Position numbers and translations under genes: made by a program
Shown: piece after piece, positions 1 through 61,890 of the stretch
Layout: each line of letters opens with the position of its first letter
Numbering within the stretch: the first letter of the stretch is position 1
Assembly (NCBI GenBank): GCA_903825245.1
Contig: CAIJZX010000029.1
Coordinates: 1 to 61,890 of the forward strand
Length of the DNA: 61,890 nucleotides
Direction of reading: 5' to 3'
Source of the DNA: Candidatus Kerfeldbacteria bacterium
Lineage (GTDB): Bacteria; Patescibacteriota; Patescibacteriia; SBBC01; CAIJZX01
The notes under the pieces: generated by a model
Told to the model about the DNA's origin: nothing
Databases searched by the model: none
The model's input: the letters and a program-made list of their open reading frames with translations, nothing else

Positions 1-2298
1 AAACTTGCCGGCTTCAATCTTCGAGACGTTGAGGAATTGGTTGATCAGCCGGATCATACGCTGCGATTCGCCGAGCAAATCGACGAGTATTTTTTGGTGT
101 TCCGGTTTAATTTTACCGAAATCCCCTTGTGTCATCATCGACAAGTATCCCATGATGCCCGTCATCGGCGTCCGCAATTGGTGCGAGGCGATTGATACGA
201 ATTCCGATTTCGCCCGGTCGAGTTCTTGCAAGTGTTTGTTGGCGTCTTCCAGCTGATCGTTCGTTTTGCGAATTCTATCGAAGAGCGTGATGTTTCGAGC
301 GACAACGCCGAGTTCATCAGCCATCGATTGCAAGGTTTCGATTTCGCGCTGGGAAATTTGCGCTCGCTCGCGTTTCGCCCCGACCTCAATCACGCCGATA
401 ACTTTTTGCTCGGACACAATCGGCACGAGAATCATGGTCCGAATGCCGATCGCCTTCTGCATCGCATTGGCAATGAGCTTCGGAATCGGCGGCGACAACA
501 CCTCTGCCATACTGTTTGAAAATCGAACTTCACCAGTATTGATGACATCATATGCTAGCGTATGTTGGCTTTGATTCGTTAGGTCTGTTGTGTACGTCGA
601 AACTTGCTTCGGTAACAATTTCATCGCTTTCGTTGTCAACGGTGTTTCGGTTACGGCGCGCGCGCGAAGCGTTTTCCCGTCGTCATCGAGTAAAATAAGA
701 ATCGCGCCTAAGAAACCGAGCTCCGTCGCAACAGCGTTAGCAATATTTTGTACGACCTTACCAAAATCAAGCGTACGGGTAATGTCCTTCGTAATCGTTT
801 GCAGGGTTTGCAACGACACGTTCCGATCGCGCAATTCTTTTGTTGCGTCGTCTACTTTTACTTTTAGATCTTCGCTGAACTCGCGGACTTCTTCGTACAA
901 GCTCGCTTTTTGAATCGCTGACCCGATTTGTGGCGCGAGGACATCAATCAACTGCGTATCCTCGTTCGAGAACGAATCGCCGGAGAGTTTTGGTCCAAGC
1001 GTTAAGACGGCAACGAGATGATTTTCCGAGAAAATTGGCGCAACCAGGGCAACACCAAGACGTTCAAACTCTGCTTTCGAAGCAATTTCCTTATCGCGAT
1101 CCGGTCCTTCCGGGGTATCTTCAATTTTTCGTTCTAACGCTTCGAGTAATGATAGGTGTTGGTGGTCGCGGACGAAACGAATAAGCGGGCTATCATTTGC
1201 AATAACAATATCTGTCTTAGGATAAACGTCCTCAGCGGTCACCGAAAACTTCGTCGTTTTGCCTTGTTTATCTTGGGTGCGCAGTAATATCAAGCTATTT
1301 TTTACTTTGAGACCTTGCGTCAGTTCTTTTTCAAGATCATCGAGCAGTTTTTGGAGATCGAGTTCTATTGAAATAATTGAACTTAGGTTTTGTAGTAGTT
1401 TTGTATATTCAATTTTTGCTTGAAAAAAGACCTTATCGGTAGTTTTTGACAATAATCTTTTTAACGGGTCTAAGCCAGTAACAACAAGTATGGCAATTAC
1501 TATTGAAATTCCAGTTCTAGCGCTAGAAGAGCCATTAAAAAATTGTGCAGAGAGTAATAATACAGAAATAAACAACAATGCTACTAATGTCACTAGAATA
1601 CCGTATATCAGTGACCTAGTAAGGACAACCCTAATATCGAGTAGCCTATGCCGTATGATCGCATAAAAAGTGAAGCCTACCCAAATTAATGAGCTTGGAC
1701 TATCAAGGAAGGCGAGATTTGGAAAACCGATTGATGTAAACAATACGCCAGCAGTTATAGCCAGAAGACCATATCCAACCATCCCGAATAAAGTGTATCG
1801 TAGTTGCTCTCTTAAAACCCCATGCGAATTTTTATAATATCTATTCGTAATAAGTACCACATAAATGAATGTAAAAAGTTGGGCTACCAACATCACATCG
1901 AACCATGGTCCGGACACACCCTTAAATACGATTGGGGATATTCTATGGATATTAGTTAAAAATCCTGGCAAAAATGTAATAAGAAAAACAAAAAGGCCAA
2001 GAATAATAAATGGTACTATTTTCTTTAGTGAAACAGATCTGCCTTCTACAAAGTACTGAACCCATATAATTCCTGCACAAGTCAAAGACACTCCAATTCC
2101 CCATATTGGTGGGAGTATTTGGGTCAATCCAGTCAATCGTAATAGAATATTTAAAACTCCAATCAAGGAAGACAATATGGCAATAACAAAAAACCATTGA
2201 TTAGAGATGTTTCTACTATTTCTCTTCAACGCAAGTATTCCAAGAAAAGCATTCGAAACCGCAGCTATCGACATTATTATTAATGCTGCTTGGTACAT
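1..2298 (-). CDS. 7TM-GAF-GAF sensor histidine kinase, 3' end outside window
   Basis: The frame is open from ATG 2298 to the window edge (766 codons), so the C-terminal ATPase domain is not visible. Residues about 1-215 form a multi-pass membrane region resembling the 7TM N-terminal domain of histidine kinases. Two more hydrophobic segments follow at about 226-280, then two GAF-like sensor domains (about 296-470 and 490-676). A HisKA dimerisation domain has the phospho-acceptor His at about 706 (SHQLRTPMTG) and reads SKIEAGKF at the edge. The start lies 7 nt after the stop of the upstream PLP enzyme gene, so the two are co-transcribed. Four free-standing relatives of its membrane region lie upstream in the operon. 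Autophosphorylation is inferred from the family; the ligand is unknown. Confidence 0.9.
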   Translation of the reverse strand, partial: MYQAALIIMSIAAVSNAFLGILALKRNSRNISNQWFFVIAILSSLIGVLNILLRLTGLTQILPPIWGIGVSLTCAGIIWVQYFVEGRSVSLKKIVPFIILGLFVFLITFLPGFLTNIHRISPIVFKGVSGPWFDVMLVAQLFTFIYVVLITNRYYKNSHGVLREQLRYTLFGMVGYGLLAITAGVLFTSIGFPNLAFLDSPSSLIWVGFTFYAIIRHRLLDIRVVLTRSLIYGILVTLVALLFISVLLLSAQFFNGSSSARTGISIVIAILVVTGLDPLKRLLSKTTDKVFFQAKIEYTKLLQNLSSIISIELDLQKLLDDLEKELTQGLKVKNSLILLRTQDKQGKTTKFSVTAEDVYPKTDIVIANDSPLIRFVRDHQHLSLLEALERKIEDTPEGPDRDKEIASKAEFERLGVALVAPIFSENHLVAVLTLGPKLSGDSFSNEDTQLIDVLAPQIGSAIQKASLYEEVREFSEDLKVKVDDATKELRDRNVSLQTLQTITKDITRTLDFGKVVQNIANAVATELGFLGAILILLDDDGKTLRARAVTETPLTTKAMKLLPKQVSTYTTDLTNQSQHTLAYDVINTGEVRFSNSMAEVLSPPIPKLIANAMQKAIGIRTMILVPIVSEQKVIGVIEVGAKRERAQISQREIETLQSMADELGVVARNITLFDRIRKTNDQLEDANKHLQELDRAKSEFVSIASHQLRTPMTGIMGYLSMMTQGDFGKIKPEHQKILVDLLGESQRMIRLINQFLNVSKIEAGKF

Positions 2299-2305
2299 GA
2301 TTATT

Positions 2306-3517
2306 CTACTCCTTGATGGTTTTAAAGAATTCGATTACTTTATTTACGTCACCCTCTGTGTGTTGTGATGTAAAGTTAAAGCGCACACGACTTTCACCCC
2401 ATGGTACTGCGGGATACCTTACTACGGAAGCCATGATCCCGGCTATTGCCAATTCCTTCTCTACTTCGATGGATTTATTGTCATCACCAAGCATTACAAG
2501 CATAACTGGAGCGTTACCTCCAAGCACCTCAAACCCTAAATCAGCTATTCCGTGTTTAAATTGTTTGGCTAATAATATTATTTTTTTTCTGTCTTCAGAA
2601 GACTGTTTCACTAACTTAATTGATTCATTAACGGCTGCCGAAAGTATCGGCGGCAACGGCGCCGATAATATGCTTGTTTTTGATGCGACACGGATATAAT
2701 CAATCAAGTCATGATTACCGGCAACGAACCCCCCAAAAACCCCAAAGGCTTTTGTCATAGTGCCCATATAGAAATCCACATCTTTAATATTTTGATCAAA
2801 ATATTCGGGGGTACCGCCTCCATTCTCGCCTAAAACCCCAATAGCATCCGCATCATCAAGCCACAGCATAGCTGAATATCTTTTCTTTAGTTCAATAATT
2901 CTAGGGAGAGGCAATATACTACCATCTGTTGTAAACACTCCCTGTGTAATAATTAATTTTCTTTCCGTTTTACAATTTTTTAAAGCTTTTTCCAATTCGA
3001 CCATGTCATTATGTTTATATACAACCTTTTCACATTTCGCTAGTCTAATCGCATCATGTATACTTCCATGATTACTTTTGTCACTAAAAACCGTTATCTC
3101 ATCTCGTTTAGGATCACGTCCCGACATTCCCGGGATGTTAATCGGATTTATTATTGTGGGTAAGGCTCCAATATTAGCCATATAACCAGTTGAAAAAACT
3201 ATTGCGTCATCAGCCCCGATAAATGCTGCAAGGGTTTTTTCAAGTTCCTCGTGAATATCATGACTACCACCTAAAACTCTTGTCGAACCAGAGCTAATCC
3301 CATATTTCTTTAAAGCAGCAACTACTGCATCCTTAACCTTTTCATTATCTGACATCCCTAAATAATTATTTGAGGTAAAATTTAAAACCTCCTTGCCTCC
3401 TATTTGTACTTTTGATTTTGAACCAGATGTGTGAGAAATCGTTGGCTTTGGGAAAAGGCCAGCTTTCTTTATTATTTCTATAATAGCGGAGTAAACTGAG
3501 GTGGGAGAGCTATACAT
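2306..3517 (-). CDS. Alpha-oxoamine-synthase-type PLP enzyme (BioF/KBL/CqsA fold)
   Basis: The 403-residue protein has the alpha-oxoamine synthase layout: NNYLGMSD near 50, GGSHDIHEELE near 83-93, His150 (SNHGSIHDA) expected to stack on PLP, Asp221 binding the pyridine nitrogen, and the Schiff-base Lys256 in TMTKAFG. The C-terminus has HTEGDVNKVIEFF. Family members condense an amino acid with an acyl-CoA to make an alpha-amino ketone (biotin, haem, sphingoid base, threonine breakdown, CAI-1-type signals). The usual DDAH/DEAH motif reads DDAD (221-224), so the conserved His is Asp224. No biotin or lipid genes are adjacent. It overlaps the aminotransferase by 8 nt and precedes a histidine kinase, which favours signal synthesis, but the substrate is unknown. 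An acyl-ACP or other metabolic role remains possible. Confidence 0.85.
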   Translation of the reverse strand: MYSSPTSVYSAIIEIIKKAGLFPKPTISHTSGSKSKVQIGGKEVLNFTSNNYLGMSDNEKVKDAVVAALKKYGISSGSTRVLGGSHDIHEELEKTLAAFIGADDAIVFSTGYMANIGALPTIINPINIPGMSGRDPKRDEITVFSDKSNHGSIHDAIRLAKCEKVVYKHNDMVELEKALKNCKTERKLIITQGVFTTDGSILPLPRIIELKKRYSAMLWLDDADAIGVLGENGGGTPEYFDQNIKDVDFYMGTMTKAFGVFGGFVAGNHDLIDYIRVASKTSILSAPLPPILSAAVNESIKLVKQSSEDRKKIILLAKQFKHGIADLGFEVLGGNAPVMLVMLGDDNKSIEVEKELAIAGIMASVVRYPAVPWGESRVRFNFTSQHTEGDVNKVIEFFKTIKE

Positions 3518-4367
3518 GTTTTTCGATAGGTTTATGGTTTGCTAAGTAATCTTTCTGCATCGCACGAAAATCAATTATAAGATTTTTGGTTATAGCACCA
3601 ACCGAACCCCCCAATATTAACTTATTATCAACTTGAGTTACTGGCATTATGTTCATTGATGTACTCGTAATGAAACACTCATCAGCAGTATATACTTCTT
3701 CCAAAGTGATATTATCCTCCAAATATTTATAGCCCGAATCGATTACTTCAAGTAATTTTATTCTTGTAACCCCATCTAATATATCGTTAATTTTTGCACT
3801 TTTTATAACTCCATCTTTCACAATAAAAAAGTTCGTTCTGGTACCTTCGGTTACAAATCCTTTACTATTGATCAGCAGACTATCCATTGCTCCCTGTTGC
3901 ACCGCCATCGAATATGCAACGTAGTTCAAGAGAGTATTAATTGATTTTGCCTTTGGAATAAATCTCTCGCCACGATATGTCACCAACTTTGCACCTTGAG
4001 AATAAATGGCATCCTTATAAAAGGTTAAGCCTAAATGGAAAATATATACATCTGAAGAAGTATTTTTCTCGGCATCCCCAAACATAATTATCCTAATTAA
4101 GCCATCTTTAATCTTATCGATTGAGCATTTCTTTTCTATCCATCCAGTTATATCGGTTTCAATATAACTATTGTTAATACCAAGTAGAGAGGCCGAATTC
4201 AAGAGTCTTTTAGCATGTAATTCTGGATAGAAAATCTTACCCTGTAGCACTTTTATTGACTCATATACACCATAATTAAACCATATCGCTTTATTCGAGA
4301 CGTGGACTGTTGCATCAGCGAAATTTAGTATTTCCCCATTACGAATTATTTTTTGATTATTATCCAT
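3510..4367 (-). CDS. Class IV PLP aminotransferase (IlvE/Dat/PabC family)
   Basis: The 285-residue length is normal for fold-type IV transaminases. Lys141 in KAKSINTLLNYV is the predicted PLP lysine, and Glu174 in VTEGTRTNFF is the conserved cofactor-contacting Glu. The family transaminates branched-chain or D-amino acids or cleaves aminodeoxychorismate; the sequence does not decide which. Its 3' end overlaps the start of the oxoamine-synthase-like gene, so translation is probably coupled and the two may act in one pathway. A TATACT hexamer at about 4411-4416 (minus) could be an internal promoter, but no -35 was evident. Ile, Asn and Lys codons are AT-rich compared with the rest of the window, suggesting the operon was acquired. 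Confidence 0.85.
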   Translation of the reverse strand: MDNNQKIIRNGEILNFADATVHVSNKAIWFNYGVYESIKVLQGKIFYPELHAKRLLNSASLLGINNSYIETDITGWIEKKCSIDKIKDGLIRIIMFGDAEKNTSSDVYIFHLGLTFYKDAIYSQGAKLVTYRGERFIPKAKSINTLLNYVAYSMAVQQGAMDSLLINSKGFVTEGTRTNFFIVKDGVIKSAKINDILDGVTRIKLLEVIDSGYKYLEDNITLEEVYTADECFITSTSMNIMPVTQVDNKLILGGSVGAITKNLIIDFRAMQKDYLANHKPIEKHV

Positions 4368-4428
4368 ATTTAATTTATCTCTATACCTAAACCGCTAGGC
4401 CAAGTAAGTTAGTATAGCATTAAAGCAT

Positions 4429-5106
4429 TCATTTCTTTCTCGAAATAATTAATACCGTTCCTCCAATTAAAAAACCACTAGGCAAAACGGCCAATAACGG
4501 ATTTGTAATAACTGCAAAGAAGGTTGCCCACAAATTTAATATAATTGCAGGAACACCGCCCACGACTATAGACGCTATTAGGATTGCTAGATTCTGTTTG
4601 TGTGGTCCATCAATCTTATTATATCTAATAATTAGCAATATTATTGCCAAAATGAAGAGGAACGCAATGGAAATTTGAAAAAAAGCAAACAATGGACCCG
4701 GAGTTAATATGCCAGGACTATTAGGCGTGATTTGATATGAAGAATATATTGTTTTTGTAAAGAAAGCCAGGCAAGAATAGATAATACCTATTGAAATAAA
4801 AAGTAGTTTATGTATTTTATCAAACCTAAAAATCGGATATGGATAAATAAAACTAAAATATATTAACGATAAAACGAAAATAATGGCAAATATAAAAATT
4901 GAGTTAACTGCTACGTTAATAAAAATACTTGGGTTAGTATATGAGGTTAGAGCATTTGAAATAACCCATAAACCGGTACTTATCACCATAATCGACATCA
5001 CTTTACGAATTTCGCTTTTCGAGTTTGTCACCCAAAAAAATACGCCGAGTATCAACTCCCCAATCCCCACCAAATACGTTAACGTCAGTAAAATATCTTT
5101 TGTCAT
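4429..5106 (-). CDS. Stand-alone 7TM sensor-domain protein, tandem copy 4
   Basis: About 225 residues, nearly all hydrophobic, with around seven helices. It opens with LTYLVGIGELILGVFFW and then TNSKSEIRKVM, a signature shared with the next two copies, and ends in a short basic tail (SRKK). Start 5106 is preferred over an upstream ATG because it gives an ATGA overlap with the stop of the preceding copy. No kinase, GGDEF or other output domain follows. The layout matches the membrane half of the histidine kinase downstream (7TM, GP-F motif in the late loop, Arg-rich end). It may be a receptor or partner subunit; the function is not known. Confidence 0.8.
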   Translation of the reverse strand: MTKDILLTLTYLVGIGELILGVFFWVTNSKSEIRKVMSIMVISTGLWVISNALTSYTNPSIFINVAVNSIFIFAIIFVLSLIYFSFIYPYPIFRFDKIHKLLFISIGIIYSCLAFFTKTIYSSYQITPNSPGILTPGPLFAFFQISIAFLFILAIILLIIRYNKIDGPHKQNLAILIASIVVGGVPAIILNLWATFFAVITNPLLAVLPSGFLIGGTVLIISRKK

Positions 5107-5756
5107 TTCTTTCGTACGATATATGTTGTCGCCCCTAGCCAAACAATACTTGAAATCGGCCCATACAAGTAGTTATAGGGCACGTTTTCCATGAAGTGGA
5201 ATATTGCAAAGAACACACCTGGCAATCCGGCGATAAGCAATGAAAAAAAGATTATCATTGTGTTCTTTTTAGCTACACCTTCCAGTTTCGTTAATTTCCA
5301 TATAATTAACCCTAAACCCAAGAAATATAACAGGGCAAGGTAAAAATTGAACGCTGGAAAAATTGAACCTCCAGTTGTGTATCCAGCGTTATTTACAAGA
5401 TACATGTCCGCCACAACAACCCTTGTCCATAAAAGTAAGTAAGAAAAGAAAGCCCACGGAAGATATAGACCTAGCACATGTAGCCGATCGAAAGTAAATT
5501 TTCGATAAGGAAAAACAATGGCAAAGTGAACCATAGCCGTTAGTAACAGTGCGCCGAATACAAAAGGTAACACTCCAACCAATGAATACTCACTGTTTGT
5601 CATGGCGTTCGTTATCCCCCACCCTGCCGTCGCAAAAGCTAAGATCGCCATAACCCGTCGAATTTCACTCTTCGAATTCGTCGCCCAAAAGTAGATGGCG
5701 AGAATAAGTTCTCCGATACCAACCAAGTACGTTAATGCCAGTAGCAGTGTCTTCAT
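5103..5756 (-). CDS. Stand-alone 7TM sensor-domain protein, tandem copy 3
   Basis: 217 residues when started at ATG 5756 (MKTLLLALTYLVGIGELI), which overlaps the previous stop by ATGA. It shares TNSKSEIRRVMAIL with copies 2 and 4, has about seven membrane helices, and ends in YIVRKK. The inter-helix loop before the last helices (NNAGYTTGGSIFP) differs strongly from its paralogues, whereas the first helix pair is nearly constant. That pattern would fit a conserved scaffold with a variable extracytoplasmic ligand-facing part, which is an inference. Confidence 0.8.
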   Translation of the reverse strand: MKTLLLALTYLVGIGELILAIYFWATNSKSEIRRVMAILAFATAGWGITNAMTNSEYSLVGVLPFVFGALLLTAMVHFAIVFPYRKFTFDRLHVLGLYLPWAFFSYLLLWTRVVVADMYLVNNAGYTTGGSIFPAFNFYLALLYFLGLGLIIWKLTKLEGVAKKNTMIIFFSLLIAGLPGVFFAIFHFMENVPYNYLYGPISSIVWLGATTYIVRKK

Positions 5757-6427
5757 TTTCGCATGACTATGTAACTTGTTGTTCCCAACCAAATGATCGT
5801 CGAAATCGGTCCTATAAGTGGATAACTTCCGCCATTAGTAAAAATAGGCACAATAACATCTAAATAAATAGAAGGTAAACTACCTAAAAATAATGACAGC
5901 ATAACCCCTAATGTGTTCCGACGATGAATTCCGTCAGCCTTTTTATATTGCAACCAAAAAACTACGATGGAAATAAGAAAAACGATCAGGATGAAAAATG
6001 TATAAAAAGGATACAGCGGACCTCCCGACCATTTTCCTGAAACATTGGGGTTGAAAACTGATTGAGCAATACTTGGTTGATCTTTAACCAGAATTGCAGC
6101 AAACATGACCGATGGTATGTACATAAGTACATAATGTAATTTATCTAGACGTATCAGTGGATATGGATAAAGAAGGGCTAGATTAAACAACGCGGTAACC
6201 ATAAACGGCGCTAAAGAAAAAGTGAGGTTGTCTACGGATTTGATCACCTCGCTACTACCCGAATAGGACGTAAACGCATTCGCTACCACCCAAATTCCAG
6301 TGGCAAGAGAAAGAAAGGCCATTACCTTCCTGACTTCATTTTTCGAATTCGTTTTCCAAAAATAACCAGCCAGTAACAACTCTCCGAACCCAACCATATA
6401 CGTTAAGGTGATAAGAAATATTTTCAT
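5753..6427 (-). CDS. Stand-alone 7TM sensor-domain protein, tandem copy 2
   Basis: 224 residues starting MKIFLITLTYMVGFGELLLA, then TNSKNEVRKVMAFL, and ending in SYIVMRK. It is clearly paralogous to copies 3 and 4. Its ATG overlaps the stop of copy 1 as ATGA, and the same arrangement links it to copy 3, so the array is translationally coupled. It has seven predicted helices and no soluble output domain. Confidence 0.8.
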   Translation of the reverse strand: MKIFLITLTYMVGFGELLLAGYFWKTNSKNEVRKVMAFLSLATGIWVVANAFTSYSGSSEVIKSVDNLTFSLAPFMVTALFNLALLYPYPLIRLDKLHYVLMYIPSVMFAAILVKDQPSIAQSVFNPNVSGKWSGGPLYPFYTFFILIVFLISIVVFWLQYKKADGIHRRNTLGVMLSLFLGSLPSIYLDVIVPIFTNGGSYPLIGPISTIIWLGTTSYIVMRK

Positions 6428-7089
6428 TTCCGTGCCAAAACGTAAGTAGAAACGCTAAATAAAAGTAGTGCATGAAGACCGCCAATCGGAATCCTCGGAT
6501 GGCCGAGCGCCGGACGAATGACATCGAAGAACACCGCTAGTCCCGTCGTAACAAATAAGGTCAACACAAAGAGTCGAATCGAGCTTTGCGAAACGCCCTG
6601 CGCTAATGGAACTTTCTTCAGCAGTACTACAACACTAGCAATAAATAGGGTGCAGATAACTACCGGAAAGAGCCAAAAAAACAGGCCATACGTCTCATGA
6701 ATACCGCCGGAAACGAATTCGACGCTCTTCAGAAACGACGGATTGAGGAATATATAGGGCAAAAAGAACGCAATCGGCACGATCCAGAGCAGCGCATTTT
6801 TCACCGGAAGGCGTTTCGTCGGAAATGGAAAGAAGAGGCTAAACATCAGAATCATCGAAAACGTCCAGACGCCTCCGAAAAAACCAATCCGATCAAACAG
6901 AAGCGCAATTGAGGCGTCTTTTGTCGAAAAGAGTACTACTTGAGCCGTCATCATTATCGCCAAACCGACCAACACCCCGGAAAGATACAAGACCGAGTGG
7001 GAGCGTTGGTATTTCTTGACCATCCAAAACGCCGTGGCGATCGAAACCGCAATAAACACCGCGTAAATAGCGACGAGGAAGCTATTCAT
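6424..7089 (-). CDS. Stand-alone 7TM sensor-domain protein, tandem copy 1 (most diverged)
   Basis: 221 residues, first gene of the operon. It keeps the topology and C-terminal motif (STYVLARK) of the other three but lacks the TNSKSE signature, so it is the most divergent member. Hydrophobic segments cover nearly the whole protein. The likely transcript starts near 7207, giving a leader of about 118 nt without a strong Shine-Dalgarno site. The function is unknown; the architecture suggests a membrane receptor module related to kinase 7TM domains. Confidence 0.8.
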   Translation of the reverse strand: MNSFLVAIYAVFIAVSIATAFWMVKKYQRSHSVLYLSGVLVGLAIMMTAQVVLFSTKDASIALLFDRIGFFGGVWTFSMILMFSLFFPFPTKRLPVKNALLWIVPIAFFLPYIFLNPSFLKSVEFVSGGIHETYGLFFWLFPVVICTLFIASVVVLLKKVPLAQGVSQSSIRLFVLTLFVTTGLAVFFDVIRPALGHPRIPIGGLHALLLFSVSTYVLARK

Positions 7090-7213
7090 TGCGCATAGAC
7101 AATTTCCCGCTCCGGTTGTCCCGGGTGGGCAATAAAACTGATGTCACTACTTCTTTTTTTGTGATAACGCCTGAAAAGTCAGTCACGGCGAAGATGTATT
7201 AAAATACACCATG

Positions 7214-7242
7214 ACTATAACAGAAAGACCGAAAAAATGCAA
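7214..7242 (-). promoter_or_regulatory. Sigma-70 promoter of the 7TM/PLP/kinase operon
   Basis: On the minus strand: TTGCAT, 17 nt, TATAGT. It is the only good promoter seen upstream of the seven closely spaced genes, so they probably form one transcript starting near 7207. Confidence 0.7.
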
Positions 7243-7286
7243 ACTATACTGCTTTTAGCTGAAACCCACCAAAAATTGAAAACGCT

Positions 7287-8546
7287 TTACTGTTCTATGC
7301 CAAGAAATGTGTAAATAATTGAGCCAACCTTTACCTTGTTTGCCTCGGGCACTTTGCTATCCGCGGGTTCGCGCATTTCACCAACAACCTGGTTAAACAG
7401 AATCCGGGCTTTATTGGTTCGCAAATCTTGGATAACTACTTTCTTCGGTCCCAACCCATTATTTGTGGTAAAGATGGTAACCGGGACAAACCGGGATGTT
7501 GGGTCAAAGTGCTGCACCTCACCAGCAATGGTGATCTGACGATCACTGTTATGGGTAAAATTATGATACCACTCGCCGTTATTCTGGTAATAGTACCCCG
7601 CTAAATTGCGATCCAAGACGTCTGGATAATACTTAAGGATTGGGGTGATATTGGTAAAGGCAGAAGTCATCAGGTTAAAACGGACATATTGTGCGCCATA
7701 ATTATCGCTCGCCATATCACGCTTAAGAAAAATGACGCTTTGACCATCTGGTTCAAGCCATTGATACGTATATGTTAGCCCGGCATCACCGGTTGGCGAC
7801 TGAAAGTTCCGTTGAAGTTCTGTAAATGTCCCCGTTGATAAATCAACCATTCCTAAAACTTGCAAATTGAGTTCCTCTTGTGAATTAATTTGGATCAATA
7901 CCTTGGCATCAGACTGAAAATCTAAAACATCAATTTTGAGTGGAGCAACGTTACCAACGCCGAAGTCTTTTTGTTGAAGAGTTTTTGTTGAAAAAGTTTT
8001 TGTATCAAAAATGCGAAAGGAAAATACCATCGGACAAGGACCCTCTTTAACGACCGCACTACACGTAAGGTCAGTAGTAACTACATACGTACCGTCGGGA
8101 CTTTGTCGCGTTTTGATAAAAGGATTAGCGTCTGTTATTTGCTTGTCTGTCACCCGCACTGAGATAACCTTGCCCTGTTTATCGAGCGTCGTAATCGTGC
8201 CTATCGGCGCCGGCGTTATTGCAACAGAACTCTCTTTCTCTAAAAAATCAGTAATCGTCAATCCAGAAGGGGTAAACTTTGCTTGATCGGAATACATAAC
8301 AAGGTTTGAATCCGTAAATATTTTTCTTGGAGCTCCAGTCATTCCGTCTACACGATAGATGGTATTCCGACCGCGGGCATTTCCGGCAAGATCAAAGCCA
8401 GTGACCGATAAAGCCGAATAGTATGCCGAAAAATGAGTTTGGTTATTATTGATAATATTACCTAAATACCAGAAAGCTGTGCTACAAATAATGAAGAATA
8501 TGACGCTGACAACCGTTATATATGATGTACGTAATGTTCGATACAT
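7287..8546 (-). CDS. Membrane-anchored beta-propeller-like protein (cassette A)
   Basis: 419 residues. One N-terminal membrane helix (about residues 11-30) is followed by a long extracytoplasmic region of repeated beta-rich blocks, for example YRVDGMTGAPRKIF, QSPDGTYVVTTDL and LEPDGQSVIFLKR. Such SPDG-type repeats are typical of TolB/WD40-like propellers, which usually bind proteins or ligands. It follows lipoprotein A, just as the similar gene at 9774-10913 follows lipoprotein B, so the pair is a duplicated two-gene unit. No catalytic motif was recognised. Confidence 0.65.
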   Translation of the reverse strand: MYRTLRTSYITVVSVIFFIICSTAFWYLGNIINNNQTHFSAYYSALSVTGFDLAGNARGRNTIYRVDGMTGAPRKIFTDSNLVMYSDQAKFTPSGLTITDFLEKESSVAITPAPIGTITTLDKQGKVISVRVTDKQITDANPFIKTRQSPDGTYVVTTDLTCSAVVKEGPCPMVFSFRIFDTKTFSTKTLQQKDFGVGNVAPLKIDVLDFQSDAKVLIQINSQEELNLQVLGMVDLSTGTFTELQRNFQSPTGDAGLTYTYQWLEPDGQSVIFLKRDMASDNYGAQYVRFNLMTSAFTNITPILKYYPDVLDRNLAGYYYQNNGEWYHNFTHNSDRQITIAGEVQHFDPTSRFVPVTIFTTNNGLGPKKVVIQDLRTNKARILFNQVVGEMREPADSKVPEANKVKVGSIIYTFLGIEQ

Positions 8547-8551
8547 AGTAT

Positions 8552-8600
8552 AGAAAAATAAAAAGTGGGGTACTAAGAGTAAGAATACTCTGTTCCCCCA
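8552..8600 (-). terminator. Intrinsic terminator after lipoprotein A
   Basis: On the minus strand an outer TGGGG/CCCCA stem and an inner AGAGTA/TACTCT stem are followed by a CTTTTTATTTTT tract. Confidence 0.65.
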
Positions 8601-8618
8601 TGATTGAGAAGGTGCGAA

Positions 8619-9341
8619 TTAGAACTGTTTCATGTATGTCGGCTTGTAGGCCGTGTAGCCGCCCAGCTGATTCCACGCGAACGAGTGACGAGCAATCACG
8701 AAGGTTCCGTTGCGATCGACATTATTCGAGTCGATCAAATCCAGACCCCAACCGAGATTAGCCGCCACAATGGCACTATGTTCGCCAGGACTCAGATGCT
8801 GTATAACCCACCCAGTTTTCGCCTGGGTGATATCACAAGGTGTCATGTAACCGCTGTAGTCGTAACCACCACCAGGCAGCACCAGATGCCAGCCGTTTCC
8901 GATACCGTACGACGAACGGTACAGAACCAGATCGACGAAGAACTTGCAGTAGCCGCCGAGGTGACCACCACCATACGTCCCGTCGATACTTCCACGGTTA
9001 ACTGTCCCGCCAATGTAGCTGGTCATGACATTCAATGCAGTGTTATCACTGCGCACGTAGTCCCAGTCGCCGAGATGGATGCCCTTGTAGACGATAGTCG
9101 ACGACCCGGTCCGGTAGACGTTCAACGCATAGCATGCTTCACTAAACACGTTGTTACTCCAGTCCACACCGGTATACGTGGCATCCGGCGTTGCCACCGG
9201 CTTCTGGACGTGACTCGTGTCCGTAACTGCCTGGACGTCCGTTGCCGTCGGCTCAGTCATCTTGTTCACTTTCGAACAAGCGCCGAGAGACATGGCCAGC
9301 ATCATCATTGCTACGAGGCACTTCACCTGATTCGCCTTCAT
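8619..9341 (-). CDS. Lipoprotein with papain-like (CHAP/NlpC-like) domain, copy A
   Basis: 240 residues. A type II signal peptide ends in the lipobox LGAC with lipidated Cys22. Residues 1-41 are identical to copy B (11001-11654), while everything after is different. The C-terminal part shows a Cys132 motif (GGYCKFFVDLVLY), His188 (GEHSAIVAANLG) and DSNN at 204-207, the spacing of papain-fold amidases such as CHAP and NlpC/P60, which cut peptidoglycan peptides or amide bonds. The catalytic assignment is an inference. Translation starts after AAGGAG placed 7 nt before ATG. It could be a cell-surface murein hydrolase or an effector toward neighbouring or host cells. Confidence 0.7.
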   Translation of the reverse strand: MKANQVKCLVAMMMLAMSLGACSKVNKMTEPTATDVQAVTDTSHVQKPVATPDATYTGVDWSNNVFSEACYALNVYRTGSSTIVYKGIHLGDWDYVRSDNTALNVMTSYIGGTVNRGSIDGTYGGGHLGGYCKFFVDLVLYRSSYGIGNGWHLVLPGGGYDYSGYMTPCDITQAKTGWVIQHLSPGEHSAIVAANLGWGLDLIDSNNVDRNGTFVIARHSFAWNQLGGYTAYKPTYMKQF

Positions 9342-9748
9342 TGTGTACTCCTTGGCTTCTCCACACAGGGTGTGGGAGCGTCTGTACTTCGGGATTTTCG
9401 GCCTACGGCACTGCGTGGAGTGAATTGTCTTTCACCCCCTTTCGCGTACGTACTTTGTGAAGGATGCTCTGTGTAAAGCTTACTTAGGCACTACGTGTTT
9501 GGGCACCTCCTTTTCGATTTGTAAAGAACGATGAACCGTTGGCTTGCACAGGTTTGCGATCGGTATTTCCAGTGTTCACCGGAAATTCGACAACACAAAA
9601 CCGGCCTGATGCAGGATGTTTTCCTACACCGCCATCGTTTGCCTCACCTTAGCGAAGAACAAAACGGTGGCACGACCTTCTCCCCAAGAGGAGAAGAGCA
9701 AGCCACCGATTCGTACTTCTAGGGTACTCTTTTTTTGGGGAAAGTCAA
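9342..9748 (-). promoter_or_regulatory. Promoter and about 370-nt structured leader of lipoprotein A
   Basis: Promoter on minus: TTGACT (9743-9748), 16 nt, TACCCT (9721-9726), with transcription from about 9714. The leader opens with a hairpin CGGTGGC/GCCACCG (9665-9671 with 9702-9708) enclosing CTTCTCC/GGAGAAG. A block of about 120 nt nearly identical to leader B follows, then a central AAGGAGGTG site (9501-9512, no start codon at proper distance) and a CACAC/GTGTG hairpin (9362-9374) just before the Shine-Dalgarno. No ORF fits the conservation. It is a candidate cis-regulatory RNA. Confidence 0.65.
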
Positions 9749-9773
9749 GGGGATAAACGGCATTGAAATGCAA

Positions 9774-10913
9774 CTATTTCACTATCGCTGCGCGAATGAT
9801 ATTATTTACTGAATCGACATATTGGTTCTGTACTTTCATCATAGAGGAAATCGTTCTTGTAGAAATCCAGCCGACCTCTTGAAGTGGCGGAATATCAAGG
9901 AGAAGCTTTGTGCCGTCGGGTGACCAGACTGATTGCCCAAGATTTATATTCTCGGTGAATGGCGTGGCGGACAAAGTCGTTTCGTGTTGTGTTACTAAGT
10001 CAAGTCGAGTAAATACTCCCGCCTCTTGGCCAGAAATTTTCTTTACATAGATAACCGATTTACCATCAGGGCTCGGCAAACTCACTGGGCCATCTGACCA
10101 CGTGGTAATAGGATAATCAGTTGTAGTTGCCGTTTCAAGATGGTAGCTGTGTAGCCCTTGACCATCGAGCCAAAGCAGAATTGATTGTTGACCGCTATCT
10201 GGTGTTGTGGAAATAGCACTGTTCATGTAGATAGCACTGGAAATATTTTCTTTTATTTCCGAAGCTTTCCCGTTATCCGATCTATACCACGTAACACCTT
10301 CGGTCATATTTCCAATGACATATACTAAATGCTGCAAGTCATCGCTTGACCAAATAAAAGTAAATCCGTTTTTTGATGCAGGTAATGTTGTGGCAACATC
10401 AAGCACTGTTTGAACCGTTTTACTGGAAATACTCAGTTCCACGACAGATGTGATAACTCCTTCCGTTCCATCACTCGTCGAACTATTCGGATCAATAAGT
10501 TCAACAACTAAACTATTTTCATTGGCAGTCCAAAATACACTTCGTATTTGTTGTGATGCTGGAGTTGTATACAGTAACGTCAGTGTTTGTTCTGGATACT
10601 GCAACAGATACAGGGAACGATTATCTGTTGTGAGAATCGCTTCTTGTTTTTTTGAAGGCGCAAGATATTGAAGCGTTTTCACGAAGGACAACTTGCTCGC
10701 CGGAATACGTGTATATGCAACCCCGGTAGCAGCATTAATACGGTAATCGTTAGTCAAGAGGTCGCAATTACAAAAAGTGTTCAGCGTCGAAATAGTAGCT
10801 TGGCTACCCTTCGGTTTAGGTTTGTTTTGTAAATTCACATAGAAACATCCTACACCCACGATGAGCATGATAATAACCACAGCTGCAAATATTTTAGTCG
10901 GATAATTTTTCAT
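9774..10913 (-). CDS. Membrane-anchored beta-propeller-like protein (cassette B)
   Basis: 379 residues from ATG 10913; an upstream in-frame ATG is ignored because the promoter -10 lies just before this one. A membrane helix at about 7-28 precedes repeated propeller-like blocks (WSSDDLQHLVYVI, PSPDGKSVIYVKK, WSPDGTKLLLDI). The build is that of the 7287-8546 protein, with which it is probably paralogous. The mRNA appears leaderless. Its role is unknown; a binding scaffold on the outer face of the membrane is likely, perhaps working with the lipoprotein encoded just upstream. Confidence 0.65.
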   Translation of the reverse strand: MKNYPTKIFAAVVIIMLIVGVGCFYVNLQNKPKPKGSQATISTLNTFCNCDLLTNDYRINAATGVAYTRIPASKLSFVKTLQYLAPSKKQEAILTTDNRSLYLLQYPEQTLTLLYTTPASQQIRSVFWTANENSLVVELIDPNSSTSDGTEGVITSVVELSISSKTVQTVLDVATTLPASKNGFTFIWSSDDLQHLVYVIGNMTEGVTWYRSDNGKASEIKENISSAIYMNSAISTTPDSGQQSILLWLDGQGLHSYHLETATTTDYPITTWSDGPVSLPSPDGKSVIYVKKISGQEAGVFTRLDLVTQHETTLSATPFTENINLGQSVWSPDGTKLLLDIPPLQEVGWISTRTISSMMKVQNQYVDSVNNIIRAAIVK

Positions 10914-10919
10914 GTATAG

Positions 10920-10948
10920 AGTATAATAAAATTCTACAATATTGTCGA
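10920..10948 (-). promoter_or_regulatory. Promoter of propeller gene B (leaderless)
   Basis: On minus: TCGACA, 17 nt, TATACT, then exactly 6 nt to ATG 10913, so the transcript should begin at the start codon. Confidence 0.6.
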
Positions 10949-10949
10949 A

Positions 10950-10986
10950 AGAAAAAGTGCTGGGTGAAGCTTGAGCATCACCCAGC
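10950..10986 (-). terminator. Intrinsic terminator after lipoprotein B
   Basis: On minus, the perfect 9-bp stem GCTGGGTGA/TCACCCAGC is followed by ACTTTTTCTTT. Confidence 0.8.
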
Positions 10987-11000
10987 ATGAACGAGGAGGC

Positions 11001-11654
11001 CTAACCGCCAATGACCTGGTAAATAGTGTAACTGCCGCCAGAAGTCGATTCGAATTTGGCGTAAGTCACATAGTGGATTTCCAAGCCACCGAGAAAGTCC
11101 ATATTGCAGTCAATGACGTAAACGCCATTTCCGTCATTGGACCAGATGATCATGGTGTGGGGCCAACTTCCCCAACTGGCCTGGACGATCTGTCCACGCT
11201 GAGCGCCGTTGATCGGCATACCAGCAGGACCATAGCCAGGAATGTTAACATACTGGCCAGCTGCCCATCTCGACCACGACGTACTCGCGGGTAGGGAGGC
11301 GACGTTACGAGAAGCAACGAGAACAACGTGCTGTGCCCAGGTCTTGCAATTGTATCCGGACGGACGAGAAAGCTTGTTGAGTCCGCCGCCAAGCGCAACC
11401 ATTTCGGTATTTGCTTCCTGGCAAATCGCTTCGTTTCTCTGCGCCTGGGTAAGGCTCCGCCACCACTGCTGATTCGCAACAGTACCGCCGAAATTACCTG
11501 CCCCCGGCTTCTGAACGCCAGAAACGCTGGAATCCGTAACTGCCTGGACGTCCGTTGCCGTCGGCTCAGTCATCTTGTTCACTTTCGAACAAGCGCCGAG
11601 AGACATGGCCAGCATCATCATTGCTACGAGACACTTCACCTGATTCGCCTTCAT
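11001..11654 (-). CDS. Lipoprotein with papain-like (CHAP/NlpC-like) domain, copy B
   Basis: 217 residues from ATG 11654, with AAGGAG 7 nt upstream. The signal peptide, lipobox (LGAC, Cys22) and following linker to residue 41 are identical to copy A, then the sequences diverge completely. The payload has Cys103 (YNCKTWAQHVV), GQIVQ at 154-158, His166 (PHTMIIWSNDG) and Asp182/Asn184 (VIDCNMD), an arrangement typical of CHAP-like cysteine amidases. It is followed by a terminator and then the propeller gene. A shared export module joined to unrelated payloads suggests recombination or strong diversifying selection. Enzyme activity is inferred only. Confidence 0.7.
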   Translation of the reverse strand: MKANQVKCLVAMMMLAMSLGACSKVNKMTEPTATDVQAVTDSSVSGVQKPGAGNFGGTVANQQWWRSLTQAQRNEAICQEANTEMVALGGGLNKLSRPSGYNCKTWAQHVVLVASRNVASLPASTSWSRWAAGQYVNIPGYGPAGMPINGAQRGQIVQASWGSWPHTMIIWSNDGNGVYVIDCNMDFLGGLEIHYVTYAKFESTSGGSYTIYQVIGG

Positions 11655-12091
11655 TGTGTACTCCTTGGGCTTCTCCACGCGGTGCGTGGGAGCGTCTGTA
11701 CTGCAGGATTTGCAGCCAATCGGCACTGCGTGGAGTGAATACTTATTCACCTCCCTTCGCGTGCGTATAACGTGAAGGATGCTATGGGATTAAGCATTTT
11801 CAGGTACTACGTGGTTGAACACCTCCTTATGATTGTCACGTAAATCTTTCGCCACGTGGCACTGTAATGAGCGATGAACCGTTGGCTTGCACAGGTTTGC
11901 GATCGGTATTTCCAGTGTTCACCGGAAATTCGACAACACAAAACCGGCCTGATGCAGGATGTTTTCCTACACCGCCATCGTTTGCTTCACCTTGGGTAAA
12001 ATCAAAACGGTGGCACGACCTTCTCCACAGAGGAAGAAGAGCAAGCCACCGATTCGTAACTACAGGATACTCCTTCGGAGGAAAATGTCAA
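11655..12091 (-). promoter_or_regulatory. Promoter and about 400-nt structured leader of lipoprotein B
   Basis: Promoter on minus: TTGACA (12086-12091), 16 nt, TATCCT (12064-12069). The leader repeats that of copy A: hairpin CGGTGGC/GCCACCG (12008-12014 with 12045-12051), the nearly identical central block at about 11867-11986, and an AAGGAGGTG site (11819-11828). The pre-SD hairpin CACGC/GCGTG (11676-11688) differs from copy A (CACAC/GTGTG) by a compensatory pair change. That change supports conserved RNA structure. Confidence 0.65.
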
Positions 12092-12120
12092 GAACAAACA
12101 GAAGAAAAACGCGTCGCTGA

Positions 12121-12303
12121 TTAGGCTACGCGTTGGCCGGAGAATTCCGGAACGAGCTCGAGGATACTGACGTCTGGTGGTGTCGGCATCAGTCGCACGA
12201 CCTCACCGCCAGATTCGCCTGACACATGCTCGTAGACAAGAACTGTTGTTGCTTTGGTCATCTTGTGGACGAGCGTACTGTTTTCGTACCACACGCACCA
12301 CAT
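12121..12303 (-). CDS. Small protein of unknown function downstream of the MurF-like gene
   Basis: 60 residues with no recognised domain; the C-terminal half reads MPTPPDVSILELVPEF. It starts 18 nt after the MurF-like stop, with GGAGG a few bases before ATG. It is probably the last cistron of the dcw operon or an accessory gene inserted there. An internal Met at residue 15 is an alternative start. Confidence 0.45.
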   Translation of the reverse strand: MWCVWYENSTLVHKMTKATTVLVYEHVSGESGGEVVRLMPTPPDVSILELVPEFSGQRVA

Positions 12304-12321
12304 GGCGCCTCCGACGGTCAG

Positions 12322-13587
12322 TTAGTGTCCATGGACAAGGAACAGTATATCGCGTTCTGGATTATCGAGTAAGATGGCAACTGCTTTTTCCAATTGGGAA
12401 GCGAAACGCGAGCCTTTCAACAACACGGCCACGCCCGGCGCCAGCATCGGCTGCACCACGGCTGCCGCCGCTTCAGCGTTTGTCACATTCGTGATTCGAT
12501 CGGTCGGCATACCCGATGCCGCGGCGGCTTTCCCGATCCGATCGGCTAACGGCCCAACGGTCACTAGGTAGTCAATGCGAAGTTGCGCGACTTCGTGTCC
12601 GATCCGGTCGTGCCATTCAGCAGCCATCGCACCCAGTTCGGACATTTGGCCGAGGACCGCGATACGTTGTCCAGGAATCGCCAATTCATGTAAAGAATGT
12701 ACGGCGGCCATAACCGCTTCGGGTGAGGCATTATACGTATCGTCAATAATGAGCGACCGATCCCGGCCGTGGAATAACCGCATCCGACCCGGCGGCGGCG
12801 TATAGGCGCTTAATCGTTGGATAATGGACATCACGTCGTCACCCAAAGCGCGGCCAACAGCAATCGCCGCCAGCAGCGGATAGACTTGGTGACGGCCGAG
12901 TACACCGGGCAAAGCGATCGGGATCGTACTTCCGTCGACCGATATTTTAACGACCATGCCATCAGGTAGTGCATGATCATCATTCGTGAGGCTATATGAT
13001 ACCGCGCGAATCATCGCTGTCGATGACCATCCATACGATATTACCTTGACCAACGGCGTCATCGGCATATCAGCAATCCGAGTATCATCAATATTGATTA
13101 CCGCAAATCCTTGGGGCGGTAGCCGCCGAACGACAAGCGATTCTTCTTCAACCACCGTCGCTTCATCACCAAAAAATTCTAAATGCTCCGGCGCGGCTGA
13201 GGTTAAAACGCCAATCGTCGGTCGCAGGAGGCTGAGCAACGGATCGAGATCGCCAGGATGGTCGGCCGCGAGCTCAAGTACGAGCACTGGCGGATATCGT
13301 CGATTCGATATTGCCTGCCAGACGCCGCGCCACAACAATGACAACCATTGACTCATTCCTTTTGGCGCGCCACCGGCACTCATAATAGTGGCCGGAACAC
13401 CAATCTCGGCATTAAAATTTCCTTCGGTTTTTCGGACGCTTCGAGCGACGCCGGCTAGTCCAGCAGCAATCGCATCTTTCGTCGCCGTCTTTCCCACTGA
13501 TCCGGCCACGGCTATCACGATCGGATGTGCTCGATATAGGATGATCCGAGCGAGAAACCGAAAGACGGATCGTACGAACCGTTTCAT
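12322..13587 (-). CDS. murF: MurF-like UDP-MurNAc-tripeptide--D-Ala-D-Ala ligase, short N-terminus
   Basis: 421 residues. The Mur-ligase P-loop GSVGKT sits at 29-34, whereas in standard MurF it follows a UDP-binding domain of about 100 residues. The N-terminal substrate domain is therefore missing or reduced to a membrane-like helix (about 8-28). Central and C-terminal ligase motifs are present, including IDDTYNASPEAV and GQMSELG. The family adds D-Ala-D-Ala to the lipid-precursor tripeptide in the cytoplasm. The start overlaps the PBP stop and lies in a canonical dcw order. Either the N-domain function is supplied elsewhere, or this is a MurF-derived ligase with altered substrate. Confidence 0.8.
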   Translation of the reverse strand: MKRFVRSVFRFLARIILYRAHPIVIAVAGSVGKTATKDAIAAGLAGVARSVRKTEGNFNAEIGVPATIMSAGGAPKGMSQWLSLLWRGVWQAISNRRYPPVLVLELAADHPGDLDPLLSLLRPTIGVLTSAAPEHLEFFGDEATVVEEESLVVRRLPPQGFAVINIDDTRIADMPMTPLVKVISYGWSSTAMIRAVSYSLTNDDHALPDGMVVKISVDGSTIPIALPGVLGRHQVYPLLAAIAVGRALGDDVMSIIQRLSAYTPPPGRMRLFHGRDRSLIIDDTYNASPEAVMAAVHSLHELAIPGQRIAVLGQMSELGAMAAEWHDRIGHEVAQLRIDYLVTVGPLADRIGKAAAASGMPTDRITNVTNAEAAAAVVQPMLAPGVAVLLKGSRFASQLEKAVAILLDNPERDILFLVHGH

Positions 13588-15335
13588 TATTTCGTTGTTA
13601 TTGGACGAGTCGGCTGAATATGATCATATAACATTAAAAATTTCGCGAGCGAGCCAAACAGCGGTGCCGCCGAGCTTTCAGCAAATTGCACATCACGCGG
13701 ATGCAGAAGTTGCACTACCATCACAAATTGTGGATCCTCAACCGGGGCAAATCCGGCGAAAGTGCCGTTCGTCGCACCGACCATGTACTTACCGGTGGTG
13801 AGATCTGGAATTTGTGCGGTACCTGTTTTTCCGGCCACGTAGTAACCGGGTACAGCCGCTTTTTTCCCATGACCATTCTCAACAACATCCACCAACATTC
13901 CCGAAATGGTAGCAGCTGTTTCTGCCGAAATAACTTGGCGCACAACCTTCGGCTGTGTTACTACTTCTGTGCCGTCCGGTTTCTGTACTTTCGCCACAAT
14001 ATACGGTTGCATAAGCTTACCGCCATTCGCCATCACACCGTAGGCTGCCGCCAATTGTAATGGCGTGACCGTTAGCCCTTGACCGAACGCTCCAGTATCA
14101 GCATAAATATCTTTCTTGCTGGCCACGCCGCTAATGTTCCCGCTCGATTCATCGAGATCAATATTTGTCGGCGATCCGAAACCAAAAGCTTTCACGTATT
14201 GCGAAAATTTATCAGCACCGATTTGACTCATGGCATAAATTGCTCCAGTGTTCAGCGACTCATCAAGAACTTGTTTCATGGTTTGTACGCCATGCGCTTT
14301 TTCATCGGAGTTCTTAATGGTGAAGCTGCCAACTTTTACTTCGCCGGTATCCGTGTAGGTCGAGTCCGGCGTCACTTTACCCTCATTGAGCGCGGCGGAC
14401 ATAGTGAAGGCTTTGAACACCGATCCTGGTTCATATGGAACTTGGGTAGCGGCATTAGCAAACACTTTGGCGTCGGTCACTTGATTGAAATTGTTCGGAT
14501 CGTAATTCGGCGCACCGCACATCGCAATGATCGCCCCCGTCTTCGGATCCATAATCACCAGACTCCCACCATCGGCGCCGTGCTTTTGGACGGCATCATC
14601 TAACTGTTGGCAGGCTTCGAACTGAACCGTGCGATCAATCGTTAATAGTAAATTCGATCCGTCGATCGCTGGTTGCCACGATTGTGTCGCCGTAGCGATC
14701 AGCTGACCGGAGGCATCCTTTTGCGCATTGATATATCCTTGCTGACCAGCCAATTCTTTTTGGTACCAGCCTTCTAAACCATACCGGCCGACTTTAAGGT
14801 TTTGCGCGTTGTATCCGACGAACCCTAAAATTTGCGAGCCAAGGTTTTTATCCGGGTAATAGCGCGTCGGTTCATCACTGAACGCCACCCCGGTGATTTT
14901 CAGCGCCGCAATCGCTGTCTGCTGATCATCGGTCATGCTGTGCTGAATCGGTTCATAGAGATCATTCGCCTTGCTCAACCGCTTCAGCAATTCGTCTTTG
15001 GGCATCGTCACCAATGGCGCTAGCGCTTCCGATGCTGCGATCGGATCAGTAATTTGTTTCGGTACGACGTAGAGCAAGTGCAGGGTTTTATTTGTGGCTA
15101 ATGGATAGACGCCCGTCGATGATTGCGGATCAGAAACGAGAATCTGCCCCCGCGTCGGCAGAAGCTTCTCATTTAATTGATGGATATCCGCAGCCAGGGC
15201 TGTATAAAAACCGTGCTGCAGTACTTGCAGAGTAAATAATCGTAAGCCAAGCAATAAGGCAAAGACCACAAAAAAACCAATCACGATGCTCTCACGATTG
15301 ATCCGTCGATTTCCCGTTCCCCGGCGTTGGGCCAT
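13587..15335 (-). CDS. ftsI: Class B penicillin-binding protein (FtsI/PBP2-type transpeptidase)
   Basis: 582 residues. One N-terminal transmembrane helix (about 17-38), a PBP dimer domain, then a transpeptidase domain. The catalytic motifs are SVFK (Ser near 305, in EPGSVFKAF), SLN (near 357, DESLNTGAIY) and KTG (near 502, AGKTGTAQIP). It cross-links septal peptidoglycan outside the membrane. It lies between the FtsL-like and MurF-like genes, as in classical dcw clusters. There is no PASTA domain at the C-terminus. Confidence 0.92.
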   Translation of the reverse strand: MAQRRGTGNRRINRESIVIGFFVVFALLLGLRLFTLQVLQHGFYTALAADIHQLNEKLLPTRGQILVSDPQSSTGVYPLATNKTLHLLYVVPKQITDPIAASEALAPLVTMPKDELLKRLSKANDLYEPIQHSMTDDQQTAIAALKITGVAFSDEPTRYYPDKNLGSQILGFVGYNAQNLKVGRYGLEGWYQKELAGQQGYINAQKDASGQLIATATQSWQPAIDGSNLLLTIDRTVQFEACQQLDDAVQKHGADGGSLVIMDPKTGAIIAMCGAPNYDPNNFNQVTDAKVFANAATQVPYEPGSVFKAFTMSAALNEGKVTPDSTYTDTGEVKVGSFTIKNSDEKAHGVQTMKQVLDESLNTGAIYAMSQIGADKFSQYVKAFGFGSPTNIDLDESSGNISGVASKKDIYADTGAFGQGLTVTPLQLAAAYGVMANGGKLMQPYIVAKVQKPDGTEVVTQPKVVRQVISAETAATISGMLVDVVENGHGKKAAVPGYYVAGKTGTAQIPDLTTGKYMVGATNGTFAGFAPVEDPQFVMVVQLLHPRDVQFAESSAAPLFGSLAKFLMLYDHIQPTRPITTK

Positions 15336-15351
15336 CGATGTCAGAGTTTCA

Positions 15352-15699
15352 TTAACGAGCTGCCACCGCGCCGCCAGTCGGAGCCAAATATTGGAATGTA
15401 TCGGCCGACACCATGCCCAGTTGTGTACTCGACGCCTGCACCGCTGCGAGTGCCTGCAAATCGGCGGATTTCAATTCCAGTTTCTGATTATCGGCTTGCG
15501 TCTTGGCGATTTGCTGCTGTAGACCTTTAATGGCAAAACCTTCCTGCGCCGTCTGGTTGGTCATAAAGACATAACCAAAGCCCGTAGCCACTGCACCAAT
15601 CGATACCAGGATGGCAAACTTCTGGGTGGAGAGTTTCAAGGCATGCCACCAATGATGTTCGGGAGACAGTATTTCGCGGGAGTTGAGTTTACGAGCCAT
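15352..15699 (-). CDS. ftsL: FtsL-like septum protein
   Basis: 115 residues: a short cytoplasmic part, one membrane helix (about 28-48), then a heptad-like coiled coil (GLQQQIAKTQADNQKLELKS). Size, topology and position between rsmH and ftsI match FtsL, a bitopic divisome protein that pairs with FtsB. Sequence identity in this family is always weak, so the call rests on context. Confidence 0.65.
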   Translation of the reverse strand: MARKLNSREILSPEHHWWHALKLSTQKFAILVSIGAVATGFGYVFMTNQTAQEGFAIKGLQQQIAKTQADNQKLELKSADLQALAAVQASSTQLGMVSADTFQYLAPTGGAVAAR

Positions 15700-15720
15700 A
15701 CGTTTGTATTAGTTGTTTGT

Positions 15721-16611
15721 TTATATCTTCGTAAGAATTCTGAGTTTTGCGCTTCGCGATCGCGGATTAGCAAGTTGTTCTTGTCGTGTTGGCGCGATAA
15801 CGTGTTTGGTATTAATCGTTACATCGGCGTCGGGTAGTGACTTCATCCAGCGCTTGACGATGCGATCCTCACCGGAGTGAAAGGTAATGACTGCGAGTCG
15901 ACCGCCGTTGGCTAACAGTCGTAGTGCCGCCGGCAAAGCCGTGGTAATTGCGCCGTACTCATCGTTAACCGCAATCCGTAACGCTTGGAAAACATTCGTG
16001 GCCGGATGAATTCGACCGCGCCGATGTTTCACTGTTTCAATCGCCGTCACCAGTTGTAACGTCGTAGAGAACGGTTGGCTGCGGCGCTCATCAATAATTC
16101 TTTGGGCAATGCGTTCCGCTACCGGCTCCTCACCATATTCTCGAAAGAGTTGGACGAGTTGCAATGCGGAATACTCATTCACGATATCGGCCGCGGTTGT
16201 CGTCTGCGCACTTTGATCAAACCGCATATCAAGCGGACCGTCAGCTTGAAAGGAGAATCCTCGTGTCGGATCGCCGATCGTCATGGACGACACGCCGAGG
16301 TCGAACAATATTCCTTGAACATTCGAAATATTGTTTGCTTTAGCCAACTCTTCCAAGTTACGGAAGTTTCCATGCAGAGGAATGAATCGCTGGCCGAAGG
16401 AATTCAGCGTGCCCTTCGTTTCCTGCAGTGTGCGTTCATCCGCTTCAATGCCGTAGAGCTTTCCGTTTGGAGCACACACTTCAAGCATCGCCTTCGCATG
16501 ACCGCCGCCACCGAGCGTGGCATCAATCACATTGTCATTTGCTGTAAGGTGCAACCCGACAAGAACTTCTGAGAGAAGAACCGGAACGTGATCCGGCATA
16601 GCGTTAGGCAT
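15721..16611 (-). CDS. rsmH: 16S rRNA m4C1402 methyltransferase RsmH
   Basis: 296 residues, near the normal length. SAM-binding DATLGGGGHAKAML lies at about 30-43, and the family motifs GVSSMTIGDPTRGFSF, GPLDMRFD and the C-terminal FHSGEDRIVKRWM are all present. It methylates N4 of C1402 in the ribosomal decoding centre. It follows mraZ with no gap (stop 16612, start 16611), as usual in dcw clusters. Confidence 0.95.
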   Translation of the reverse strand: MPNAMPDHVPVLLSEVLVGLHLTANDNVIDATLGGGGHAKAMLEVCAPNGKLYGIEADERTLQETKGTLNSFGQRFIPLHGNFRNLEELAKANNISNVQGILFDLGVSSMTIGDPTRGFSFQADGPLDMRFDQSAQTTTAADIVNEYSALQLVQLFREYGEEPVAERIAQRIIDERRSQPFSTTLQLVTAIETVKHRRGRIHPATNVFQALRIAVNDEYGAITTALPAALRLLANGGRLAVITFHSGEDRIVKRWMKSLPDADVTINTKHVIAPTRQEQLANPRSRSAKLRILTKI

Positions 16612-17043
16612 TTAGACGCCGAGCTCGCCAAGAGCTTCAGCGATATCCCCGCTCTGCCGTTCCGCCCCGCTCCGGTACCTCTCCCAAGTGTCTTTGTCCC
16701 AAAGTTCTAAACGATTGTAGAGACCGGCGACCACCACGACTTTCTTCAAATTGGCATACGTCCGCAAATATTCCGGCACATTCCCCCGCCCCTGGCCATC
16801 GATATCGAGTTCCATCGCCCCGGCCAGCATCAATCGGGCAAAGGCGCGCGAGTTCGCTTTGGCAATCGGTAATTTGGATAACTTTTCCGCCATCACGAGC
16901 CACTCTTTCTTGGTGTAAATAAACAAACAACGGTCGAGTCCACGCGTCACCACTGCACCGGCTTTCAAATCAGCGCGAAACTTGACCGGAATCTGAACGC
17001 GGCCTTTTTCGTCGAGTGAGTGATGATATTCTCCGATAAACAT
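16612..17043 (-). CDS. mraZ: Transcriptional regulator MraZ
   Basis: 143 residues with two tandem AbrB-like MraZ domains, carrying DEKGRVQIP (about 11-19) and DGQGRGNVPEYLR (about 81-93). MraZ forms rings and binds TGGGN repeats upstream of its own operon. Here three such repeats lie at 17087-17111 beside the promoter. It is the first gene of the dcw cluster. No Shine-Dalgarno is seen before ATG. Confidence 0.95.
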   Translation of the reverse strand: MFIGEYHHSLDEKGRVQIPVKFRADLKAGAVVTRGLDRCLFIYTKKEWLVMAEKLSKLPIAKANSRAFARLMLAGAMELDIDGQGRGNVPEYLRTYANLKKVVVVAGLYNRLELWDKDTWERYRSGAERQSGDIAEALGELGV

Positions 17044-17086
17044 GAACGTGGTGATTTATGCACTTTTTTGGCAGGCTGTGGATAAT

Positions 17087-17111
17087 CCCCACTTTTTCCC
17101 ACCTACACCCA
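17087..17111 (-). promoter_or_regulatory. MraZ operator (three TGGGN boxes)
   Basis: On minus: TGGGT, 5 nt, TGGGA, 5 nt, TGGGG, a perfect 10-bp period. The first box touches the -10 hexamer of the mraZ promoter, the position expected for autoregulation by MraZ. Confidence 0.85.
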
Positions 17112-17139
17112 TTTTACACCACAATTGGACAAGCGTCAA
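17111..17139 (-). promoter_or_regulatory. Promoter of the mraZ-led dcw operon
   Basis: On minus: TTGACG (17134-17139), 17 nt, TAAAAT (17111-17116). Confidence 0.8.
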
Positions 17140-17144
17140 CACAA

Positions 17145-17160
17145 TGTTCCACGAGGAACA
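17145..17160. other. parS-like palindrome
   Basis: TGTTCCACGAGGAACA has 6-bp arms TGTTCC/GGAACA. It differs from the ParB site of Pseudomonas type (TGTTCCACGTGGAAC core) at a single central base, and from the Bacillus site at three. It sits just upstream of the mraZ -35. No parAB gene lies in the window, so function is unproven. Confidence 0.45.
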
Positions 17161-17284
17161 CGGTGGATAACTCGACCATTTTCAGGCTGAATTGTCCATA
17201 TGGGGTCGTAAAACCCCATGCCGTGATCCCGATAGCGTAAACGCATCGAGACTTCCTCCATTCCCCTCAATAAGGGGAAAGGTA

Positions 17285-17315
17285 TAAGAAAAACTCCATG
17301 CTGTTCTGCATGGAG
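17285..17315 (-). terminator. Intrinsic terminator after Nudix gene
   Basis: On minus, the stem CTCCATGC/GCATGGAG with loop AGAACA is followed by TTTTTCTT. Confidence 0.85.
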
Positions 17316-17329
17316 GTATTTGATATATT

Positions 17330-17806
17330 TCAGCTGACGCGATGAGCTGACGCAGTTAGGAGATTGCCGTCCGTATCGTACGTGACGTCCGCGGTAAATT
17401 CTTCACCGCGTTGAACATACCCGATCCACGAACGATTATCCTCCATCATCTGGCTAATGGTTGCATCGTTGATATCGTACCAACCGACGCGCTCAAGCTT
17501 CTCGATACTCTGCGGCTCACTGTTGTAGTCCATCGCTCGATAGACGCAGAGTTCAATCGTCGGTCCATCAACGTGCGTGATGTGAATGATTCCGAGCGGT
17601 TTTTCATCGAGTACAGGGATGACACTCGTCTCCTCGCGAGTTTCGCGCACCGCACAGTCTTTCGGGGTTTCGTTCAACTGCGCACGACCACCAGGCGGTT
17701 TCAGCTTGCCGGCACAAAACGGCGCCGAGAGCGGTTGATAGCCGAGGACGACTTTTCCATCGGATCGAAAGACGTACACAACGGTTTGTATCTTTGATAT
17801 ACTCAT
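17330..17806 (-). CDS. Nudix hydrolase (MutT/MTH1-like)
   Basis: 158 residues. The Nudix box at 40-62 (G, then NET, then RETREETSV) is intact with the metal-binding REXXEE core, and KLKPPGG precedes it as in oxidised-nucleotide hydrolases. The family cleaves nucleoside diphosphate linkages, often 8-oxo-dGTP. It is a single-gene unit with its own promoter (17854-17882), an AGGAG site before ATG and a strong terminator, unlike most core genes here. The substrate cannot be read from sequence. Confidence 0.85.
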   Translation of the reverse strand: MSISKIQTVVYVFRSDGKVVLGYQPLSAPFCAGKLKPPGGRAQLNETPKDCAVRETREETSVIPVLDEKPLGIIHITHVDGPTIELCVYRAMDYNSEPQSIEKLERVGWYDINDATISQMMEDNRSWIGYVQRGEEFTADVTYDTDGNLLTASAHRVS

Positions 17807-17853
17807 GGATTTCTCTCCTGAGGCAATGAGCGAAACGAAAGTTATTTGCCACT

Positions 17854-17882
17854 AGACTACGGCGATTGAAATCACTTGTCAA
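17854..17882 (-). promoter_or_regulatory. Promoter of the Nudix gene
   Basis: On minus: TTGACA, 17 nt, TAGTCT. Confidence 0.7.
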
Positions 17883-17955
17883 CAGTATTTCGGGTGAATT
17901 GTAGGAATGAAAATATCGGCTCGGAATTTCTCCGAGCCTTCGCGCCTTTTCTCTG

Positions 17956-18729
17956 TTAAACCCCTGCTAGCTCTGCTTCCTGCTCCGGAACAGGCAATAG
18001 TGAAAGTTCAACCCGACCTTCTTGAGCAGCGATATATTTCTCCAGTTGTTCTTGTGTTGTTCGATCCAATTCACCGACCGCAATAATTTTAAGCGGATTG
18101 TCTGCCGTAAATTCTCCTAATCCGTGAGACCCGGAAGCTATGTCAACGGCTAACCGTATGTCGTTCAAAATATCTGCAACCGCTGCGGACTCGGTCGATA
18201 CGACAAAACCTTTCGGCAATTCTCTATTCTTCAATGGCTTGATATCGCCGACGTAAATAGCTGAGGCATCATGTAGCTCGGGAGGTCGTGACATTTTTTC
18301 TGGTGAAATAAATCGATACTCAGCTCCGACATCCGCGGCCAGTTCCTTTGACCATGTAGCAGCATACCGATCAATGGTTTCCTGAGAAACATCGTGTTCG
18401 TTCGGATGATCCCGCCGGTAGGCAATTCCTGCTGCTCCACAATTTGCATGGGCGGTAATTTCTGATACCCCACGTTTCCGTAGTTTACTGACGAGTGTCG
18501 CTCGATCTTCACCGGCCATAATATATGAACCAGCATTGCGGTCCCCTTTCATACCCTCCGGAATATCGATACCGTCGTCCATACAGGCCACACAAATCTT
18601 CGGACCTTGTTCAAAAACAGGTCCGAGTTCTTCAGGAGTAAATGCTAATAATGGCTTTTTTTGTTGTTCGCTAAACCGGCTTGCTTCACGTTCCATTTCA
18701 CTGCCTTCAGTTTCGTGGGTAAATGACAT
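17956..18729 (-). CDS. Beta-carbonic-anhydrase-like protein
   Basis: 257 residues. Cys49 and Asp51 (VACMDDG) and His94/Cys97 (HANCGAAG) match the zinc-binding C-x-D and H-x-x-C-G motifs of beta-carbonic anhydrases, with Arg64 possibly completing the Asp-Arg dyad. The remaining sequence, including a C-terminal region of about 100 residues, is unfamiliar, so activity (CO2 hydration or a related hydrolase) is uncertain. A TATAGT hexamer lies 12 nt before the ATG. The protein is soluble, with no signal peptide. Confidence 0.5.
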   Translation of the reverse strand: MSFTHETEGSEMEREASRFSEQQKKPLLAFTPEELGPVFEQGPKICVACMDDGIDIPEGMKGDRNAGSYIMAGEDRATLVSKLRKRGVSEITAHANCGAAGIAYRRDHPNEHDVSQETIDRYAATWSKELAADVGAEYRFISPEKMSRPPELHDASAIYVGDIKPLKNRELPKGFVVSTESAAVADILNDIRLAVDIASGSHGLGEFTADNPLKIIAVGELDRTTQEQLEKYIAAQEGRVELSLLPVPEQEAELAGV

Positions 18730-18821
18730 ACATCGTTGACAACTATATGGCTAATGAAGCAACACTACCCGATACATAACGAATAGTCAAAGAATGTTGT
18801 CGAGAAAAGTTTTCCCCAGTC

Positions 18822-18850
18822 TTGACGAAACAGTTTTTTTGCGCTATTAT
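18822..18850 (+). promoter_or_regulatory. Plus-strand promoter
   Basis: TTGACG, 17 nt, TATTAT, reading toward the small ORF at 18900. Confidence 0.6.
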
Positions 18851-18899
18851 AGATATCCTAAAAAAATATTTTAGACCCTGAAGCGCATCGAATTCCACG

Positions 18900-19199
18900 G
18901 TGTCACCTCGTGCTTCACGTTCAACGGTCATAGTTCTCATCCCCAAATCTCCCATGGTACTCACCCTCCATATTCCTTGGATCATGTTTACCGCTGATAC
19001 GGTACATCCAAAACCGGCGCTCGTTCCGGCTGGGACATACGCCGTGGAACGGATTCCGAATCCGCGGCATGTCGGTGGGCGACCATGGATCATCATTGAA
19101 GGAACCACGATCGGCATGAATGAACATCTGGCTACGGAAATGACTCACGTCCACTTTGGCGATTTTCAGCTAGAGCTGGCCCTTGAAAAAAAACCCTGA
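18900..19199 (+). CDS. Possible small protein, unknown (perhaps damaged)
   Basis: 99 residues from GTG 18900, or about 80 from ATG 18957. The C-terminal half reads like real protein (GGRPWIIIEGTTIGMNEHL). A different frame just upstream (LKRIEFHGVTSCFTFNG, from about 18878) also looks protein-like and ends early, so the locus may be one gene broken by a frameshift. A convincing promoter precedes it. No family was recognised, and nothing around it suggests a role. Confidence 0.35.
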   Translation: MSPRASRSTVIVLIPKSPMVLTLHIPWIMFTADTVHPKPALVPAGTYAVERIPNPRHVGGRPWIIIEGTTIGMNEHLATEMTHVHFGDFQLELALEKKP

Positions 19200-19213
19200 C
19201 GTTTCCGTGACGG

Positions 19214-19483
19214 TTACTGGTGATGACGACGCTCGCCGAGCGCCACATAGCCTTGTAGGACGTCAATTAATTCGGCTTCGGCGGCGTTAGTCTCGACGCT
19301 GGTAAAACAGCGAATCTTTCGAGCTTCGGCCAATATCACCTCACCGATGATCTGTTCCTAGGGCAGCGTGATCGACGGATTCCAGGCAAGGCCGTTTCTG
19401 GCGGTTTTTGCATACGCCTGTTGCAGTGCATTCAGTAACAACCGCTTACGAGCTGATGACTCAAGTATACCCGAATACGATGG
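19214..19483 (-). pseudogene. Gene remnant with in-frame TAG
   Basis: The minus frame reads about 90 codons of plausible protein (SSARKRLLLNALQQAYAK; later EQIIGEVILAEARKIRCF and NAAEAELIDVLQGYVALGE) but is cut by TAG at 19358-19360, and no start codon fits. Up to 19483 the frame is open, then another stop occurs. This looks like a decayed gene; the original function was not recognised. Confidence 0.45.
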
Positions 19484-19654
19484 CTAGACACTGATTGTTT
19501 TACCTCGGCGACTGACCGTACAAGATCCAATCTCCACATTTGGAACAAGTCATTGAACAATCGTCCGACGGTCATATCCGCCTCCATCGTTAAGGAGCGA
19601 CATGCGTGTATTGCTCATATCTGCACGCTACCGCCAGCAGCAGTTGTCAATGTA

Positions 19655-19683
19655 TTGACGTCCGAGTACATGTTTCGTATACT
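19655..19683 (+). promoter_or_regulatory. Promoter of tRNA-Gln region
   Basis: TTGACG, 17 nt, TATACT. It is the nearest promoter upstream of the tRNA and reads first through the tRNA 5'-half copy. Confidence 0.7.
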
Positions 19684-19716
19684 CGACGCACCTATTCGCA
19701 ATAACAACCGTACTGC

Positions 19717-19769
19717 TCCGGGATCGTCTCATGGTAGGACTCCATCCAGCACCACACTGGGTGCTGGAT
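19717..19769 (+). repeat. tRNA-Gln 5'-half copy joined to a 10-bp hairpin
   Basis: Bases 19717-19744 match 27 of 28 positions of the 5' half of the intact tRNA-Gln (19822-19849). The homology then stops and a perfect 10-bp inverted repeat follows (19744-19753 with 19760-19769, loop ACACTG). No T-arm can be formed, so it is a remnant or a tRNA-like leader, not a working tRNA. Confidence 0.6.
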
Positions 19770-19821
19770 AAAGGTTCCCCGGCCCGCTTCGCCTGCTCCT
19801 AAATTCAAAATGTTTTCTGAT

Positions 19822-19895
19822 TCCGGGATCGTCTAATGGTAGGACTCCAGGTTCTGGACCTGGCTATCTTGGTTCGAATCCAGGTCCCGGAGCCA
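19822..19895 (+). tRNA. tRNA-Gln (CTG anticodon), CCA encoded
   Basis: A full cloverleaf: acceptor TCCGGGA (19822-19828) with TCCCGGA (19885-19891), D-arm GTC/GAC, anticodon stem CCAGG/CCTGG (19847-19851 with 19859-19863), loop TTCTGGA with anticodon CTG at 19854-19856, T-loop TTCGAAT. Discriminator G is followed by encoded CCA (19893-19895). It decodes CAG. Confidence 0.95.
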
Positions 19896-19946
19896 CAAGA
19901 CATGTTGAATTACCTCTGGATTTCGTCGGCGAAGCAAACGGGGCGG

Positions 19947-19989
19947 GCTGGACCTGGCTATCTTGGGTCGAGTCCTGTGCCTGGGAAGG
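19947..19989 (+). repeat. tRNA-Gln 3'-half degenerate copy
   Basis: CTGGACCTGGCTATCTTGG is identical to the 3' anticodon arm and variable region of the tRNA upstream. A diverged T-arm and acceptor strand follow (GTCGAGTCC, then CCTGGGA). It lies about 50 bp after the intact gene, as would an attachment-site scar or a decayed tandem tRNA. Confidence 0.55.
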
Positions 19990-20114
19990 GGTGGATTTTT
20001 TGTTGTTATGTTAGTCCTTTAAGACTTTGTACATTGAGTTTCCCAAGATTTTGAGTTGGTTCTAGTCTCACGACTGGTACCAAAAATTTCAACCCAAAAT
20101 ATCCCAAGTTGTTT

Positions 20115-20672
20115 CTATAGAGCCCAATCAATCGTAGCTCTTTCCGCCTGTAGTTTCGTATCAATAATTACGCTTATAACGCCCTGATCAGCGCACCACG
20201 TGCCTTCGTGAGAATAGAAGCGATCTCCTCCCCAAGGTCTAGGTTCACAATTCGGTGAAAAATACCAATCAACAACATACTTGTTATTGAGATACTCTTC
20301 GTTTTTCGGCCATTGTTTCGGCGAGTTGTATTCGATAAAACCTGGAGCGTGAATCATAAACCAGTTTTTTGAAAGGCCGTCCTTTGCTAATTCCATTTCC
20401 GGTGTCGCTATGAATGAGGCGGGTAAATCAGTGTTGGGGTTTTGAAGATTTAGGTCACGACTGTAGATAGGTCGACCATCAAGAAAATAGTTACGAGCAA
20501 CGGATATCAGCTGCTTATTGCTGATGCCATTGGTTGATTGACTATAAAGTGGAGAGACATTCGCACGCTTCTGTGCTATAAAAAATAACGTTTCATTTCC
20601 TACGCGCCACAGAAGCAAAGCTCCTACAATTGAGGAGGTCATGATTCCCAGCACGATAATGCCCTTTTTCAT
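20115..20672 (-). CDS. Membrane-anchored hypothetical protein
   Basis: 185 residues. An N-terminal signal anchor (about 4-24) is followed by a soluble extracytoplasmic region rich in aromatic residues and containing two Cys (PNCEPRPWGGDRF; GTWCADQGV) that could form a disulphide. No known domain was recognised. It stands alone, convergent with nothing close, about 270 bp from dnaX. A TATTAT-like -10 lies near 20706, without a clear -35. Confidence 0.6.
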   Translation of the reverse strand: MKKGIIVLGIMTSSIVGALLLWRVGNETLFFIAQKRANVSPLYSQSTNGISNKQLISVARNYFLDGRPIYSRDLNLQNPNTDLPASFIATPEMELAKDGLSKNWFMIHAPGFIEYNSPKQWPKNEEYLNNKYVVDWYFSPNCEPRPWGGDRFYSHEGTWCADQGVISVIIDTKLQAERATIDWAL

Positions 20673-20762
20673 AAGGTTGTCTTTGAATTAAGCTAAAAAT
20701 AGCATGGTATAATACGCATAGCAAATATGGTTCGACCCCGTGTATTTCCGTGAAAGTCGAAT

Positions 20763-20948
20763 TTGAAACACGAGACATTACCTACTAAAGACTGCCCCAT
20801 TTGCTTCATGTATTTTCGAAAATTTCTTAAATTTGCCAAAACCATCCCGAACGATGCACCGGGTTTAATCCAGACCGGAGTGGCGAGCAATGCGGTGGTT
20901 TTGTTTCTTATACAACACCATTCCGCGCTCCCTTTTTCGTCACATTAA
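20763..20948 (+). CDS. Possible small CPxC protein
   Basis: 61 residues beginning MKHETLPTKDCPICFMYFRK. The start vaguely recalls small DUF2256-type zinc proteins, but the second Cys pair of that family is absent. A TATAAT hexamer at 20708-20713 could serve it. It overlaps the dnaX stop by 4 nt on the opposite strand. It may be a real small gene, a frameshifted remnant, or chance. Confidence 0.25.
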   Translation: MKHETLPTKDCPICFMYFRKFLKFAKTIPNDAPGLIQTGVASNAVVLFLIQHHSALPFSSH

Positions 20949-22576
20949 CTAAAACTTGCCACCACTTGGTCCCACAGATCATTTTTCGGTGCCAGCGGCT
21001 TAACCGCAGACACCGTTGGCGCCGGCGTACGAATTGGTACTGGAACATTAACTTCCTGAGATTTCTGTGGTAACTCTGTCACCGGCAGATCAGTGACAAT
21101 AACTCGAATATGTACCGATTGCCCCAGCGCCTCATCTAAGGCGGTTTTTAAAGGCCCGCTATATTTCGGGTCGTTCAGTCGATCGGCGTGTAGTTTAAAC
21201 GGCACATGCAATATAACTTCCGTATCGTTTACATCACCAATCACGGCATGTTGAATACTCAAACCAATGCTGGGATACGAATGGCCGATCGTCCGCTGGA
21301 TTGCCCCCCAAACATCTCGAACGGCCTGTAGCGTTAACTGCGCGCCACTAACCGGCTTCTTGTGTATTGTTGGTGCTAATGGCGCTGGTGGTGGATCGGA
21401 AGGTTTTTCTGTGGGTAGCGATGATGGTGATGACGTCAGTTTCACTGACATTGGCGGTGGTTCTGTGCGATCACCTAAACCGTCCAATGTGGAATACGAA
21501 ATAATTGCTAGTTCAACTGGAAATTCAGTCATGGTCGCGGTTGACAATCGTCTTTCGGCTTTCAGAAAGGCCTCCACTAGTCGTTCGAGATCGTCGACCG
21601 TCGTCATGGTCGCCATTTCGGTCAGCCGCACGACGTCACTTTGATCGAAATCTGCCGCTACCTGCTGAATCAGCCGTTGATCCACTGCACACAGGAGCAA
21701 CCCGCGAACAGTCCGCAAGACATCATGCACCAACGTCGGAATATCCCCGCCTTCATCACAAAAATGATGGAACATGGTGATCGCTTCCACCGTTCGATGG
21801 TGTACAAGTTCCGTCAGTAAGGCCAGGATAAATTGCTGATCTGAATGTGGCAAGACGATATCAGCCAACGTATTGGTAATGCGTTTCTCGTCAAAGGAAA
21901 ATAATTGTCCTAACATGGTTTCCGCGTCACGAATCGAACCGCCGGACTGACGAGCAATCCTCCGGGCAACATCGTCATCAAGTACTCGCTGCTCCGCGGT
22001 CGCTATTTTCTGTAACCGCGTGGCAATGTCTTCTACCCCAACTTTTTTAAAGTCAAATCGCTGGGTGCGGGAAATAATCGTCTCAGGAACGCGATGCACC
22101 TCCGTTGTCGCTAAAATAAACATCGCGTGTGCCGGAGGTTCCTCTAGTAACTTCAGTAATGCATTAAACGCCGACATCGATAGCATGTGTACCTCATCGA
22201 TGATAAATACCTTCCGGCGTGCAAGGGTGGGAATTGTTTGCGCACTGTGGATAATGTTCTCCCGCACATTATCAACTCCAGTTTGCGAGGCGGCATCGAT
22301 CTCGATAATATCGAGACTGCTGTTCGTTAACATCGCGATACAGTTCGGACACGTATTGCAAGGCTCATTATCCTTCGTTCGTTTCGTGCAATTCACCGCT
22401 CGCGCTAAGATCCGAGCCAACGTCGTCTTACCAACCCCGCGCGGACCAACAAAAAGATATGCATGAGCGACGCGATCTTGTTGGAGGGCGTTTTGGAGTG
22501 TGATGCGAATATGCTGTTGATCGACAACATCAGAAAAAACTTGCGGTCGATAGGTACGGTATAATGCTTCAGCCAT
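20945..22576 (-). CDS. dnaX: DNA polymerase III subunit gamma/tau
   Basis: 543 residues. The clamp-loader AAA+ module has Walker A GPRGVGKT (44-51), a zinc finger with Cys 63, 73, 76 and 79, Walker B VFIIDEVH (123-130) and LLKLLEEPP. After about 360 the sequence becomes Pro/Ser-rich, then a short tau-like C-terminal domain follows (TLQAVRDVWGAIQ). It loads the sliding clamp at the replication fork. No slippery frameshift site was noticed, so probably only the long form is made. A weak TTGCAG, 18 nt, TACACT promoter lies upstream on the minus strand. Confidence 0.95.
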   Translation of the reverse strand: MAEALYRTYRPQVFSDVVDQQHIRITLQNALQQDRVAHAYLFVGPRGVGKTTLARILARAVNCTKRTKDNEPCNTCPNCIAMLTNSSLDIIEIDAASQTGVDNVRENIIHSAQTIPTLARRKVFIIDEVHMLSMSAFNALLKLLEEPPAHAMFILATTEVHRVPETIISRTQRFDFKKVGVEDIATRLQKIATAEQRVLDDDVARRIARQSGGSIRDAETMLGQLFSFDEKRITNTLADIVLPHSDQQFILALLTELVHHRTVEAITMFHHFCDEGGDIPTLVHDVLRTVRGLLLCAVDQRLIQQVAADFDQSDVVRLTEMATMTTVDDLERLVEAFLKAERRLSTATMTEFPVELAIISYSTLDGLGDRTEPPPMSVKLTSSPSSLPTEKPSDPPPAPLAPTIHKKPVSGAQLTLQAVRDVWGAIQRTIGHSYPSIGLSIQHAVIGDVNDTEVILHVPFKLHADRLNDPKYSGPLKTALDEALGQSVHIRVIVTDLPVTELPQKSQEVNVPVPIRTPAPTVSAVKPLAPKNDLWDQVVASFS

Positions 22577-22702
22577 GGTTGATAGTTAACATTGCAAAAT
22601 GAAGAAGCTCGTGGCAACGGTGGCTCAGAGCCTCCGTAACCGAGTATAGTGTACCTGAAAAAGGCACACTCCTGCAAGGTGCTTTCGAAACTTTTAAAGC
22701 AA

Positions 22703-23329
22703 CTACAGCAGTTCTTTCGCTGTATCGCTCTGTTTAATGATGTTTTCTACGGCTGCCCAGCGAGAGTCGCCAACTGCCGGTACCAACACCACCACATCAT
22801 CGCCCGTTTCGCCCTTGAAATACGTGATCGAGGCCAGGAGGACTTTAAAGCTTCGCCCATCAGCTACCACCCGATACTCGCCCGTGACCTCATCACGAGT
22901 CAGTTGACCGATAAGCCGTTGTCGATCAATTGGTCCGATCTGTTTGTAAATAAACGAACCATCGCGCGTGATCGTCAGTTTCAACACATCACCTTCGACC
23001 AGTTTTGATTTGGAAGCATAGTTGGCCGGGACAGAATACTGTTTCCCATCAGGACCAAGCATATTCTGACCATCGAAGGCTCCCTCGATAATTTTTGATC
23101 CTTCCGGATCTGCGGTCGTAGGAAGTGAGGCGTTTCGGACACGAATTGCTGGAGCGATATGTACACCCCGAACCGAAAGCATGTGGCGAATCGTATCGAT
23201 CGCCTGTTGAGCAGATTCGAGTAAGGGCAGGATTTCGGATGCGTCAATCGGCTCAACCGGAGGGGTGTCCGTTGAGGTATCGTCAGTGGTGTCAGTTGTC
23301 GGTGCTAGCTGTTGGTCAAGTTCGTCCAT
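22703..23329 (-). CDS. Conserved hypothetical protein
   Basis: 208 residues. An acidic Thr-rich N-terminus (TTDTTDDTSTDTPP), a short helical part, then a beta-rich domain with the block IIEGAFDGQNMLGPDGKQYS and LVEGDVLKLTIT. From memory, similar proteins recur in Patescibacteria without assigned function; this could not be checked here. The GDVLKLTI and GQLTRDE segments would suit an OB-like or SH3-like barrel. It is soluble and lies between dnaX and the methyltransferase gene. Confidence 0.6.
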   Translation of the reverse strand: MDELDQQLAPTTDTTDDTSTDTPPVEPIDASEILPLLESAQQAIDTIRHMLSVRGVHIAPAIRVRNASLPTTADPEGSKIIEGAFDGQNMLGPDGKQYSVPANYASKSKLVEGDVLKLTITRDGSFIYKQIGPIDRQRLIGQLTRDEVTGEYRVVADGRSFKVLLASITYFKGETGDDVVVLVPAVGDSRWAAVENIIKQSDTAKELL

Positions 23330-23468
23330 ATATTTTGTGTGGGTATAACTTAATGTTTATTTTAGTGAACGTCCCCAGGGTAGCAAAAAGAAGATAATCC
23401 GTCAAACTGGCTACCAGCATAGTCGCTGAACCTGAGTAAGGACTGAACACCAGAAGTGTTCACCCTTC

Positions 23469-23999
23469 TTACACCCGATACAACCACACCGCCATAGTTC
23501 GCGGATTGGGTTTGTCCTTCGACACCGGTTGCCACCCGGCGATGGAAAAAGCGAACGACACAATTCTTGTCCCGGAACGTAATTCTCGTCGAAATTTTTC
23601 ACCCAATTTCTTCATAGCCGCCGGTGTCAAAAAACATACCACCACATCAGCATCTGATAAATTTTCGTAAAAGAAATCCTTCATTACTATGGTTGCTGAA
23701 CCACCAAGCCTGGCTCGCCAGAGCCGGATTTTTGCCACCATATACGGAAGCAGTGAAATTTCATACCCAACGGCTAGAGCATGATAGTCGCGGGCAGCGG
23801 TCAAAATAAACCTTCCATCACCGGCACCTAAATCAACGACCTTCTCTCCCGGCTTGAGATCGGCAATCCGTAACATCCGTTCAACGTCATGTTGCCGCGT
23901 CGGCACATACGGTGCCGCTCGCCACCCAGCCCAGGCTGCAGTTGCCGCCACGATAAATACGACAAGTAACGCTACCGTCCACAGAAGGGTGCCAATCAT
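23469..23999 (-). CDS. Membrane-anchored class I SAM methyltransferase
   Basis: 176 residues. A membrane helix at about 5-27 is followed by a Rossmann methyltransferase with motif I VVDLGAGDGRF (about 54-64) and a later DADVVVCFLTP strand. The substrate is unknown. Its ATG lies on the TGA-side bases of the ATPase gene upstream (both share 23999), so the two are translationally coupled, which suggests a link to the cell-surface ATPase system. Confidence 0.75.
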   Translation of the reverse strand: MIGTLLWTVALLVVFIVAATAAWAGWRAAPYVPTRQHDVERMLRIADLKPGEKVVDLGAGDGRFILTAARDYHALAVGYEISLLPYMVAKIRLWRARLGGSATIVMKDFFYENLSDADVVVCFLTPAAMKKLGEKFRRELRSGTRIVSFAFSIAGWQPVSKDKPNPRTMAVWLYRV

Positions 24000-26497
24000 T
24001 ATCGTGAGGTTTCCGCTACCGGCGCCGCGGGCACTGTGGCTGGCGAACCAAGTTGCGTCCGCTCTAAGATATCCGCCTCGACAAAGCTTCGCTCTTTGCC
24101 ATACCGAAGACGAGAATATTGTTTGATGGCTTCGGCAATCTCCGGCGTTCCTGGCGACAGTGGATAGGTAGCGATATGAAACGGCGGCGCGGCGGTATTG
24201 TCAATCAATAACCGCAAATACGCCGTATACTTCTTTTGGTTGACCATGTCGTACGCGGTAAATCGCGGCGCGAATTGTTTCTCTAATATTTCCGCATCAT
24301 CAACGCCAATACGAAATGCGACCATCGTTCCCACGTTTCCTAAGATTGCATCACGTACCTTGGTATCATTATTCTGAGCCAATTGGCTCATGTATTGGTG
24401 AGCCATAGTCAAATTGAGTTTGTACTTTCTCGCCTCCGAGAGAATGGTGGCAATCGAATCGGTAATGAAGTTTTGGAATTCGTCAACATACAGATAAAAG
24501 TCTTGACGTTGATCTTCTGGAATATCGGCGCGGGACAAAGCCGCCATTTGCAGTTTGGAAACAATAATCAACCCTAACAGAAAGGCATTCACTTCGCCAA
24601 CCTGTCCCTTTGATAAATTGACCAACAAAATCTTTTTTTCGTCCATAATCTGCCGGAAATTAAAGGCCGACTTCGATTGACCGATAATGTTTCGCATCAT
24701 AGCGTTTTCCACGAATCGCCCAACCTTGGAAATCAGATAGCCAAGCATTTCTGATTTATGAAAATCGCTCGTTTTGGCCATTTCTTTTTCCCAAAACGCT
24801 CGCACCACCGGATCTTTCACTTTGGTCAATTTATACGCTTGAAAAGCCTTGTCGGTAAAGATGCGCGGAATATCGGCGATCGTACCCGGCGACTCCTCAT
24901 CTTCCATCAACGTCAGCATCGCGTTACGCATGTTGTGCTCAAACATCGGACCAATCATCTCCGGCGGAAAGAGTTTCATGAAAATAGCCACCATCTCCTG
25001 CGCCGCCGCATCACGTTCTTGCGGCGTATGTGCTTCCATCATGTTCAAACCCATCGGCCGTTCCAGATCAGCAGGATTGAAAAGAATCACATCGTGCATC
25101 CGTACCGCCGGGATATGCTCCATAATGTCTTTGATTAAATCTCCGTGCGGATCAACGACGCATACGCCTTCACCGCGAGCTATGTCCTGAATCGCCATGT
25201 TAGCCAGCAAGATCGATTTACCCACACCGGTAGTACCAACGACATAGACGTGACGTCGCCGATCACCGGGCTTGATTCGCACAACTAAGTCTTGTCCACG
25301 ATACTCGTTGTGTCCTAAGGTAATTCCTTCTGTCGGCAACGCTACCGGTGCCGCAGCTTGTTGGGCAGCTAACCAGGAAATATTCGGCGTATCCATCGTC
25401 GAAAGTGGGAAATGATAGAGACTATTTATCTCTTCACTATTGAGGATCATCGACGTCCGATGGAAATTCCGCCAAATCGTGTCCCAAATCACTCGTCCGG
25501 AACTTCGCACCCGACGACGTTTAAACGTCGTACCAGACTCCGGTGCTTGAAATTGCGTAAAGGCATTGACGACGTTTTCTAAATGAACCCGGGCATTTCG
25601 TTCATTCGGCGAGCAGGTAACGATACGTATATTCACTTCAAAGGCTGGCTTACCCGCTTTCTCCTCCAACGATTTTATTAACTCCTGTTCTTGCGGTGTA
25701 ATATTTGGCATCTTACTCATCGCCGGCTCTTGGTTGGTTTTGAGTGACGACGTCAGCACCGAAAAAATTCCGCCAGCCGAGGTACTTCGTCGATCTTTAC
25801 CTTCTTGCATCAATTTCGCTTTTGTCATTCCCGCTTTTTCCCAACCACGTCGTTTGGTTCGAATACAGATTTGGATAACCGCGCCTTCACCGGCTTGCAC
25901 TTTCCCGAGCGCCATCGTCATGGCGTTCAATGGATCGCTGTCGAGCTTCTTATACGTCCGAATCGAATACATTGACGGTTTGGTTAATTTCAGTTCCGTA
26001 CCCTGAACAAAACTATTCGGACTGAAAATATTGTAGTCTTCTATTTCTTCGATTTGCGCCTTCGGATACTGGGCCAGAATTTGTGACTCAAGAAGTTGCC
26101 GCAAAGCGCGTGGCGCGACAACATAGAAAAAGATTTGCCCATTTGTGGCCACCATTTCAAATGACATGTGGTCGTGGCGGCCATACCAAAACTCAAACCA
26201 CAATTCGCGCACCTTACCGTTACCCGGACGATAATGTACTCCGCCCAAGGTAATGAAAAGCGTTTCGTACGTGGCTAATGTTTCCCGCCAATCACGTTGC
26301 GATTGTCCCGGTTCGGCAACTTCTTTCGGCAGACTGACCCGCAGATGCACATAGGCATGTAACTGATCGACTCGACTATGCCGCTGTAACCACCAGCGCA
26401 AGAGATATACCGTCAAAAATAAAAACACTACAATCCCAGTAATGATACCGGGCACCATCCAGTTTATCGCGGTGAAAGGATTACTCAATGAATACAT
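23999..26497 (-). CDS. HerA/TraG-like (type IV coupling protein-like) membrane ATPase, fused form
   Basis: About 832 residues from ATG 26497; a TTG 39 nt earlier overlaps the previous gene and is less likely. One membrane helix (about 15-38) is followed by a domain of roughly 350 residues, then an ATPase with Walker A GTTGVGKS (about 420) and Walker B YLYVDEFQNF (about 670), plus NVGTMVAFRIG and the DPHGDLIKDI motif of TraG/VirD4-like proteins. Family members pump DNA or protein across membranes. In the 46585-49878 locus the same two parts are separate genes, so this is the fused paralogue. It might act in DNA uptake, conjugation-like transfer or secretion. Confidence 0.85.
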   Translation of the reverse strand: MYSLSNPFTAINWMVPGIITGIVVFLFLTVYLLRWWLQRHSRVDQLHAYVHLRVSLPKEVAEPGQSQRDWRETLATYETLFITLGGVHYRPGNGKVRELWFEFWYGRHDHMSFEMVATNGQIFFYVVAPRALRQLLESQILAQYPKAQIEEIEDYNIFSPNSFVQGTELKLTKPSMYSIRTYKKLDSDPLNAMTMALGKVQAGEGAVIQICIRTKRRGWEKAGMTKAKLMQEGKDRRSTSAGGIFSVLTSSLKTNQEPAMSKMPNITPQEQELIKSLEEKAGKPAFEVNIRIVTCSPNERNARVHLENVVNAFTQFQAPESGTTFKRRRVRSSGRVIWDTIWRNFHRTSMILNSEEINSLYHFPLSTMDTPNISWLAAQQAAAPVALPTEGITLGHNEYRGQDLVVRIKPGDRRRHVYVVGTTGVGKSILLANMAIQDIARGEGVCVVDPHGDLIKDIMEHIPAVRMHDVILFNPADLERPMGLNMMEAHTPQERDAAAQEMVAIFMKLFPPEMIGPMFEHNMRNAMLTLMEDEESPGTIADIPRIFTDKAFQAYKLTKVKDPVVRAFWEKEMAKTSDFHKSEMLGYLISKVGRFVENAMMRNIIGQSKSAFNFRQIMDEKKILLVNLSKGQVGEVNAFLLGLIIVSKLQMAALSRADIPEDQRQDFYLYVDEFQNFITDSIATILSEARKYKLNLTMAHQYMSQLAQNNDTKVRDAILGNVGTMVAFRIGVDDAEILEKQFAPRFTAYDMVNQKKYTAYLRLLIDNTAAPPFHIATYPLSPGTPEIAEAIKQYSRLRYGKERSFVEADILERTQLGSPATVPAAPVAETSR

Positions 26498-26507
26498 GTT
26501 TGGTGTG

Positions 26508-26987
26508 TTATGCGTCGTGACGCGGCGTGTGACCAAGCGCTACAATCGCATCGGTTTTAATTTTTGCCTGTTGTTCAAGAAAATACGGATTGACCTTGGG
26601 AATAATACGTAGCCAACGGAGTAACAGTGAAACAATTTTTTTTACGCGGATTTTTGATTGTTGCAACAACTTACTAATCGCCGTGGCTGTTTCCTCTCCG
26701 GTTTGCTTAAATTTTTGTTGAGTTGCTGGGTCCATTGCCGTGAAAGCATCCTCTAGACCTTCCGCCATCGCGGCTTCGATATTTTTTACCAACAGGTCGT
26801 TTGGCTGATGTATTGCCACTGGCGCCGGCGCCACATTCGGCATGGGCACCAGATCAACTGGCTGAACTTCCGGTTGACGTTCGGCGCTTGAGTAATTGAA
26901 TTCTGGGGTCGATTCGAGATGCGACGATCCAACTTCTTGCACCGGTCGCGGTATTTCTGGAATATGTACTCTTTGTGGTTCGGGCAT
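26508..26987 (-). CDS. Pro-rich hypothetical protein preceding the fused ATPase
   Basis: 159 residues. A Pro/Val-rich N-terminal half (QPVDLVPMPNVAPAP) leads to a helical C-terminal half (DAFTAMDPATQQKFKQTGEE; IVSLLLRWLRIIPKVN) with an amphipathic or weak membrane helix. TATAGT lies exactly 6 nt before ATG, so the mRNA may be leaderless. It sits 10 nt upstream of the ATPase ATG and is probably an accessory factor of that system. No domain was recognised. Confidence 0.65.
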   Translation of the reverse strand: MPEPQRVHIPEIPRPVQEVGSSHLESTPEFNYSSAERQPEVQPVDLVPMPNVAPAPVAIHQPNDLLVKNIEAAMAEGLEDAFTAMDPATQQKFKQTGEETATAISKLLQQSKIRVKKIVSLLLRWLRIIPKVNPYFLEQQAKIKTDAIVALGHTPRHDA

Positions 26988-27334
26988 GTGTTTACTATAC
27001 CACTTTTTTTATCGATTGACGACCCGCGCTTTCTACGAGACTTCCAGATCACAAATACTTAAGTGGTCTGGAAAATACTTTACACTTCACTATTAGTGCT
27101 CACCCAAATGACAGCAATCATGATAATCTTTTTCCCTCATCAAGAAATGTGACACAAATAATCGTGCTTGATTACTGGATTCAAAGCACCCTACGACAGA
27201 TGTACATAAGTTGAATCGACTTCCATAGAGCTTGACCCAGCACTACAATAGCTAGTCAAAAATTGAATAAAAAGCTAGTCGGTTAACAATAATTCGACTA
27301 CACCTCATATTCATTGCTCCATTGTGGTACGGGC

Positions 27335-27363
27335 TTGACAAAATGACGAAAGTATGATAAGAC
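27335..27363 (+). promoter_or_regulatory. Promoter of lipoprotein pair
   Basis: TTGACA, 17 nt, TAAGAC. The leader contains a GTTCC/GGAAC hairpin before an AGGAGG site. Nothing else was found in the 26988-27443 gap. Confidence 0.75.
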
Positions 27364-27443
27364 TGTACGTTCATCTTTGAAAACCCAGTAGTCCTGCACC
27401 ATATACCGTTCCCTAGCGGAACATCTACCACAGGAGGACTCAA

Positions 27444-27974
27444 ATGAAGAATTACGTTTCTGGTTTCACCCGCGTGCTGATGGTTACCATCATGGCGATC
27501 ATCATGACCAGTGTCATGACGAGTTGCATCACCGACCCGAAGGAAGAAAAGTACGCTTTCGAGGCGCAGAACTACACGAGCGATCCGACGTCGTGGACGA
27601 TGACCACACGCGACGGTAAGGAGTCTTTTGCCTTCGACGTGTCTGCGCTCCGCGACAACAAGTCCGGCAAGTCTGAGCTGTACGTTCACAACTGTGACTA
27701 CGAGGTGAAGATTTATCTGAACACGCGTGATCACACGCTGGTCTGCGACCAGTGGATTCACATCGACGGTACGCGCGACAATGCCAGCCTCGACGGTATC
27801 ACGGCGGATGCGATCGGTGCATGGTACGGCAACGGCCTGGCGGTGCAGTCCTCTGCTCAGCCGGCTGACAGCATTGCCACCAGCGACGCGCCCCACGACC
27901 TGTATTTGCTGAGCATCAAGCCCGTCACGCATAACCGCATCAAGCCCATCTCGGCATCCACCAAAGTGATGTAA
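27444..27974 (+). CDS. Lipoprotein of unknown function 1
   Basis: 176 residues. The type II signal peptide carries the lipobox VMTSC, near residue 28. The mature part is hydrophilic and beta-rich, with two Cys (HNCDYEVKIYLN; LVCDQWIHIDG) that may pair. AGGAGG is placed 6 nt before ATG. Third codon positions are strongly G/C (GAC, AAG, CTG), unlike the core genes around. It forms an autonomous two-gene unit with the next lipoprotein, bracketed by its own promoter and terminator. No homologue was recognised. Confidence 0.7.
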   Translation: MKNYVSGFTRVLMVTIMAIIMTSVMTSCITDPKEEKYAFEAQNYTSDPTSWTMTTRDGKESFAFDVSALRDNKSGKSELYVHNCDYEVKIYLNTRDHTLVCDQWIHIDGTRDNASLDGITADAIGAWYGNGLAVQSSAQPADSIATSDAPHDLYLLSIKPVTHNRIKPISASTKVM

Positions 27975-27987
27975 GGAGGAAGCGATA

Positions 27988-28515
27988 ATGCGCAAAATCC
28001 GTATGTTGTTCTCACTGTTCGCAGTCGCACTCCTGATCAACGGATGCGCTGCCGGCGGCTGGATGCACCAGCTCGCTAATATGCCGATACCGCCGGTCGA
28101 GTGTTACCCCACCGACAATGGTGCTCGGTTCGAAACGCATTACGACGCCAGCCAGATCCTGCCAACATTCTGGCCCAACATCTGTGCTGAGACGTATTTG
28201 CGCCAACAGACACAGGATCGATCCTGGCCAATGATTCATGGTCAGCACATCTACTCCCTCGGATATGATGATCCATATGTCGACGGACGATGGATACATC
28301 TCAAGCTCATCACGGCAGGCGTGGTACACAGTGCCTCGTTTGAATGCGATGGGATCAAGTATCCTGTTGGCACCGACAATGGTTGGATCGCCAATATCCC
28401 GAACACCGGAGATGGCGGAACACATTTGCTCACGGTGACCCTGATTTACAACAACATCGGGCAACCGCAGCGGAAGTTTCCCATGCCTCCGTTCTTCATC
28501 GAATTCGAACGTTAG
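27988..28515 (+). CDS. Lipoprotein of unknown function 2
   Basis: 175 residues. The signal peptide ends in the lipobox INGC (Cys20). The mature domain has several Cys (PVECYPTD; NICAETY; SFECDGIKYP) and beta-rich stretches such as WIHLKLITAGVV, suggesting a disulphide-stabilised extracellular fold. AAGGAGG precedes ATG. It starts 13 nt after lipoprotein 1, so it is co-expressed with it. Function unknown. Confidence 0.7.
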   Translation: MRKIRMLFSLFAVALLINGCAAGGWMHQLANMPIPPVECYPTDNGARFETHYDASQILPTFWPNICAETYLRQQTQDRSWPMIHGQHIYSLGYDDPYVDGRWIHLKLITAGVVHSASFECDGIKYPVGTDNGWIANIPNTGDGGTHLLTVTLIYNNIGQPQRKFPMPPFFIEFER

Positions 28516-28531
28516 AACAGGCAAGTTTCCC

Positions 28532-28566
28532 GGGACGAACGTTTACACCGTTCGTCCCTTTTTCTT
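28532..28566 (+). terminator. Intrinsic terminator of lipoprotein pair
   Basis: The perfect 10-bp stem GGGACGAACG/CGTTCGTCCC (28532-28541 with 28549-28558) is followed by TTTTTCTT. Confidence 0.9.
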
Positions 28567-28578
28567 ACCCAAAAACAT

Positions 28579-28607
28579 TTGACTTTTTGTCTAAAGTGTG
28601 CTAGAAT
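28579..28607 (+). promoter_or_regulatory. Promoter of CorA-like/AAA+ operon
   Basis: TTGACT, 17 nt, TAGAAT, with transcription from about 28614. Confidence 0.8.
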
Positions 28608-28638
28608 AGGGGAAAGTAAAAGAAAAACATAAGTTCAT

Positions 28639-29304
28639 ATGGCAATTCACGAACTGCAAACTGCAGCGGCTCACGTCCTTCATGTCGAGCATATTACCGA
28701 TGCTGATAGTGCTCAGCTTCGTTCACGTTTTGGCTTCCATCCGCTCGACCTCGAGGGGCTGTTTACGGTACCTATCGAATCTACGTTCAGTTCCTATGGA
28801 ACGTATGGGATCTTGACCATGCTCTGGCCGGAAGTGAGCACCAACACCACGAGTGATATTCGATTTTTTCTTGGACGTCATCAACTCGTTATCGTTGGTG
28901 ATACGATTGATCATCGCCTCCAAGATTTTATCGAAACACTGGCGTCCAATCCGGGTGATCAATCTGAGCCAGCCATGCTTTTGCAAACCATGGTGATGTG
29001 GCTGATGAAGGATCTGAGCGACGCCGTTGGTACTCGAGCAATTGCTCGACATCTCGCATCAGTGGCGTTGGCCGTTCGTCAGCTCGGTCGTTGGCTACAA
29101 GACCAGAACCGAAAGCAGGCAGTGCCGCTTCTCATTCTGACCGCGCATCGGCTTGATCTTGATGTTGATCGAATGAATGATGTTGTACCCTCCCCTACCA
29201 CTTCGGTGATGTCGCAAAAACTGCCGCGCTTTATGCGGTCGTATGCCGTGGTCTCCGCAGTGATGGTCGTGGTGGTGTTGCTAACACTTTCGCTTCACTC
29301 ATAA
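28639..29304 (+). CDS. CorA-like protein lacking the pore motif
   Basis: 221 residues. The N-terminal part resembles the cytoplasmic domain of CorA metal channels (FHPLDLEGL, FFLGRHQLVIVGD). The long stalk helix is shortened and only one terminal membrane helix is present (about 199-218). The GMN selectivity motif is missing, so it cannot be an ordinary Mg2+ channel. It is co-transcribed with the membrane-anchored AAA+ gene 6 nt downstream. It might be a regulatory or adaptor subunit; the function is not known. Confidence 0.55.
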   Translation: MAIHELQTAAAHVLHVEHITDADSAQLRSRFGFHPLDLEGLFTVPIESTFSSYGTYGILTMLWPEVSTNTTSDIRFFLGRHQLVIVGDTIDHRLQDFIETLASNPGDQSEPAMLLQTMVMWLMKDLSDAVGTRAIARHLASVALAVRQLGRWLQDQNRKQAVPLLILTAHRLDLDVDRMNDVVPSPTTSVMSQKLPRFMRSYAVVSAVMVVVVLLTLSLHS

Positions 29305-29310
29305 CTATTT

Positions 29311-30351
29311 ATGAATACCTCTCTCGCCGATATTTTTTCCGGCCTCGCTAGTCCAACAGGATGGTTTACCTTACTCGCCTTTGCTGGGGTGTTTTTAATC
29401 TTCGGGATTCTCCTCTTTCGTGAAACAAATAAGGAACGTTTTCGTGGTTCAATTCTTGAACTCTACTCCCAAGATCTTACGGCCTTAGCGCGAAGCAATA
29501 AACTCGATCCGGTCATCGGCCGGAACAACGAAATTGAACGCGTCATCCAAATTCTTTCTCGCCGAACAAAAAATAATGCTGTGCTCGTCGGCGATAGCGG
29601 CGTCGGCAAAACAGCGATCGTTGAGGGTTTGGCAAACTTGATCGCTAACGGTGAAGTCCCCGACCCGATCAAGAATAAACGAATTCTGGCTCTCGATTTA
29701 TCCGGGCTCGTGGCCGGCACGAAGTACCGCGGTGAATTCGAAAAGCGGCTAAAAGGAATTCTCGATGAAGTCATAGCTTCGCAACGGCAAATTATTCTCT
29801 TCATCGATGAACTCCAAACCTTAGCCGAAGCCGGTGAAGCCTCCGGCGCGATCGATGCCGCCGATATTTTAAAACCGGCACTGGCCCGCGGCGAACTGCA
29901 AGCGATCGGTGCCACTACTGAAAAGGAATATGAGCAGTACATTGTTCAGGACATCACCCTCGAGCGACGCTTCCAGCCGGTACTCGTCAACGAACCAACA
30001 CCCGAACAAACATTACAAATTATTACTGGCTTGCGCCCACGATACGAACAACACCACCACGTAAAAATTTCCGACGAAGCATTGCAAGCCGCCGTTGCTC
30101 TTTCCGGAACTACCTTGAAAGATCGCCACTATCCGGACAAAGCTATTGATGCTATGGATGAAGCTGGGGCGAAAGTTCGTTTACACGCTATCAAGCTCCA
30201 TGATACTTCTGAGCCAACGGTCACTGCTTCGGATGTGAAGACGGTTATTGACGAGTGGGCGCGAGATATCGTGTGCTTTAATTCTCATAAAGAACAAAAA
30301 GGTCGACCTCCCCTACCGCCCGGTGTTCAGCCGACGGCCGACGGAGCTTAA
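29311..30351 (+). CDS. Membrane-anchored single-ring Clp-type AAA+ ATPase
   Basis: 346 residues. A membrane helix (about 18-36) is followed by a complete ClpA/ClpB/ClpC D1-type module: Walker A GDSGVGKT (94-101), pore loop TKYRGEFE (137-144), Walker B IILFIDE (161-167), sensor IGATT (199-203) and ERRF arginines (218-221). There is no N-domain, middle coiled coil, second ring or ClpP-binding loop. D1-type rings unfold or remodel proteins; here the activity would be fixed to the membrane. It pairs with the CorA-like gene upstream. Confidence 0.8.
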
Positions 30352-30420
30352 TCACCCTGAACGAAAATTCGTCCGTCCTTCTCCGGAGAACGGATGACAG
30401 ATAAATAAAAAAACAAAACC

Positions 30421-30618
30421 ATGGAAAATACAACCTCAATGCCAGCGGCAGAAATACCAATGGCGACACCGGCCATTTTGCCAGAGGTAAAGCCGATGAA
30501 AAAGAAAGACCATTGGCTGGTTGAAGTCGTTGGTGGTTTAACCATCGCTTCAACAATGGTCTCAGCACTCGCTCTTTTCTACTTAGCGCTCCTGACGATT
30601 ACTACTTCTCCTATCTAA
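30421..30618 (+). CDS. Small single-pass membrane protein
   Basis: 65 residues. A Pro-rich N-terminal half (MPAAEIPMATPAILPEVKP) leads to KKKDHW and one membrane helix (about 38-58). No Shine-Dalgarno is visible and no homologue was recognised. It follows the AAA+ gene by 70 nt and precedes a terminator, so it may be the last cistron of that operon. Confidence 0.45.
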   Translation: MENTTSMPAAEIPMATPAILPEVKPMKKKDHWLVEVVGGLTIASTMVSALALFYLALLTITTSPI

Positions 30619-30642
30619 GTAGGTTTCTTTGCTCTTTAACCT

Positions 30643-30686
30643 CCCCCGCGTCAAATCGCCCGGCGACACGCGGGGGTTTCTTTTCC
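30643..30686 (+). terminator. Intrinsic terminator before cysS
   Basis: The stem CCCCCGCGT/ACGCGGGGG (30643-30651 with 30668-30676) is followed by TTTCTTTTCC. Confidence 0.8.
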
Positions 30687-30711
30687 TCGCAAAATCCGAT
30701 AGAATACCGAC

Positions 30712-32085
30712 ATGACATTGAAGCTCTACAACACCCTCGGACGGAAACTCGAGACATTTACCCCCCGACATAGTGATGAGGTTGGGCTGTACACCTGCGG
30801 GCCGACAGTCTACAACACGGCACACATTGGTAATCTGCGTACCTATATTTTTGAAGATATCTTGCGCCGCACGCTCCAGCTAGACGGTTACCGCGTCAAG
30901 CACGTCATGAATATCACCGATGTCGGTCATTTAACCGGCGACGGCGATATGGGTGAGGATAAAATCGCTAAGGCTTCACGGGAAACAAAACGCGACGCGT
31001 ACGCTATTGCTCGCGAATTCGAAGTTGCTTTTTTTTCCGATATTCAAAAGCTCAATATTCTCCCGCCGACCATTACACTTCGAGCAACCGAGACGATTGC
31101 CCTACAAATCGAATTGATCGAAAAACTCGAATCAAACGGTTTTACCTACCGCACCTCTGACGGGATATATTTTGACACCGCTAAGCTTCCGACCTACGGC
31201 CAATTGAGCGGGCAAAGCTCGGCAGACAAGAAGGCCGGAGCCCGCGTTGAAGTAAACGACGAAAAACACACTCCCACCGATTTCGCGCTGTGGAAGTTTT
31301 CGAAACCAGAAGATCAGCGGCAAATGGAATGGCCAAGTCCGTGGGGTGTTGGCTTCCCCGGTTGGCACATCGAATGTTCCGCCATGTCGCTCAGTGAATT
31401 CCCGAATGGTCTCGACATCCACTGCGGCGGGATTGACCACATCGCCGTCCACCATGAAAACGAGCTAGCGCAGAACGAAGCCGCCGGTCGGAAAGATTTC
31501 GTGAAGTTTTGGATGCACGGTGAATTCCTGGTAACCGATAAACGGATGGGCAAATCTGAGGGTAATGCAGTGACACTCAGCGATCTCGGTGTTGATCCTC
31601 TTTTCTACCGTTACTTGTGTTTACTCACGCACTATCGCAAGCAGCTATCCTATTCTCAAGACTCTTTGCAAGCGGCCGGCAACGCATTGATGAATTTATG
31701 GATGAAGCTTGACGGAGAAAAACTTGATCGTAGTATTAAACCCATCAGCAAATACATTGAGTCGTTTACTTCGGCGCTCAATAACGATCTGAATACTCCA
31801 GAGGCTTTGGGTATCATGCATGAAATGATGTCAGATAAAGAATATGAACGATCCGAGAAAGTTTCGACCTTAGCAGTATTCGACACCGTCTTGGCGCTCG
31901 ACTTGACGCCGGAAGCGGCCGCGCCGCACATCGCCACGACCGGCCACGAAGCATTGTTGCTCGAGTACATCACCGCGCGTAAAGAACACCGCTTCGACGA
32001 TTCCGACAAGATTCGTCAGCAATTTTCTGACCTCGGAATTCTCGTTGAGGATACGCCGTCGGGATCGCGGTTGCGCAAAGCGTAA
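30712..32085 (+). CDS. cysS: Cysteinyl-tRNA synthetase
   Basis: 457 residues, typical length. Class I signature AHIGN (37-41), zinc ligands Cys29 (YTCGPTVY), Cys222 (HIECSAM) and the HHENE region near 247-251, and the KMSKS counterpart RMGKS (278-282, M-S replaced by M-G). It charges tRNA-Cys. TAGAAT lies at 30700-30705 exactly 6 nt before ATG, so the mRNA is probably leaderless, with a poor -35. The next gene, dus, follows 23 nt later. Confidence 0.95.
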   Translation: MTLKLYNTLGRKLETFTPRHSDEVGLYTCGPTVYNTAHIGNLRTYIFEDILRRTLQLDGYRVKHVMNITDVGHLTGDGDMGEDKIAKASRETKRDAYAIAREFEVAFFSDIQKLNILPPTITLRATETIALQIELIEKLESNGFTYRTSDGIYFDTAKLPTYGQLSGQSSADKKAGARVEVNDEKHTPTDFALWKFSKPEDQRQMEWPSPWGVGFPGWHIECSAMSLSEFPNGLDIHCGGIDHIAVHHENELAQNEAAGRKDFVKFWMHGEFLVTDKRMGKSEGNAVTLSDLGVDPLFYRYLCLLTHYRKQLSYSQDSLQAAGNALMNLWMKLDGEKLDRSIKPISKYIESFTSALNNDLNTPEALGIMHEMMSDKEYERSEKVSTLAVFDTVLALDLTPEAAAPHIATTGHEALLLEYITARKEHRFDDSDKIRQQFSDLGILVEDTPSGSRLRKA

Positions 32086-32108
32086 ACGTCAGGTAGTGTA
32101 CTAGAACT

Positions 32109-33098
32109 ATGGCTACCAACTTTTGGTTACAATTGAAGAAGCCGATTCTGGCATTGGCTCCAATGGAAGGTGTAACCGACTTTGCTTTCCGCACACTGTG
32201 CCGTGAGCAAGGCGCTGACGTCGTCTATACCGAGTTCGTCGCCGCCGAAGCGATTATTCACGGCGGAAAATCAGTGCTCCAAAAATTACGCCGCGGCGAG
32301 TCCGAGCGTCCAGTGATTTGCCAAATCTTCGGCACCTCGCCGGAGGCGTTTGCCGAAGCCGCGGTCAAAGTGGAAGCGATGGGATTCGATGGTCTTGATT
32401 TAAACTTCGGTTGTCCGGCACGTAAAGTCGTTCGGCGCGGCGCCGGCGTCGCCTTATTGCGCGAACCGTCGTATGCACGGCAACTCATTGAGGTCAGCTT
32501 AGAAAAAATTACCATTCCGCTTTCCATTAAAGTTCGATCCAGTATTCGCAAAGAAACGAAGGACGTCGCCAACACCGAAGAACGTTCAACGGCGCTCGAC
32601 CTGGTCGAAGCAATTCGCGATTTGCCGGTTTCTGCCATCATGATCCACGGCCGCGGATTTGAACAAGGACATAAGGGCGATATTGACACCACGATGATCA
32701 AAGCCGTTAAAGAACGATTCCCCGGCATTGTCTTAGCCAACGGCGGCATTACGTCGCCGGAGCGCGTCAAATCTATGCTCGATGAAACTGGAGCTGATGG
32801 CGTCGGCATCGCGCGCGGATCGTGGGGTCAACCGTGGATATTTACGCAGGCGCGACAGCTCCTTGACACCGGATTGTTCCAGCCGGTCGATCAGCAACAC
32901 GTTGCCCACACCATCCGCCGTCATGCTGAGCTCTTGTTTGAACACAAAGACGCACACGGCCTGTTGGAGTTCCGCAAGCACTTTGGTCGCTACATCACTG
33001 GTTTTCGTGGTGCAGCCGAATTACGATCTCGAGCGGTGCGTGTCGAAACACTTGGGGATATAGAATCAATCATTACTGCACTCACCAACCGCGAATAA
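32109..33098 (+). CDS. dus: tRNA-dihydrouridine synthase
   Basis: 329 residues. TIM-barrel flavoenzyme with LALAPMEGVTDFAFR at the start, catalytic Cys102 in NFGCPARKV, and the FMN-binding segments IMIHGR, LANGGI and GVGIARG. It reduces uridines in the tRNA D-loop using NADPH. It is co-directional with cysS and ended by a strong terminator. Confidence 0.92.
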   Translation: MATNFWLQLKKPILALAPMEGVTDFAFRTLCREQGADVVYTEFVAAEAIIHGGKSVLQKLRRGESERPVICQIFGTSPEAFAEAAVKVEAMGFDGLDLNFGCPARKVVRRGAGVALLREPSYARQLIEVSLEKITIPLSIKVRSSIRKETKDVANTEERSTALDLVEAIRDLPVSAIMIHGRGFEQGHKGDIDTTMIKAVKERFPGIVLANGGITSPERVKSMLDETGADGVGIARGSWGQPWIFTQARQLLDTGLFQPVDQQHVAHTIRRHAELLFEHKDAHGLLEFRKHFGRYITGFRGAAELRSRAVRVETLGDIESIITALTNRE

Positions 33099-33108
33099 CA
33101 AGAATCCA

Positions 33109-33140
33109 AAACAGCGCGAGGCTTCTGCCTCGCGCTGTTT
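33109..33140. terminator. Bidirectional intrinsic terminator
   Basis: A 14-bp perfect inverted repeat AAACAGCGCGAGGC/GCCTCGCGCTGTTT with loop TTCT is flanked by T and A tracts. It serves dus (+) and the converging gene at 33155 (-). Confidence 0.9.
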
Positions 33141-33154
33141 ATTTCTACCGAATG

Positions 33155-33868
33155 TTATTTAAGGATAACCATCCGTTTCGCCAGCATGTAATTGCCGACG
33201 GAATTCCACGAACCTCGAACCTTCACCGTTTGGCCATTTACCAAATCACTAATTGCCTTGACCGTACCATCTTTCGCGACATACGTCGTGGCGCTATCCA
33301 TTTTTACCGTCGTGGTGTACTGAATCCCCTTCATGGTTACCGTTAAGGTAAATGCCATACCGGACGTGTTCAGGTTGCTGACCGTGCCGGTTACTTCGGC
33401 GGACCAAATCCCTTTATCCCAAATCAATGTAGCTGCGCCATTCGTTAATGCCGTGTTCCAGACTTGGACCGAATCGCCGACCATTACTTCATTAATGGTT
33501 GCTGTACCCTTGAACTTGCGGATTACTTTCGTCGACGAATTGACCGTGAAAGTGTAGGACTTCGTCGTCACCGTCGTGCCGGTATTCGTATTGGCATTCG
33601 CAGTACTGTCGCTTAATTTCGTTTTCACCGAGACAGTAATTGATGTCGCGCTCACCGCAGTGACCGTACCGGTCACTACATGGCGCTTCGTATTCTTTAC
33701 TTCGCTATTGTACTTACCGATAGCATTAGCATCACCCTTGCTGTCGATGGCAATTGGGTTTGATAATTTCGGAAGTTTCACCTTCGTTTTAGCGAAGACC
33801 ATGCTTGGAACCACGACGCTTGCTGTGAGGGCAAGGGCGCCGAGACTGAGGAGGAATCGTTTATTCAT
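33155..33868 (-). CDS. Secreted protein with two DUF5666-like beta domains
   Basis: 237 residues. A signal peptide with cleavage near VFA-KT (about 26) is followed by two similar beta-barrel-like repeats of the type VTGTVTAVSATSITVSVK and VTGTVSNLNTSGMAFTLTV, each closing with GDSVQVW or GQTVKVRG. This repeat style is that of DUF5666-type OB-like domains. The shorter protein at 33965 has one such domain. Both lie downstream of the ECF sigma operon and may be part of an envelope regulon. The function is unknown. Confidence 0.65.
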   Translation of the reverse strand: MNKRFLLSLGALALTASVVVPSMVFAKTKVKLPKLSNPIAIDSKGDANAIGKYNSEVKNTKRHVVTGTVTAVSATSITVSVKTKLSDSTANANTNTGTTVTTKSYTFTVNSSTKVIRKFKGTATINEVMVGDSVQVWNTALTNGAATLIWDKGIWSAEVTGTVSNLNTSGMAFTLTVTMKGIQYTTTVKMDSATTYVAKDGTVKAISDLVNGQTVKVRGSWNSVGNYMLAKRMVILK

Positions 33869-33964
33869 ACGATCGTTGATTAGCCCTGAACCCGGCCGGT
33901 TGCCGGTAATAGGGGTCGAATAAATGAAAATGTATAGATGGTAAACGTAACGCCGTATCAGGGG

Positions 33965-34297
33965 TCACTTTATTACCGACATGTCTTTTACTTTACTGAC
34001 ATTCATTATCGTTAGTTTGGTGACATTCTTTTGTCCCCACACCCAGATACGATCATTAACTCTCACTTCTGACAGGGTTCGCAACTTAGATTTTTCATTC
34101 TGGTATACTGTTTTTGACGATACGGATACGACATATAACTTTTTACCAACAACAACTGATAACGCACTCTTCGTCACCGAACGAACCGTTCCGTAGGTCG
34201 CCGACGTCGGTAGAGTTGTCGTTTTAGCCAAAACAGTGCCTGGCATAAACGCCATTCCCATCAACAAACTGAGACTAATAAACGCCTTTCTTTGCAT
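33965..34297 (-). CDS. Small secreted OB-like protein
   Basis: 110 residues: a signal peptide to about 24 (TVLA-KT), then one domain (YGTVRSVTKSALSVVVGKKL ending DRIWVWGQKNVTKLTIMN) resembling a half of the 33155 protein. It sits 62 nt after the putative anti-sigma gene on the same strand. No catalytic residues were seen. Confidence 0.6.
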   Translation of the reverse strand: MQRKAFISLSLLMGMAFMPGTVLAKTTTLPTSATYGTVRSVTKSALSVVVGKKLYVVSVSSKTVYQNEKSKLRTLSEVRVNDRIWVWGQKNVTKLTIMNVSKVKDMSVIK

Positions 34298-34359
34298 AAC
34301 TGTTATTACAAAGTAAAAACACCTCTATACAGTTATACGCAAGAGTAGGGAAAAGAGTT

Positions 34360-34758
34360 TCAACGACGACCGTCGGTCTTGGTTTTTTGGTTATACTCAG
34401 CAATACTCGCCTGTTTTCGACGGATGGTTGTACGCTGTCGACGGGTTAGGACGAGAATAACAATCGCTAGAATTATGGTCGAAACGGCCGGTAGGAGATG
34501 ATGACGAGGGATGTCGTACCATACCGAACGGAGGGCATCAAACCAGCCTTGCCGTAAAACGTCCCAACCTTCAGTATAAATATCAAACACTTTCAAGCTT
34601 TCTCGTTCTCGAAGGGTGAGAAAGATCGAAATCACCGACAGGACGACAAAGATAACCAACACACCCACCACGACCCAAAACACAGCTAACCAAATGCGCG
34701 TTCGGCGTCGTTCAAGACGGACGATTTTCTGCATGATTTGTTGTTCGGGATCAGTCAT
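34360..34758 (-). CDS. Two-helix membrane protein, putative anti-sigma factor
   Basis: 132 residues. A basic N-terminal cytoplasmic segment (QKIVRLERRRTRI), membrane helices at about 23-47 and 88-107, and a basic tail. It overlaps the ECF sigma gene by 8 nt, the usual setting for a membrane anti-sigma, but it lacks the zinc-binding H-x3-C-x2-C motif. The assignment therefore rests on context only. Confidence 0.5.
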   Translation of the reverse strand: MTDPEQQIMQKIVRLERRRTRIWLAVFWVVVGVLVIFVVLSVISIFLTLRERESLKVFDIYTEGWDVLRQGWFDALRSVWYDIPRHHLLPAVSTIILAIVILVLTRRQRTTIRRKQASIAEYNQKTKTDGRR

Positions 34759-35320
34759 GGGTGTGATCGAGTTCTCGTCGTAATAATTCCTTCGCGCGTC
34801 GCAAATGTGTTCGGACGGTGTTCAGCGGCAAGTGCATCACCCGCTGAATTTCTTCGTAGTTGAGTGTATCAAAATAATAGAGTTGCAGCACGTGACGATA
34901 TTTTTCTTCCAAAGTGCTGATTGCCCGTCGGACATATTCACCATCACTCGCCTTCATGAGACGCTCCTCAATCGGGTCATCATCCGCAATATGTTCGGCG
35001 GCATCAAGCGGAACAACGTCCTTCATCTTTCGCCAAGTAGAAATTGCTTGATGCTTAGCGATGGCATGAAGATACGTGGAAAATCGCTGAGAGGTATCGA
35101 CGCGATCTATCGTCCGATATAAATTCAAAAAGGCGTCTTGCACAACTTCCTCAACTGTCGCTTCGTCCTGGATCATGCGCCGCAAAAAAGCAAACAAGCG
35201 GGCATGGTACCGTCGAACAATATATTCAAAGGCCCGGATATTGCCACTTTGCACCTCCAGAACCAGCGCCTCATCGGGCCAATCTTCAAACTCGGTCAAC
35301 CACGAGTTATTGTTCGGCAT
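34751..35320 (-). CDS. ECF-type RNA polymerase sigma factor
   Basis: 189 residues with region 2 (RAFEYIVRRYHARLFAFLRR, EVVQDAFLNLYR at about 59-70, then the -10-recognising helix) and region 4 (LEEKYRHVLQLYYFDTLNYE, then VRTHLRRAKELL). Region 3 is absent, as in ECF factors. It directs transcription in response to an envelope or stress signal held by a partner protein, likely the overlapping membrane protein. Its mRNA seems leaderless (see 35327-35355). Confidence 0.9.
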   Translation of the reverse strand: MPNNNSWLTEFEDWPDEALVLEVQSGNIRAFEYIVRRYHARLFAFLRRMIQDEATVEEVVQDAFLNLYRTIDRVDTSQRFSTYLHAIAKHQAISTWRKMKDVVPLDAAEHIADDDPIEERLMKASDGEYVRRAISTLEEKYRHVLQLYYFDTLNYEEIQRVMHLPLNTVRTHLRRAKELLRRELDHTHD

Positions 35321-35326
35321 AGGGAC

Positions 35327-35355
35327 ATGCTACAGGAAGACGGCCTTGTTGCCAA
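35327..35355 (-). promoter_or_regulatory. Promoter of ECF sigma operon (leaderless)
   Basis: On minus: TTGGCA, 17 nt, TAGCAT, then exactly 6 nt to the ATG. Confidence 0.65.
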
Positions 35356-35415
35356 TGGGCATAACGCAAACCAACGCATAGTGATTACCAAACGCCAGCA
35401 ATTGTTTTGAATTAA

Positions 35416-36012
35416 TTAATCGTAATCCGCGTTTGATCGACTTGATCGCCGTTTTTCCGCCGCTCCGCCTTTCACCATGACCATCGCCAGAATCGGCGCG
35501 ACGATCCAGAGGAACCGACCGGTATCGTGGACAAACACTTGTTGTGTCAACGGCGCAAGATGTGCGGATGCCGATGGTGGAAGAAAGGACAGCGTAATCG
35601 AAATCAGTAGCCCAACATGCAAAAAGCTGAAGAGCAACACTTGCCACCATGAACCACGCGAGTCGGCTGAAGCTACAGTCGATAACAGCGCCGAGCGAGA
35701 CATCAGGAAGAACAGCGCAATGAAGACCACCACGAACGTCGAGACGCGGAAGCCGAAGAATTGATTGATGCCAATGTCCGCTTGGTAGTTGCCGATGAAC
35801 GGCGCCGAGTTGACGACCGCTAACGCCATATACACCGAAATCAGAATCACGATCACACGATCGCGACCAAGCGACAAGCCGTACAAAAACGCCGCTACAA
35901 TAAAGAACAGGACAATGAATAAATCCCAACTCGGTTGTGCCCAGTTAATGTTGGCAACGAAACTCTTGGCTACCGTTGGACTTTGGACGAGTATAGCGGA
36001 GAAGATTGGCAT
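35416..36012 (-). CDS. Multi-pass membrane protein, unknown
   Basis: 198 residues with about five membrane helices (LFIVLFFIVAAFLYGLSL, VIVILISVYMALAVV, STFVVVFIALFFLM, LLFSFLHVGLLISI, FLWIVAPILAMVMV). It starts with an extracytoplasmic stretch and ends in a basic tail (AEKRRSSRSNADYD). No motif was recognised. It is a single gene with its own promoter at 36034-36062. Confidence 0.65.
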   Translation of the reverse strand: MPIFSAILVQSPTVAKSFVANINWAQPSWDLFIVLFFIVAAFLYGLSLGRDRVIVILISVYMALAVVNSAPFIGNYQADIGINQFFGFRVSTFVVVFIALFFLMSRSALLSTVASADSRGSWWQVLLFSFLHVGLLISITLSFLPPSASAHLAPLTQQVFVHDTGRFLWIVAPILAMVMVKGGAAEKRRSSRSNADYD

Positions 36013-36033
36013 TTGTTTTATTAGGTTGTGTAT

Positions 36034-36062
36034 AGTATAGCATAATTACAAAGAACTGGCAA
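36034..36062 (-). promoter_or_regulatory. Promoter of membrane protein gene
   Basis: On minus: TTGCCA, 17 nt, TATACT. Confidence 0.7.
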
Positions 36063-36108
36063 TATTCAACTTTGAACACTCCCCGGAGCATATAGTTATT
36101 ATGAAATA

Positions 36109-36133
36109 AGAAAAAACGCCGAATCAATCGACG
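36109..36133 (-). terminator. Intrinsic terminator of small membrane gene
   Basis: On minus, the stem CGTCGA/TCGGCG is followed by TTTTTTCTT. Confidence 0.7.
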
Positions 36134-36135
36134 TT

Positions 36136-36474
36136 CTACTGCGTGGCAGTTCGAAGGACATAGGACTTTTCCCACTGACGCAGAAAAGACTTTTGTCGGC
36201 GCAGAATGAGCCAGTAGCATACGAGGAAGAAGTACGTACCGAAATCCTCAAGACGCGCAGCACGATCTGCAGCCATGTCGCAGTCGTATATCGCATAGAG
36301 CATGGCGGCGACAAACGTCACGTGTTCCAACTGTCCCGTAGCTTGCAGATACATGTACAATAACGGTTCGAATTTCCGATGCCATTCCCGTTTCCTGTAC
36401 ATCCACTGCAATGAGGCATAGTTCATCAACAGCATTGCCAACCAGACCATCAACATGATGAGTGGTCCTTGCAT
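36136..36474 (-). CDS. Small membrane protein in an autonomous unit
   Basis: 112 residues. A hydrophobic N-terminus (about 4-22) and a second hydrophobic stretch (YFFLVCYWLILRR, about 84-92) flank a segment with Tyr/Trp and one Cys. AAGGAGG stands 6 nt before ATG, a perfect promoter lies upstream (36507-36535) and a terminator follows. No homologue was recognised. It belongs to the set of stand-alone, strong-SD accessory genes in this window. Confidence 0.6.
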   Translation of the reverse strand: MQGPLIMLMVWLAMLLMNYASLQWMYRKREWHRKFEPLLYMYLQATGQLEHVTFVAAMLYAIYDCDMAADRAARLEDFGTYFFLVCYWLILRRQKSFLRQWEKSYVLRTATQ

Positions 36475-36506
36475 CCGTCCCTCCTTGTCGTAAAAAGAGC
36501 CGCGAT

Positions 36507-36535
36507 ACTGTAACCGATTATTGCTAAAACGTCAA
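36507..36535 (-). promoter_or_regulatory. Promoter of small membrane gene
   Basis: On minus: TTGACG, 17 nt, TACAGT. Confidence 0.75.
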
Positions 36536-36987
36536 GATTCTCGTCCAGGAAAATTCGCCACTTCTACAACCTGGTTGTTCGTGACCACCAATCGTTTCCC
36601 ATGGAGCACGAGTGGCAACCACCGCACACTACCGGAAAACATCTGCGCTAGCGGTAAATCGTTTTTCGGCCACCAATGAAAATCTTTCAGCGATGCTTCC
36701 TTCGCTTGCAATTCTCCGCGCCATGCGTGCGCCAGAAATACGTGCAACAGCAATTCCGGCGAAACATCAATCTGCGCAACCTCTTCAACATCTTTTTTCT
36801 CAACAATAATTTCCGTTTCTTCCTGCATTTCCCGCACGACGCAATCTTCAAGCGATTCCCCTGCCTCAACATAACCGCCGATGCCGTTCCATTTCTGATC
36901 GCCGGGTGCGTATTCAATCAACGCTAATAATACGCAGTCTTTTTCAACGATGAAACAAACTGTGCCGTGACGTTGTTGTGTTTGCAT
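36532..36987 (-). CDS. Nudix hydrolase (8-oxo-dGTPase-like)
   Basis: 151 residues from ATG 36987; longer upstream frames have no support. The Nudix box at 38-60 (GGYVEAGESLEDCVVREMQE, then ETEI) is complete. WNGIGG before it recalls MTH1/MutT. The family removes oxidised nucleotides or cleaves other nucleoside diphosphates. It is monocistronic by position; its 3' end overlaps the -35 of the next minus-strand promoter. The substrate is unknown. Confidence 0.85.
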   Translation of the reverse strand: MQTQQRHGTVCFIVEKDCVLLALIEYAPGDQKWNGIGGYVEAGESLEDCVVREMQEETEIIVEKKDVEEVAQIDVSPELLLHVFLAHAWRGELQAKEASLKDFHWWPKNDLPLAQMFSGSVRWLPLVLHGKRLVVTNNQVVEVANFPGRES

Positions 36988-37037
36988 AATGTGTAGTATC
37001 GTATACCGCGACATTGAAATAGGCAAACACCCACACC

Positions 37038-37066
37038 TTGACATCCTGGCAGTTTTGTGATAGAAC
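37038..37066 (+). promoter_or_regulatory. Promoter of basic protein gene
   Basis: TTGACA, 17 nt, TAGAAC, with transcription from about 37073. This excludes the in-frame ATG at 37070 as the start. Confidence 0.75.
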
Positions 37067-37120
37067 AATATGTTCGTTACAAAACCAAACAACCACTTCC
37101 CTCTCAAAGGAGGTTGCACC

Positions 37121-37657
37121 TTGAAGAAACGTCGCCGCGTCTTCGAATACCTGCCGGGATTCATCGGTTTAGCATTGCACCTGTACGAGGCCTACCAACT
37201 CCTGCTTAAGCTCGACGAGAAGGGTCAGCGCAAGTTCCGAGTCGTCGGCGTCTGTGGCTATCTCTGCCAGAAGCTGGGCAGTTACGAAAGAGGCTTTGCC
37301 GCCTACATGTCGCTGGTGAAGGTAGGTCTTGTTCAGTCGCTCGGACGCGTGTCTGGCAAGGGCAACCTCTGCGAATTCATGGTGTACCGCAAGCCCGTCA
37401 AACTCTTGCGCGTCGACTACCGCGAACATAAGAAGTCGTCGAAGCGAAAAACGAGTGGTCACCACGCGGTTGCCACGAAGAAGCACGTCAGCGGTATTGG
37501 CGCCTACAAGCCGATTCGGCGCGCCACGCCCGCAAAGAAAAGTCGAAACGTCGCGTTCGAACCGCCGAGGAAGTTGCTCATCGCGCTCCTGAAGCACGCC
37601 GGCCTGGACACGAAGGTCCTGCCGAAACGCACTCTAGTCGATTTCATCTTCGACTAG
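37121..37657 (+). CDS. Small basic protein, unknown (TTG start)
   Basis: 178 residues from TTG 37121, which has AAAGGAGG 7 nt upstream. The N-terminus is very basic (KKRRRVFEYLPGF). A middle part (YERGFAAYMSLVKVGLVQSL) could be a winged-helix-like fold, followed by a Lys/Arg/His-rich linker (KSSKRKTSGHHAVATKKH). It may be a nucleic-acid-binding protein, by charge only. Codons are GC-rich. It is autonomous, with its own promoter and terminator. No family was recognised. Confidence 0.6.
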   Translation: MKKRRRVFEYLPGFIGLALHLYEAYQLLLKLDEKGQRKFRVVGVCGYLCQKLGSYERGFAAYMSLVKVGLVQSLGRVSGKGNLCEFMVYRKPVKLLRVDYREHKKSSKRKTSGHHAVATKKHVSGIGAYKPIRRATPAKKSRNVAFEPPRKLLIALLKHAGLDTKVLPKRTLVDFIFD

Positions 37658-37663
37658 ACTCAC

Positions 37664-37693
37664 CCGCTCGTCCCCCGCGAGCGGTTTTTCTTT
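37664..37693 (+). terminator. Intrinsic terminator
   Basis: The stem CCGCTCG/CGAGCGG (37664-37670 with 37678-37684) is followed by TTTTTCTTT. Confidence 0.85.
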
Positions 37694-37700
37694 GTGCAAA

Positions 37701-38287
37701 TTATTGAACTTCTGGCTTTCTTTTTATTGATGACCTACGAATAATAAGCAATACGGCAAACAATAAATTAGCAATCGTCCATGTGAGCGGATACAGCCAC
37801 GTGACAATCGTATACTTGGACAGTGCACCTATACCGAGCGCGTGGCGAAATGTCGTGATGAGATAAAATGATAGTGTTTCAGAGTGGGGCTGATGCCATG
37901 TTTTTCTGACGGTCGGAATAAACCCGAGCATTTCGGTCGTTGACAGCAATATGATTGAGATGACTGGTTGTTTCGCGTATAGCCAAAAGATCAGCGCAAG
38001 TATTGCTAGGCCGAGAAACAAAAAATCCGTCGGTCGAATAAGTTTCGAACCATTCTTCAAACTCCAGATAAAAACGCCAAGCGAAACGATTGTTATCGCG
38101 AGGGTAATCCAGGCACCTGACCCTGCGCCTGCCTGAACCTGCAGTCCATACACAATCCCCGTAACCAGCGTCCAAATAAACCACGAAAAATATGCGGCTG
38201 AGTCTTTCCTTTTTTTATATCACGAACATACGGCACATAACCGATGAAGACGAGGATGATAGCAATAACACTGAGTACTTCTTTCAT
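37701..38287 (-). pseudogene. PQ-loop (SemiSWEET/SWEET-like) membrane protein with a frameshift
   Basis: The N-terminal part starts at ATG 38287 (MKEVLSVIAIILVFIGYVPY, then DIKKGKTQP) and continues in the next frame as SWFIWTLVTGIVYGLQ and onward to the stop at 37701. The switch falls in a T run (about 38184-38190 as A on plus); one extra T would restore a protein of about 195 residues. Two PQ-loop-like repeats are seen (GYVPYVRDI; LGFIPTVRKTW) in a seven-helix layout. The family carries sugars or amino acids. The cause may be a sequencing error, a real mutation or slippage. Confidence 0.6.
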
Positions 38288-38288
38288 A

Positions 38289-38819
38289 TTACGCTAATTC
38301 GTACTTCCACCCCGGCTGCCAATGCCACGGCGCTGGAATAATTTCAGCGTACGGTTTTCCGAGAATCCAATGTTCTAATCCATACTGCGTGACGCGGTGG
38401 CCGATAATCATGACACGTTTGCCGTCGTAATTTTTTTTGAGATCATCAAGAAATGACTTCATTCGTTCTGATGTTTGTTCGTAGCTCTCACCGTTCGGAA
38501 ACGGTTCATGAATACGTTTTGGTTTTTGGACATCAACTTCAGCACTCGGATGCTGAGTAAAGTCACCGTAATCGCATTCGCGCAACCGTTTATCAATGAC
38601 AATGGGGAATCGATCACCTAAACCAATTCTTGCGCTGTCGACAGCCCGTTTTAAATCTGAACAGAAAATCGCGTCGAAATGATCGTCCTTATAGCGCTCG
38701 GCCATTTCCTTCGATTGCTGAATACCGAGTGGCGACAACTCGACATCATTCCAGCCCGACGATTTGTGGGCTTCGTTATCGAATGTTGTGCCATGAGCTT
38801 CAAAGATGATCGTCACCAT
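38289..38819 (-). CDS. Histidine phosphatase superfamily protein with altered RHG motif
   Basis: 176 residues. Phosphoglycerate-mutase fold: the N-terminal motif reads EAHGTT with catalytic His9, but the Arg of the usual RHG is Ala8. Other elements are normal: ELSPLGIQQS, CSDLKRAVDSA with Arg58, ECDYGDF and the second His141 in IIGHR. Most family members remove phosphate from small molecules or proteins. Loss of the first Arg may weaken phosphate binding or mark a subfamily. It lies 4 nt after the HD-domain gene, so both are co-expressed. Confidence 0.75.
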   Translation of the reverse strand: MVTIIFEAHGTTFDNEAHKSSGWNDVELSPLGIQQSKEMAERYKDDHFDAIFCSDLKRAVDSARIGLGDRFPIVIDKRLRECDYGDFTQHPSAEVDVQKPKRIHEPFPNGESYEQTSERMKSFLDDLKKNYDGKRVMIIGHRVTQYGLEHWILGKPYAEIIPAPWHWQPGWKYELA

Positions 38820-38823
38820 ATTA

Positions 38824-39705
38824 TTACGTGTACCCCATGTCTTGAGCTAACTCCTGAAAGGTCATCGATTGTCGTCGTTGTAATACCACATCGATACTGG
38901 CAATTGTTTCATCAAAGTGACGAAAGAGATCATGAAGTACCTCTTGTTCAGCCGGAGTAAATACAGCAAGCTCTGTATCGAACATTGCTTTTCGTCCAAC
39001 AGCAAATCCGGCTGATCGCGTCATCCATGCGACCATGCGCTGTCGGAATTGTTCTTGTATGTTGTCAGGAATCGGCTGACCGGAATTTAAGGCATCCAGA
39101 ATATCGAGATTTCCTTCTCGAAACAGCGCGTCACTTGTTTGATTGTAATTCTCTGGTCCCTCCATTCCGGCAATACCCAGATCGGCTAAAGCTAGAGCAC
39201 GAGTAATGATCGATGACACTTCTCTTACGTTCGGCTGGGTTGTCGTCCCAAGTTTTGTTTCGAACGCCGGCACAGTACCGTCAATTGCCTCGTTCACCCG
39301 TTGTTCGTCATCAGCAGAAAAAACATCATATCCTAGTTGGGTATTCTGCTCGCGCATAAAGGCAATTGCCTCTTCCGCGCTAGCACGTTCGCTCACCCCG
39401 ACATTCTGACCAGGGACTGACCTGATATGGACGGTATCATGAAAACCTCCGGCTAACCGACCAATTTGAATATCTCGTTCCGAAACTCGTTCGGGACTCA
39501 CGTCGCGAAGAGCGCGAAGAATCGTCTCCGTCCGCCGAATGACACCCTCGGTGTGATCAGTATTATGATACGGCAACCGATTGCGAATATCGGGGGCCTC
39601 GTCAAATCGTTCGCGAATTGTTTGCAATGCCAGCGCGATGACGGCATCAACGCTTTTTCTTAACTGCTCGAGTTGCGCCTCGGGATTGTGCTCGCGTTCA
39701 GGCAT
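38824..39705 (-). CDS. HD-domain metal-dependent phosphohydrolase-like protein
   Basis: 293 residues. Metal-binding residues His47 and His51 (YHNTDH) and His89-Asp90 (AGGFHDTVH) follow the HD pattern. A later Asp probably lies in ALADLGIAG. HD proteins hydrolyse nucleotides or phosphodiesters; the substrate is unknown. It is followed by the histidine phosphatase gene, suggesting a joint role in nucleotide or phosphate metabolism. Confidence 0.7.
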   Translation of the reverse strand: MPEREHNPEAQLEQLRKSVDAVIALALQTIRERFDEAPDIRNRLPYHNTDHTEGVIRRTETILRALRDVSPERVSERDIQIGRLAGGFHDTVHIRSVPGQNVGVSERASAEEAIAFMREQNTQLGYDVFSADDEQRVNEAIDGTVPAFETKLGTTTQPNVREVSSIITRALALADLGIAGMEGPENYNQTSDALFREGNLDILDALNSGQPIPDNIQEQFRQRMVAWMTRSAGFAVGRKAMFDTELAVFTPAEQEVLHDLFRHFDETIASIDVVLQRRQSMTFQELAQDMGYT

Positions 39706-39806
39706 GTGCGGGAGTGGCTTTGTTACGAAGTTTCATGCAATATCAAGAGCATTCTGCAATCACCATGAAAAATATCTACTAGTTCAAAAAGTTAAAAAAC
39801 CTGCGA

Positions 39807-40106
39807 TTACGATTCCGATTTTTCGATATGCCGACCTTCAATTGCAAATCGTACTGCCGGAAAATCAAGTTCCTCGGGATCAGCGCCCTCCTTTATCAGT
39901 TTTGATTGAATCATGTCTAAATCGCGCTCTCGTTCTACATCTCGATATGGTCCATGATGCACCGTATCGCGTAATCGGCCAACAGCCTCACGTATTCCAG
40001 GCTCGTTATGGAGCGATCCATTATCGCTTAGCGCCTGTGAGATCTTATCCAGAGCGGTATTTGCTTCGAGTTTATAATCACGTTCTGTCATTTCTCTTTC
40101 ACGCAT
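39807..40106 (-). CDS. Small acidic/basic soluble protein, unknown
   Basis: 99 residues, highly charged and helical (RDYKLEANTALDKISQALSD; DLDMIQSKLIKEGADPEEL). No domain or signal was seen. A promoter TTGTTA, 17 nt, TATACT lies upstream on the minus strand, near 40130-40160. No link to its neighbours is evident. Confidence 0.5.
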   Translation of the reverse strand: MREREMTERDYKLEANTALDKISQALSDNGSLHNEPGIREAVGRLRDTVHHGPYRDVERERDLDMIQSKLIKEGADPEELDFPAVRFAIEGRHIEKSES

Positions 40107-40163
40107 ATGGTTATTGTTAATTGTGAATAGCTATAGTATATCGACTTAAAGCAAGAATAACAA

Positions 40164-41975
40164 TCAACTCACGACCGCTTTTATCCGGCGCAGCCCGGAG
40201 CCGACCGACTGCTCGGCCGTGATCTTGAACTTCCCGACTTGCGCCGTGTGGTCAACGTGCGGGCCGCCGCAGAGTTCTTTCGAGAAATCGCCCATCGAGT
40301 AGACCTTCACTTCGTCGCCGTACTTCTCCTTAAAGAAGGCCATCGCGCCGGCGTCGATTGCTTTTTGGTAGGGCATAATTTCGAAGCTGACCGGTAAATC
40401 GGCTTGCACTTTTTCGTTGACGAGATCTTCGACCTGCTTCTTCTCGTCGTCGGTGAGTTTTCGCGGGAAGGTAAAATCAAAGCGTAAGCGTTCCGGGTCG
40501 ATGTCGGAACCGGCCTGATGCACGTCATTTCCGAGGATTTTGCGTAAACTCGCTTGCAAGAGGTGCGTCGCGCTGTGTAATCGTTTCATCATGAAGATCT
40601 GCTCGGCCGTGTATTTCGTATCGAGATCCGGATCGTTTAAACCATGACCGCCGAATTTCTTCGTCGCGCCGGCGCGGGAAAGCTCCTGGTGAGCCTCGAT
40701 TTTTTCGTTCACGAGCTTCTTGTCAAACGTAAAGCCTAGACGCTCAAGCCTATCAAGCGATACACCGTGCGACGTGAACAAATTAAATGCTTCATCAGGA
40801 GAGAGTTCAGTGCTCGACACGCCGGTCGGATCACTACCTTCCTTGTGTGGTACGAACTTTCGCATCTTGATGACCAGCTGACCGATATCGAGATTGAACA
40901 CTTTGCGATACTGTTCGAGTTCAATATTCAGGTGTTCCTTAATTTGCGCCTGTTCGCGTTTCAATTCCGGATAGGCGTCGCCGAAATGCTTGACCACCGC
41001 GTCAACGACATCATCAAAACTAAATTCGAGCACAAGGAATTGATCGGCCGCGCGGCGGACGATACGACGCAGGATGTAGCCTTGATCTTTGTTGGAGAAA
41101 CGAACACCGTCGGCGAGTAAGAAACACGCCGCGCGAAGATGGTCAGCGACGATACGTTGACGCCGCTTGTTAATTTCTGTTTGTTCACTGTCGCCGAAAC
41201 TCGGGAGCTTTGCCACGACCGCCATAATGGGCTTGTAGATGTCGGTATCATACAAGTGGTTGGCGTCTTGCATTACCATCACCAACCGTTCAAAACCCAT
41301 GCCGGTATCAATATTCTTCTTCGGCAGCGCCGTCAGTTTCCCCTGCTCATCTTTATTGTATTCGGTGAAAACCAAATTCCAAATTTCGACAAACTCATCA
41401 GTCTCATTCGGCTTGCCTTTTGGCGTATCGACAAGCTGAACGTGGATTTCGGAACACGGACCACACGAACCGGATTTTCCCGGTGGCCCCCAGAAGTTAT
41501 CTTGCCCACAAGCCACGATGCGTTCTTGTGGTACATATTTCAACCACAATTGTTCCGACTCCGTATCACGCGGCACGTCACTGTCACCAGCATAAATGGT
41601 CACCCACAGTTTCTCTGGCGGAAATTTCAGGACTTCCGTCAGGAATTCCCAGGCCATATCAATTGCGCCCTCTTTAAAGTAATCGCCGAAGGAGAAGTTG
41701 CCGAGCATTTCGAAGAACGTCAGGTGCGACGTGTCGCCAACTTCGTCGATATCCGAGGTGCGGAAACACTTCTGGACAGTCGTGACGCGCGGCGCGCCGA
41801 AATCCACCAACGGATCTTTCAATCCTAAGAAGTACGGCTTGAATTGCTGCATGCCGGCCGTGGTCAGTAATACCGACGGATCGTTATCTGGAAGTAACGA
41901 CGATGACGCCACAATTGTATGCTGGTGTTCATTGAAGTATCTGAGGAAGGCGTCGCGAATGGATTGGGATGTCAT
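40164..41975 (-). CDS. alaS: Alanyl-tRNA synthetase lacking the C-Ala region
   Basis: 603 residues against about 870 in most bacteria. The class II core is complete (FGAPRVTTVQKCFR, FEMLGNFSFGDYF, GSCGPCSEIH, NIDTGMGFERL). The editing domain is also present, with HSATH near 466 and CGGPH near 568. The C-terminal coiled-coil and C-Ala domain are absent. It ligates Ala to tRNA-Ala and clears Ser/Gly. A 14-bp stem overlaps its start codon (see 41974-42051), implying translational control. A shortened AlaRS fits the reduced genomes of this group. Confidence 0.93.
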   Translation of the reverse strand: MTSQSIRDAFLRYFNEHQHTIVASSSLLPDNDPSVLLTTAGMQQFKPYFLGLKDPLVDFGAPRVTTVQKCFRTSDIDEVGDTSHLTFFEMLGNFSFGDYFKEGAIDMAWEFLTEVLKFPPEKLWVTIYAGDSDVPRDTESEQLWLKYVPQERIVACGQDNFWGPPGKSGSCGPCSEIHVQLVDTPKGKPNETDEFVEIWNLVFTEYNKDEQGKLTALPKKNIDTGMGFERLVMVMQDANHLYDTDIYKPIMAVVAKLPSFGDSEQTEINKRRQRIVADHLRAACFLLADGVRFSNKDQGYILRRIVRRAADQFLVLEFSFDDVVDAVVKHFGDAYPELKREQAQIKEHLNIELEQYRKVFNLDIGQLVIKMRKFVPHKEGSDPTGVSSTELSPDEAFNLFTSHGVSLDRLERLGFTFDKKLVNEKIEAHQELSRAGATKKFGGHGLNDPDLDTKYTAEQIFMMKRLHSATHLLQASLRKILGNDVHQAGSDIDPERLRFDFTFPRKLTDDEKKQVEDLVNEKVQADLPVSFEIMPYQKAIDAGAMAFFKEKYGDEVKVYSMGDFSKELCGGPHVDHTAQVGKFKITAEQSVGSGLRRIKAVVS

Positions 41976-42051
41976 CCCGTTAGAAATCTAAGTGGGTAAA
42001 GAAATCGAACCTCGAATGACCACGTTCTACACAGGATATTTCTAACGGGAT
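41974..42051 (-). promoter_or_regulatory. Start-codon-spanning RNA stem upstream of alaS
   Basis: On minus the transcript reads ATCCCGTTAGAAAT, 50 nt, ATTTCTAACGGGATG. The 14-bp perfect arms (41974-41987 with 42038-42051) include the AT of the alaS ATG. The same design precedes secD, with the arm core preserved and three base pairs changed together. It probably sequesters the initiation region. Confidence 0.65.
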
Positions 42052-42062
42052 CATAGAGCCAT

Positions 42063-42091
42063 AGTATACTGACATTCAACTGCAAAATCAA
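42063..42091 (-). promoter_or_regulatory. Promoter of alaS
   Basis: On minus: TTGATT, 17 nt, TATACT. Transcription would start about 5 nt before the inverted repeat. Confidence 0.7.
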
Positions 42092-42115
42092 GAAAAAACT
42101 GATCGTGAGGATTAG
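42092..42115 (-). terminator. Probable terminator of small membrane gene
   Basis: On minus, the stem ACTaATC/GATcAGT (one mismatch) is followed by TTTTTTC. Confidence 0.55.
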
Positions 42116-42121
42116 TTGGAA

Positions 42122-42376
42122 CTACCGGAATACGTCCGCGCGACTTGGGATCGGCTTTACCCAGAATTGGACGACGAGCGTGGCAATAACGTGCCACACG
42201 ACGACCACAACCAATAACGGGCCAGAGCCCTCCCGCAAGCTGCCGAGCAGAATTCCTAACGTCAGGACGCTGAACCTGGAAACAGCGCCATAACCCTTAG
42301 CGAAACGATAAATATCGTACGCGCCGAGCAACGCCCCGAGAATCGACATCAACACCAAGGGAATAGCCATGTGCAT
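42122..42376 (-). CDS. Small two- to three-helix membrane protein in an autonomous unit
   Basis: 84 residues, hydrophobic (MAIPLVLMSILGALLGAYDI; LLVVVVVWHVIATLVVQFWV) with short basic loops. AAGGAGG lies 7 nt before the first ATG; a second ATG is two codons later. It has its own promoter (42411-42438) and a terminator. No homologue was recognised. Confidence 0.6.
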   Translation of the reverse strand: MHMAIPLVLMSILGALLGAYDIYRFAKGYGAVSRFSVLTLGILLGSLREGSGPLLVVVVVWHVIATLVVQFWVKPIPSRADVFR

Positions 42377-42410
42377 TTGTCGCCTCCTTGAAAGGTACTG
42401 ACTTTATTGT

Positions 42411-42438
42411 AAGCTACCATATTTTTTACCCATGTCAA
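42411..42438 (-). promoter_or_regulatory. Promoter of small membrane gene
   Basis: On minus: TTGACA, 16 nt, TAGCTT, right after the terminator of the ncRNA candidate. Confidence 0.65.
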
Positions 42439-42442
42439 TCAG

Positions 42443-42627
42443 AAAAAACCCGACGGACGTATCCATCGGGCACCGCGCTCGTTCGCAATCCCCATCGGGA
42501 TTGCAGTTGAGCAAGGATCTTGATTCTCCCTTGTCATCCGGACCTCTGCCGGCAGATTGGGAACCGTTTTTCCCCTCAAGCGTTACGCGTGGCCCAGTCC
42601 CCAGAAAACCACGTGAACTCGGGGAAT
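42443..42627 (-). ncRNA. Candidate orphan small RNA of about 185 nt
   Basis: It is bounded by promoter 42634-42661 and an intrinsic terminator (CCCGA/TCGGG stem with inner GGA/TCC, then TTTTTT, at 42443-42470). The inside has many stems: TTCCCC/GGGGAA enclosing CGTGG/CCACG, CAAGG/CCTTG, and GCAATCCC/GGGATTGC closed by GCTC/GAGC. No ORF with a plausible start or Shine-Dalgarno fits. No match to tmRNA, RNase P, SRP or 6S layout was recognised. Confidence 0.5.
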
Positions 42628-42633
42628 ATGGTG

Positions 42634-42661
42634 AGCCTATACCTTCTAACTGTAGTGTCAA
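42634..42661 (-). promoter_or_regulatory. Promoter of ncRNA candidate
   Basis: On minus: TTGACA, 16 nt, TAGGCT. Confidence 0.6.
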
Positions 42662-42713
42662 GTACTAAGGTGATGACCACACTCCCGACGTATTCGTTGA
42701 ATATATAAGGCAA

Positions 42714-42740
42714 GAAAAAACCACGCACTTCACGTCGTGG
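42714..42740 (-). terminator. Intrinsic terminator of small protein gene
   Basis: On minus, the CCACG/CGTGG stem (10-nt loop) is followed by TTTTTTCTT. Confidence 0.75.
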
Positions 42741-42754
42741 CTATATCCTAACCT

Positions 42755-43000
42755 TTACGCAGGCAATTTCTTTGCGAACATCTGCATGACGTGCGCCAGG
42801 GTCATCCCTTCATCCATCACGATCGGGCCGTCGGCTAGGCTAAACGTCAGCACGGTGCAAATTTCGAAATACGCAGCACCGACCGGCGTACTATCAGTGA
42901 TGTATTGCGGAGCAACGTCGTTGGCTAAAGCAATCCTCTGTATGAGGTATGCGCGCAGCTCTTGCTGTGAACGCAACCGGGGTACCCGAAGATCGTCCAT
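42755..43000 (-). CDS. Small soluble protein in an autonomous unit
   Basis: 81 residues (RSQQELRAYLIQRIALANDV; EGMTLAHVMQMFAKKLPA), mixed alpha/beta, with no signal or domain recognised. AGGAGG lies 5 nt before ATG, the promoter is TTGACA, 17 nt, TAGGAC, and a terminator follows. It is another member of the strong-SD stand-alone set. Confidence 0.6.
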   Translation of the reverse strand: MDDLRVPRLRSQQELRAYLIQRIALANDVAPQYITDSTPVGAAYFEICTVLTFSLADGPIVMDEGMTLAHVMQMFAKKLPA

Positions 43001-43036
43001 TGTTTCCTCCTATGCCGGAAAGAACAAACCGTCCTT

Positions 43037-43065
43037 GTCCTACCACAGGGCAAATTCCTTGTCAA
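43037..43065 (-). promoter_or_regulatory. Promoter of small soluble protein gene
   Basis: On minus: TTGACA, 17 nt, TAGGAC. Confidence 0.75.
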
Positions 43066-43091
43066 GGATATCTTCAACGAACGAGGCTTTA

Positions 43092-44168
43092 TTATACGAT
43101 CACCGCGCTCCCAACACATTCGTCGCCGTTGTAGAACACAGCGAACTGTCCCGGCGTAATTGCGCGTTGCGGTTCCTTGCAGATGACGCGAATACTTTCG
43201 CCTTCGGGTAGCAATGTCACCGGTACATCGGCTTGACGATAACGAAACTTGGCTGTTCCGGTCCACGGGAACGAACAGGCGTAGCGAATCCAGTGCGCGT
43301 CACTAACGAGAAATTCTTGCATTTCTACGCTTTCTTTTTCTTCCGCCGGAGCAATAACGATTTCATTTCGATCCACGTTCTTTGCCGCGATAAACATGGC
43401 TTTCCCGGCACCAATCGTATCGGCAATCTTTTTTTGGTCGAGACCAGCACCAAATCCGTGACGTTGTCCGATAGTGTAGAATTGCAATCCGCTGTGCGTA
43501 CCAACGTTGGTGCCGTCGCTAAGAACGATATTTCCCGGATTCGGTGGAATATATTTCGATAAGAATTCAATCATCTTTTTCTCGCCGATAAAACAAATAC
43601 CAGTGCTTTCGGGACGATCCCAATTCGGTAACTTCGCTTCTTGAGCGATTACACGCACCTCAGTTTTTTTTATTTCTCCAAGCGGGAATAACGTTTGCTT
43701 CAACGCCTTCGACGTAATCGCCGATAAAAAATATGATTGATCTTTGTCGTCATCAACTGCCTTGTAGAGGCGTCCATCTTTCGTTCGCGCGTAATGGCCA
43801 GTCGCAATGAGCGGCGCAGATTGCAGCGCGCGATTAAGAAATAAGGAAAATTTAATTTCACGGTTGCAGAGAATATCGGGATTCGGTGTTCGTCCTTTTT
43901 TGTATTCCTCAATCATCGCCGAAAACACCAAGTCGCGATACTCTTTTTCGAAGTTCCATGTTTCGAGCGGTATACCAAGATGATCAGCGGCGGCTTTGGC
44001 TGACGCCTGGTCTTCTTCCCACGGACACGGTCCGCCGAAATCATCTTCTGACCAGTTCTTCATAAACACACCGCGCACGTCGTACCCTTGGCGTTGCAAC
44101 AACAACGCCGCCACGGCGCTGTCGACCCCGCCGGATATTCCAACAACCACCTTTTTCTGTTCAGTCAT
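43092..44168 (-). CDS. mnmA: tRNA-specific 2-thiouridylase MnmA
   Basis: 358 residues. PP-loop SGGVDS (12-17), catalytic Cys101 (PDILCNREIKF) and persulfide-forming Cys192 (STGICFIGE), plus FYTIGQRHGFG and the C-terminal barrel. It puts sulphur on U34 of tRNA-Lys, -Glu and -Gln at the wobble base. It is the last gene of a minus-strand run with the flippase-like protein, methyltransferase and GT2 genes. Confidence 0.95.
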   Translation of the reverse strand: MTEQKKVVVGISGGVDSAVAALLLQRQGYDVRGVFMKNWSEDDFGGPCPWEEDQASAKAAADHLGIPLETWNFEKEYRDLVFSAMIEEYKKGRTPNPDILCNREIKFSLFLNRALQSAPLIATGHYARTKDGRLYKAVDDDKDQSYFLSAITSKALKQTLFPLGEIKKTEVRVIAQEAKLPNWDRPESTGICFIGEKKMIEFLSKYIPPNPGNIVLSDGTNVGTHSGLQFYTIGQRHGFGAGLDQKKIADTIGAGKAMFIAAKNVDRNEIVIAPAEEKESVEMQEFLVSDAHWIRYACSFPWTGTAKFRYRQADVPVTLLPEGESIRVICKEPQRAITPGQFAVFYNGDECVGSAVIV

Positions 44169-44180
44169 AGATCAAACTTT

Positions 44181-45101
44181 TTACGTATGTATTTCGGCAA
44201 CAATTGTTTTTTGACGATTCTTCATAAACGACCAAATCAAAACGAATCCCAAAAATACAATTTCACTCAGCACAAACCACAGTCGTGTCACCAGTGCGAT
44301 CAAACTCGCCATAGCGTTCGGAATAACTCGTGCCGTCAGCTTCACAAAAGCCACTTCGCGAACGCCGAGACCCATCGGTGTTATTAGGGTCACGTAACCG
44401 ATAAACCATGCGGCCACGTTAACACCGGTCAACCACAGAAGCGTGACTACCGGAACGTTCGGAAAACTCCAGTAGATCATAGCTGTAGCCAAACCAAATA
44501 CTAACCACACCACACCATACCACAAAAGTAACCCCAACGATTCAAGAACAGAAATTTTCGGAACCTCGCTCCACCGCTTCCATTTCGATAACAGTTGAAT
44601 CAGGAATGGTACGAGAAATGGAAAAATCAGTAGGATGACGACGGCAATCCACCATAAATGATGGACATCATACAACAAAACGGCAGTGATGGCGGCGCCG
44701 GTCATTTGGGAAAATCCCTCGATGCCAAGCGCTTGGAGTGCGGCTGCCGGTTTCGCCCCGCCGTCGACAGAGCCGCGATACTTGGCAGCAAACGACCAAA
44801 CGTTGCCCGGTACATAACGTGCTAATTCGCTCAGTGTCCAGGTTTTTAGGGTTTGATGTCGTTGGGCCTCAGAACCGTGACGTTGGACAATAAATTCCCA
44901 AGCAAAATACCGTAGGAGAAACCACACTTGAAACACTAGGACAGAACCGACAAGCCATATAACCCGTAAATGTCGTAAGCTTTGCCAAACGCTATGGTCA
45001 AGCTTGAGTAACCATCGTCCGACAAAAACTAGCGCCAGAATGGTTACCACCCAGCCAATCACCTGCCACCAATTTACTTTCGGGCGAGAACGATCGTCCA
45101 T
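44181..45101 (-). CDS. Flippase-like integral membrane protein (LPG synthase N-domain/UPF0104 type)
   Basis: 306 residues with about eight membrane helices. It carries the family hallmarks ELARYVPGNVWSFAAK and ITPMGLGVREVAF. Relatives include the lipid-flipping part of MprF and AglD-type proteins linked to glycolipid assembly. It overlaps the methyltransferase gene by 28 nt and is next to a GT2 enzyme that looks like a polyprenyl-phosphate glycosyltransferase. It probably moves a lipid-linked sugar or a lipid across the membrane. Confidence 0.8.
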   Translation of the reverse strand: MDDRSRPKVNWWQVIGWVVTILALVFVGRWLLKLDHSVWQSLRHLRVIWLVGSVLVFQVWFLLRYFAWEFIVQRHGSEAQRHQTLKTWTLSELARYVPGNVWSFAAKYRGSVDGGAKPAAALQALGIEGFSQMTGAAITAVLLYDVHHLWWIAVVILLIFPFLVPFLIQLLSKWKRWSEVPKISVLESLGLLLWYGVVWLVFGLATAMIYWSFPNVPVVTLLWLTGVNVAAWFIGYVTLITPMGLGVREVAFVKLTARVIPNAMASLIALVTRLWFVLSEIVFLGFVLIWSFMKNRQKTIVAEIHT

Positions 45102-45658
45102 GGAAAAGCTGAAATACTTTTTTCAATCGTCAGTTCATGACCAACGAAACGACTAAATTTCTTTTTCGTCCACATATTGATGTGTTCCGGATGATTACCA
45201 AACCGACGCACATGACGACCGCGAGCAAAATTCCCCAACCGAAACCACGGTTCATTCGGAACTGACAATAACACATAGCGTTTCGTTACCCGTTTTAGCT
45301 CCCGAATCGCCGCTTTTGGATCATCGAGATGTTCCAGCACCTCGCTCGCTATTGTTACATCCCAACTCGCATCCGGCTGGTGAATGTGATAGATATCGCC
45401 GGACTCTAGTTTCAACCCTGGAAACAAATGATGGCCTTCCTGCAGAGCCGCAGCAAGAGTATCGAGACCCAACATCGGCGTGGCCGGAAGTTGTTGGTGA
45501 ATTTTATTCAATAAATATCCCTCGCCACAACCAAGTTCGAGAATCGATGTTGGTTGTACCGAAACCAGTGTGGCTAAAAATTGACGATGAAAATTACCGA
45601 TCAGGCCTTGCTGAATCGGTGTTTGGTTCAGGAATTTCTGTTGATTCGTGGTACTCAT
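45074..45658 (-). CDS. Class I SAM-dependent methyltransferase
   Basis: 194 residues. SAM motif SILELGCGEGYLL (about 39-51), acidic end GLDTL, and DVTIASEVLEHLDDP typical of ubiquinone/sugar-type methyltransferases. It lies between GT2 and flippase genes with overlapping ends, suggesting methylation of a glycan or lipid carrier in the same pathway. The substrate is unknown. Confidence 0.8.
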   Translation of the reverse strand: MSTTNQQKFLNQTPIQQGLIGNFHRQFLATLVSVQPTSILELGCGEGYLLNKIHQQLPATPMLGLDTLAAALQEGHHLFPGLKLESGDIYHIHQPDASWDVTIASEVLEHLDDPKAAIRELKRVTKRYVLLSVPNEPWFRLGNFARGRHVRRFGNHPEHINMWTKKKFSRFVGHELTIEKSISAFPWTIVLARK

Positions 45659-46545
45659 TTTTTTCGTCGTTGTTGGACAATGAGGTCACCGAGCAATCCG
45701 GTAAACAGCAACTGTAATCCGGACAACACGAACAGCATGCCGAAAATGAGCAATGGTCGTTCACCGATAGCTTGTCCCATAAAATGAAGTACCGACAAAT
45801 ACCCTAGAATAATTATACCGATGCCGAAAAGTACGGCACCCCACTTGCCGAAGAAATGGAGCGGGCGCCAACGATATTTCGTCACCATCAGCAAACTCAT
45901 CAAATCGAAAACACCGTTCAATCGTAAACCATATTTTGAAACGCCGTGCTGGCGTGGATGGTGCGTGACCGGCAATTCAATTGCTTTCCAACCTTGTGCT
46001 GTAGCTAACAATGGAATAAAGCGATACAAATCGCCATAGAGATCCAGTGAATCAACCACCTCCCGTCGATACACTTTCAGCCCACAATTGAGGTCACGAA
46101 AATTCGTGCCCAGTGCCCGATTTGCTAATCCGTTAAATGCCTTTGAAGAAATAACTTTGACGAACGGATCGTGCCGTAATTGTTTCCAGCCGCCGACCAT
46201 ATCAGCATTTTGTTCATCCAATGCCGCAACTAATTTAGGAATTTCTTGCGGATCATCTTGCAAATCTGCATCGAGTGTGACCACAATATCACCGGTAACT
46301 TCAGCGAATCCGAGCATCAGGGCGCTCGATTTTCCTAAATTCCGTCGTGAACCGGCCAGGTGAATGCGCTGATCATGCGCGACCCAATCGGTAACAATAG
46401 ATGACGTGGCGTCCGAACTACCGTCATTCACCACAATCAACTCCCAATCGGGAAATTGTGCCAATACGGGCAACAGTGCCGCTTTCAGGTGCGGCAGGCT
46501 TTCGGCTTCGTTATAGGCCGGGACAACACAAGACAGCTTCTTCAT
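45655..46545 (-). CDS. GT2 glycosyltransferase, polyprenyl-phosphate type
   Basis: 296 residues. GT-A domain with SCVVPAYNEAESLPHL at the start, VVNDGSSD, and the DXD region VTLDADLQDDP. LNCGLKVYRR follows, and two C-terminal membrane helices (about 233-255, 265-288). This is the shape of dolichol/undecaprenyl-phosphate mannose or glucose synthases. The stop overlaps the methyltransferase ATG. It likely loads sugars on a lipid for surface glycans. Confidence 0.88.
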   Translation of the reverse strand: MKKLSCVVPAYNEAESLPHLKAALLPVLAQFPDWELIVVNDGSSDATSSIVTDWVAHDQRIHLAGSRRNLGKSSALMLGFAEVTGDIVVTLDADLQDDPQEIPKLVAALDEQNADMVGGWKQLRHDPFVKVISSKAFNGLANRALGTNFRDLNCGLKVYRREVVDSLDLYGDLYRFIPLLATAQGWKAIELPVTHHPRQHGVSKYGLRLNGVFDLMSLLMVTKYRWRPLHFFGKWGAVLFGIGIIILGYLSVLHFMGQAIGERPLLIFGMLFVLSGLQLLFTGLLGDLIVQQRRKK

Positions 46546-46584
46546 AGAAGCGTAGTATAGCGAACTGAAGCGCCTTCGACAAGA

Positions 46585-48408
46585 CTACGGCAAATGGACG
46601 ACCTGACCCGGCTGAAGCTTCGTTCCCGTGTGCGACGGTTGCGGCACACGAGTGACCGAAGTTGGTGGGACTGGCGGTGCGATTGGACGTAGCGGGTTCA
46701 ATGTTGGCACCGGTGACGATAGCGTCGGTTTTTCTTCCGGTTGCTGCTTAGGCAACAGATCTTGAAGCGAAATTGATTTTTCCGGAACCGGCGAAGCTAT
46801 AGTTTGTGGCCGACTGCTTCGTTGACCTTGTGGCGGCCGAGCGTTACGCATTGGTGGACGCGAATTTTGCCGTTGTGGTTGATCATTACGCCGGGGTGTG
46901 GGTCTCGGCGCCGACGTTGGTTGGCGTGTCTGTGTTAGAGTTGTGTGTTGTAAGGCTTGTTGCAACGTGATTTCATTGGCGGCAGGTATGGCTACCGGTT
47001 TTCGGTCAACAACGATTATTTCCTGCTCCGGTTCACGTCGTTCCCGGCGCATAGGATCATTATTTCGTTGCGATCGATTTTCTTCAGCCGCCGTAGCCGC
47101 AAACGTTTCGGCCATTCCGCTCCAGCGCGCAATTTTATCTTCTACCACGGCTCTAGTTTTTGCGTACCGTTCGCGGGAAACTTCAATAATCGTTGCTTCA
47201 AGGTTATCGGGGTTTGGCACCGGCGGTAAACCCGTAGCAGAAAATGGCTCCGATGCTACACCATCAATCATGAGTTTCAGATACATATCGTACTTCGTGA
47301 GATTCAACAAATCCGGTTCTTCAAACACCGGTGTAAATTCTTTAGCTAAAAATTCTGCATCCGCCGCGCCAACACGGAAACAAATAATCGTGCCGACGTT
47401 GCCGAAGACGGCGGCTTGAACCGTTTCATCCAATTGTTCGATATACTGGTGGGCGATAATTAAATCAAGCCGGTATTTTCGCGCTTCAGATAAAATACTG
47501 GCAAATGATTCGGTGGCAAAGTTTTGAAATTCGTCGACGTAGAGCAGAAAGTCGCGACGATCGTTTTCTGGAATATCGATACGGCTCATGGCCGCCAATT
47601 GCAACTTCGTAATCATCATCGCCCCGAGTAATCCGGCATTATCTTCGCCGATGCGGCCTTTGGCCAAATTGAGTAATAGTATTTTTCCATTGTCCATTAT
47701 TTCCCGCATGTCAATCGTCGATTTTGGCTGACCGACAATATTACGGATGATTGAGCTGGAGAGAAATTGACCGATTTTATTTTGAATTGGCGAAACGGCT
47801 TCCGATCGGAACTTGTCGTTGAACGAAGCGAATTCATCACGCCAAAAAGCTTTGACAATCGGATCCGAGAGATGATCAACAACTTTTTTCCGGTAATCTT
47901 TATCAACCAGCATGCGCGTCACACCAAGAAGTGTCGACCCAGGATATTCGATCAACGCTAGAATCGTGTTCCGTAGAATGTGCTCGAGCCGTGGTCCCCA
48001 GGAATCGGCCCACAATTTTTTAAAAACACTGATCAAGCCTGAGGCCACTAAGTGGCGATGCGTCGGATCAACAGATTCGAGTATATTGAAAGCAATCGGA
48101 AAATCAACGTCTGCCGGATTAAGATAAATAACATCATTGATGCGGTATGACGGGATGTATTTCACTACCTTCTCTACCAAATCTCCGTGCGGGTCAACCA
48201 CGGCCAAGCCGCGTCCGGCGCGAATGTCCTGGATGATCATATTCTCCAGCAACGTTGACTTACCCATACCAGTTTTCCCGATGACGTACATATGCCGTCG
48301 CCGATCATCAAGTTTAATCCCAAACGGAATCAACGAACCACGGTAGTTCGTCTTGGCAAAGAGGGTGATGTCGCCGTTTGGATTGTGTTCTGTTGTTTGT
48401 TCTGGCAT
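46585..48408 (-). CDS. HerA/TraG-like ATPase, separate (split) form
   Basis: 607 residues. Walker A GKTGMGKS (44-51), DPHGDLVEKVVKYIP, and Walker B LLYVDEFQNF (about 293), then NVGTIICFRVGAADAEF. The last 170 residues are Pro/Arg/Gln-rich and disordered (PTPRRNDQPQRQNSRPPMRN), which the fused paralogue lacks. No membrane helix is present; the partner encoded at 48415-49878 provides it. Family proteins drive DNA or protein through membrane pores. Confidence 0.85.
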   Translation of the reverse strand: MPEQTTEHNPNGDITLFAKTNYRGSLIPFGIKLDDRRRHMYVIGKTGMGKSTLLENMIIQDIRAGRGLAVVDPHGDLVEKVVKYIPSYRINDVIYLNPADVDFPIAFNILESVDPTHRHLVASGLISVFKKLWADSWGPRLEHILRNTILALIEYPGSTLLGVTRMLVDKDYRKKVVDHLSDPIVKAFWRDEFASFNDKFRSEAVSPIQNKIGQFLSSSIIRNIVGQPKSTIDMREIMDNGKILLLNLAKGRIGEDNAGLLGAMMITKLQLAAMSRIDIPENDRRDFLLYVDEFQNFATESFASILSEARKYRLDLIIAHQYIEQLDETVQAAVFGNVGTIICFRVGAADAEFLAKEFTPVFEEPDLLNLTKYDMYLKLMIDGVASEPFSATGLPPVPNPDNLEATIIEVSRERYAKTRAVVEDKIARWSGMAETFAATAAEENRSQRNNDPMRRERREPEQEIIVVDRKPVAIPAANEITLQQALQHTTLTQTRQPTSAPRPTPRRNDQPQRQNSRPPMRNARPPQGQRSSRPQTIASPVPEKSISLQDLLPKQQPEEKPTLSSPVPTLNPLRPIAPPVPPTSVTRVPQPSHTGTKLQPGQVVHLP

Positions 48409-48414
48409 ACGATG

Positions 48415-49878
48415 TTATCCGATCGGTAAATTTGGCGGCGGTGTGCCAACGTGACGCACCGGTTGTTGCTCTGGCGGTATTTCAGATACCGTCACTGGTT
48501 GCGGGATCACTGGAAGATGCGTCGGCACTACTACATCTTTTTCCGATTTCGCTTTTGGCACATACTCAACTTCCTCGCCGACCGGTAACGCTACCGGTGG
48601 TTCACCGCGTTTGGCTTCTTGCTTCTTGACCTGCGGTGCCTTAACCGTAAGAACCGGGAAGTGCCACAGCGAAGCCAGCTCTTCAATATTTAAAACAAAA
48701 ACTTTTCGGCCGCGCCAAATACTCCGGTACTTATAGCCCCATAATATTCGACGCTTTAAATTGGCGACACGACGTTGAACGAAGAAAAAGTCGCGCGATG
48801 TTTTCATTTTGCTATCGGGCTTAAAACCGTTCAGATCAAGCGTATTGAATTGCTTTAAGGCACCGGTAATGGCAGAAACCCGCGCCTTGCTAAACACATC
48901 AACCGAACCGAAGTACAATGTCCGGAACTTCACATCAAACCCAATTTTGGAAATTTTCATACCAATTGCTTCAATGACATTTTTCACATTCGACGGCAAA
49001 TGCATCATCATGCTCGGCGGCTCGTTATCATTTTTCGTTTTGGTACTCGTTTCACCAGGATCAAATAGGGTGCGCGTAATCGTTTCCCACGTCCCTAAAG
49101 CCAAATTTGCCGGTGCTTCAGTGAACATCGCGGCTAATCCAGCGTTCTTTTTCTTGGCTGATTTCAAGCCAATGATTTTATTAATAGCGTCAAGCCCTTT
49201 TTGTCGCCATTTATTGTCCGCGTTTGGGCGAAGGACGAGTTGTAACCATATTTGTTCGCTCGATTGCAAGCGCCCCATCATTTCTAACGTCGAAGCCAAT
49301 GGATCAAGAAATGTTTGCGTTAAACTATGTTCCCAACTCGGATAGGTTCGGATTGGATAATACTCTGGCGCCGTTAAGGTCATTTCCGCGCCCCACATAT
49401 CATATTCATCATTCGGAAACTTCGCGGCAAATTGATCGACATAATCTTCAACTTCAGAAATTTCCGCATTCGGGTATTGAGCGTAAATTGCCGCTTCCAC
49501 GAGATCTCGTTGTGGAATCGGTGCGCGAATAATAAATTGGATAAACCCACCGAGTGAAATGAGCTCAACCGTAATCGTCGGCTGAACATAACCGTCACGA
49601 TATTTTTCGAAAAAATTAGGATTTTTATGAATTCCATGAAAATGGCTAAACAAGTGTTCGACCGCTTTCGGTGTCTGCTCATTTTCTTTCGGCACATCGA
49701 TAGCGAGCAACACGTATTTCGTGTTCATGATAAACCGACCCTGAATGTAATCCAGGTAGAGCCACCAAATACCAAAGCCGATGGCGAGAACTAATACAAT
49801 CCACCCACCATGCAAAAACGCCCACAACATGGCATCGAGTGGGGTAGAAAACGTAGGAATCGTTATCGTCACATTCAT
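48415..49878 (-). CDS. Membrane partner of the split HerA/TraG-like ATPase
   Basis: 487 residues. A membrane helix (about 20-42) and then a domain of about 400 residues corresponding to the N-terminal half of the fused protein at 23999-26497. Shared landmarks are QYPNAEISEVEDYV (against AQYPKAQIEEIEDY), YPIRTYPSWE, and the closing LASLWHFPVLTV (against INSLYHFPLSTM). The C-terminal tail is Pro-rich. It lies 6 nt upstream of the ATPase gene and is translationally coupled to the regulator upstream (ATGA). Confidence 0.8.
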   Translation of the reverse strand: MNVTITIPTFSTPLDAMLWAFLHGGWIVLVLAIGFGIWWLYLDYIQGRFIMNTKYVLLAIDVPKENEQTPKAVEHLFSHFHGIHKNPNFFEKYRDGYVQPTITVELISLGGFIQFIIRAPIPQRDLVEAAIYAQYPNAEISEVEDYVDQFAAKFPNDEYDMWGAEMTLTAPEYYPIRTYPSWEHSLTQTFLDPLASTLEMMGRLQSSEQIWLQLVLRPNADNKWRQKGLDAINKIIGLKSAKKKNAGLAAMFTEAPANLALGTWETITRTLFDPGETSTKTKNDNEPPSMMMHLPSNVKNVIEAIGMKISKIGFDVKFRTLYFGSVDVFSKARVSAITGALKQFNTLDLNGFKPDSKMKTSRDFFFVQRRVANLKRRILWGYKYRSIWRGRKVFVLNIEELASLWHFPVLTVKAPQVKKQEAKRGEPPVALPVGEEVEYVPKAKSEKDVVVPTHLPVIPQPVTVSEIPPEQQPVRHVGTPPPNLPIG

Positions 49879-51029
49879 TGGGCCGGGGTCGACGCCGTCG
49901 GTTCAGCCAAATCGTATCGGCCATCCGGCAATCGTCGGAATTTGTTTTTATTTGTTAATGCCAACGCCACAGTATTCTTTTTTACCATGCGTTGTTGCAT
50001 AACGCGTTTCATAAGTTCTTCACGATCCATCGGCTGACCAACCTCGCGGATGATGTCCGCTAAAACGTCGGCTACGACGCCGGGCTTGTATCCCCATTCA
50101 CGAAGCGCGTAGATTCCCCGTCCAACCAGAACGTACTCCTTATTCAAAATAAGTTCATTGTGCACCGTTGGTGGATACGCTTGGCGATGATCAAAGCCAA
50201 TTTCATTTATTTTCTGAGTAATTTCATTAAAATGCATTGGTTTTCCGTGCTTCCGCATCACCAGCAATATTTTATCATGCATTCGTTTTGGAACGATTGT
50301 CCCCCAGGTACGTAAACCAAGTTCACCGAACGGATTTCGTTCAACCGATCGTGCCACGGCCAGGTAGCTGAGTAGTGTTTCGTCTACCAATTGATCCGCA
50401 TGCTGTTGCACCAGCGGCGTCTGCCGTAAGCGCTGAAGAATGTCCGACTGTGATAGCGGTTTTGCGGCCGTTCGAAGCACATCCTCTGCGGCGGCAATAG
50501 TTTCCGCCACCAACGACGTATTCACGAACTTCAGTTTCCAATATGGCTTATATTCTGACACATCGACGCGCTCGACTTTGTCGTCGAGCAACTGTTCAAG
50601 CAAAAAACTGACAGCTGCTTGTCGTACTCGTACGGATTCCCCGGTTCCTTGCAAACGCTGGAGAAGTTCTTCTTCGATCATCAAACCGCCGCTTTTTTCC
50701 AATAATTGCTGAAGCACCAAGGTTAAGCCGTGCAGTAAATGATTGGTGCTGCCCGACTGCTTGATATGGGCAATGGCCCAATGCTGAATTTGTCGAACAC
50801 GTTCTCGGGTCACTTTATACGATTGACCGATGACCTCCAATGTTTCCGGCTCATTCGCGCTAAAACCATACCGTCGACGTAAAACATCGGCTTCTTTTGA
50901 CGATAAAAGCTTCAGCAAGTTGTTAACCGTCTCGAGCGGGTCGAAGTGCTCAAGGGTCTCACTTTGCTGGCTTTGCAGGACACGGTCGAGTAAATTCGAC
51001 AGCGGTTGTGGTTGTTGAGAATCTTCCAT
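49875..51029 (-). CDS. Sigma-70 region-4/HARE-HTH-like regulator
   Basis: 384 residues from ATG 51029 (an upstream in-frame ATG at 51125 lies before the promoter). The N-terminal part has a sigma region 4 helix-turn-helix (LSSKEADVLRRRYGF; TLEVIGQSYKVTRERVRQIQ). The C-terminal half carries winged-helix repeats of the HARE/RpoE-delta type (MRKHGKPMHFNEITQKI; REVGQPMDREELMKRV). There is no region 2, so it is not a full sigma factor. It may be an anti-sigma-like or core-binding regulator. It heads the operon with the split ATPase. Confidence 0.75.
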   Translation of the reverse strand: MEDSQQPQPLSNLLDRVLQSQQSETLEHFDPLETVNNLLKLLSSKEADVLRRRYGFSANEPETLEVIGQSYKVTRERVRQIQHWAIAHIKQSGSTNHLLHGLTLVLQQLLEKSGGLMIEEELLQRLQGTGESVRVRQAAVSFLLEQLLDDKVERVDVSEYKPYWKLKFVNTSLVAETIAAAEDVLRTAAKPLSQSDILQRLRQTPLVQQHADQLVDETLLSYLAVARSVERNPFGELGLRTWGTIVPKRMHDKILLVMRKHGKPMHFNEITQKINEIGFDHRQAYPPTVHNELILNKEYVLVGRGIYALREWGYKPGVVADVLADIIREVGQPMDREELMKRVMQQRMVKKNTVALALTNKNKFRRLPDGRYDLAEPTASTPAQ

Positions 51030-51057
51030 AAACAATAGCTGAACACTGAACAATCTG

Positions 51058-51086
51058 AGTATAGCATAATATTGACAGCCTGTCAA
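51058..51086 (-). promoter_or_regulatory. Near-consensus promoter of regulator/split ATPase operon
   Basis: On minus: TTGACA, 17 nt, TATACT. Confidence 0.9.
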
Positions 51087-51185
51087 GCAATCATTTGAAT
51101 CAGAGCCCAGTTCTTCAATGAACACTAAAATCCCCTCCTTGGCGAATGGTTATCCTATCTTCCGCGACGAATCTTACGCCTACAC

Positions 51186-52085
51186 TTATCGTCGATGATG
51201 TTTCCAGCGCTCGTACACGACCAACAATGGTGTGGCCACGAAGATTGACGAATACGTGCCGCTGGCGATACCAATTAATAGCGCTAGCACGAAATTCTTG
51301 ATCGTCACTCCGCCAAAGAGGAATAATGCTGACAGGACAAGCAATGTCGTGAGCGATGTGTTCAGCGAACGAATTAACGTTTGGTTTAAACTAACGTTCA
51401 CCGTTTCTTCAAACGTCGGCTCTGTCCCGACAATCAGGCGTTCTCGAACGCGATCAAACACCACGATGGTGTCATGCACCGAAAAACCAAGAACCGTTAA
51501 GAGCGCCGTCACAAACAAACTGTCAATTTCAATATTGAAGAAATGTCCAAGAATAGCGAAAATACCAACGACAATGAGAATGTCGTGTGCTAAAGCAATG
51601 ACAGCCGAGGCACCATAGACCCATGACGGTACCGGCCCGATGCCAACTTTTCGAAACGCCCAACTCACATAGAGAATAATCGCTACTAGGACGATGATAA
51701 TAGAAGTAATTGCTCGGTTCACTAATTCCGCGCCTACCGTCGGACCAATTGTTTCGAAGAGTTTTTCTGTGACCCCGCTGTAGTTGGTGTTTAATGTATC
51801 AATAATCTTCTGGCGCTGATCATTCGTCACCGTCGGCATGTTGATGACACTATCGTGATCCCCTGAGGTGATAGCAGTCGCGGTACCATATTTTAAATCT
51901 GTGACTGTCTTGGCAATCGCCTGAGCATCTGGACGCATTCCAGCAAAGGTAACCGTCATGCGCGTACCGCCGGTGAAGTCAATCGACAATCGCATGCCCC
52001 ACATGGCTAAGGCAATCATCCCAGGAATGAGAATCGCCAGCGAGAAACCGAACAGCCAATTTCGTTTTTGAATAATCTTATACAT
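51186..52085 (-). CDS. secF: Preprotein translocase subunit SecF
   Basis: 299 residues. First helix, then SIDFTGGTRM in the P1 domain, and membrane helices 2-6 with VLGFSVHDTIVVFDRVRE. With SecD it uses the proton gradient to pull exported proteins out of SecYEG. The ATG overlaps the secD stop by 8 nt. Confidence 0.95.
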   Translation of the reverse strand: MYKIIQKRNWLFGFSLAILIPGMIALAMWGMRLSIDFTGGTRMTVTFAGMRPDAQAIAKTVTDLKYGTATAITSGDHDSVINMPTVTNDQRQKIIDTLNTNYSGVTEKLFETIGPTVGAELVNRAITSIIIVLVAIILYVSWAFRKVGIGPVPSWVYGASAVIALAHDILIVVGIFAILGHFFNIEIDSLFVTALLTVLGFSVHDTIVVFDRVRERLIVGTEPTFEETVNVSLNQTLIRSLNTSLTTLLVLSALFLFGGVTIKNFVLALLIGIASGTYSSIFVATPLLVVYERWKHHRR

Positions 52086-53739
52086 GATGTTCAGGAGTTA
52101 CCGTTTTTGGGGCACTAAAACCGAACAGCCAGAGATGCTTCCCCATCCAGCGACTCACTACGAGGCGCAAGAACGTTCGTGTGACCGTTAAGGCGGAGAA
52201 CATGGAGACCAGAATACCAATGCTCAACGTAAAGGCGAATCCTTTGATGAGACTCGATCCGAAACCGATAAGAATAAAAGCCGTTAGCAAACTCGACACA
52301 TTCGAGTCACGAATCGATAGCCAGGCGCGGCGGAACCCTTCGTCAATTGCTGACATCAGCGGACGTCCCTGCGCTAACTCCTCTTTCGTCCGTTCGAAGA
52401 CGAGAATATTTGCGTCCACCGCCATACCAATCGATAAAATGAAGCCGGCAATTCCGGCCAGCGTTAATGTCACCGGCCAGAGCTTGAAAATGGCTAACGT
52501 AATCAAGGTGTAGATTCCCAAGGCAAAGACCGCTAACAATCCCGGTAAGCGGTAGTACACAATCATGAAGATCGCCACCAGAATCAAGCCGATAAGTCCC
52601 GCCACTAAACTTCGATCAATCGAATCGCGCCCGAGGCTCGGTCCGACATTCGATTGACTAATCAAGGTAATCGGTACCGGCAACGCACCGGCATTCAGCC
52701 GTTTGGCTAGATCTTTGGCGTCTTTCAGGGCGAAACTTCCCGTGATAACTGCGGTACCGTTCGTAATTTCTGTTTGTACGCGTGGCTCGCTAATCGGTGA
52801 TCCGTCGAGATAAATGGCGATAACTTTGTTAAGGTTCGCTTTTGTCAATTCGGCAAAAAGTTTTGTTCCTTCGCTGTTAAATTGTAACTGCACTTGTGGC
52901 GCACCGCTGCTTTGATCAAAAACTACGTCCGCGCGCTTCAACTGTTTACCGGTTAATTGCGTGGTAACGTAATTATTGCTATTGATTGGCGAAGTTACAA
53001 CACCAATCAAAATGTGCGCCGCATGGACTTCCAACACGTCTTTGCCGTTGACATTCGTCGTTCGGGAAGCAATACGTTCAATGATGTGATAGCCAAACTC
53101 TGTTTTTACTGGTGTTGGCGAGACTTGTCCGTCTTTGAGGTTTTTAAAAAGTTCATCGTCAAACGCCGTCACAAACTGACCCTGCTGTGCCCAACCAAGA
53201 TCGCCGCCGGCATCCTTCGTTCCGGTATCATCCGAGTACTGCTTAGCTAAAGCCGTAAAATCGGCTTTTGGCTTCTTCACCAACGCCAGCACGGTATCAG
53301 CCTTCGCCTTAGCATCGGCATCAGCTAAACCTGTTGGCGTCGCCAACTGTCGAAATTCGAGTAATGGGGTTTGGCCGATAAGTTGAATGGCTTGATTAAT
53401 GTCACCGACGCCAACAAGATCGACGCTGACGCGGTATTCCCCGCTGACCCGGCTGGTCTGCACCTGCTGTTCAGCCACGCCGTTCGGGTTCACCCGGCGC
53501 TCAATCACATCGCGGACACCCAACAACGCGGAGGCGCGGTCTGCACTAGGAACTTTTGACATATCGGCGCGATATATCAGGCTCGTCCCACCCTTAAGAT
53601 CAAGACCTAGGACGACATTGAGATCACGATGAAAACTGCCGATATTGATATTCGGTCCTTTCGGGTAATCGACAACACCAACGGCGGCGACCAAGAGAAG
53701 TAAGAAACCGGTAGATATCCAGACCTGACGACGTTTCAT
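52078..53739 (-). CDS. secD: SecD with an inserted parvulin-like domain
   Basis: 553 residues. SecD parts are normal: helix 1, GLDLKGGTSLIYR (45-57), the P1 segments IGQTPLLEFR (121-130) and AIYLDGSPISEPRV (308-321), and helices 2-6 with GMAVDANILVFER. Between residues about 138 and 247 it holds a PpiC/parvulin-like domain: DFTALAKQYSDD, GGDLGWAQQG, PVKTEFGYHIIERI. The usual N-terminal strand of parvulins, HILI, appears after it (HAAHILIG, 239-246), as in a circular permutation. The protein may combine export pulling with prolyl isomerisation. A 14-bp stem overlaps the start codon. Confidence 0.92.
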   Translation of the reverse strand: MKRRQVWISTGFLLLLVAAVGVVDYPKGPNINIGSFHRDLNVVLGLDLKGGTSLIYRADMSKVPSADRASALLGVRDVIERRVNPNGVAEQQVQTSRVSGEYRVSVDLVGVGDINQAIQLIGQTPLLEFRQLATPTGLADADAKAKADTVLALVKKPKADFTALAKQYSDDTGTKDAGGDLGWAQQGQFVTAFDDELFKNLKDGQVSPTPVKTEFGYHIIERIASRTTNVNGKDVLEVHAAHILIGVVTSPINSNNYVTTQLTGKQLKRADVVFDQSSGAPQVQLQFNSEGTKLFAELTKANLNKVIAIYLDGSPISEPRVQTEITNGTAVITGSFALKDAKDLAKRLNAGALPVPITLISQSNVGPSLGRDSIDRSLVAGLIGLILVAIFMIVYYRLPGLLAVFALGIYTLITLAIFKLWPVTLTLAGIAGFILSIGMAVDANILVFERTKEELAQGRPLMSAIDEGFRRAWLSIRDSNVSSLLTAFILIGFGSSLIKGFAFTLSIGILVSMFSALTVTRTFLRLVVSRWMGKHLWLFGFSAPKTVTPEHHV

Positions 53740-53818
53740 CCCGTTAGACAGTCCTAAGCAAATAAGGTAATCCTCGGCTAGACTTCTGGACCCGGTATCT
53801 TGGGCTGTCTAACGGGAT
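53738..53818 (-). promoter_or_regulatory. Start-codon-spanning RNA stem upstream of secD
   Basis: On minus: ATCCCGTTAGACAG, 53 nt, CTGTCTAACGGGATG. The perfect 14-bp arms (53738-53751 with 53805-53818) include the AT of the ATG. The outer 11 bp equal those at alaS, and the inner three pairs differ with pairing kept. The intervening loop shares CGAGG and CTTAG with the alaS loop. Confidence 0.65.
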
Positions 53819-53853
53819 CGTGACAAAAACAAAAATAAAAGAGAGGCTGGTAG

Positions 53854-53882
53854 AGTATACCCCCTCTTTACCCGTCCGACAA
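53854..53882 (-). promoter_or_regulatory. Promoter of secDF
   Basis: On minus: TTGTCG, 17 nt, TATACT. The -35 end overlaps the region just before the L,D-transpeptidase stop. Confidence 0.7.
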
Positions 53883-53890
53883 GTCCTGCT

Positions 53891-55333
53891 TTATTTCTCG
53901 ATTACCACCGGCGTCCCAATCGGCGCCCAATCGTACAAGGACTTCGCGTCGGTTAATGTTTGGCGAATACAACCATGTGATACCGGTGTGCCGATGTGGG
54001 CGGCGCCTTCGTATAACTTACCACCGTCTTTCAGCTTCCAATAGGGCAAGGCATGTAATCCCATTGAACCGTCCGGTTGAAATGCCATCCACCATTCCAT
54101 GTACAACCCATATGCTTTCGAATAGGCGTTCGGAATTTTATTGTACGTCTTGTAGATTCCCGGCGGCGTCGGGGTTGACCACTTGCCAGTCGAGACACGG
54201 CGGATAGAAACGATTTGTCCGTTCTCGTACATGGTCAGTGTCTGCTTCGATAACGAAACGACGATTTTCTTTGCCCCGCTCCCGACGCCCGGTTGGCTCG
54301 TCGGCACAGCAACAGGAATCAGCACACCGGCAATAACTGTACCAGCGACACGAATACCGCCGCGGAACAGATTCTCAAACATGACCGTACTCGATTGCAG
54401 CGTACCGTGCATATCGAACATTCGCGCATCCGGTCCACCGCCGAGTGACGGGCCGGTGATGACGCGATCATTTCGAAACGCAACGTTGATTCCGGTTTTT
54501 ACTTTCGCGTCGTAGGCCAACCATTGCGCCAGTTTTGTTTTTGATGTCATTCCCCACACTTGCACCACCGGCTGATCACCTTGCGATGCGCCGACGATGA
54601 CGACGTTTTGCGCAAAGGTATCGCTCCATCCGCCGGCGACTGTGACGCCATTGCCGGACAATTTTCCAAACGGCGAAATTGATTGTACGACTTTCGAACC
54701 CGACGCGGTGTAGACTCGCACTTCATCTTCACGACCGAATCCAGAACCAACGATGATGTAACCACCAGAACCGTTACGTCCAGAAATGATGCCGATATTC
54801 ATACCGCCGGTGTAGCCGGATTCAAACGCGTTAAACTTTCTCAGCAATGTTCCGCTTACATTGAAGACGCGGACTTCGGCGTTCCCGCCGGCTTGCGTTG
54901 CGACCACGATTTGCGTCGAGCCATTACCGTCAATTTGTCCGGCGGCGACCGTGACGCCCGATTTTATTTTTTTATCAAACGCATAAAATTGCGACAACAT
55001 CGTGCCGTCGGCTGTGTAGACTTCGACTATCGGGCCGCCGTTCGGTCCAGCGCCAATAACATACTCATCAACTCCGTCGCCATTCACATCCGCCACCGCG
55101 ACTGTTGCGCCGCCTTTGAACTTCGGAACGAGAATTGGAATACGTGCCGCTGAAGAACCAATTCGCAATTCAGGCGCGCGGGTTCGTGTGACCGGCACGA
55201 CAACTGCCGGCGTCGTCACCTTCTTAGCAGTCGTGGCGGCAAATGTTTTCGGCGCAACGAAAAACGCGACTCCGACGAGCGCTGTGAGAAAGAAAACGTA
55301 TGAAAAAATCCGTTGGTGCCCAACGTGGGGCAT
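53891..55333 (-). CDS. Secreted FG-GAP/VCBS-propeller L,D-transpeptidase (YkuD)
   Basis: 480 residues from ATG 55333. A signal or anchor helix (about 10-32), then VCBS/FG-GAP repeats (VAVADVNGDGVDEYVIGAG and similar) forming a beta-propeller over about 55-330. A YkuD domain with HIGTPVSHGCIRQ, catalytic Cys near 455, completes it. L,D-transpeptidases make 3-3 cross-links in peptidoglycan or attach proteins to it. The upstream frame (to 55507) overlaps a folded leader and is not used here, though an in-frame ATG inside it (MRTIDPRYHP) cannot be excluded. Confidence 0.85.
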   Translation of the reverse strand: MPHVGHQRIFSYVFFLTALVGVAFFVAPKTFAATTAKKVTTPAVVVPVTRTRAPELRIGSSAARIPILVPKFKGGATVAVADVNGDGVDEYVIGAGPNGGPIVEVYTADGTMLSQFYAFDKKIKSGVTVAAGQIDGNGSTQIVVATQAGGNAEVRVFNVSGTLLRKFNAFESGYTGGMNIGIISGRNGSGGYIIVGSGFGREDEVRVYTASGSKVVQSISPFGKLSGNGVTVAGGWSDTFAQNVVIVGASQGDQPVVQVWGMTSKTKLAQWLAYDAKVKTGINVAFRNDRVITGPSLGGGPDARMFDMHGTLQSSTVMFENLFRGGIRVAGTVIAGVLIPVAVPTSQPGVGSGAKKIVVSLSKQTLTMYENGQIVSIRRVSTGKWSTPTPPGIYKTYNKIPNAYSKAYGLYMEWWMAFQPDGSMGLHALPYWKLKDGGKLYEGAAHIGTPVSHGCIRQTLTDAKSLYDWAPIGTPVVIEK

Positions 55334-55543
55334 AGTTTTATGTGTAAAAAAGAAAAGGTGGAAGAGAGAGCCGCAAAGGGCAGGTTTCGCCGTAAGGCGA
55401 GACTCACCACTCGGGTGATACCTGGGATCAATGGTTCTCATCCCACGAATCACCTGGCGGCTCTCTCCGCGCTTTTTGTTTTTCTTTGTGTTTCCGAAGG
55501 AACACATTGAGAGTTTTTATTGAAAATTACTCTCAACTACCGT
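55334..55543 (-). promoter_or_regulatory. Structured leader of L,D-transpeptidase mRNA
   Basis: From a start near 55537: hairpin TTGAGAGT/ACTCTCAA, a second hairpin TGTGTTCC/GGAAACACA, then a large domain closed by the 11-bp stem GAGAGAGCCGC/GCGGCTCTCTC (55457-55467 with 55364-55374). That domain contains GGTGAT/ATCACC, GGGAT/ATCCC and TCGCC/GGCGA stems. A pyrimidine-rich stretch leads to ATG without Shine-Dalgarno. It is riboswitch-like, but no known class was matched. Confidence 0.55.
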
Positions 55544-55572
55544 AGTTTAGCACAAAAAAAGGGTTTTGTCAA
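55544..55572 (-). promoter_or_regulatory. Promoter of L,D-transpeptidase
   Basis: On minus: TTGACA, 17 nt, TAAACT. Confidence 0.85.
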
Positions 55573-55578
55573 CGTGTA

Positions 55579-55607
55579 TTGACTTTCTACTTGTCTTGGC
55601 GTATTCT
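55579..55607 (+). promoter_or_regulatory. Promoter of racemase gene
   Basis: TTGACT, 17 nt, TATTCT, divergent from the promoter at 55544-55572. Confidence 0.75.
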
Positions 55608-55616
55608 CCTCGCATT

Positions 55617-55733
55617 ATGAATCTTATTTTCGACATACAAAGTAATTCCTATTATAACGACGCCTCTCAATGATCCGAGTGGTGCGCTAGTGCATTGTGC
55701 CTCAATAGCCGCCTTCTCGGGCGGTGTTTTCTT
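55617..55733 (+). promoter_or_regulatory. Leader ORF plus attenuator-like hairpin
   Basis: An 18-codon ORF (MNLIFDIQSNSYYNDASQ, 55617-55673) starts at the expected transcript 5' end. A GC hairpin GCCGCC/GGCGGT with TTTTCTT follows (55708-55733) before the structural gene. It is arranged like a transcription attenuator, but the sensed signal is unclear. Confidence 0.45.
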
Positions 55734-55756
55734 ATTTCCATAATACCTCACTTACA

Positions 55757-56425
55757 ATGAAAACTATTGGCATCCTGGGCGGACTTGGCCCACAAACAAC
55801 TTCTGAATTCTTTCTCGACGTCATCAAGCGCGCTACAAAAATCCAACGCCCTGCGCTGTGTATTTGGAGTTTACCATTAAACATCAAAAAGGAGGCTGAA
55901 CATATCGCTACCGGTAAACATGCCGATCATTTTTTAACGTTACTGATACAGGGAACTCAGGTATTAAATCGAGCCGGAGTTGATGAAATTGTCATTCCCT
56001 GTAACACCGTACATGAGTTTCATTCGCAACTCCTCGCTCGTTCACACGTACAAATAGCAAACATTATTGATCTGACCGCTCAAGAAGTAGGGAACAGAAA
56101 TTGGCGGTCAGCTTTGCTATTAGCCACCAGTCAAACCATTCGTCAGGAGTTATTTCAAAAAGCTCTTGCGCGAAGCGGCGTCGATTTACGAATACCTTCA
56201 ACCCACGACCAACAACAACTCGATGCATTAATTCAAGGGCTACTTACTCCCCCACTCTTAAGCAATCCACAAGAATTTTTACAACGAGTAATCAGGCGTT
56301 CACAAACACAAAACATTATTCTTGGCTGTACTGACCTACAACTTGTGCTACAACCAAACGAACATGTTATTGATAGTATGCAAGAGCTAGCAAAACATAC
56401 TGCAATTATTGCGAACCAAGATTAA
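55757..56425 (+). CDS. Aspartate/glutamate racemase family protein
   Basis: 222 residues from ATG 55757. GILGGLGPQTTSEFF at the start, the first catalytic Cys82 in VIPCNTVHEF and the second Cys191 in ILGCTDLQLVL. This is the two-cysteine, PLP-independent racemase fold. The family makes D-Asp or D-Glu for peptidoglycan; D-Asp is more likely from the PCNT/GCTD style. It is located beside an L,D-transpeptidase and probably regulated by the leader before it. Confidence 0.85.
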   Translation: MKTIGILGGLGPQTTSEFFLDVIKRATKIQRPALCIWSLPLNIKKEAEHIATGKHADHFLTLLIQGTQVLNRAGVDEIVIPCNTVHEFHSQLLARSHVQIANIIDLTAQEVGNRNWRSALLLATSQTIRQELFQKALARSGVDLRIPSTHDQQQLDALIQGLLTPPLLSNPQEFLQRVIRRSQTQNIILGCTDLQLVLQPNEHVIDSMQELAKHTAIIANQD

Positions 56426-56557
56426 GATAAGACCAGCTTTAAACTTTCTGTCACAAATTTGGTGCGGTCGAATTATTGGTCATTTTTCGAGTGTCACAAA
56501 AACGAAACATGGTGTATTCGTACTCCCCTGGCCCGAAGTTGTCAATACAGTCTCTTG

Positions 56558-56591
56558 TCATTTCTACTCCCGCGAATGCGGGTGGAGATGA
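56558..56591. repeat. REP-like imperfect hairpin
   Basis: Arms around CCCGC-GAAT-GCGGG (core 56569-56582) extend imperfectly to CAT/ATG. No T-tract follows, so it is not a clear terminator. The rest of 56426-56656 shows no gene. Confidence 0.4.
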
Positions 56592-56656
56592 TAGGAAGAA
56601 TTGTATTGACGCTACGTACGCCATACAATTTTTTTCGATATAGTAACCGCCGTCAA

Positions 56657-57757
56657 CTATATACCTTCTTCTTGAAGTTCTTTGAGCAATTTTTTTGCCT
56701 TGCCGGAGAGCGATGTTGGGATATGCACTTCAACGGTCACTCGTTCGTCGCCGCGACCACGACCGCGAAGATGTGGAATACCTTTACCTTTAATCAGGAA
56801 TACTTTTCCGCTCGGCGTTCCAGCCGGAATCTTGAGCGTTACTTTTCCGTCAATGGTGTCAATATCAATCGTCCCGCCAAGGCTCGCCACGGTTAATGGT
56901 ACATTCGCGTTCACCAACACATCGTCATCATTACGAGAAAATACGGCATCGCGTTCAATATCGACCTCGAGGAACAAATCGCCTGACGGCGTGCCGCGCA
57001 AGCCCGCTTCACCGCGTCCGGTGAGTTTAATGCGTTGGCCTTGATCGATGCCCGAAGGAATTTTGACGGTAATCGTTTCGGTTTGCTCAGTCCGACCTTG
57101 ACCGTGACAGATCGAGCACTTCGTTTTAATCGTCACGCCTTCGCCCTGGCACGACGGACACACCTGGGCGGTGCGGATAGCGCCCAAAATTGTTTGCTGC
57201 ACACTTTGTACTTGGCCGACACCCTTGCAGTTAGCGCAAGTTTCAGTATCCGTACCAGGTTCAGCGCCCTTACCGCTGCAATGCGCGCACTGTACATGGT
57301 GACGTAATTGAATTGTTTCTTCACCGCCAAAGGCCGCCGTTTTGAACGAAATACGAATCGTGGCTTGGATATCGCCGCCGCGCGTCGCTTGTTGTCGCCG
57401 ACGCGAACCGCCGCCAAAGCCGAACATGTCGCCGAAGATATCGCCAAGGTCGCCCATGTCGACACTACCATTGAATCCTCCGCCAAACGGATTTCCGGCG
57501 CCAAACGGACTGCCACCAGCCGGACCGCCGCCTTGGCGTCGAGCTTGGTCATGGGTTTGCCCAAATTGATCGTACTGACTGCGCTTTTCAGTATCACCAA
57601 GAACCTGGTAGGCTTCATTGATTTCCTTAAACTTCTCCGCGTCGCCTGTGGATTTATCCGGATGGAATTGGTGCGCCTTTGTCCGAAAGGCTTTTTTTAT
57701 TTCGTCGGTGGTCGCGCTTTTCGAAACCCCGAGCAGATCGTAGTAATTGGCGGCCAT
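56657..57757 (-). CDS. dnaJ: Chaperone DnaJ
   Basis: 366 residues. J domain with HPD at 32-34, a Gly/Phe-rich linker (GGGPAGGSPFGAGNPFGG), four CxxCxGxG zinc repeats (CAHCSGKG, CANCKGVG, CPSCQGEG, CSICHGQG) and the C-terminal peptide-binding domains. It delivers substrates to DnaK and stimulates its ATPase. A CIRCE element covers the promoter, so it is controlled by HrcA. No dnaK or grpE lies next to it. Confidence 0.96.
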   Translation of the reverse strand: MAANYYDLLGVSKSATTDEIKKAFRTKAHQFHPDKSTGDAEKFKEINEAYQVLGDTEKRSQYDQFGQTHDQARRQGGGPAGGSPFGAGNPFGGGFNGSVDMGDLGDIFGDMFGFGGGSRRRQQATRGGDIQATIRISFKTAAFGGEETIQLRHHVQCAHCSGKGAEPGTDTETCANCKGVGQVQSVQQTILGAIRTAQVCPSCQGEGVTIKTKCSICHGQGRTEQTETITVKIPSGIDQGQRIKLTGRGEAGLRGTPSGDLFLEVDIERDAVFSRNDDDVLVNANVPLTVASLGGTIDIDTIDGKVTLKIPAGTPSGKVFLIKGKGIPHLRGRGRGDERVTVEVHIPTSLSGKAKKLLKELQEEGI

Positions 57758-57766
57758 AAGGATTCA

Positions 57767-57795
57767 ACAATACCAAATTAGCAGTCCTAGGTCAA
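57767..57795 (-). promoter_or_regulatory. Promoter of dnaJ
   Basis: On minus: TTGACC, 17 nt, TATTGT, with the -10 end 9 nt before ATG. The -35 lies in the CIRCE spacer. Confidence 0.7.
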
Positions 57796-57804
57796 GAGTG
57801 CTAA
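57778..57804. promoter_or_regulatory. CIRCE operator (HrcA site)
   Basis: On minus: TTAGCACTC, 9 nt, GACTGCTAA. This is the CIRCE consensus with one mismatch in the second arm, overlapping the dnaJ promoter. Confidence 0.85.
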
Positions 57805-57809
57805 TCCCA

Positions 57810-58688
57810 TTAATCGTACGATGCTCGATAGACCTGACCGCCGTTATAGTATGACAGTGATTGTGCTGAACGAAGTTGCTCAATTGCGGTACCAGAGATC
57901 CCTTTCGTCCGTCGAATAATTGCCTGTTTCGGCGCTGGCTCGTGATGTGTGACGAGGCCGATCTTCGGCCAATAGAAACGGCGGACCCAATAACCTTTGC
58001 TATCTTTCTTCAGATGCACGGGCATGCGTTCGGTCATGAAATATATACTTTTTTCAGCCAACTCTTTTCGGCGAACATTACTTTGATGTTCAGCAAAACT
58101 AGCGTCATGGAACCGTGCCAAAGCTAAGCGTTCAACGGACACATTACTGCCGGGACGAATATAGGAAAACACTTCGTGGTACGTACTCCAAAATTCGCTA
58201 TATCGCAACGGAAAAAAAAGATACCGCGTCGCCCACTGAATATCGACGATGAAAAAATCTGTGGCTATACCGACATCTGTTTTTTTATATTTCGCCGGCA
58301 ATCCCCATGGGCAAGTCGCCAGGGTCTGCTTATTTTTTTTCATTGTCTTGATGATAGACGCAATATAGTCCGGTTTCAGACACCATGTATCGGCTGCCAA
58401 TACAACAACATACCGGATGGTTGGAAAACGACGATGCAATGTGGCCAAGCCGACATCAATCAAGTCCGCCGCACCTTGGTAGTGTCCCGGATTTTTTTGT
58501 CGAATCAGAATGTCCTCCAAGTGTTGCTTCGGATACCACGAACGGCGGCCATTATAGGCGTGAACCATCGATATTTTGCCAAAATTACCGGAATCATGCC
58601 ACAAGCTCCGGACAATTTCTTGATTGATTTTTGCATCATCCACCCGATCGTGGGTATAGATGAGACAACCAATATGTTCTTTGATCAT
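57810..58688 (-). CDS. GT-A-like hypothetical protein
   Basis: 292 residues from ATG 58688, just after the stop of the preceding gene. The Rossmann-like opening (IGCLIYTHDRVDDAKINQEI) and YVVVLAADTWCLKPDYIASI, where Ala-Asp-Thr could take the place of a DXD motif, recall GT-A glycosyltransferases. HYQGAADLIDVGL is also consistent. There is no membrane helix. The donor and acceptor are unknown and the fold assignment is tentative. Confidence 0.45.
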   Translation of the reverse strand: MIKEHIGCLIYTHDRVDDAKINQEIVRSLWHDSGNFGKISMVHAYNGRRSWYPKQHLEDILIRQKNPGHYQGAADLIDVGLATLHRRFPTIRYVVVLAADTWCLKPDYIASIIKTMKKNKQTLATCPWGLPAKYKKTDVGIATDFFIVDIQWATRYLFFPLRYSEFWSTYHEVFSYIRPGSNVSVERLALARFHDASFAEHQSNVRRKELAEKSIYFMTERMPVHLKKDSKGYWVRRFYWPKIGLVTHHEPAPKQAIIRRTKGISGTAIEQLRSAQSLSYYNGGQVYRASYD

Positions 58689-58698
58689 AGATTTTTCG

Positions 58699-59814
58699 TT
58701 ACATCCCCCACTCAACTTTTTCGGCTGGTACGGTTTGATGCGTTATCCTCACCACGTTTGCCGCGCGGTACATTTTTAAAAATACCCACGCACCCCAGAC
58801 CACCACCGCCTGGAGCAGACTGGTGGCGAATCGTAGTACAAAGAAGAGCGCCAATGCCAGCAGCACCGGTACAAAGGTGACGTATCGCTGGACGTAGCGA
58901 TCATACTGCAGACCAATGACCGCTACCAACATATCATGCACTGTTTCGTTGGGCTTGATGGTGACATCGAACCGCTGACTGAGTTCCTGACGCGTACTAT
59001 CAATCGTTTGTTGGCGGAGGTTGAGGAGTTGCTGATCAAGTTGCTGCCGAATCGAAGCTTCGGTTTCTTTGGTGGAAATGTTCAAGCCACTTGTATCAAC
59101 GCCGAGTTTCGATAGTTGGTCATTAATTGCCGTTTGTTGTGCTTGACCAGTGTTCAGTGACGAGAAATTGATATCGCGGAGAATGCTGTCCGCGGTCGGC
59201 ATTTGTGCCCCGATCAACTCATCAACCGTCATCCCCTGCTTATAGCTTTTGTACACGATCGGTAATGCGCGTTCCGTCACGGTCACCGTTTGGTCAATCA
59301 GTTTCTTAGACAAGGCTTCGGTTGTATCGGCGCTACCGCGGAGTTGCTGATAGTACAACAACGATACTGCCACCAGCACACCGAAAATTACATAAGTAAT
59401 ACCACGCGGCAACGAGTGTAACGGCTGCACGGTTAAACGATTGTGGGCATCATCGAAAATCGCTTCCAATCCCCACCCAAGTGTCATGATTAACACTGCC
59501 ACAGCAGCGCCCGTCCACCAGTACAGCGGAAAAAAGATTGCTAACGGTACCGCCGCCACCGCCGCTGACGTCCATCGCATCGATCGCCATGTGCCGACGT
59601 ACGACACAAGCAGGATTGGGCTTAGCCACAACGACAGACAAACAATACCGACCAGTAAAAAAATACCGATGTTAACCAACGCCAAGGTGGTAAACGCAAC
59701 ATGACCGCGGAGCGCCTGTTGAACGAAATACCAAAACACCACGCCGCCAATCACACTCGGTACATACAAGGCGAACAGTTTTTTTGACCAAGGTGTCAGT
59801 CGCGGACTTATCAT
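58699..59814 (-). CDS. Multi-pass membrane protein with a long extracytoplasmic helical region
   Basis: 371 residues. Four or five N-terminal helices, then a polar helical segment of about 150 residues (TEASIRQQLDQQLLNLRQQT, coiled-coil-like), and one or two C-terminal helices (PVLLALALFFVLRFA). No catalytic motif was seen. It follows DUF3467 by 2 nt and is in the dut operon. Function unknown. Confidence 0.6.
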   Translation of the reverse strand: MISPRLTPWSKKLFALYVPSVIGGVVFWYFVQQALRGHVAFTTLALVNIGIFLLVGIVCLSLWLSPILLVSYVGTWRSMRWTSAAVAAVPLAIFFPLYWWTGAAVAVLIMTLGWGLEAIFDDAHNRLTVQPLHSLPRGITYVIFGVLVAVSLLYYQQLRGSADTTEALSKKLIDQTVTVTERALPIVYKSYKQGMTVDELIGAQMPTADSILRDINFSSLNTGQAQQTAINDQLSKLGVDTSGLNISTKETEASIRQQLDQQLLNLRQQTIDSTRQELSQRFDVTIKPNETVHDMLVAVIGLQYDRYVQRYVTFVPVLLALALFFVLRFATSLLQAVVVWGAWVFLKMYRAANVVRITHQTVPAEKVEWGM

Positions 59815-59816
59815 GG

Positions 59817-60107
59817 TTATTCGCTTTTGGTAAATCCGAAATCTTTGACCGGCGCTTCGGAGGCCGTCAACTGGCCAAACTGCGCTTCATACTTTTTAAT
59901 GTTGTCTGCCAACGCCGCCACAATCTGCTTGGCGTGAGCCGGACTCGTTACCACGCGGCTAACGAGATTTCCCTGCGGCGGAAAGAGCGATAGGAAATCA
60001 AAGACAAACTCATCTTTGGTATGAGAAATTTGCAAAGCATTAGCGTACGTTCCGCGAAGCACTTCATCCGGAGCTTTAATTTGGATTTGTTGAGATTGTT
60101 GGGGCAT
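59817..60107 (-). CDS. DUF3467 family protein
   Basis: 96 residues. The pattern GTYANALQISHTKDEFVFDF, then VVTSPAHAKQIVAALADNI and KYEAQFG, is characteristic of DUF3467, a small cytoplasmic family without known function. It is complete in length. Confidence 0.8.
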   Translation of the reverse strand: MPQQSQQIQIKAPDEVLRGTYANALQISHTKDEFVFDFLSLFPPQGNLVSRVVTSPAHAKQIVAALADNIKKYEAQFGQLTASEAPVKDFGFTKSE

Positions 60108-60134
60108 AGTGTGAATAAAGTTGATGAGTAATTA

Positions 60135-60557
60135 TTATTTTCCGGTACTCCCAAAACCCCCTGTTCCTCGCTCACTTTCTGGTAATTCTTCAACTACTGT
60201 TACTGTAGTTTTCGGAACCGGCAAGAAGAGGCACTGAGCAATGCGATCACCGATTTGTACGTTATAGATTTCTTGGCTCGTGTTAAGAAGAATTATTTTC
60301 CATTCACCACGATACCCGGCATCAATCACTCCCGCCAGAACATGAATACCTTTACTGCCGAGACTTGATCGATCTTTTATAACTGCAACAAAATCATGAG
60401 GAAAAGCCGCCGAAAAACCTGTAAGAAAACCATGATGTTCACCGGGTCCAATTGAATACCCCTCAATCGTACTCACATCCCAACCGGCATCATCATCGTG
60501 TTGCCGCTGTAGACCTTGACTGAGCGGGTTGATTCTTTTTATTTGGACAGTATTCAT
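60135..60557 (-). CDS. dut: dUTP diphosphatase
   Basis: 140 residues from ATG 60557. All five trimeric dUTPase motifs are present: DDDAGWDV, DRSSLGSKGI, VLAGVIDAGYRGEWKIIL, IGDRIAQCLF and the C-terminal RGTGGFGSTGK. It hydrolyses dUTP to dUMP, keeping uracil out of DNA. TACTAT lies 6 nt before ATG, so a leaderless mRNA is possible. It leads an operon with DUF3467 and two further genes. Confidence 0.94.
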   Translation of the reverse strand: MNTVQIKRINPLSQGLQRQHDDDAGWDVSTIEGYSIGPGEHHGFLTGFSAAFPHDFVAVIKDRSSLGSKGIHVLAGVIDAGYRGEWKIILLNTSQEIYNVQIGDRIAQCLFLPVPKTTVTVVEELPESERGTGGFGSTGK

Positions 60558-60574
60558 GAGACAATAGTAATAAC

Positions 60575-60603
60575 TTGACAGGCTACACATAGACGACTAG
60601 TGT
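60575..60603 (+). promoter_or_regulatory. Promoter of small basic protein gene
   Basis: TTGACA, 17 nt, TAGTGT, divergent from dut. Confidence 0.7.
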
Positions 60604-60668
60604 AGTCTAGCATCAAACGCACATGTTCGTACATTGATCACACCTCAGTCCCGCCTCATGGAGGAGTG

Positions 60669-60878
60669 ATGAACGCTCGTCAAGCCAAGCAGTCTCGCTG
60701 CAACCAGCCCCGTCCCAAGCTCGGATCGAGAGAGCTCTACAGCAATGCCCAACTTAGCGGCGGCATCGCTCAGGTGCTCGCTCACGGCCACGCTATTCGG
60801 CCGACTGACCCGATCAACACCACGTTGCCTTCCCACCGCTCAAACCGACGCTCGACGCGCCGCCCCCGATCAGCCTAA
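60669..60878 (+). CDS. Small Arg-rich protein in an autonomous unit
   Basis: 69 residues from ATG 60669 (GTG 60666 also possible), directly after GGAGGAG. Arg-rich ends (MNARQAKQSRCNQPRPKLGS; SNRRSTRRPRSA) suggest nucleic-acid or membrane binding, by charge only. It has its own promoter and a terminator whose stem begins inside the last codons. No homologue was recognised. Confidence 0.5.
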   Translation: MNARQAKQSRCNQPRPKLGSRELYSNAQLSGGIAQVLAHGHAIRPTDPINTTLPSHRSNRRSTRRPRSA

Positions 60879-60897
60879 GTGCTGGTCTTTTTTCTTG
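60869..60897 (+). terminator. Intrinsic terminator
   Basis: The stem GATCAGC/GCTGGTC (one G-U pair) overlaps the stop codon region and is followed by TTTTTTC. Confidence 0.75.
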
Positions 60898-60908
60898 CCA
60901 TAACCAAG

Positions 60909-60934
60909 CGCGGCTCCGAAGGAGCCGCGCTCAT
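60909..60934. terminator. GC-rich hairpin downstream of the FnIII-like gene
   Basis: The perfect arms GCGCGGCTCC/GGAGCCGCGC with a tiny loop lie just after the minus-strand stop at 60948. The T-tract is weak, so it is a probable but not typical terminator. Confidence 0.45.
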
Positions 60935-60947
60935 CAATTCGATGGAA

Positions 60948-61890
60948 CTATTGGTCAGCCGGAATTTGCACTGGCACTGGTACTCCGCCACCACTTGTTT
61001 TAGTTGATGTCGTAAACACTTGTTGACCGGAAACAATCGACCCACCACCTACGATTTCATAAAGATAATGTGCACCCGGTGTTAAACCGGTAAGCATTGC
61101 TTGATGTGCGACATTTGTGCAGGGCGCAGTCTCTGCTACTGGCTTACTATTCAACTGGTTAGCCACCGTCCCATAATTGATACGGCTACAGGTCGTTCGG
61201 GGTGTGCTCCAGCCTATGACAGCCGATGTGGTCGTAGTACTAATAATGTGAATGTTGTCGTAGTCGTTGCACACAATTGGCTGGGTTAAGAAGATATCTT
61301 TGTACGGCTTACCAGTGGTATCGTAATACACAATATACTTGGCCGGTGAAACCGATTTCGCTGCGGGGAAACACATATTTAGTGTTTGTTTTTGATTATA
61401 CTTCAAGGTCACGGTAATTTGTGGAACATTCACTACATCTGTCCCTGTTCCTCCGCCTAAAGCCATGGTCAACGGCACATAATCACGAGGTGATTCATTG
61501 TTATTTTTCGCCGTCCACGTTTGACCATCAATCACTCCTTGTAACTGGCCTTTGTTGTAGAGATAAATCCCGTGACTTGGATCAATAGTCATCGTACCTA
61601 TGGCTTGCTCAACGCTCGTCGCTTTTAGTCCTTTTGCCATACTTTCCGCGCAGGTGCCGGTCATGGCGGGCTTCGTCAAGAAGATGTCGCTGTATGGGGT
61701 ACCGGTAGTGTCGAAGAAGAAGTGGGAGACGGAGTACGTGGAGTCCTGATTGCGGAGGAACGTAGTTTGCGGTACACAGACCGTAGCCGTGAGTGCAGCG
61801 TCCTTTGCATCCTTACCGACGAGTTGTGCCACCACGCGAGGAAGCGTGTACGTCGTACCAGCAGTGTTGGGATCAACGTAGGGCACCACC
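60948..61890 (-). CDS. Extracellular FnIII-like repeat protein, 5' end outside window
   Basis: At least 313 codons open to the right edge. Two similar modules occur (TVCVPQTTFLRNQDSTYSVS and DTTGTPYSDIFLTKP; then LNMCFPAAKSVSPAKYIVYY and DTTGKPYKDIFLTQP), each with paired Cys. A fibronectin-III-like domain follows (TTTTTSAVIGWSTP, then LTGLTPGAHYLYEIVG). It ends in a Gly/Pro/Val-rich tail. It is probably a secreted or surface protein; the signal peptide would lie beyond the window. No enzyme motif was seen. Confidence 0.65.
   Translation of the reverse strand, partial: VVPYVDPNTAGTTYTLPRVVAQLVGKDAKDAALTATVCVPQTTFLRNQDSTYSVSHFFFDTTGTPYSDIFLTKPAMTGTCAESMAKGLKATSVEQAIGTMTIDPSHGIYLYNKGQLQGVIDGQTWTAKNNNESPRDYVPLTMALGGGTGTDVVNVPQITVTLKYNQKQTLNMCFPAAKSVSPAKYIVYYDTTGKPYKDIFLTQPIVCNDYDNIHIISTTTTSAVIGWSTPRTTCSRINYGTVANQLNSKPVAETAPCTNVAHQAMLTGLTPGAHYLYEIVGGGSIVSGQQVFTTSTKTSGGGVPVPVQIPADQ

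Follow-up and report, generated by a model that had tools for sequence, protein, structure and literature searches.

The 61,890-nt window analyzed here, which is the whole of contig CAIJZX010000029.1 (C29), contains an operon that pairs an α-oxoamine synthase (AOS) with a histidine kinase bearing a seven-transmembrane-helix (7TM) sensor. Comparison of related operons shows joint replacement of the AOS and the 7TM sensor on an otherwise retained kinase, which suggests that the sensor detects what the adjoining enzyme makes. The operon is probably a synthase-sensor signaling cassette with an exchangeable front end on a kinase chassis.

Organization of the operon

The operon has seven genes, all on the minus strand, encoding four free 7TM proteins (TM1 to TM4), a transaminase, the AOS, and the kinase. 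The free 7TM proteins match Pfam family PF16927 (HisKA_7TM) with E-values of 1e-5 to 3e-11, TM4 being under the Pfam cut-off. TM1 (6424..7089; 8.5e-7) lacks an output domain and is the most divergent of the four. It is followed by TM2 (5753..6427; 2.9e-11), TM3 (5103..5756), and TM4 (4429..5106), which scored 208 bits with a family HMM that included TM4 itself. ATGA overlaps connect TM1/TM2, TM2/TM3, and TM3/TM4, and so the starts of TM3 and TM4 were moved to 5756 and 5106, respectively. A 61-nt gap separates TM4 from the gene for a class IV aminotransferase of the D-amino-acid/branched-chain type (3510..4367; PF01063, 8.9e-42), which has a low GC content (0.337). This gene overlaps by 8 nt that of the AOS (2306..3517; GC 0.386), a PLP enzyme of the acyl-CoA:amino acid C-acyltransferase family that matches BioF/KBL and is the candidate signal synthase, and 7 nt further on the kinase gene begins. 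Seven linked genes with four ATGA-coupled 7TM proteins and overlapping transaminase and AOS genes are as in the original prediction. The single promoter claimed for them fared less well. A promoter-like site, TTTGCA-18-TATAGT with TG ahead of the second hexamer, is located at 7214..7243 on the minus strand, 124 bp 5′ of the TM1 gene, but such sites are rarer in the region than in shuffled sequences, and the site is therefore weak.

The kinase is incomplete in the window because C29 starts inside the gene. The N-terminal 766 of 943 amino acids are encoded at 1..2298 (minus strand), and the other end, with the ATPase part, is on contig C31, which overlaps C29 by exactly 141 bp. An N-terminal 7TM region (about 1624-2298), two GAF stretches (the second at about 304-771), and a HisKA domain (about 7-213; 3e-17) were found, as had been predicted. 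A PF16927 7TM followed by HisKA/HATPase is the architecture of the HisKA_7TM sensor kinases. The 7TM was detected with the family HMM (219 bits, the window kinase having been in the HMM seed); Pfam reports no 7TM in this kinase but does so in kinases of related loci. A response regulator, expected to the left of the window, is present on C31 (L192, 17153-17620; PF00072, 2.5e-12), giving the kinase a candidate receiver-domain partner nearby, with a DUF559-like gene in between. It is a single-domain protein without an output domain and thus indicates no target.

No direct match to the free 7TM proteins was found by sequence in the PDB. An AlphaFold2 model of TM2 (pLDDT 87, pTM 0.84) has seven predicted helices with a β hairpin between helices 4 and 5. 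Its nearest solved folds in a Foldseek search were GPCRs, e.g. LPA1, with TM-scores up to 0.69 and root mean square deviations of mostly 5-8 Å. We take this likeness of the model to reflect a common seven-helix shape, not homology. No catalytic motif was found in the 7TM proteins, and an enzymatic role is therefore unlikely.

The oxoamine synthase and its genomic neighborhood

The highest profile scores of the AOS were for bioF (356 bits; cut-off 426) and KBL (334; cut-off 460), both below cut-off. Scores with the SPT equivalog models were also below theirs (285 of 640, 260 of 500, and 217 of 670). With the NCBIfam AHK synthase model NF005526, whose cut-off is 428 bits, the AOS scored 165, less than with the BioF, KBL, SPT, and ALAS models, and among the 11 members of A1 the best AHK-synthase match was weaker than those to BioF, KBL, and SPT. 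A search of 35 named genomes for LqsA/CqsA with NF005526 returned one match below cut-off, an SPT-like gene.

The tree, which had been proposed as a check on the original prediction, assigns the AOS to a clade separate from both BioF and KBL (support 99/93), with SPT-like enzymes as nearest relatives (84/88). CqsA, for which the reference sequence was taken from the PDB, attached near this clade in one tree, on a branch roughly 5 changes per site long and with no support for its placement. In alignment blocks the whole 7TM-linked clade shares an insertion (about residues 126-141; 3095..3142, minus strand) that is absent from BioF, KBL, SPT, and CqsA. The PLP lysine, Lys-256, aligns with BioF Lys-236 and the CqsA lysine and is common to all AOS enzymes. 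In the window enzyme, however, Asp-224 (GAT, 2846..2848, minus strand) replaces an otherwise conserved PLP-contacting histidine (BioF His-207), which the G296 orthologue, for instance, retains. Asp-224, Gln-192, and Thr-196 occur only in this copy, and these three substitutions in the PLP pocket make its activity uncertain.

Members of the clade are patchily distributed, occurring in 19 of 381 genomes. Of the clade AOS genes, 18 of 22 lie beside or one gene away from a gene for a 7TM protein or kinase, compared with 0 of 16 KBL-type AOS genes of the same class (Fisher p = 2e-7). The AOS-7TM-kinase linkage recurs in many families of the class, and also in one genome from a second class of the same phylum, so that it is not unique to the window contig. 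It is also seen in L059, a 3.3-Mb metagenome-assembled genome outside the search set, which was the sole clade member among the matches listed, the others being ordinary AOS genes. The L171 AOS has no adjoining 7TM gene. No biotin or threonine genes neighbor the window AOS. Acyl-CoA ligase genes were found in five AOS neighborhoods and in seven other 7TM cassettes, and the window genome holds elsewhere a close relative of one of these ligases (543 bits). The predicted structure of an ADC-like protein, p264, was of low confidence (59.9), and this protein was left out of the conclusions. No relatives of the AOS were found in viral contigs.

The closest solved structure to the transaminase is a D-alanine aminotransferase (9pxs; 2.9e-29). 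Among the loci examined it adjoins an AOS only in the window genome, so the two PLP enzymes together do not make up the conserved core.

Joint exchange of synthase and sensor

An orthologous operon in G002, a genome of the same family, keeps the 7TM proteins and the kinase but has a different enzyme block. The transaminase and AOS are replaced by a LuxI/FeeM-like N-acyltransferase (GNAT) and a ThiF protein. The alternative synthases (L202, L210, L216, and L220) pass the TIGR03694 cut-off. So does the GNAT of G002, which among solved structures is closest to an autoinducer synthase. Enzymes of the LuxI type that occupy this slot score at or above the Autoind_synth cut-off. There are 13 LuxI-family (PF00765) genes over the cut-off in the class, at least 11 of them beside HisKA_7TM proteins. 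The GNATs also have weak similarity to OlsB.

The window and G002 kinases are 70% identical in the catalytic part but only 24% identical in the 7TM. This pattern extends to a sample of 68 7TM kinases, 14 of them AOS-linked. The ten 7TM regions nearest to that of the window kinase, out of 67, are all AOS-linked (13 such in the pool; p = 1e-9), and 13 of the 14 AOS-linked sensors form one clade of the 7TM tree (SH-aLRT 100). The AOS label needs 2 changes on that tree versus 11 on the catalytic tree, where shuffled labels need 12.8. Indeed, the catalytic domains of AOS-linked kinases are scattered, and their monophyly is rejected (p-AU = 5.5e-5). Synthase and sensor type are thus inherited together. 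The 7TM of the window kinase lies on a long branch, and its pairing with that of G002 is not quite rejected (p-AU = 0.058). The AOS-linked kinase L173 has a sensor that falls in another clade, although there an additional gene separates the kinase from the AOS.

The free 7TM proteins do not follow this exchange. They are 35-42% identical between the window and G002 (38% for TM1 and the corresponding first free 7TM), despite the different synthases. The earlier proposal that they are receptor variants for the AOS product is disfavored by this conservation, given that the 7TM of the kinase itself has changed. They may instead be part of the receptor chassis, for instance partner subunits of the kinase 7TM.

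Proposed function and relation to known systems

In the proposed cassette, the AOS would use an amino acid and an acyl thioester as substrates for condensation to an amphiphilic α-aminoketone or derivative; in the window genome the transaminase perhaps sets the amino acid used. The product, or something derived from it and possibly released from the cell, would bind the kinase 7TM in or at the membrane and control autophosphorylation. Phosphate would then pass to the response regulator, a single-domain protein whose gene lies just downstream, and some response would follow. Evolution would plug AOS enzymes, LuxI/FeeM-type N-acyltransferases with ThiF, or others, each with a matching 7TM, into the chassis.

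A rather unlikely alternative is membrane-lipid tailoring with feedback, in which the AOS is an SPT-like sphingolipid or aminolipid synthase, N-acyl amino lipids are the products of the other cassettes, and the 7TM kinase gauges how much of that lipid the cell's own membrane contains, with no cell-to-cell signal. The same co-exchange is predicted by this reading, and it fits the SPT-like nearest relatives, the OlsB similarity, and neighboring genes suited to lipid synthesis, namely the acyl-CoA ligases, PlsC acyltransferases beside the AOS in L035 and L181, and an NAD-epimerase between AOS and kinase in L176. However, just 1 of the 22 loci has the epimerase next to the AOS, the AOS is far below the SPT cut-offs, LuxI-type enzymes in the same slot score as autoinducer synthases, and so patchy a spread is unusual for a structural lipid.

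We consider true α-hydroxyketone quorum sensing, homologous to CqsA/CqsS or LqsA/LqsS, very improbable. The enzyme fold class is the same, CqsA fell near the clade once, and a 2020 mSystems survey of CPR genomes labels such pairs CqsA/CqsS (PMC7567580); these points are set against the low AHK-synthase score, the long unsupported CqsA branch, and the missing insertion. Moreover, the kinases CqsS and LqsS have six helices (PMC3376566), but the N terminus of the present kinase is covered by the HisKA_7TM family HMM, and a free homologue has seven predicted helices. The original reading as a CqsA/LqsA-like synthase with a membrane kinase stands for the pairing itself, which is well supported, but not for the enzyme, which is not particularly CqsA/LqsA-like, or for the sensor, which is of a different 7TM family. 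Hardly any weight is given to a metabolic AOS of KBL or BioF type next to the kinase by chance. Its top profile scores would suit this, but it is below every equivalog cut-off, outside both families in the trees, and without biotin or threonine neighbors, and neither the recurrent 7TM linkage nor the sensor co-exchange would be expected.

Beyond the signaling cassette itself, we raise as a possibility, with some doubt, a general modular lipid-signaling platform of ultra-small bacteria, in which one kinase chassis with a GPCR-shaped free 7TM array would repeatedly receive a 7TM sensor matched to an acyl-transfer synthase (an AOS, a LuxI/FeeM-like N-acyltransferase with ThiF, or perhaps a methyltransferase or other enzyme), each lineage having its own chemical dialect and the same transducer. 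How host-dependent ultra-small bacteria sense neighbors or hosts is largely unknown. If the proposal is true, a large 7TM kinase family without known ligands gains candidates predictable from the adjacent synthase gene, and natural swaps such as that between the window genome and G002 are ready-made specificity pairs. It would also join the CqsA-like and LuxI-like predictions for CPR bacteria, previously separate, into one system.

The genome is reduced (1.30 Mb in 42 contigs), as had been supposed, but such a system is not unexpected in this group. Within the class, 177 of 381 genomes encode 7TM kinases. Such pairs had also been predicted by the 2020 survey, which reported 51 CqsA-like and 18 LuxI-like genes adjacent to a sensor kinase gene, listed apart and by reference-family name (PMC7567580). 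These very probably include loci of the present kind. CqsA-like/kinase pairs in CPR had thus already been reported; the survey does not appear to describe a separate AOS clade, an array of free 7TM proteins, sensor co-exchange, or a slot that AOS and LuxI-like enzymes have in common (PMC7567580).

The clade is closest in the tree to bacterial SPT, with which acyl-CoA plus amino acid chemistry would be shared, but it is separate from the SPT of sphingolipid clusters, well below SPT cut-offs, and generally lacks sphingolipid partner genes. In the PEP-CTERM/exosortase system, the TIGR03694 acyltransferase is matched by the alternative synthases and PrsK weakly by the window kinase (29.7 bits), but here an AOS takes the place of the acyltransferase and no exosortase was noticed in the gene lists. 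A Neisseria enzyme of the TIGR03694 kind makes long-chain N-acyl amides (PMC9762135). The CqsA/CqsS system of Vibrio and LqsA/LqsS/LqsR of Legionella likewise have a PLP-dependent AOS-family synthase beside a multi-helix membrane histidine kinase, and Lqs, like the window operon, has a response regulator nearby. The window operon differs in that its AOS is in another clade and carries the insertion, its sensor is a 7TM (PF16927) with GAF instead of six helices, it has extra free 7TM genes, and related operons swap the synthase for LuxI/FeeM-like enzymes.

The operon and its completion across a contig boundary

All seven genes of the originally predicted minus-strand operon were found as described: four free 7TM proteins without output domains (TM1-TM4), a class IV transaminase, an alpha-oxoamine synthase (AOS) and a 7TM-GAF-GAF histidine kinase. 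The four free 7TMs all match PF16927 (HisKA_7TM). Two 7TM start codons were corrected because all three junctions among these genes are ATGA overlaps; the transaminase and AOS genes share 8 nt, and a gap of 7 nt separates the AOS from the kinase. The window is a complete contig (C29) of a 1.30-Mb genome, and its start cuts the kinase. An overlap of exactly 141 bp with contig C31 completes a protein of 943 amino acids, and both kinase halves match one and the same protein of another genome in the family (at 56% and 70% identity), confirming the join. Downstream of the kinase, C31 carries in order a small DUF559-like gene, a single-domain response regulator, as anticipated to the left of the window, and a dihydroorotate dehydrogenase gene; the first and last were named by eye.

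Elsewhere in the window, two adjacent minus-strand secreted-protein genes (8619-9341 and 11001-11750) have different C-terminal parts and a near-identical upstream region and N-terminus (9220-9749 and 11533-12092; 136 nt at 99%, 230 nt at 89%), a pattern resembling a duplicated leader cassette.

A synthase clade linked to 7TM genes

The best NCBIfam match of the window AOS was bioF (356 bits, below the cut-off of 426), followed by KBL, SPT and ALAS; the alpha-hydroxyketone synthase model scored far lower (165 bits against a cut-off of 428). Clustering with BioF or KBL, named beforehand as counter-evidence, was not observed: in trees the AOS clade lies outside both and outside the Bacillus/Thermus type, beside SPT-like enzymes (support 84/88), CqsA being too divergent for placement. 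Once long branches were excluded, support for the clade together with the enzyme of locus L185 was 99/93, and the alignment revealed an insertion common to these proteins that BioF, KBL, SPT and CqsA lack. An HMM built from the nearest relatives of the window AOS and run over 381 genomes of the class left a clear gap between 18 complete members (at least 546 bits) and other full-length genes (at most 430 bits). Two more members were added, one (506 bits) belonging to another class of the phylum and one (526 bits) to a 3.3-Mb genome that was not part of the search set. Alone in the clade, the window AOS has Asp at the PLP-contacting His position, along with Gln192 and Thr196, which makes it no more than a putatively active enzyme. 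The clade AOS is split into two frames in genomes G021 (L048 1083-2302) and G369 (L177 3858-5017), by frameshift, decay or assembly error, and the adjacent 7TM/kinase gene reads on in both.

The expected recurrence of the gene set in related genomes was borne out: for 18 of the 22 clade AOS genes, a 7TM protein or 7TM kinase is encoded next door or one gene away. Of the other four, two sit at contig ends, one has 7TM kinases no more than 5 kb away, and one has no such gene nearby. The comparison set from this class, 16 AOS genes of KBL type, had no such neighbor next door or one gene away (0/16; Fisher p = 2e-7, counting all four unlinked clade members as failures). Free 7TMs occur together with the AOS in the window and at L033, L034, L173, L175, L176 and L177, and longer 7TM proteins accompany it at L036. 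Recurring companions are AMP-binding acyl-CoA ligases, alpha/beta hydrolases and receiver proteins; PlsC, NAD-epimerase and a possible acetoacetate-decarboxylase-like protein occur at single or few loci. The window genome has a single AMP-ligase match, located away from the operon and adjacent to PlsC genes; a closely related ligase (543 bits) immediately precedes the AOS operon of genome G084. Both predicted PLP enzymes are present in the window, but among the loci examined the transaminase adjoins an AOS there alone. A class IV transaminase 24% identical to it adjoins a free 7TM in an AOS-less cassette in genome G127 (L209 6032-7856).

Three loci share a conserved protein directly after the AOS (L035 9582-10376, L146 2700-3141, L173 9895-10644), with no Pfam family above cut-off and weak acetoacetate-decarboxylase similarity (E = 0.0045); of their kinases the complete one, at L173, has a sensor from another clade. 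In the 3.3-Mb genome G381, outside the searched class, a clade AOS precedes genes for a 7TM-DUF835 protein, a separate histidine kinase and an NtrC-like regulator (L178 7904-13759; kinase and regulator identified by eye), which may represent a fuller form of the same system.

Exchange of synthase and sensor

PF16927 occurs in 177 of the 381 genomes and in 18 of the 19 with a clade AOS (Fisher p = 7e-6). At 56 further 7TM loci, what immediately precedes the kinase differs from case to case: at some, N-acyltransferases of the FeeM/LuxI/TIGR03694 kind, accompanied by ThiF or not, and at others methyltransferases (approximate tags, because the HMM is broad), PlsC or genes without assigned identity. 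Of the LuxI-family genes in the class, 13 exceed the Pfam cut-off; 10 of these have a 7TM protein no more than 1.5 kb away, and for at least one more (genome G164) it lies just beyond ThiF.

Such an exchange is seen within the family of the window genome, in G002, whose operon consists of four free 7TMs, GNAT, ThiF and the kinase. The G002 kinase, its free 7TMs and the gene upstream have homologous counterparts in the window, with kinase and 7TMs in first rank among all loci examined; the two enzymes differ. The lower GC of the transaminase, AOS and TM4 (0.33-0.39, against 0.49 in the rest of the contig) is consistent with a replaced block. Neither AOS nor HisKA_7TM was found in G001, the closest compared genome (same genus, 88% complete). 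Directly downstream of the G002 kinase, a gene for a 524-residue protein resembling, by eye, histidine/aromatic ammonia-lyases (L216 4256-5830) may belong to that operon.

The window and G002 kinases are 57-70% identical in their cytoplasmic parts, against 24% in the 7TM region and 16% over the first 100 residues. The ten 7TM sensors nearest to that of the window, among 67, are all AOS-linked (13 such in the pool; p = 1e-9, a value that treats sequences as independent and is less secure than the tree comparison), and the nearest catalytic domains belong to kinases paired with other enzymes. A quick 7TM tree of 68 kinases, made without bootstrap, groups 13 of the 14 AOS-linked kinases in a single clade (SH-aLRT 100) and accounts for the AOS label in 2 changes; only L173 falls elsewhere, and there a further gene separates AOS and kinase. 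In the catalytic-domain tree of the same proteins the label needs 11 changes, against 12.8 for shuffled labels, and a single group of AOS-linked catalytic domains is rejected (p-AU 5.5e-5). Rejection of a window-G002 pairing on the 7TM domain is only borderline (p-AU 0.058). The free 7TMs, originally proposed as possible receptor variants, remained orthologous across the enzyme swap (35-42% identity), unlike what receptors specific for the product would be expected to do.

Mechanism and relation to known systems

The demonstrated linkage, enzyme swap and co-inheritance of synthase and sensor are most simply read as recognition of the adjacent synthase's product by the kinase 7TM. A product of aminoketone type would be exported and bind this domain as a ligand, and the kinase, with the free 7TMs as putative partners, would pass phosphate to the downstream receiver protein. 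One free 7TM is predicted to have a GPCR-like shape of seven helices, which fits ligand binding without being evidence of homology. The main rival, less probable but plausible, in which the cassette provides feedback control of a membrane lipid, predicts identical co-exchange of synthase and sensor.

Synthase genes next to kinase genes have precedents: a CPR survey lists 51 homologues of CqsA adjoining CqsS-like kinases and 18 of LuxI adjoining kinases (PMC7567580), so the basic pairing is not new. Its small size and this match make the window genome a probable member of CPR/Patescibacteria. The main text of that survey apparently neither sets the 7TM-linked clade apart from other AOS nor reports the free 7TMs, the common enzyme slot or the co-exchange of sensor with synthase.
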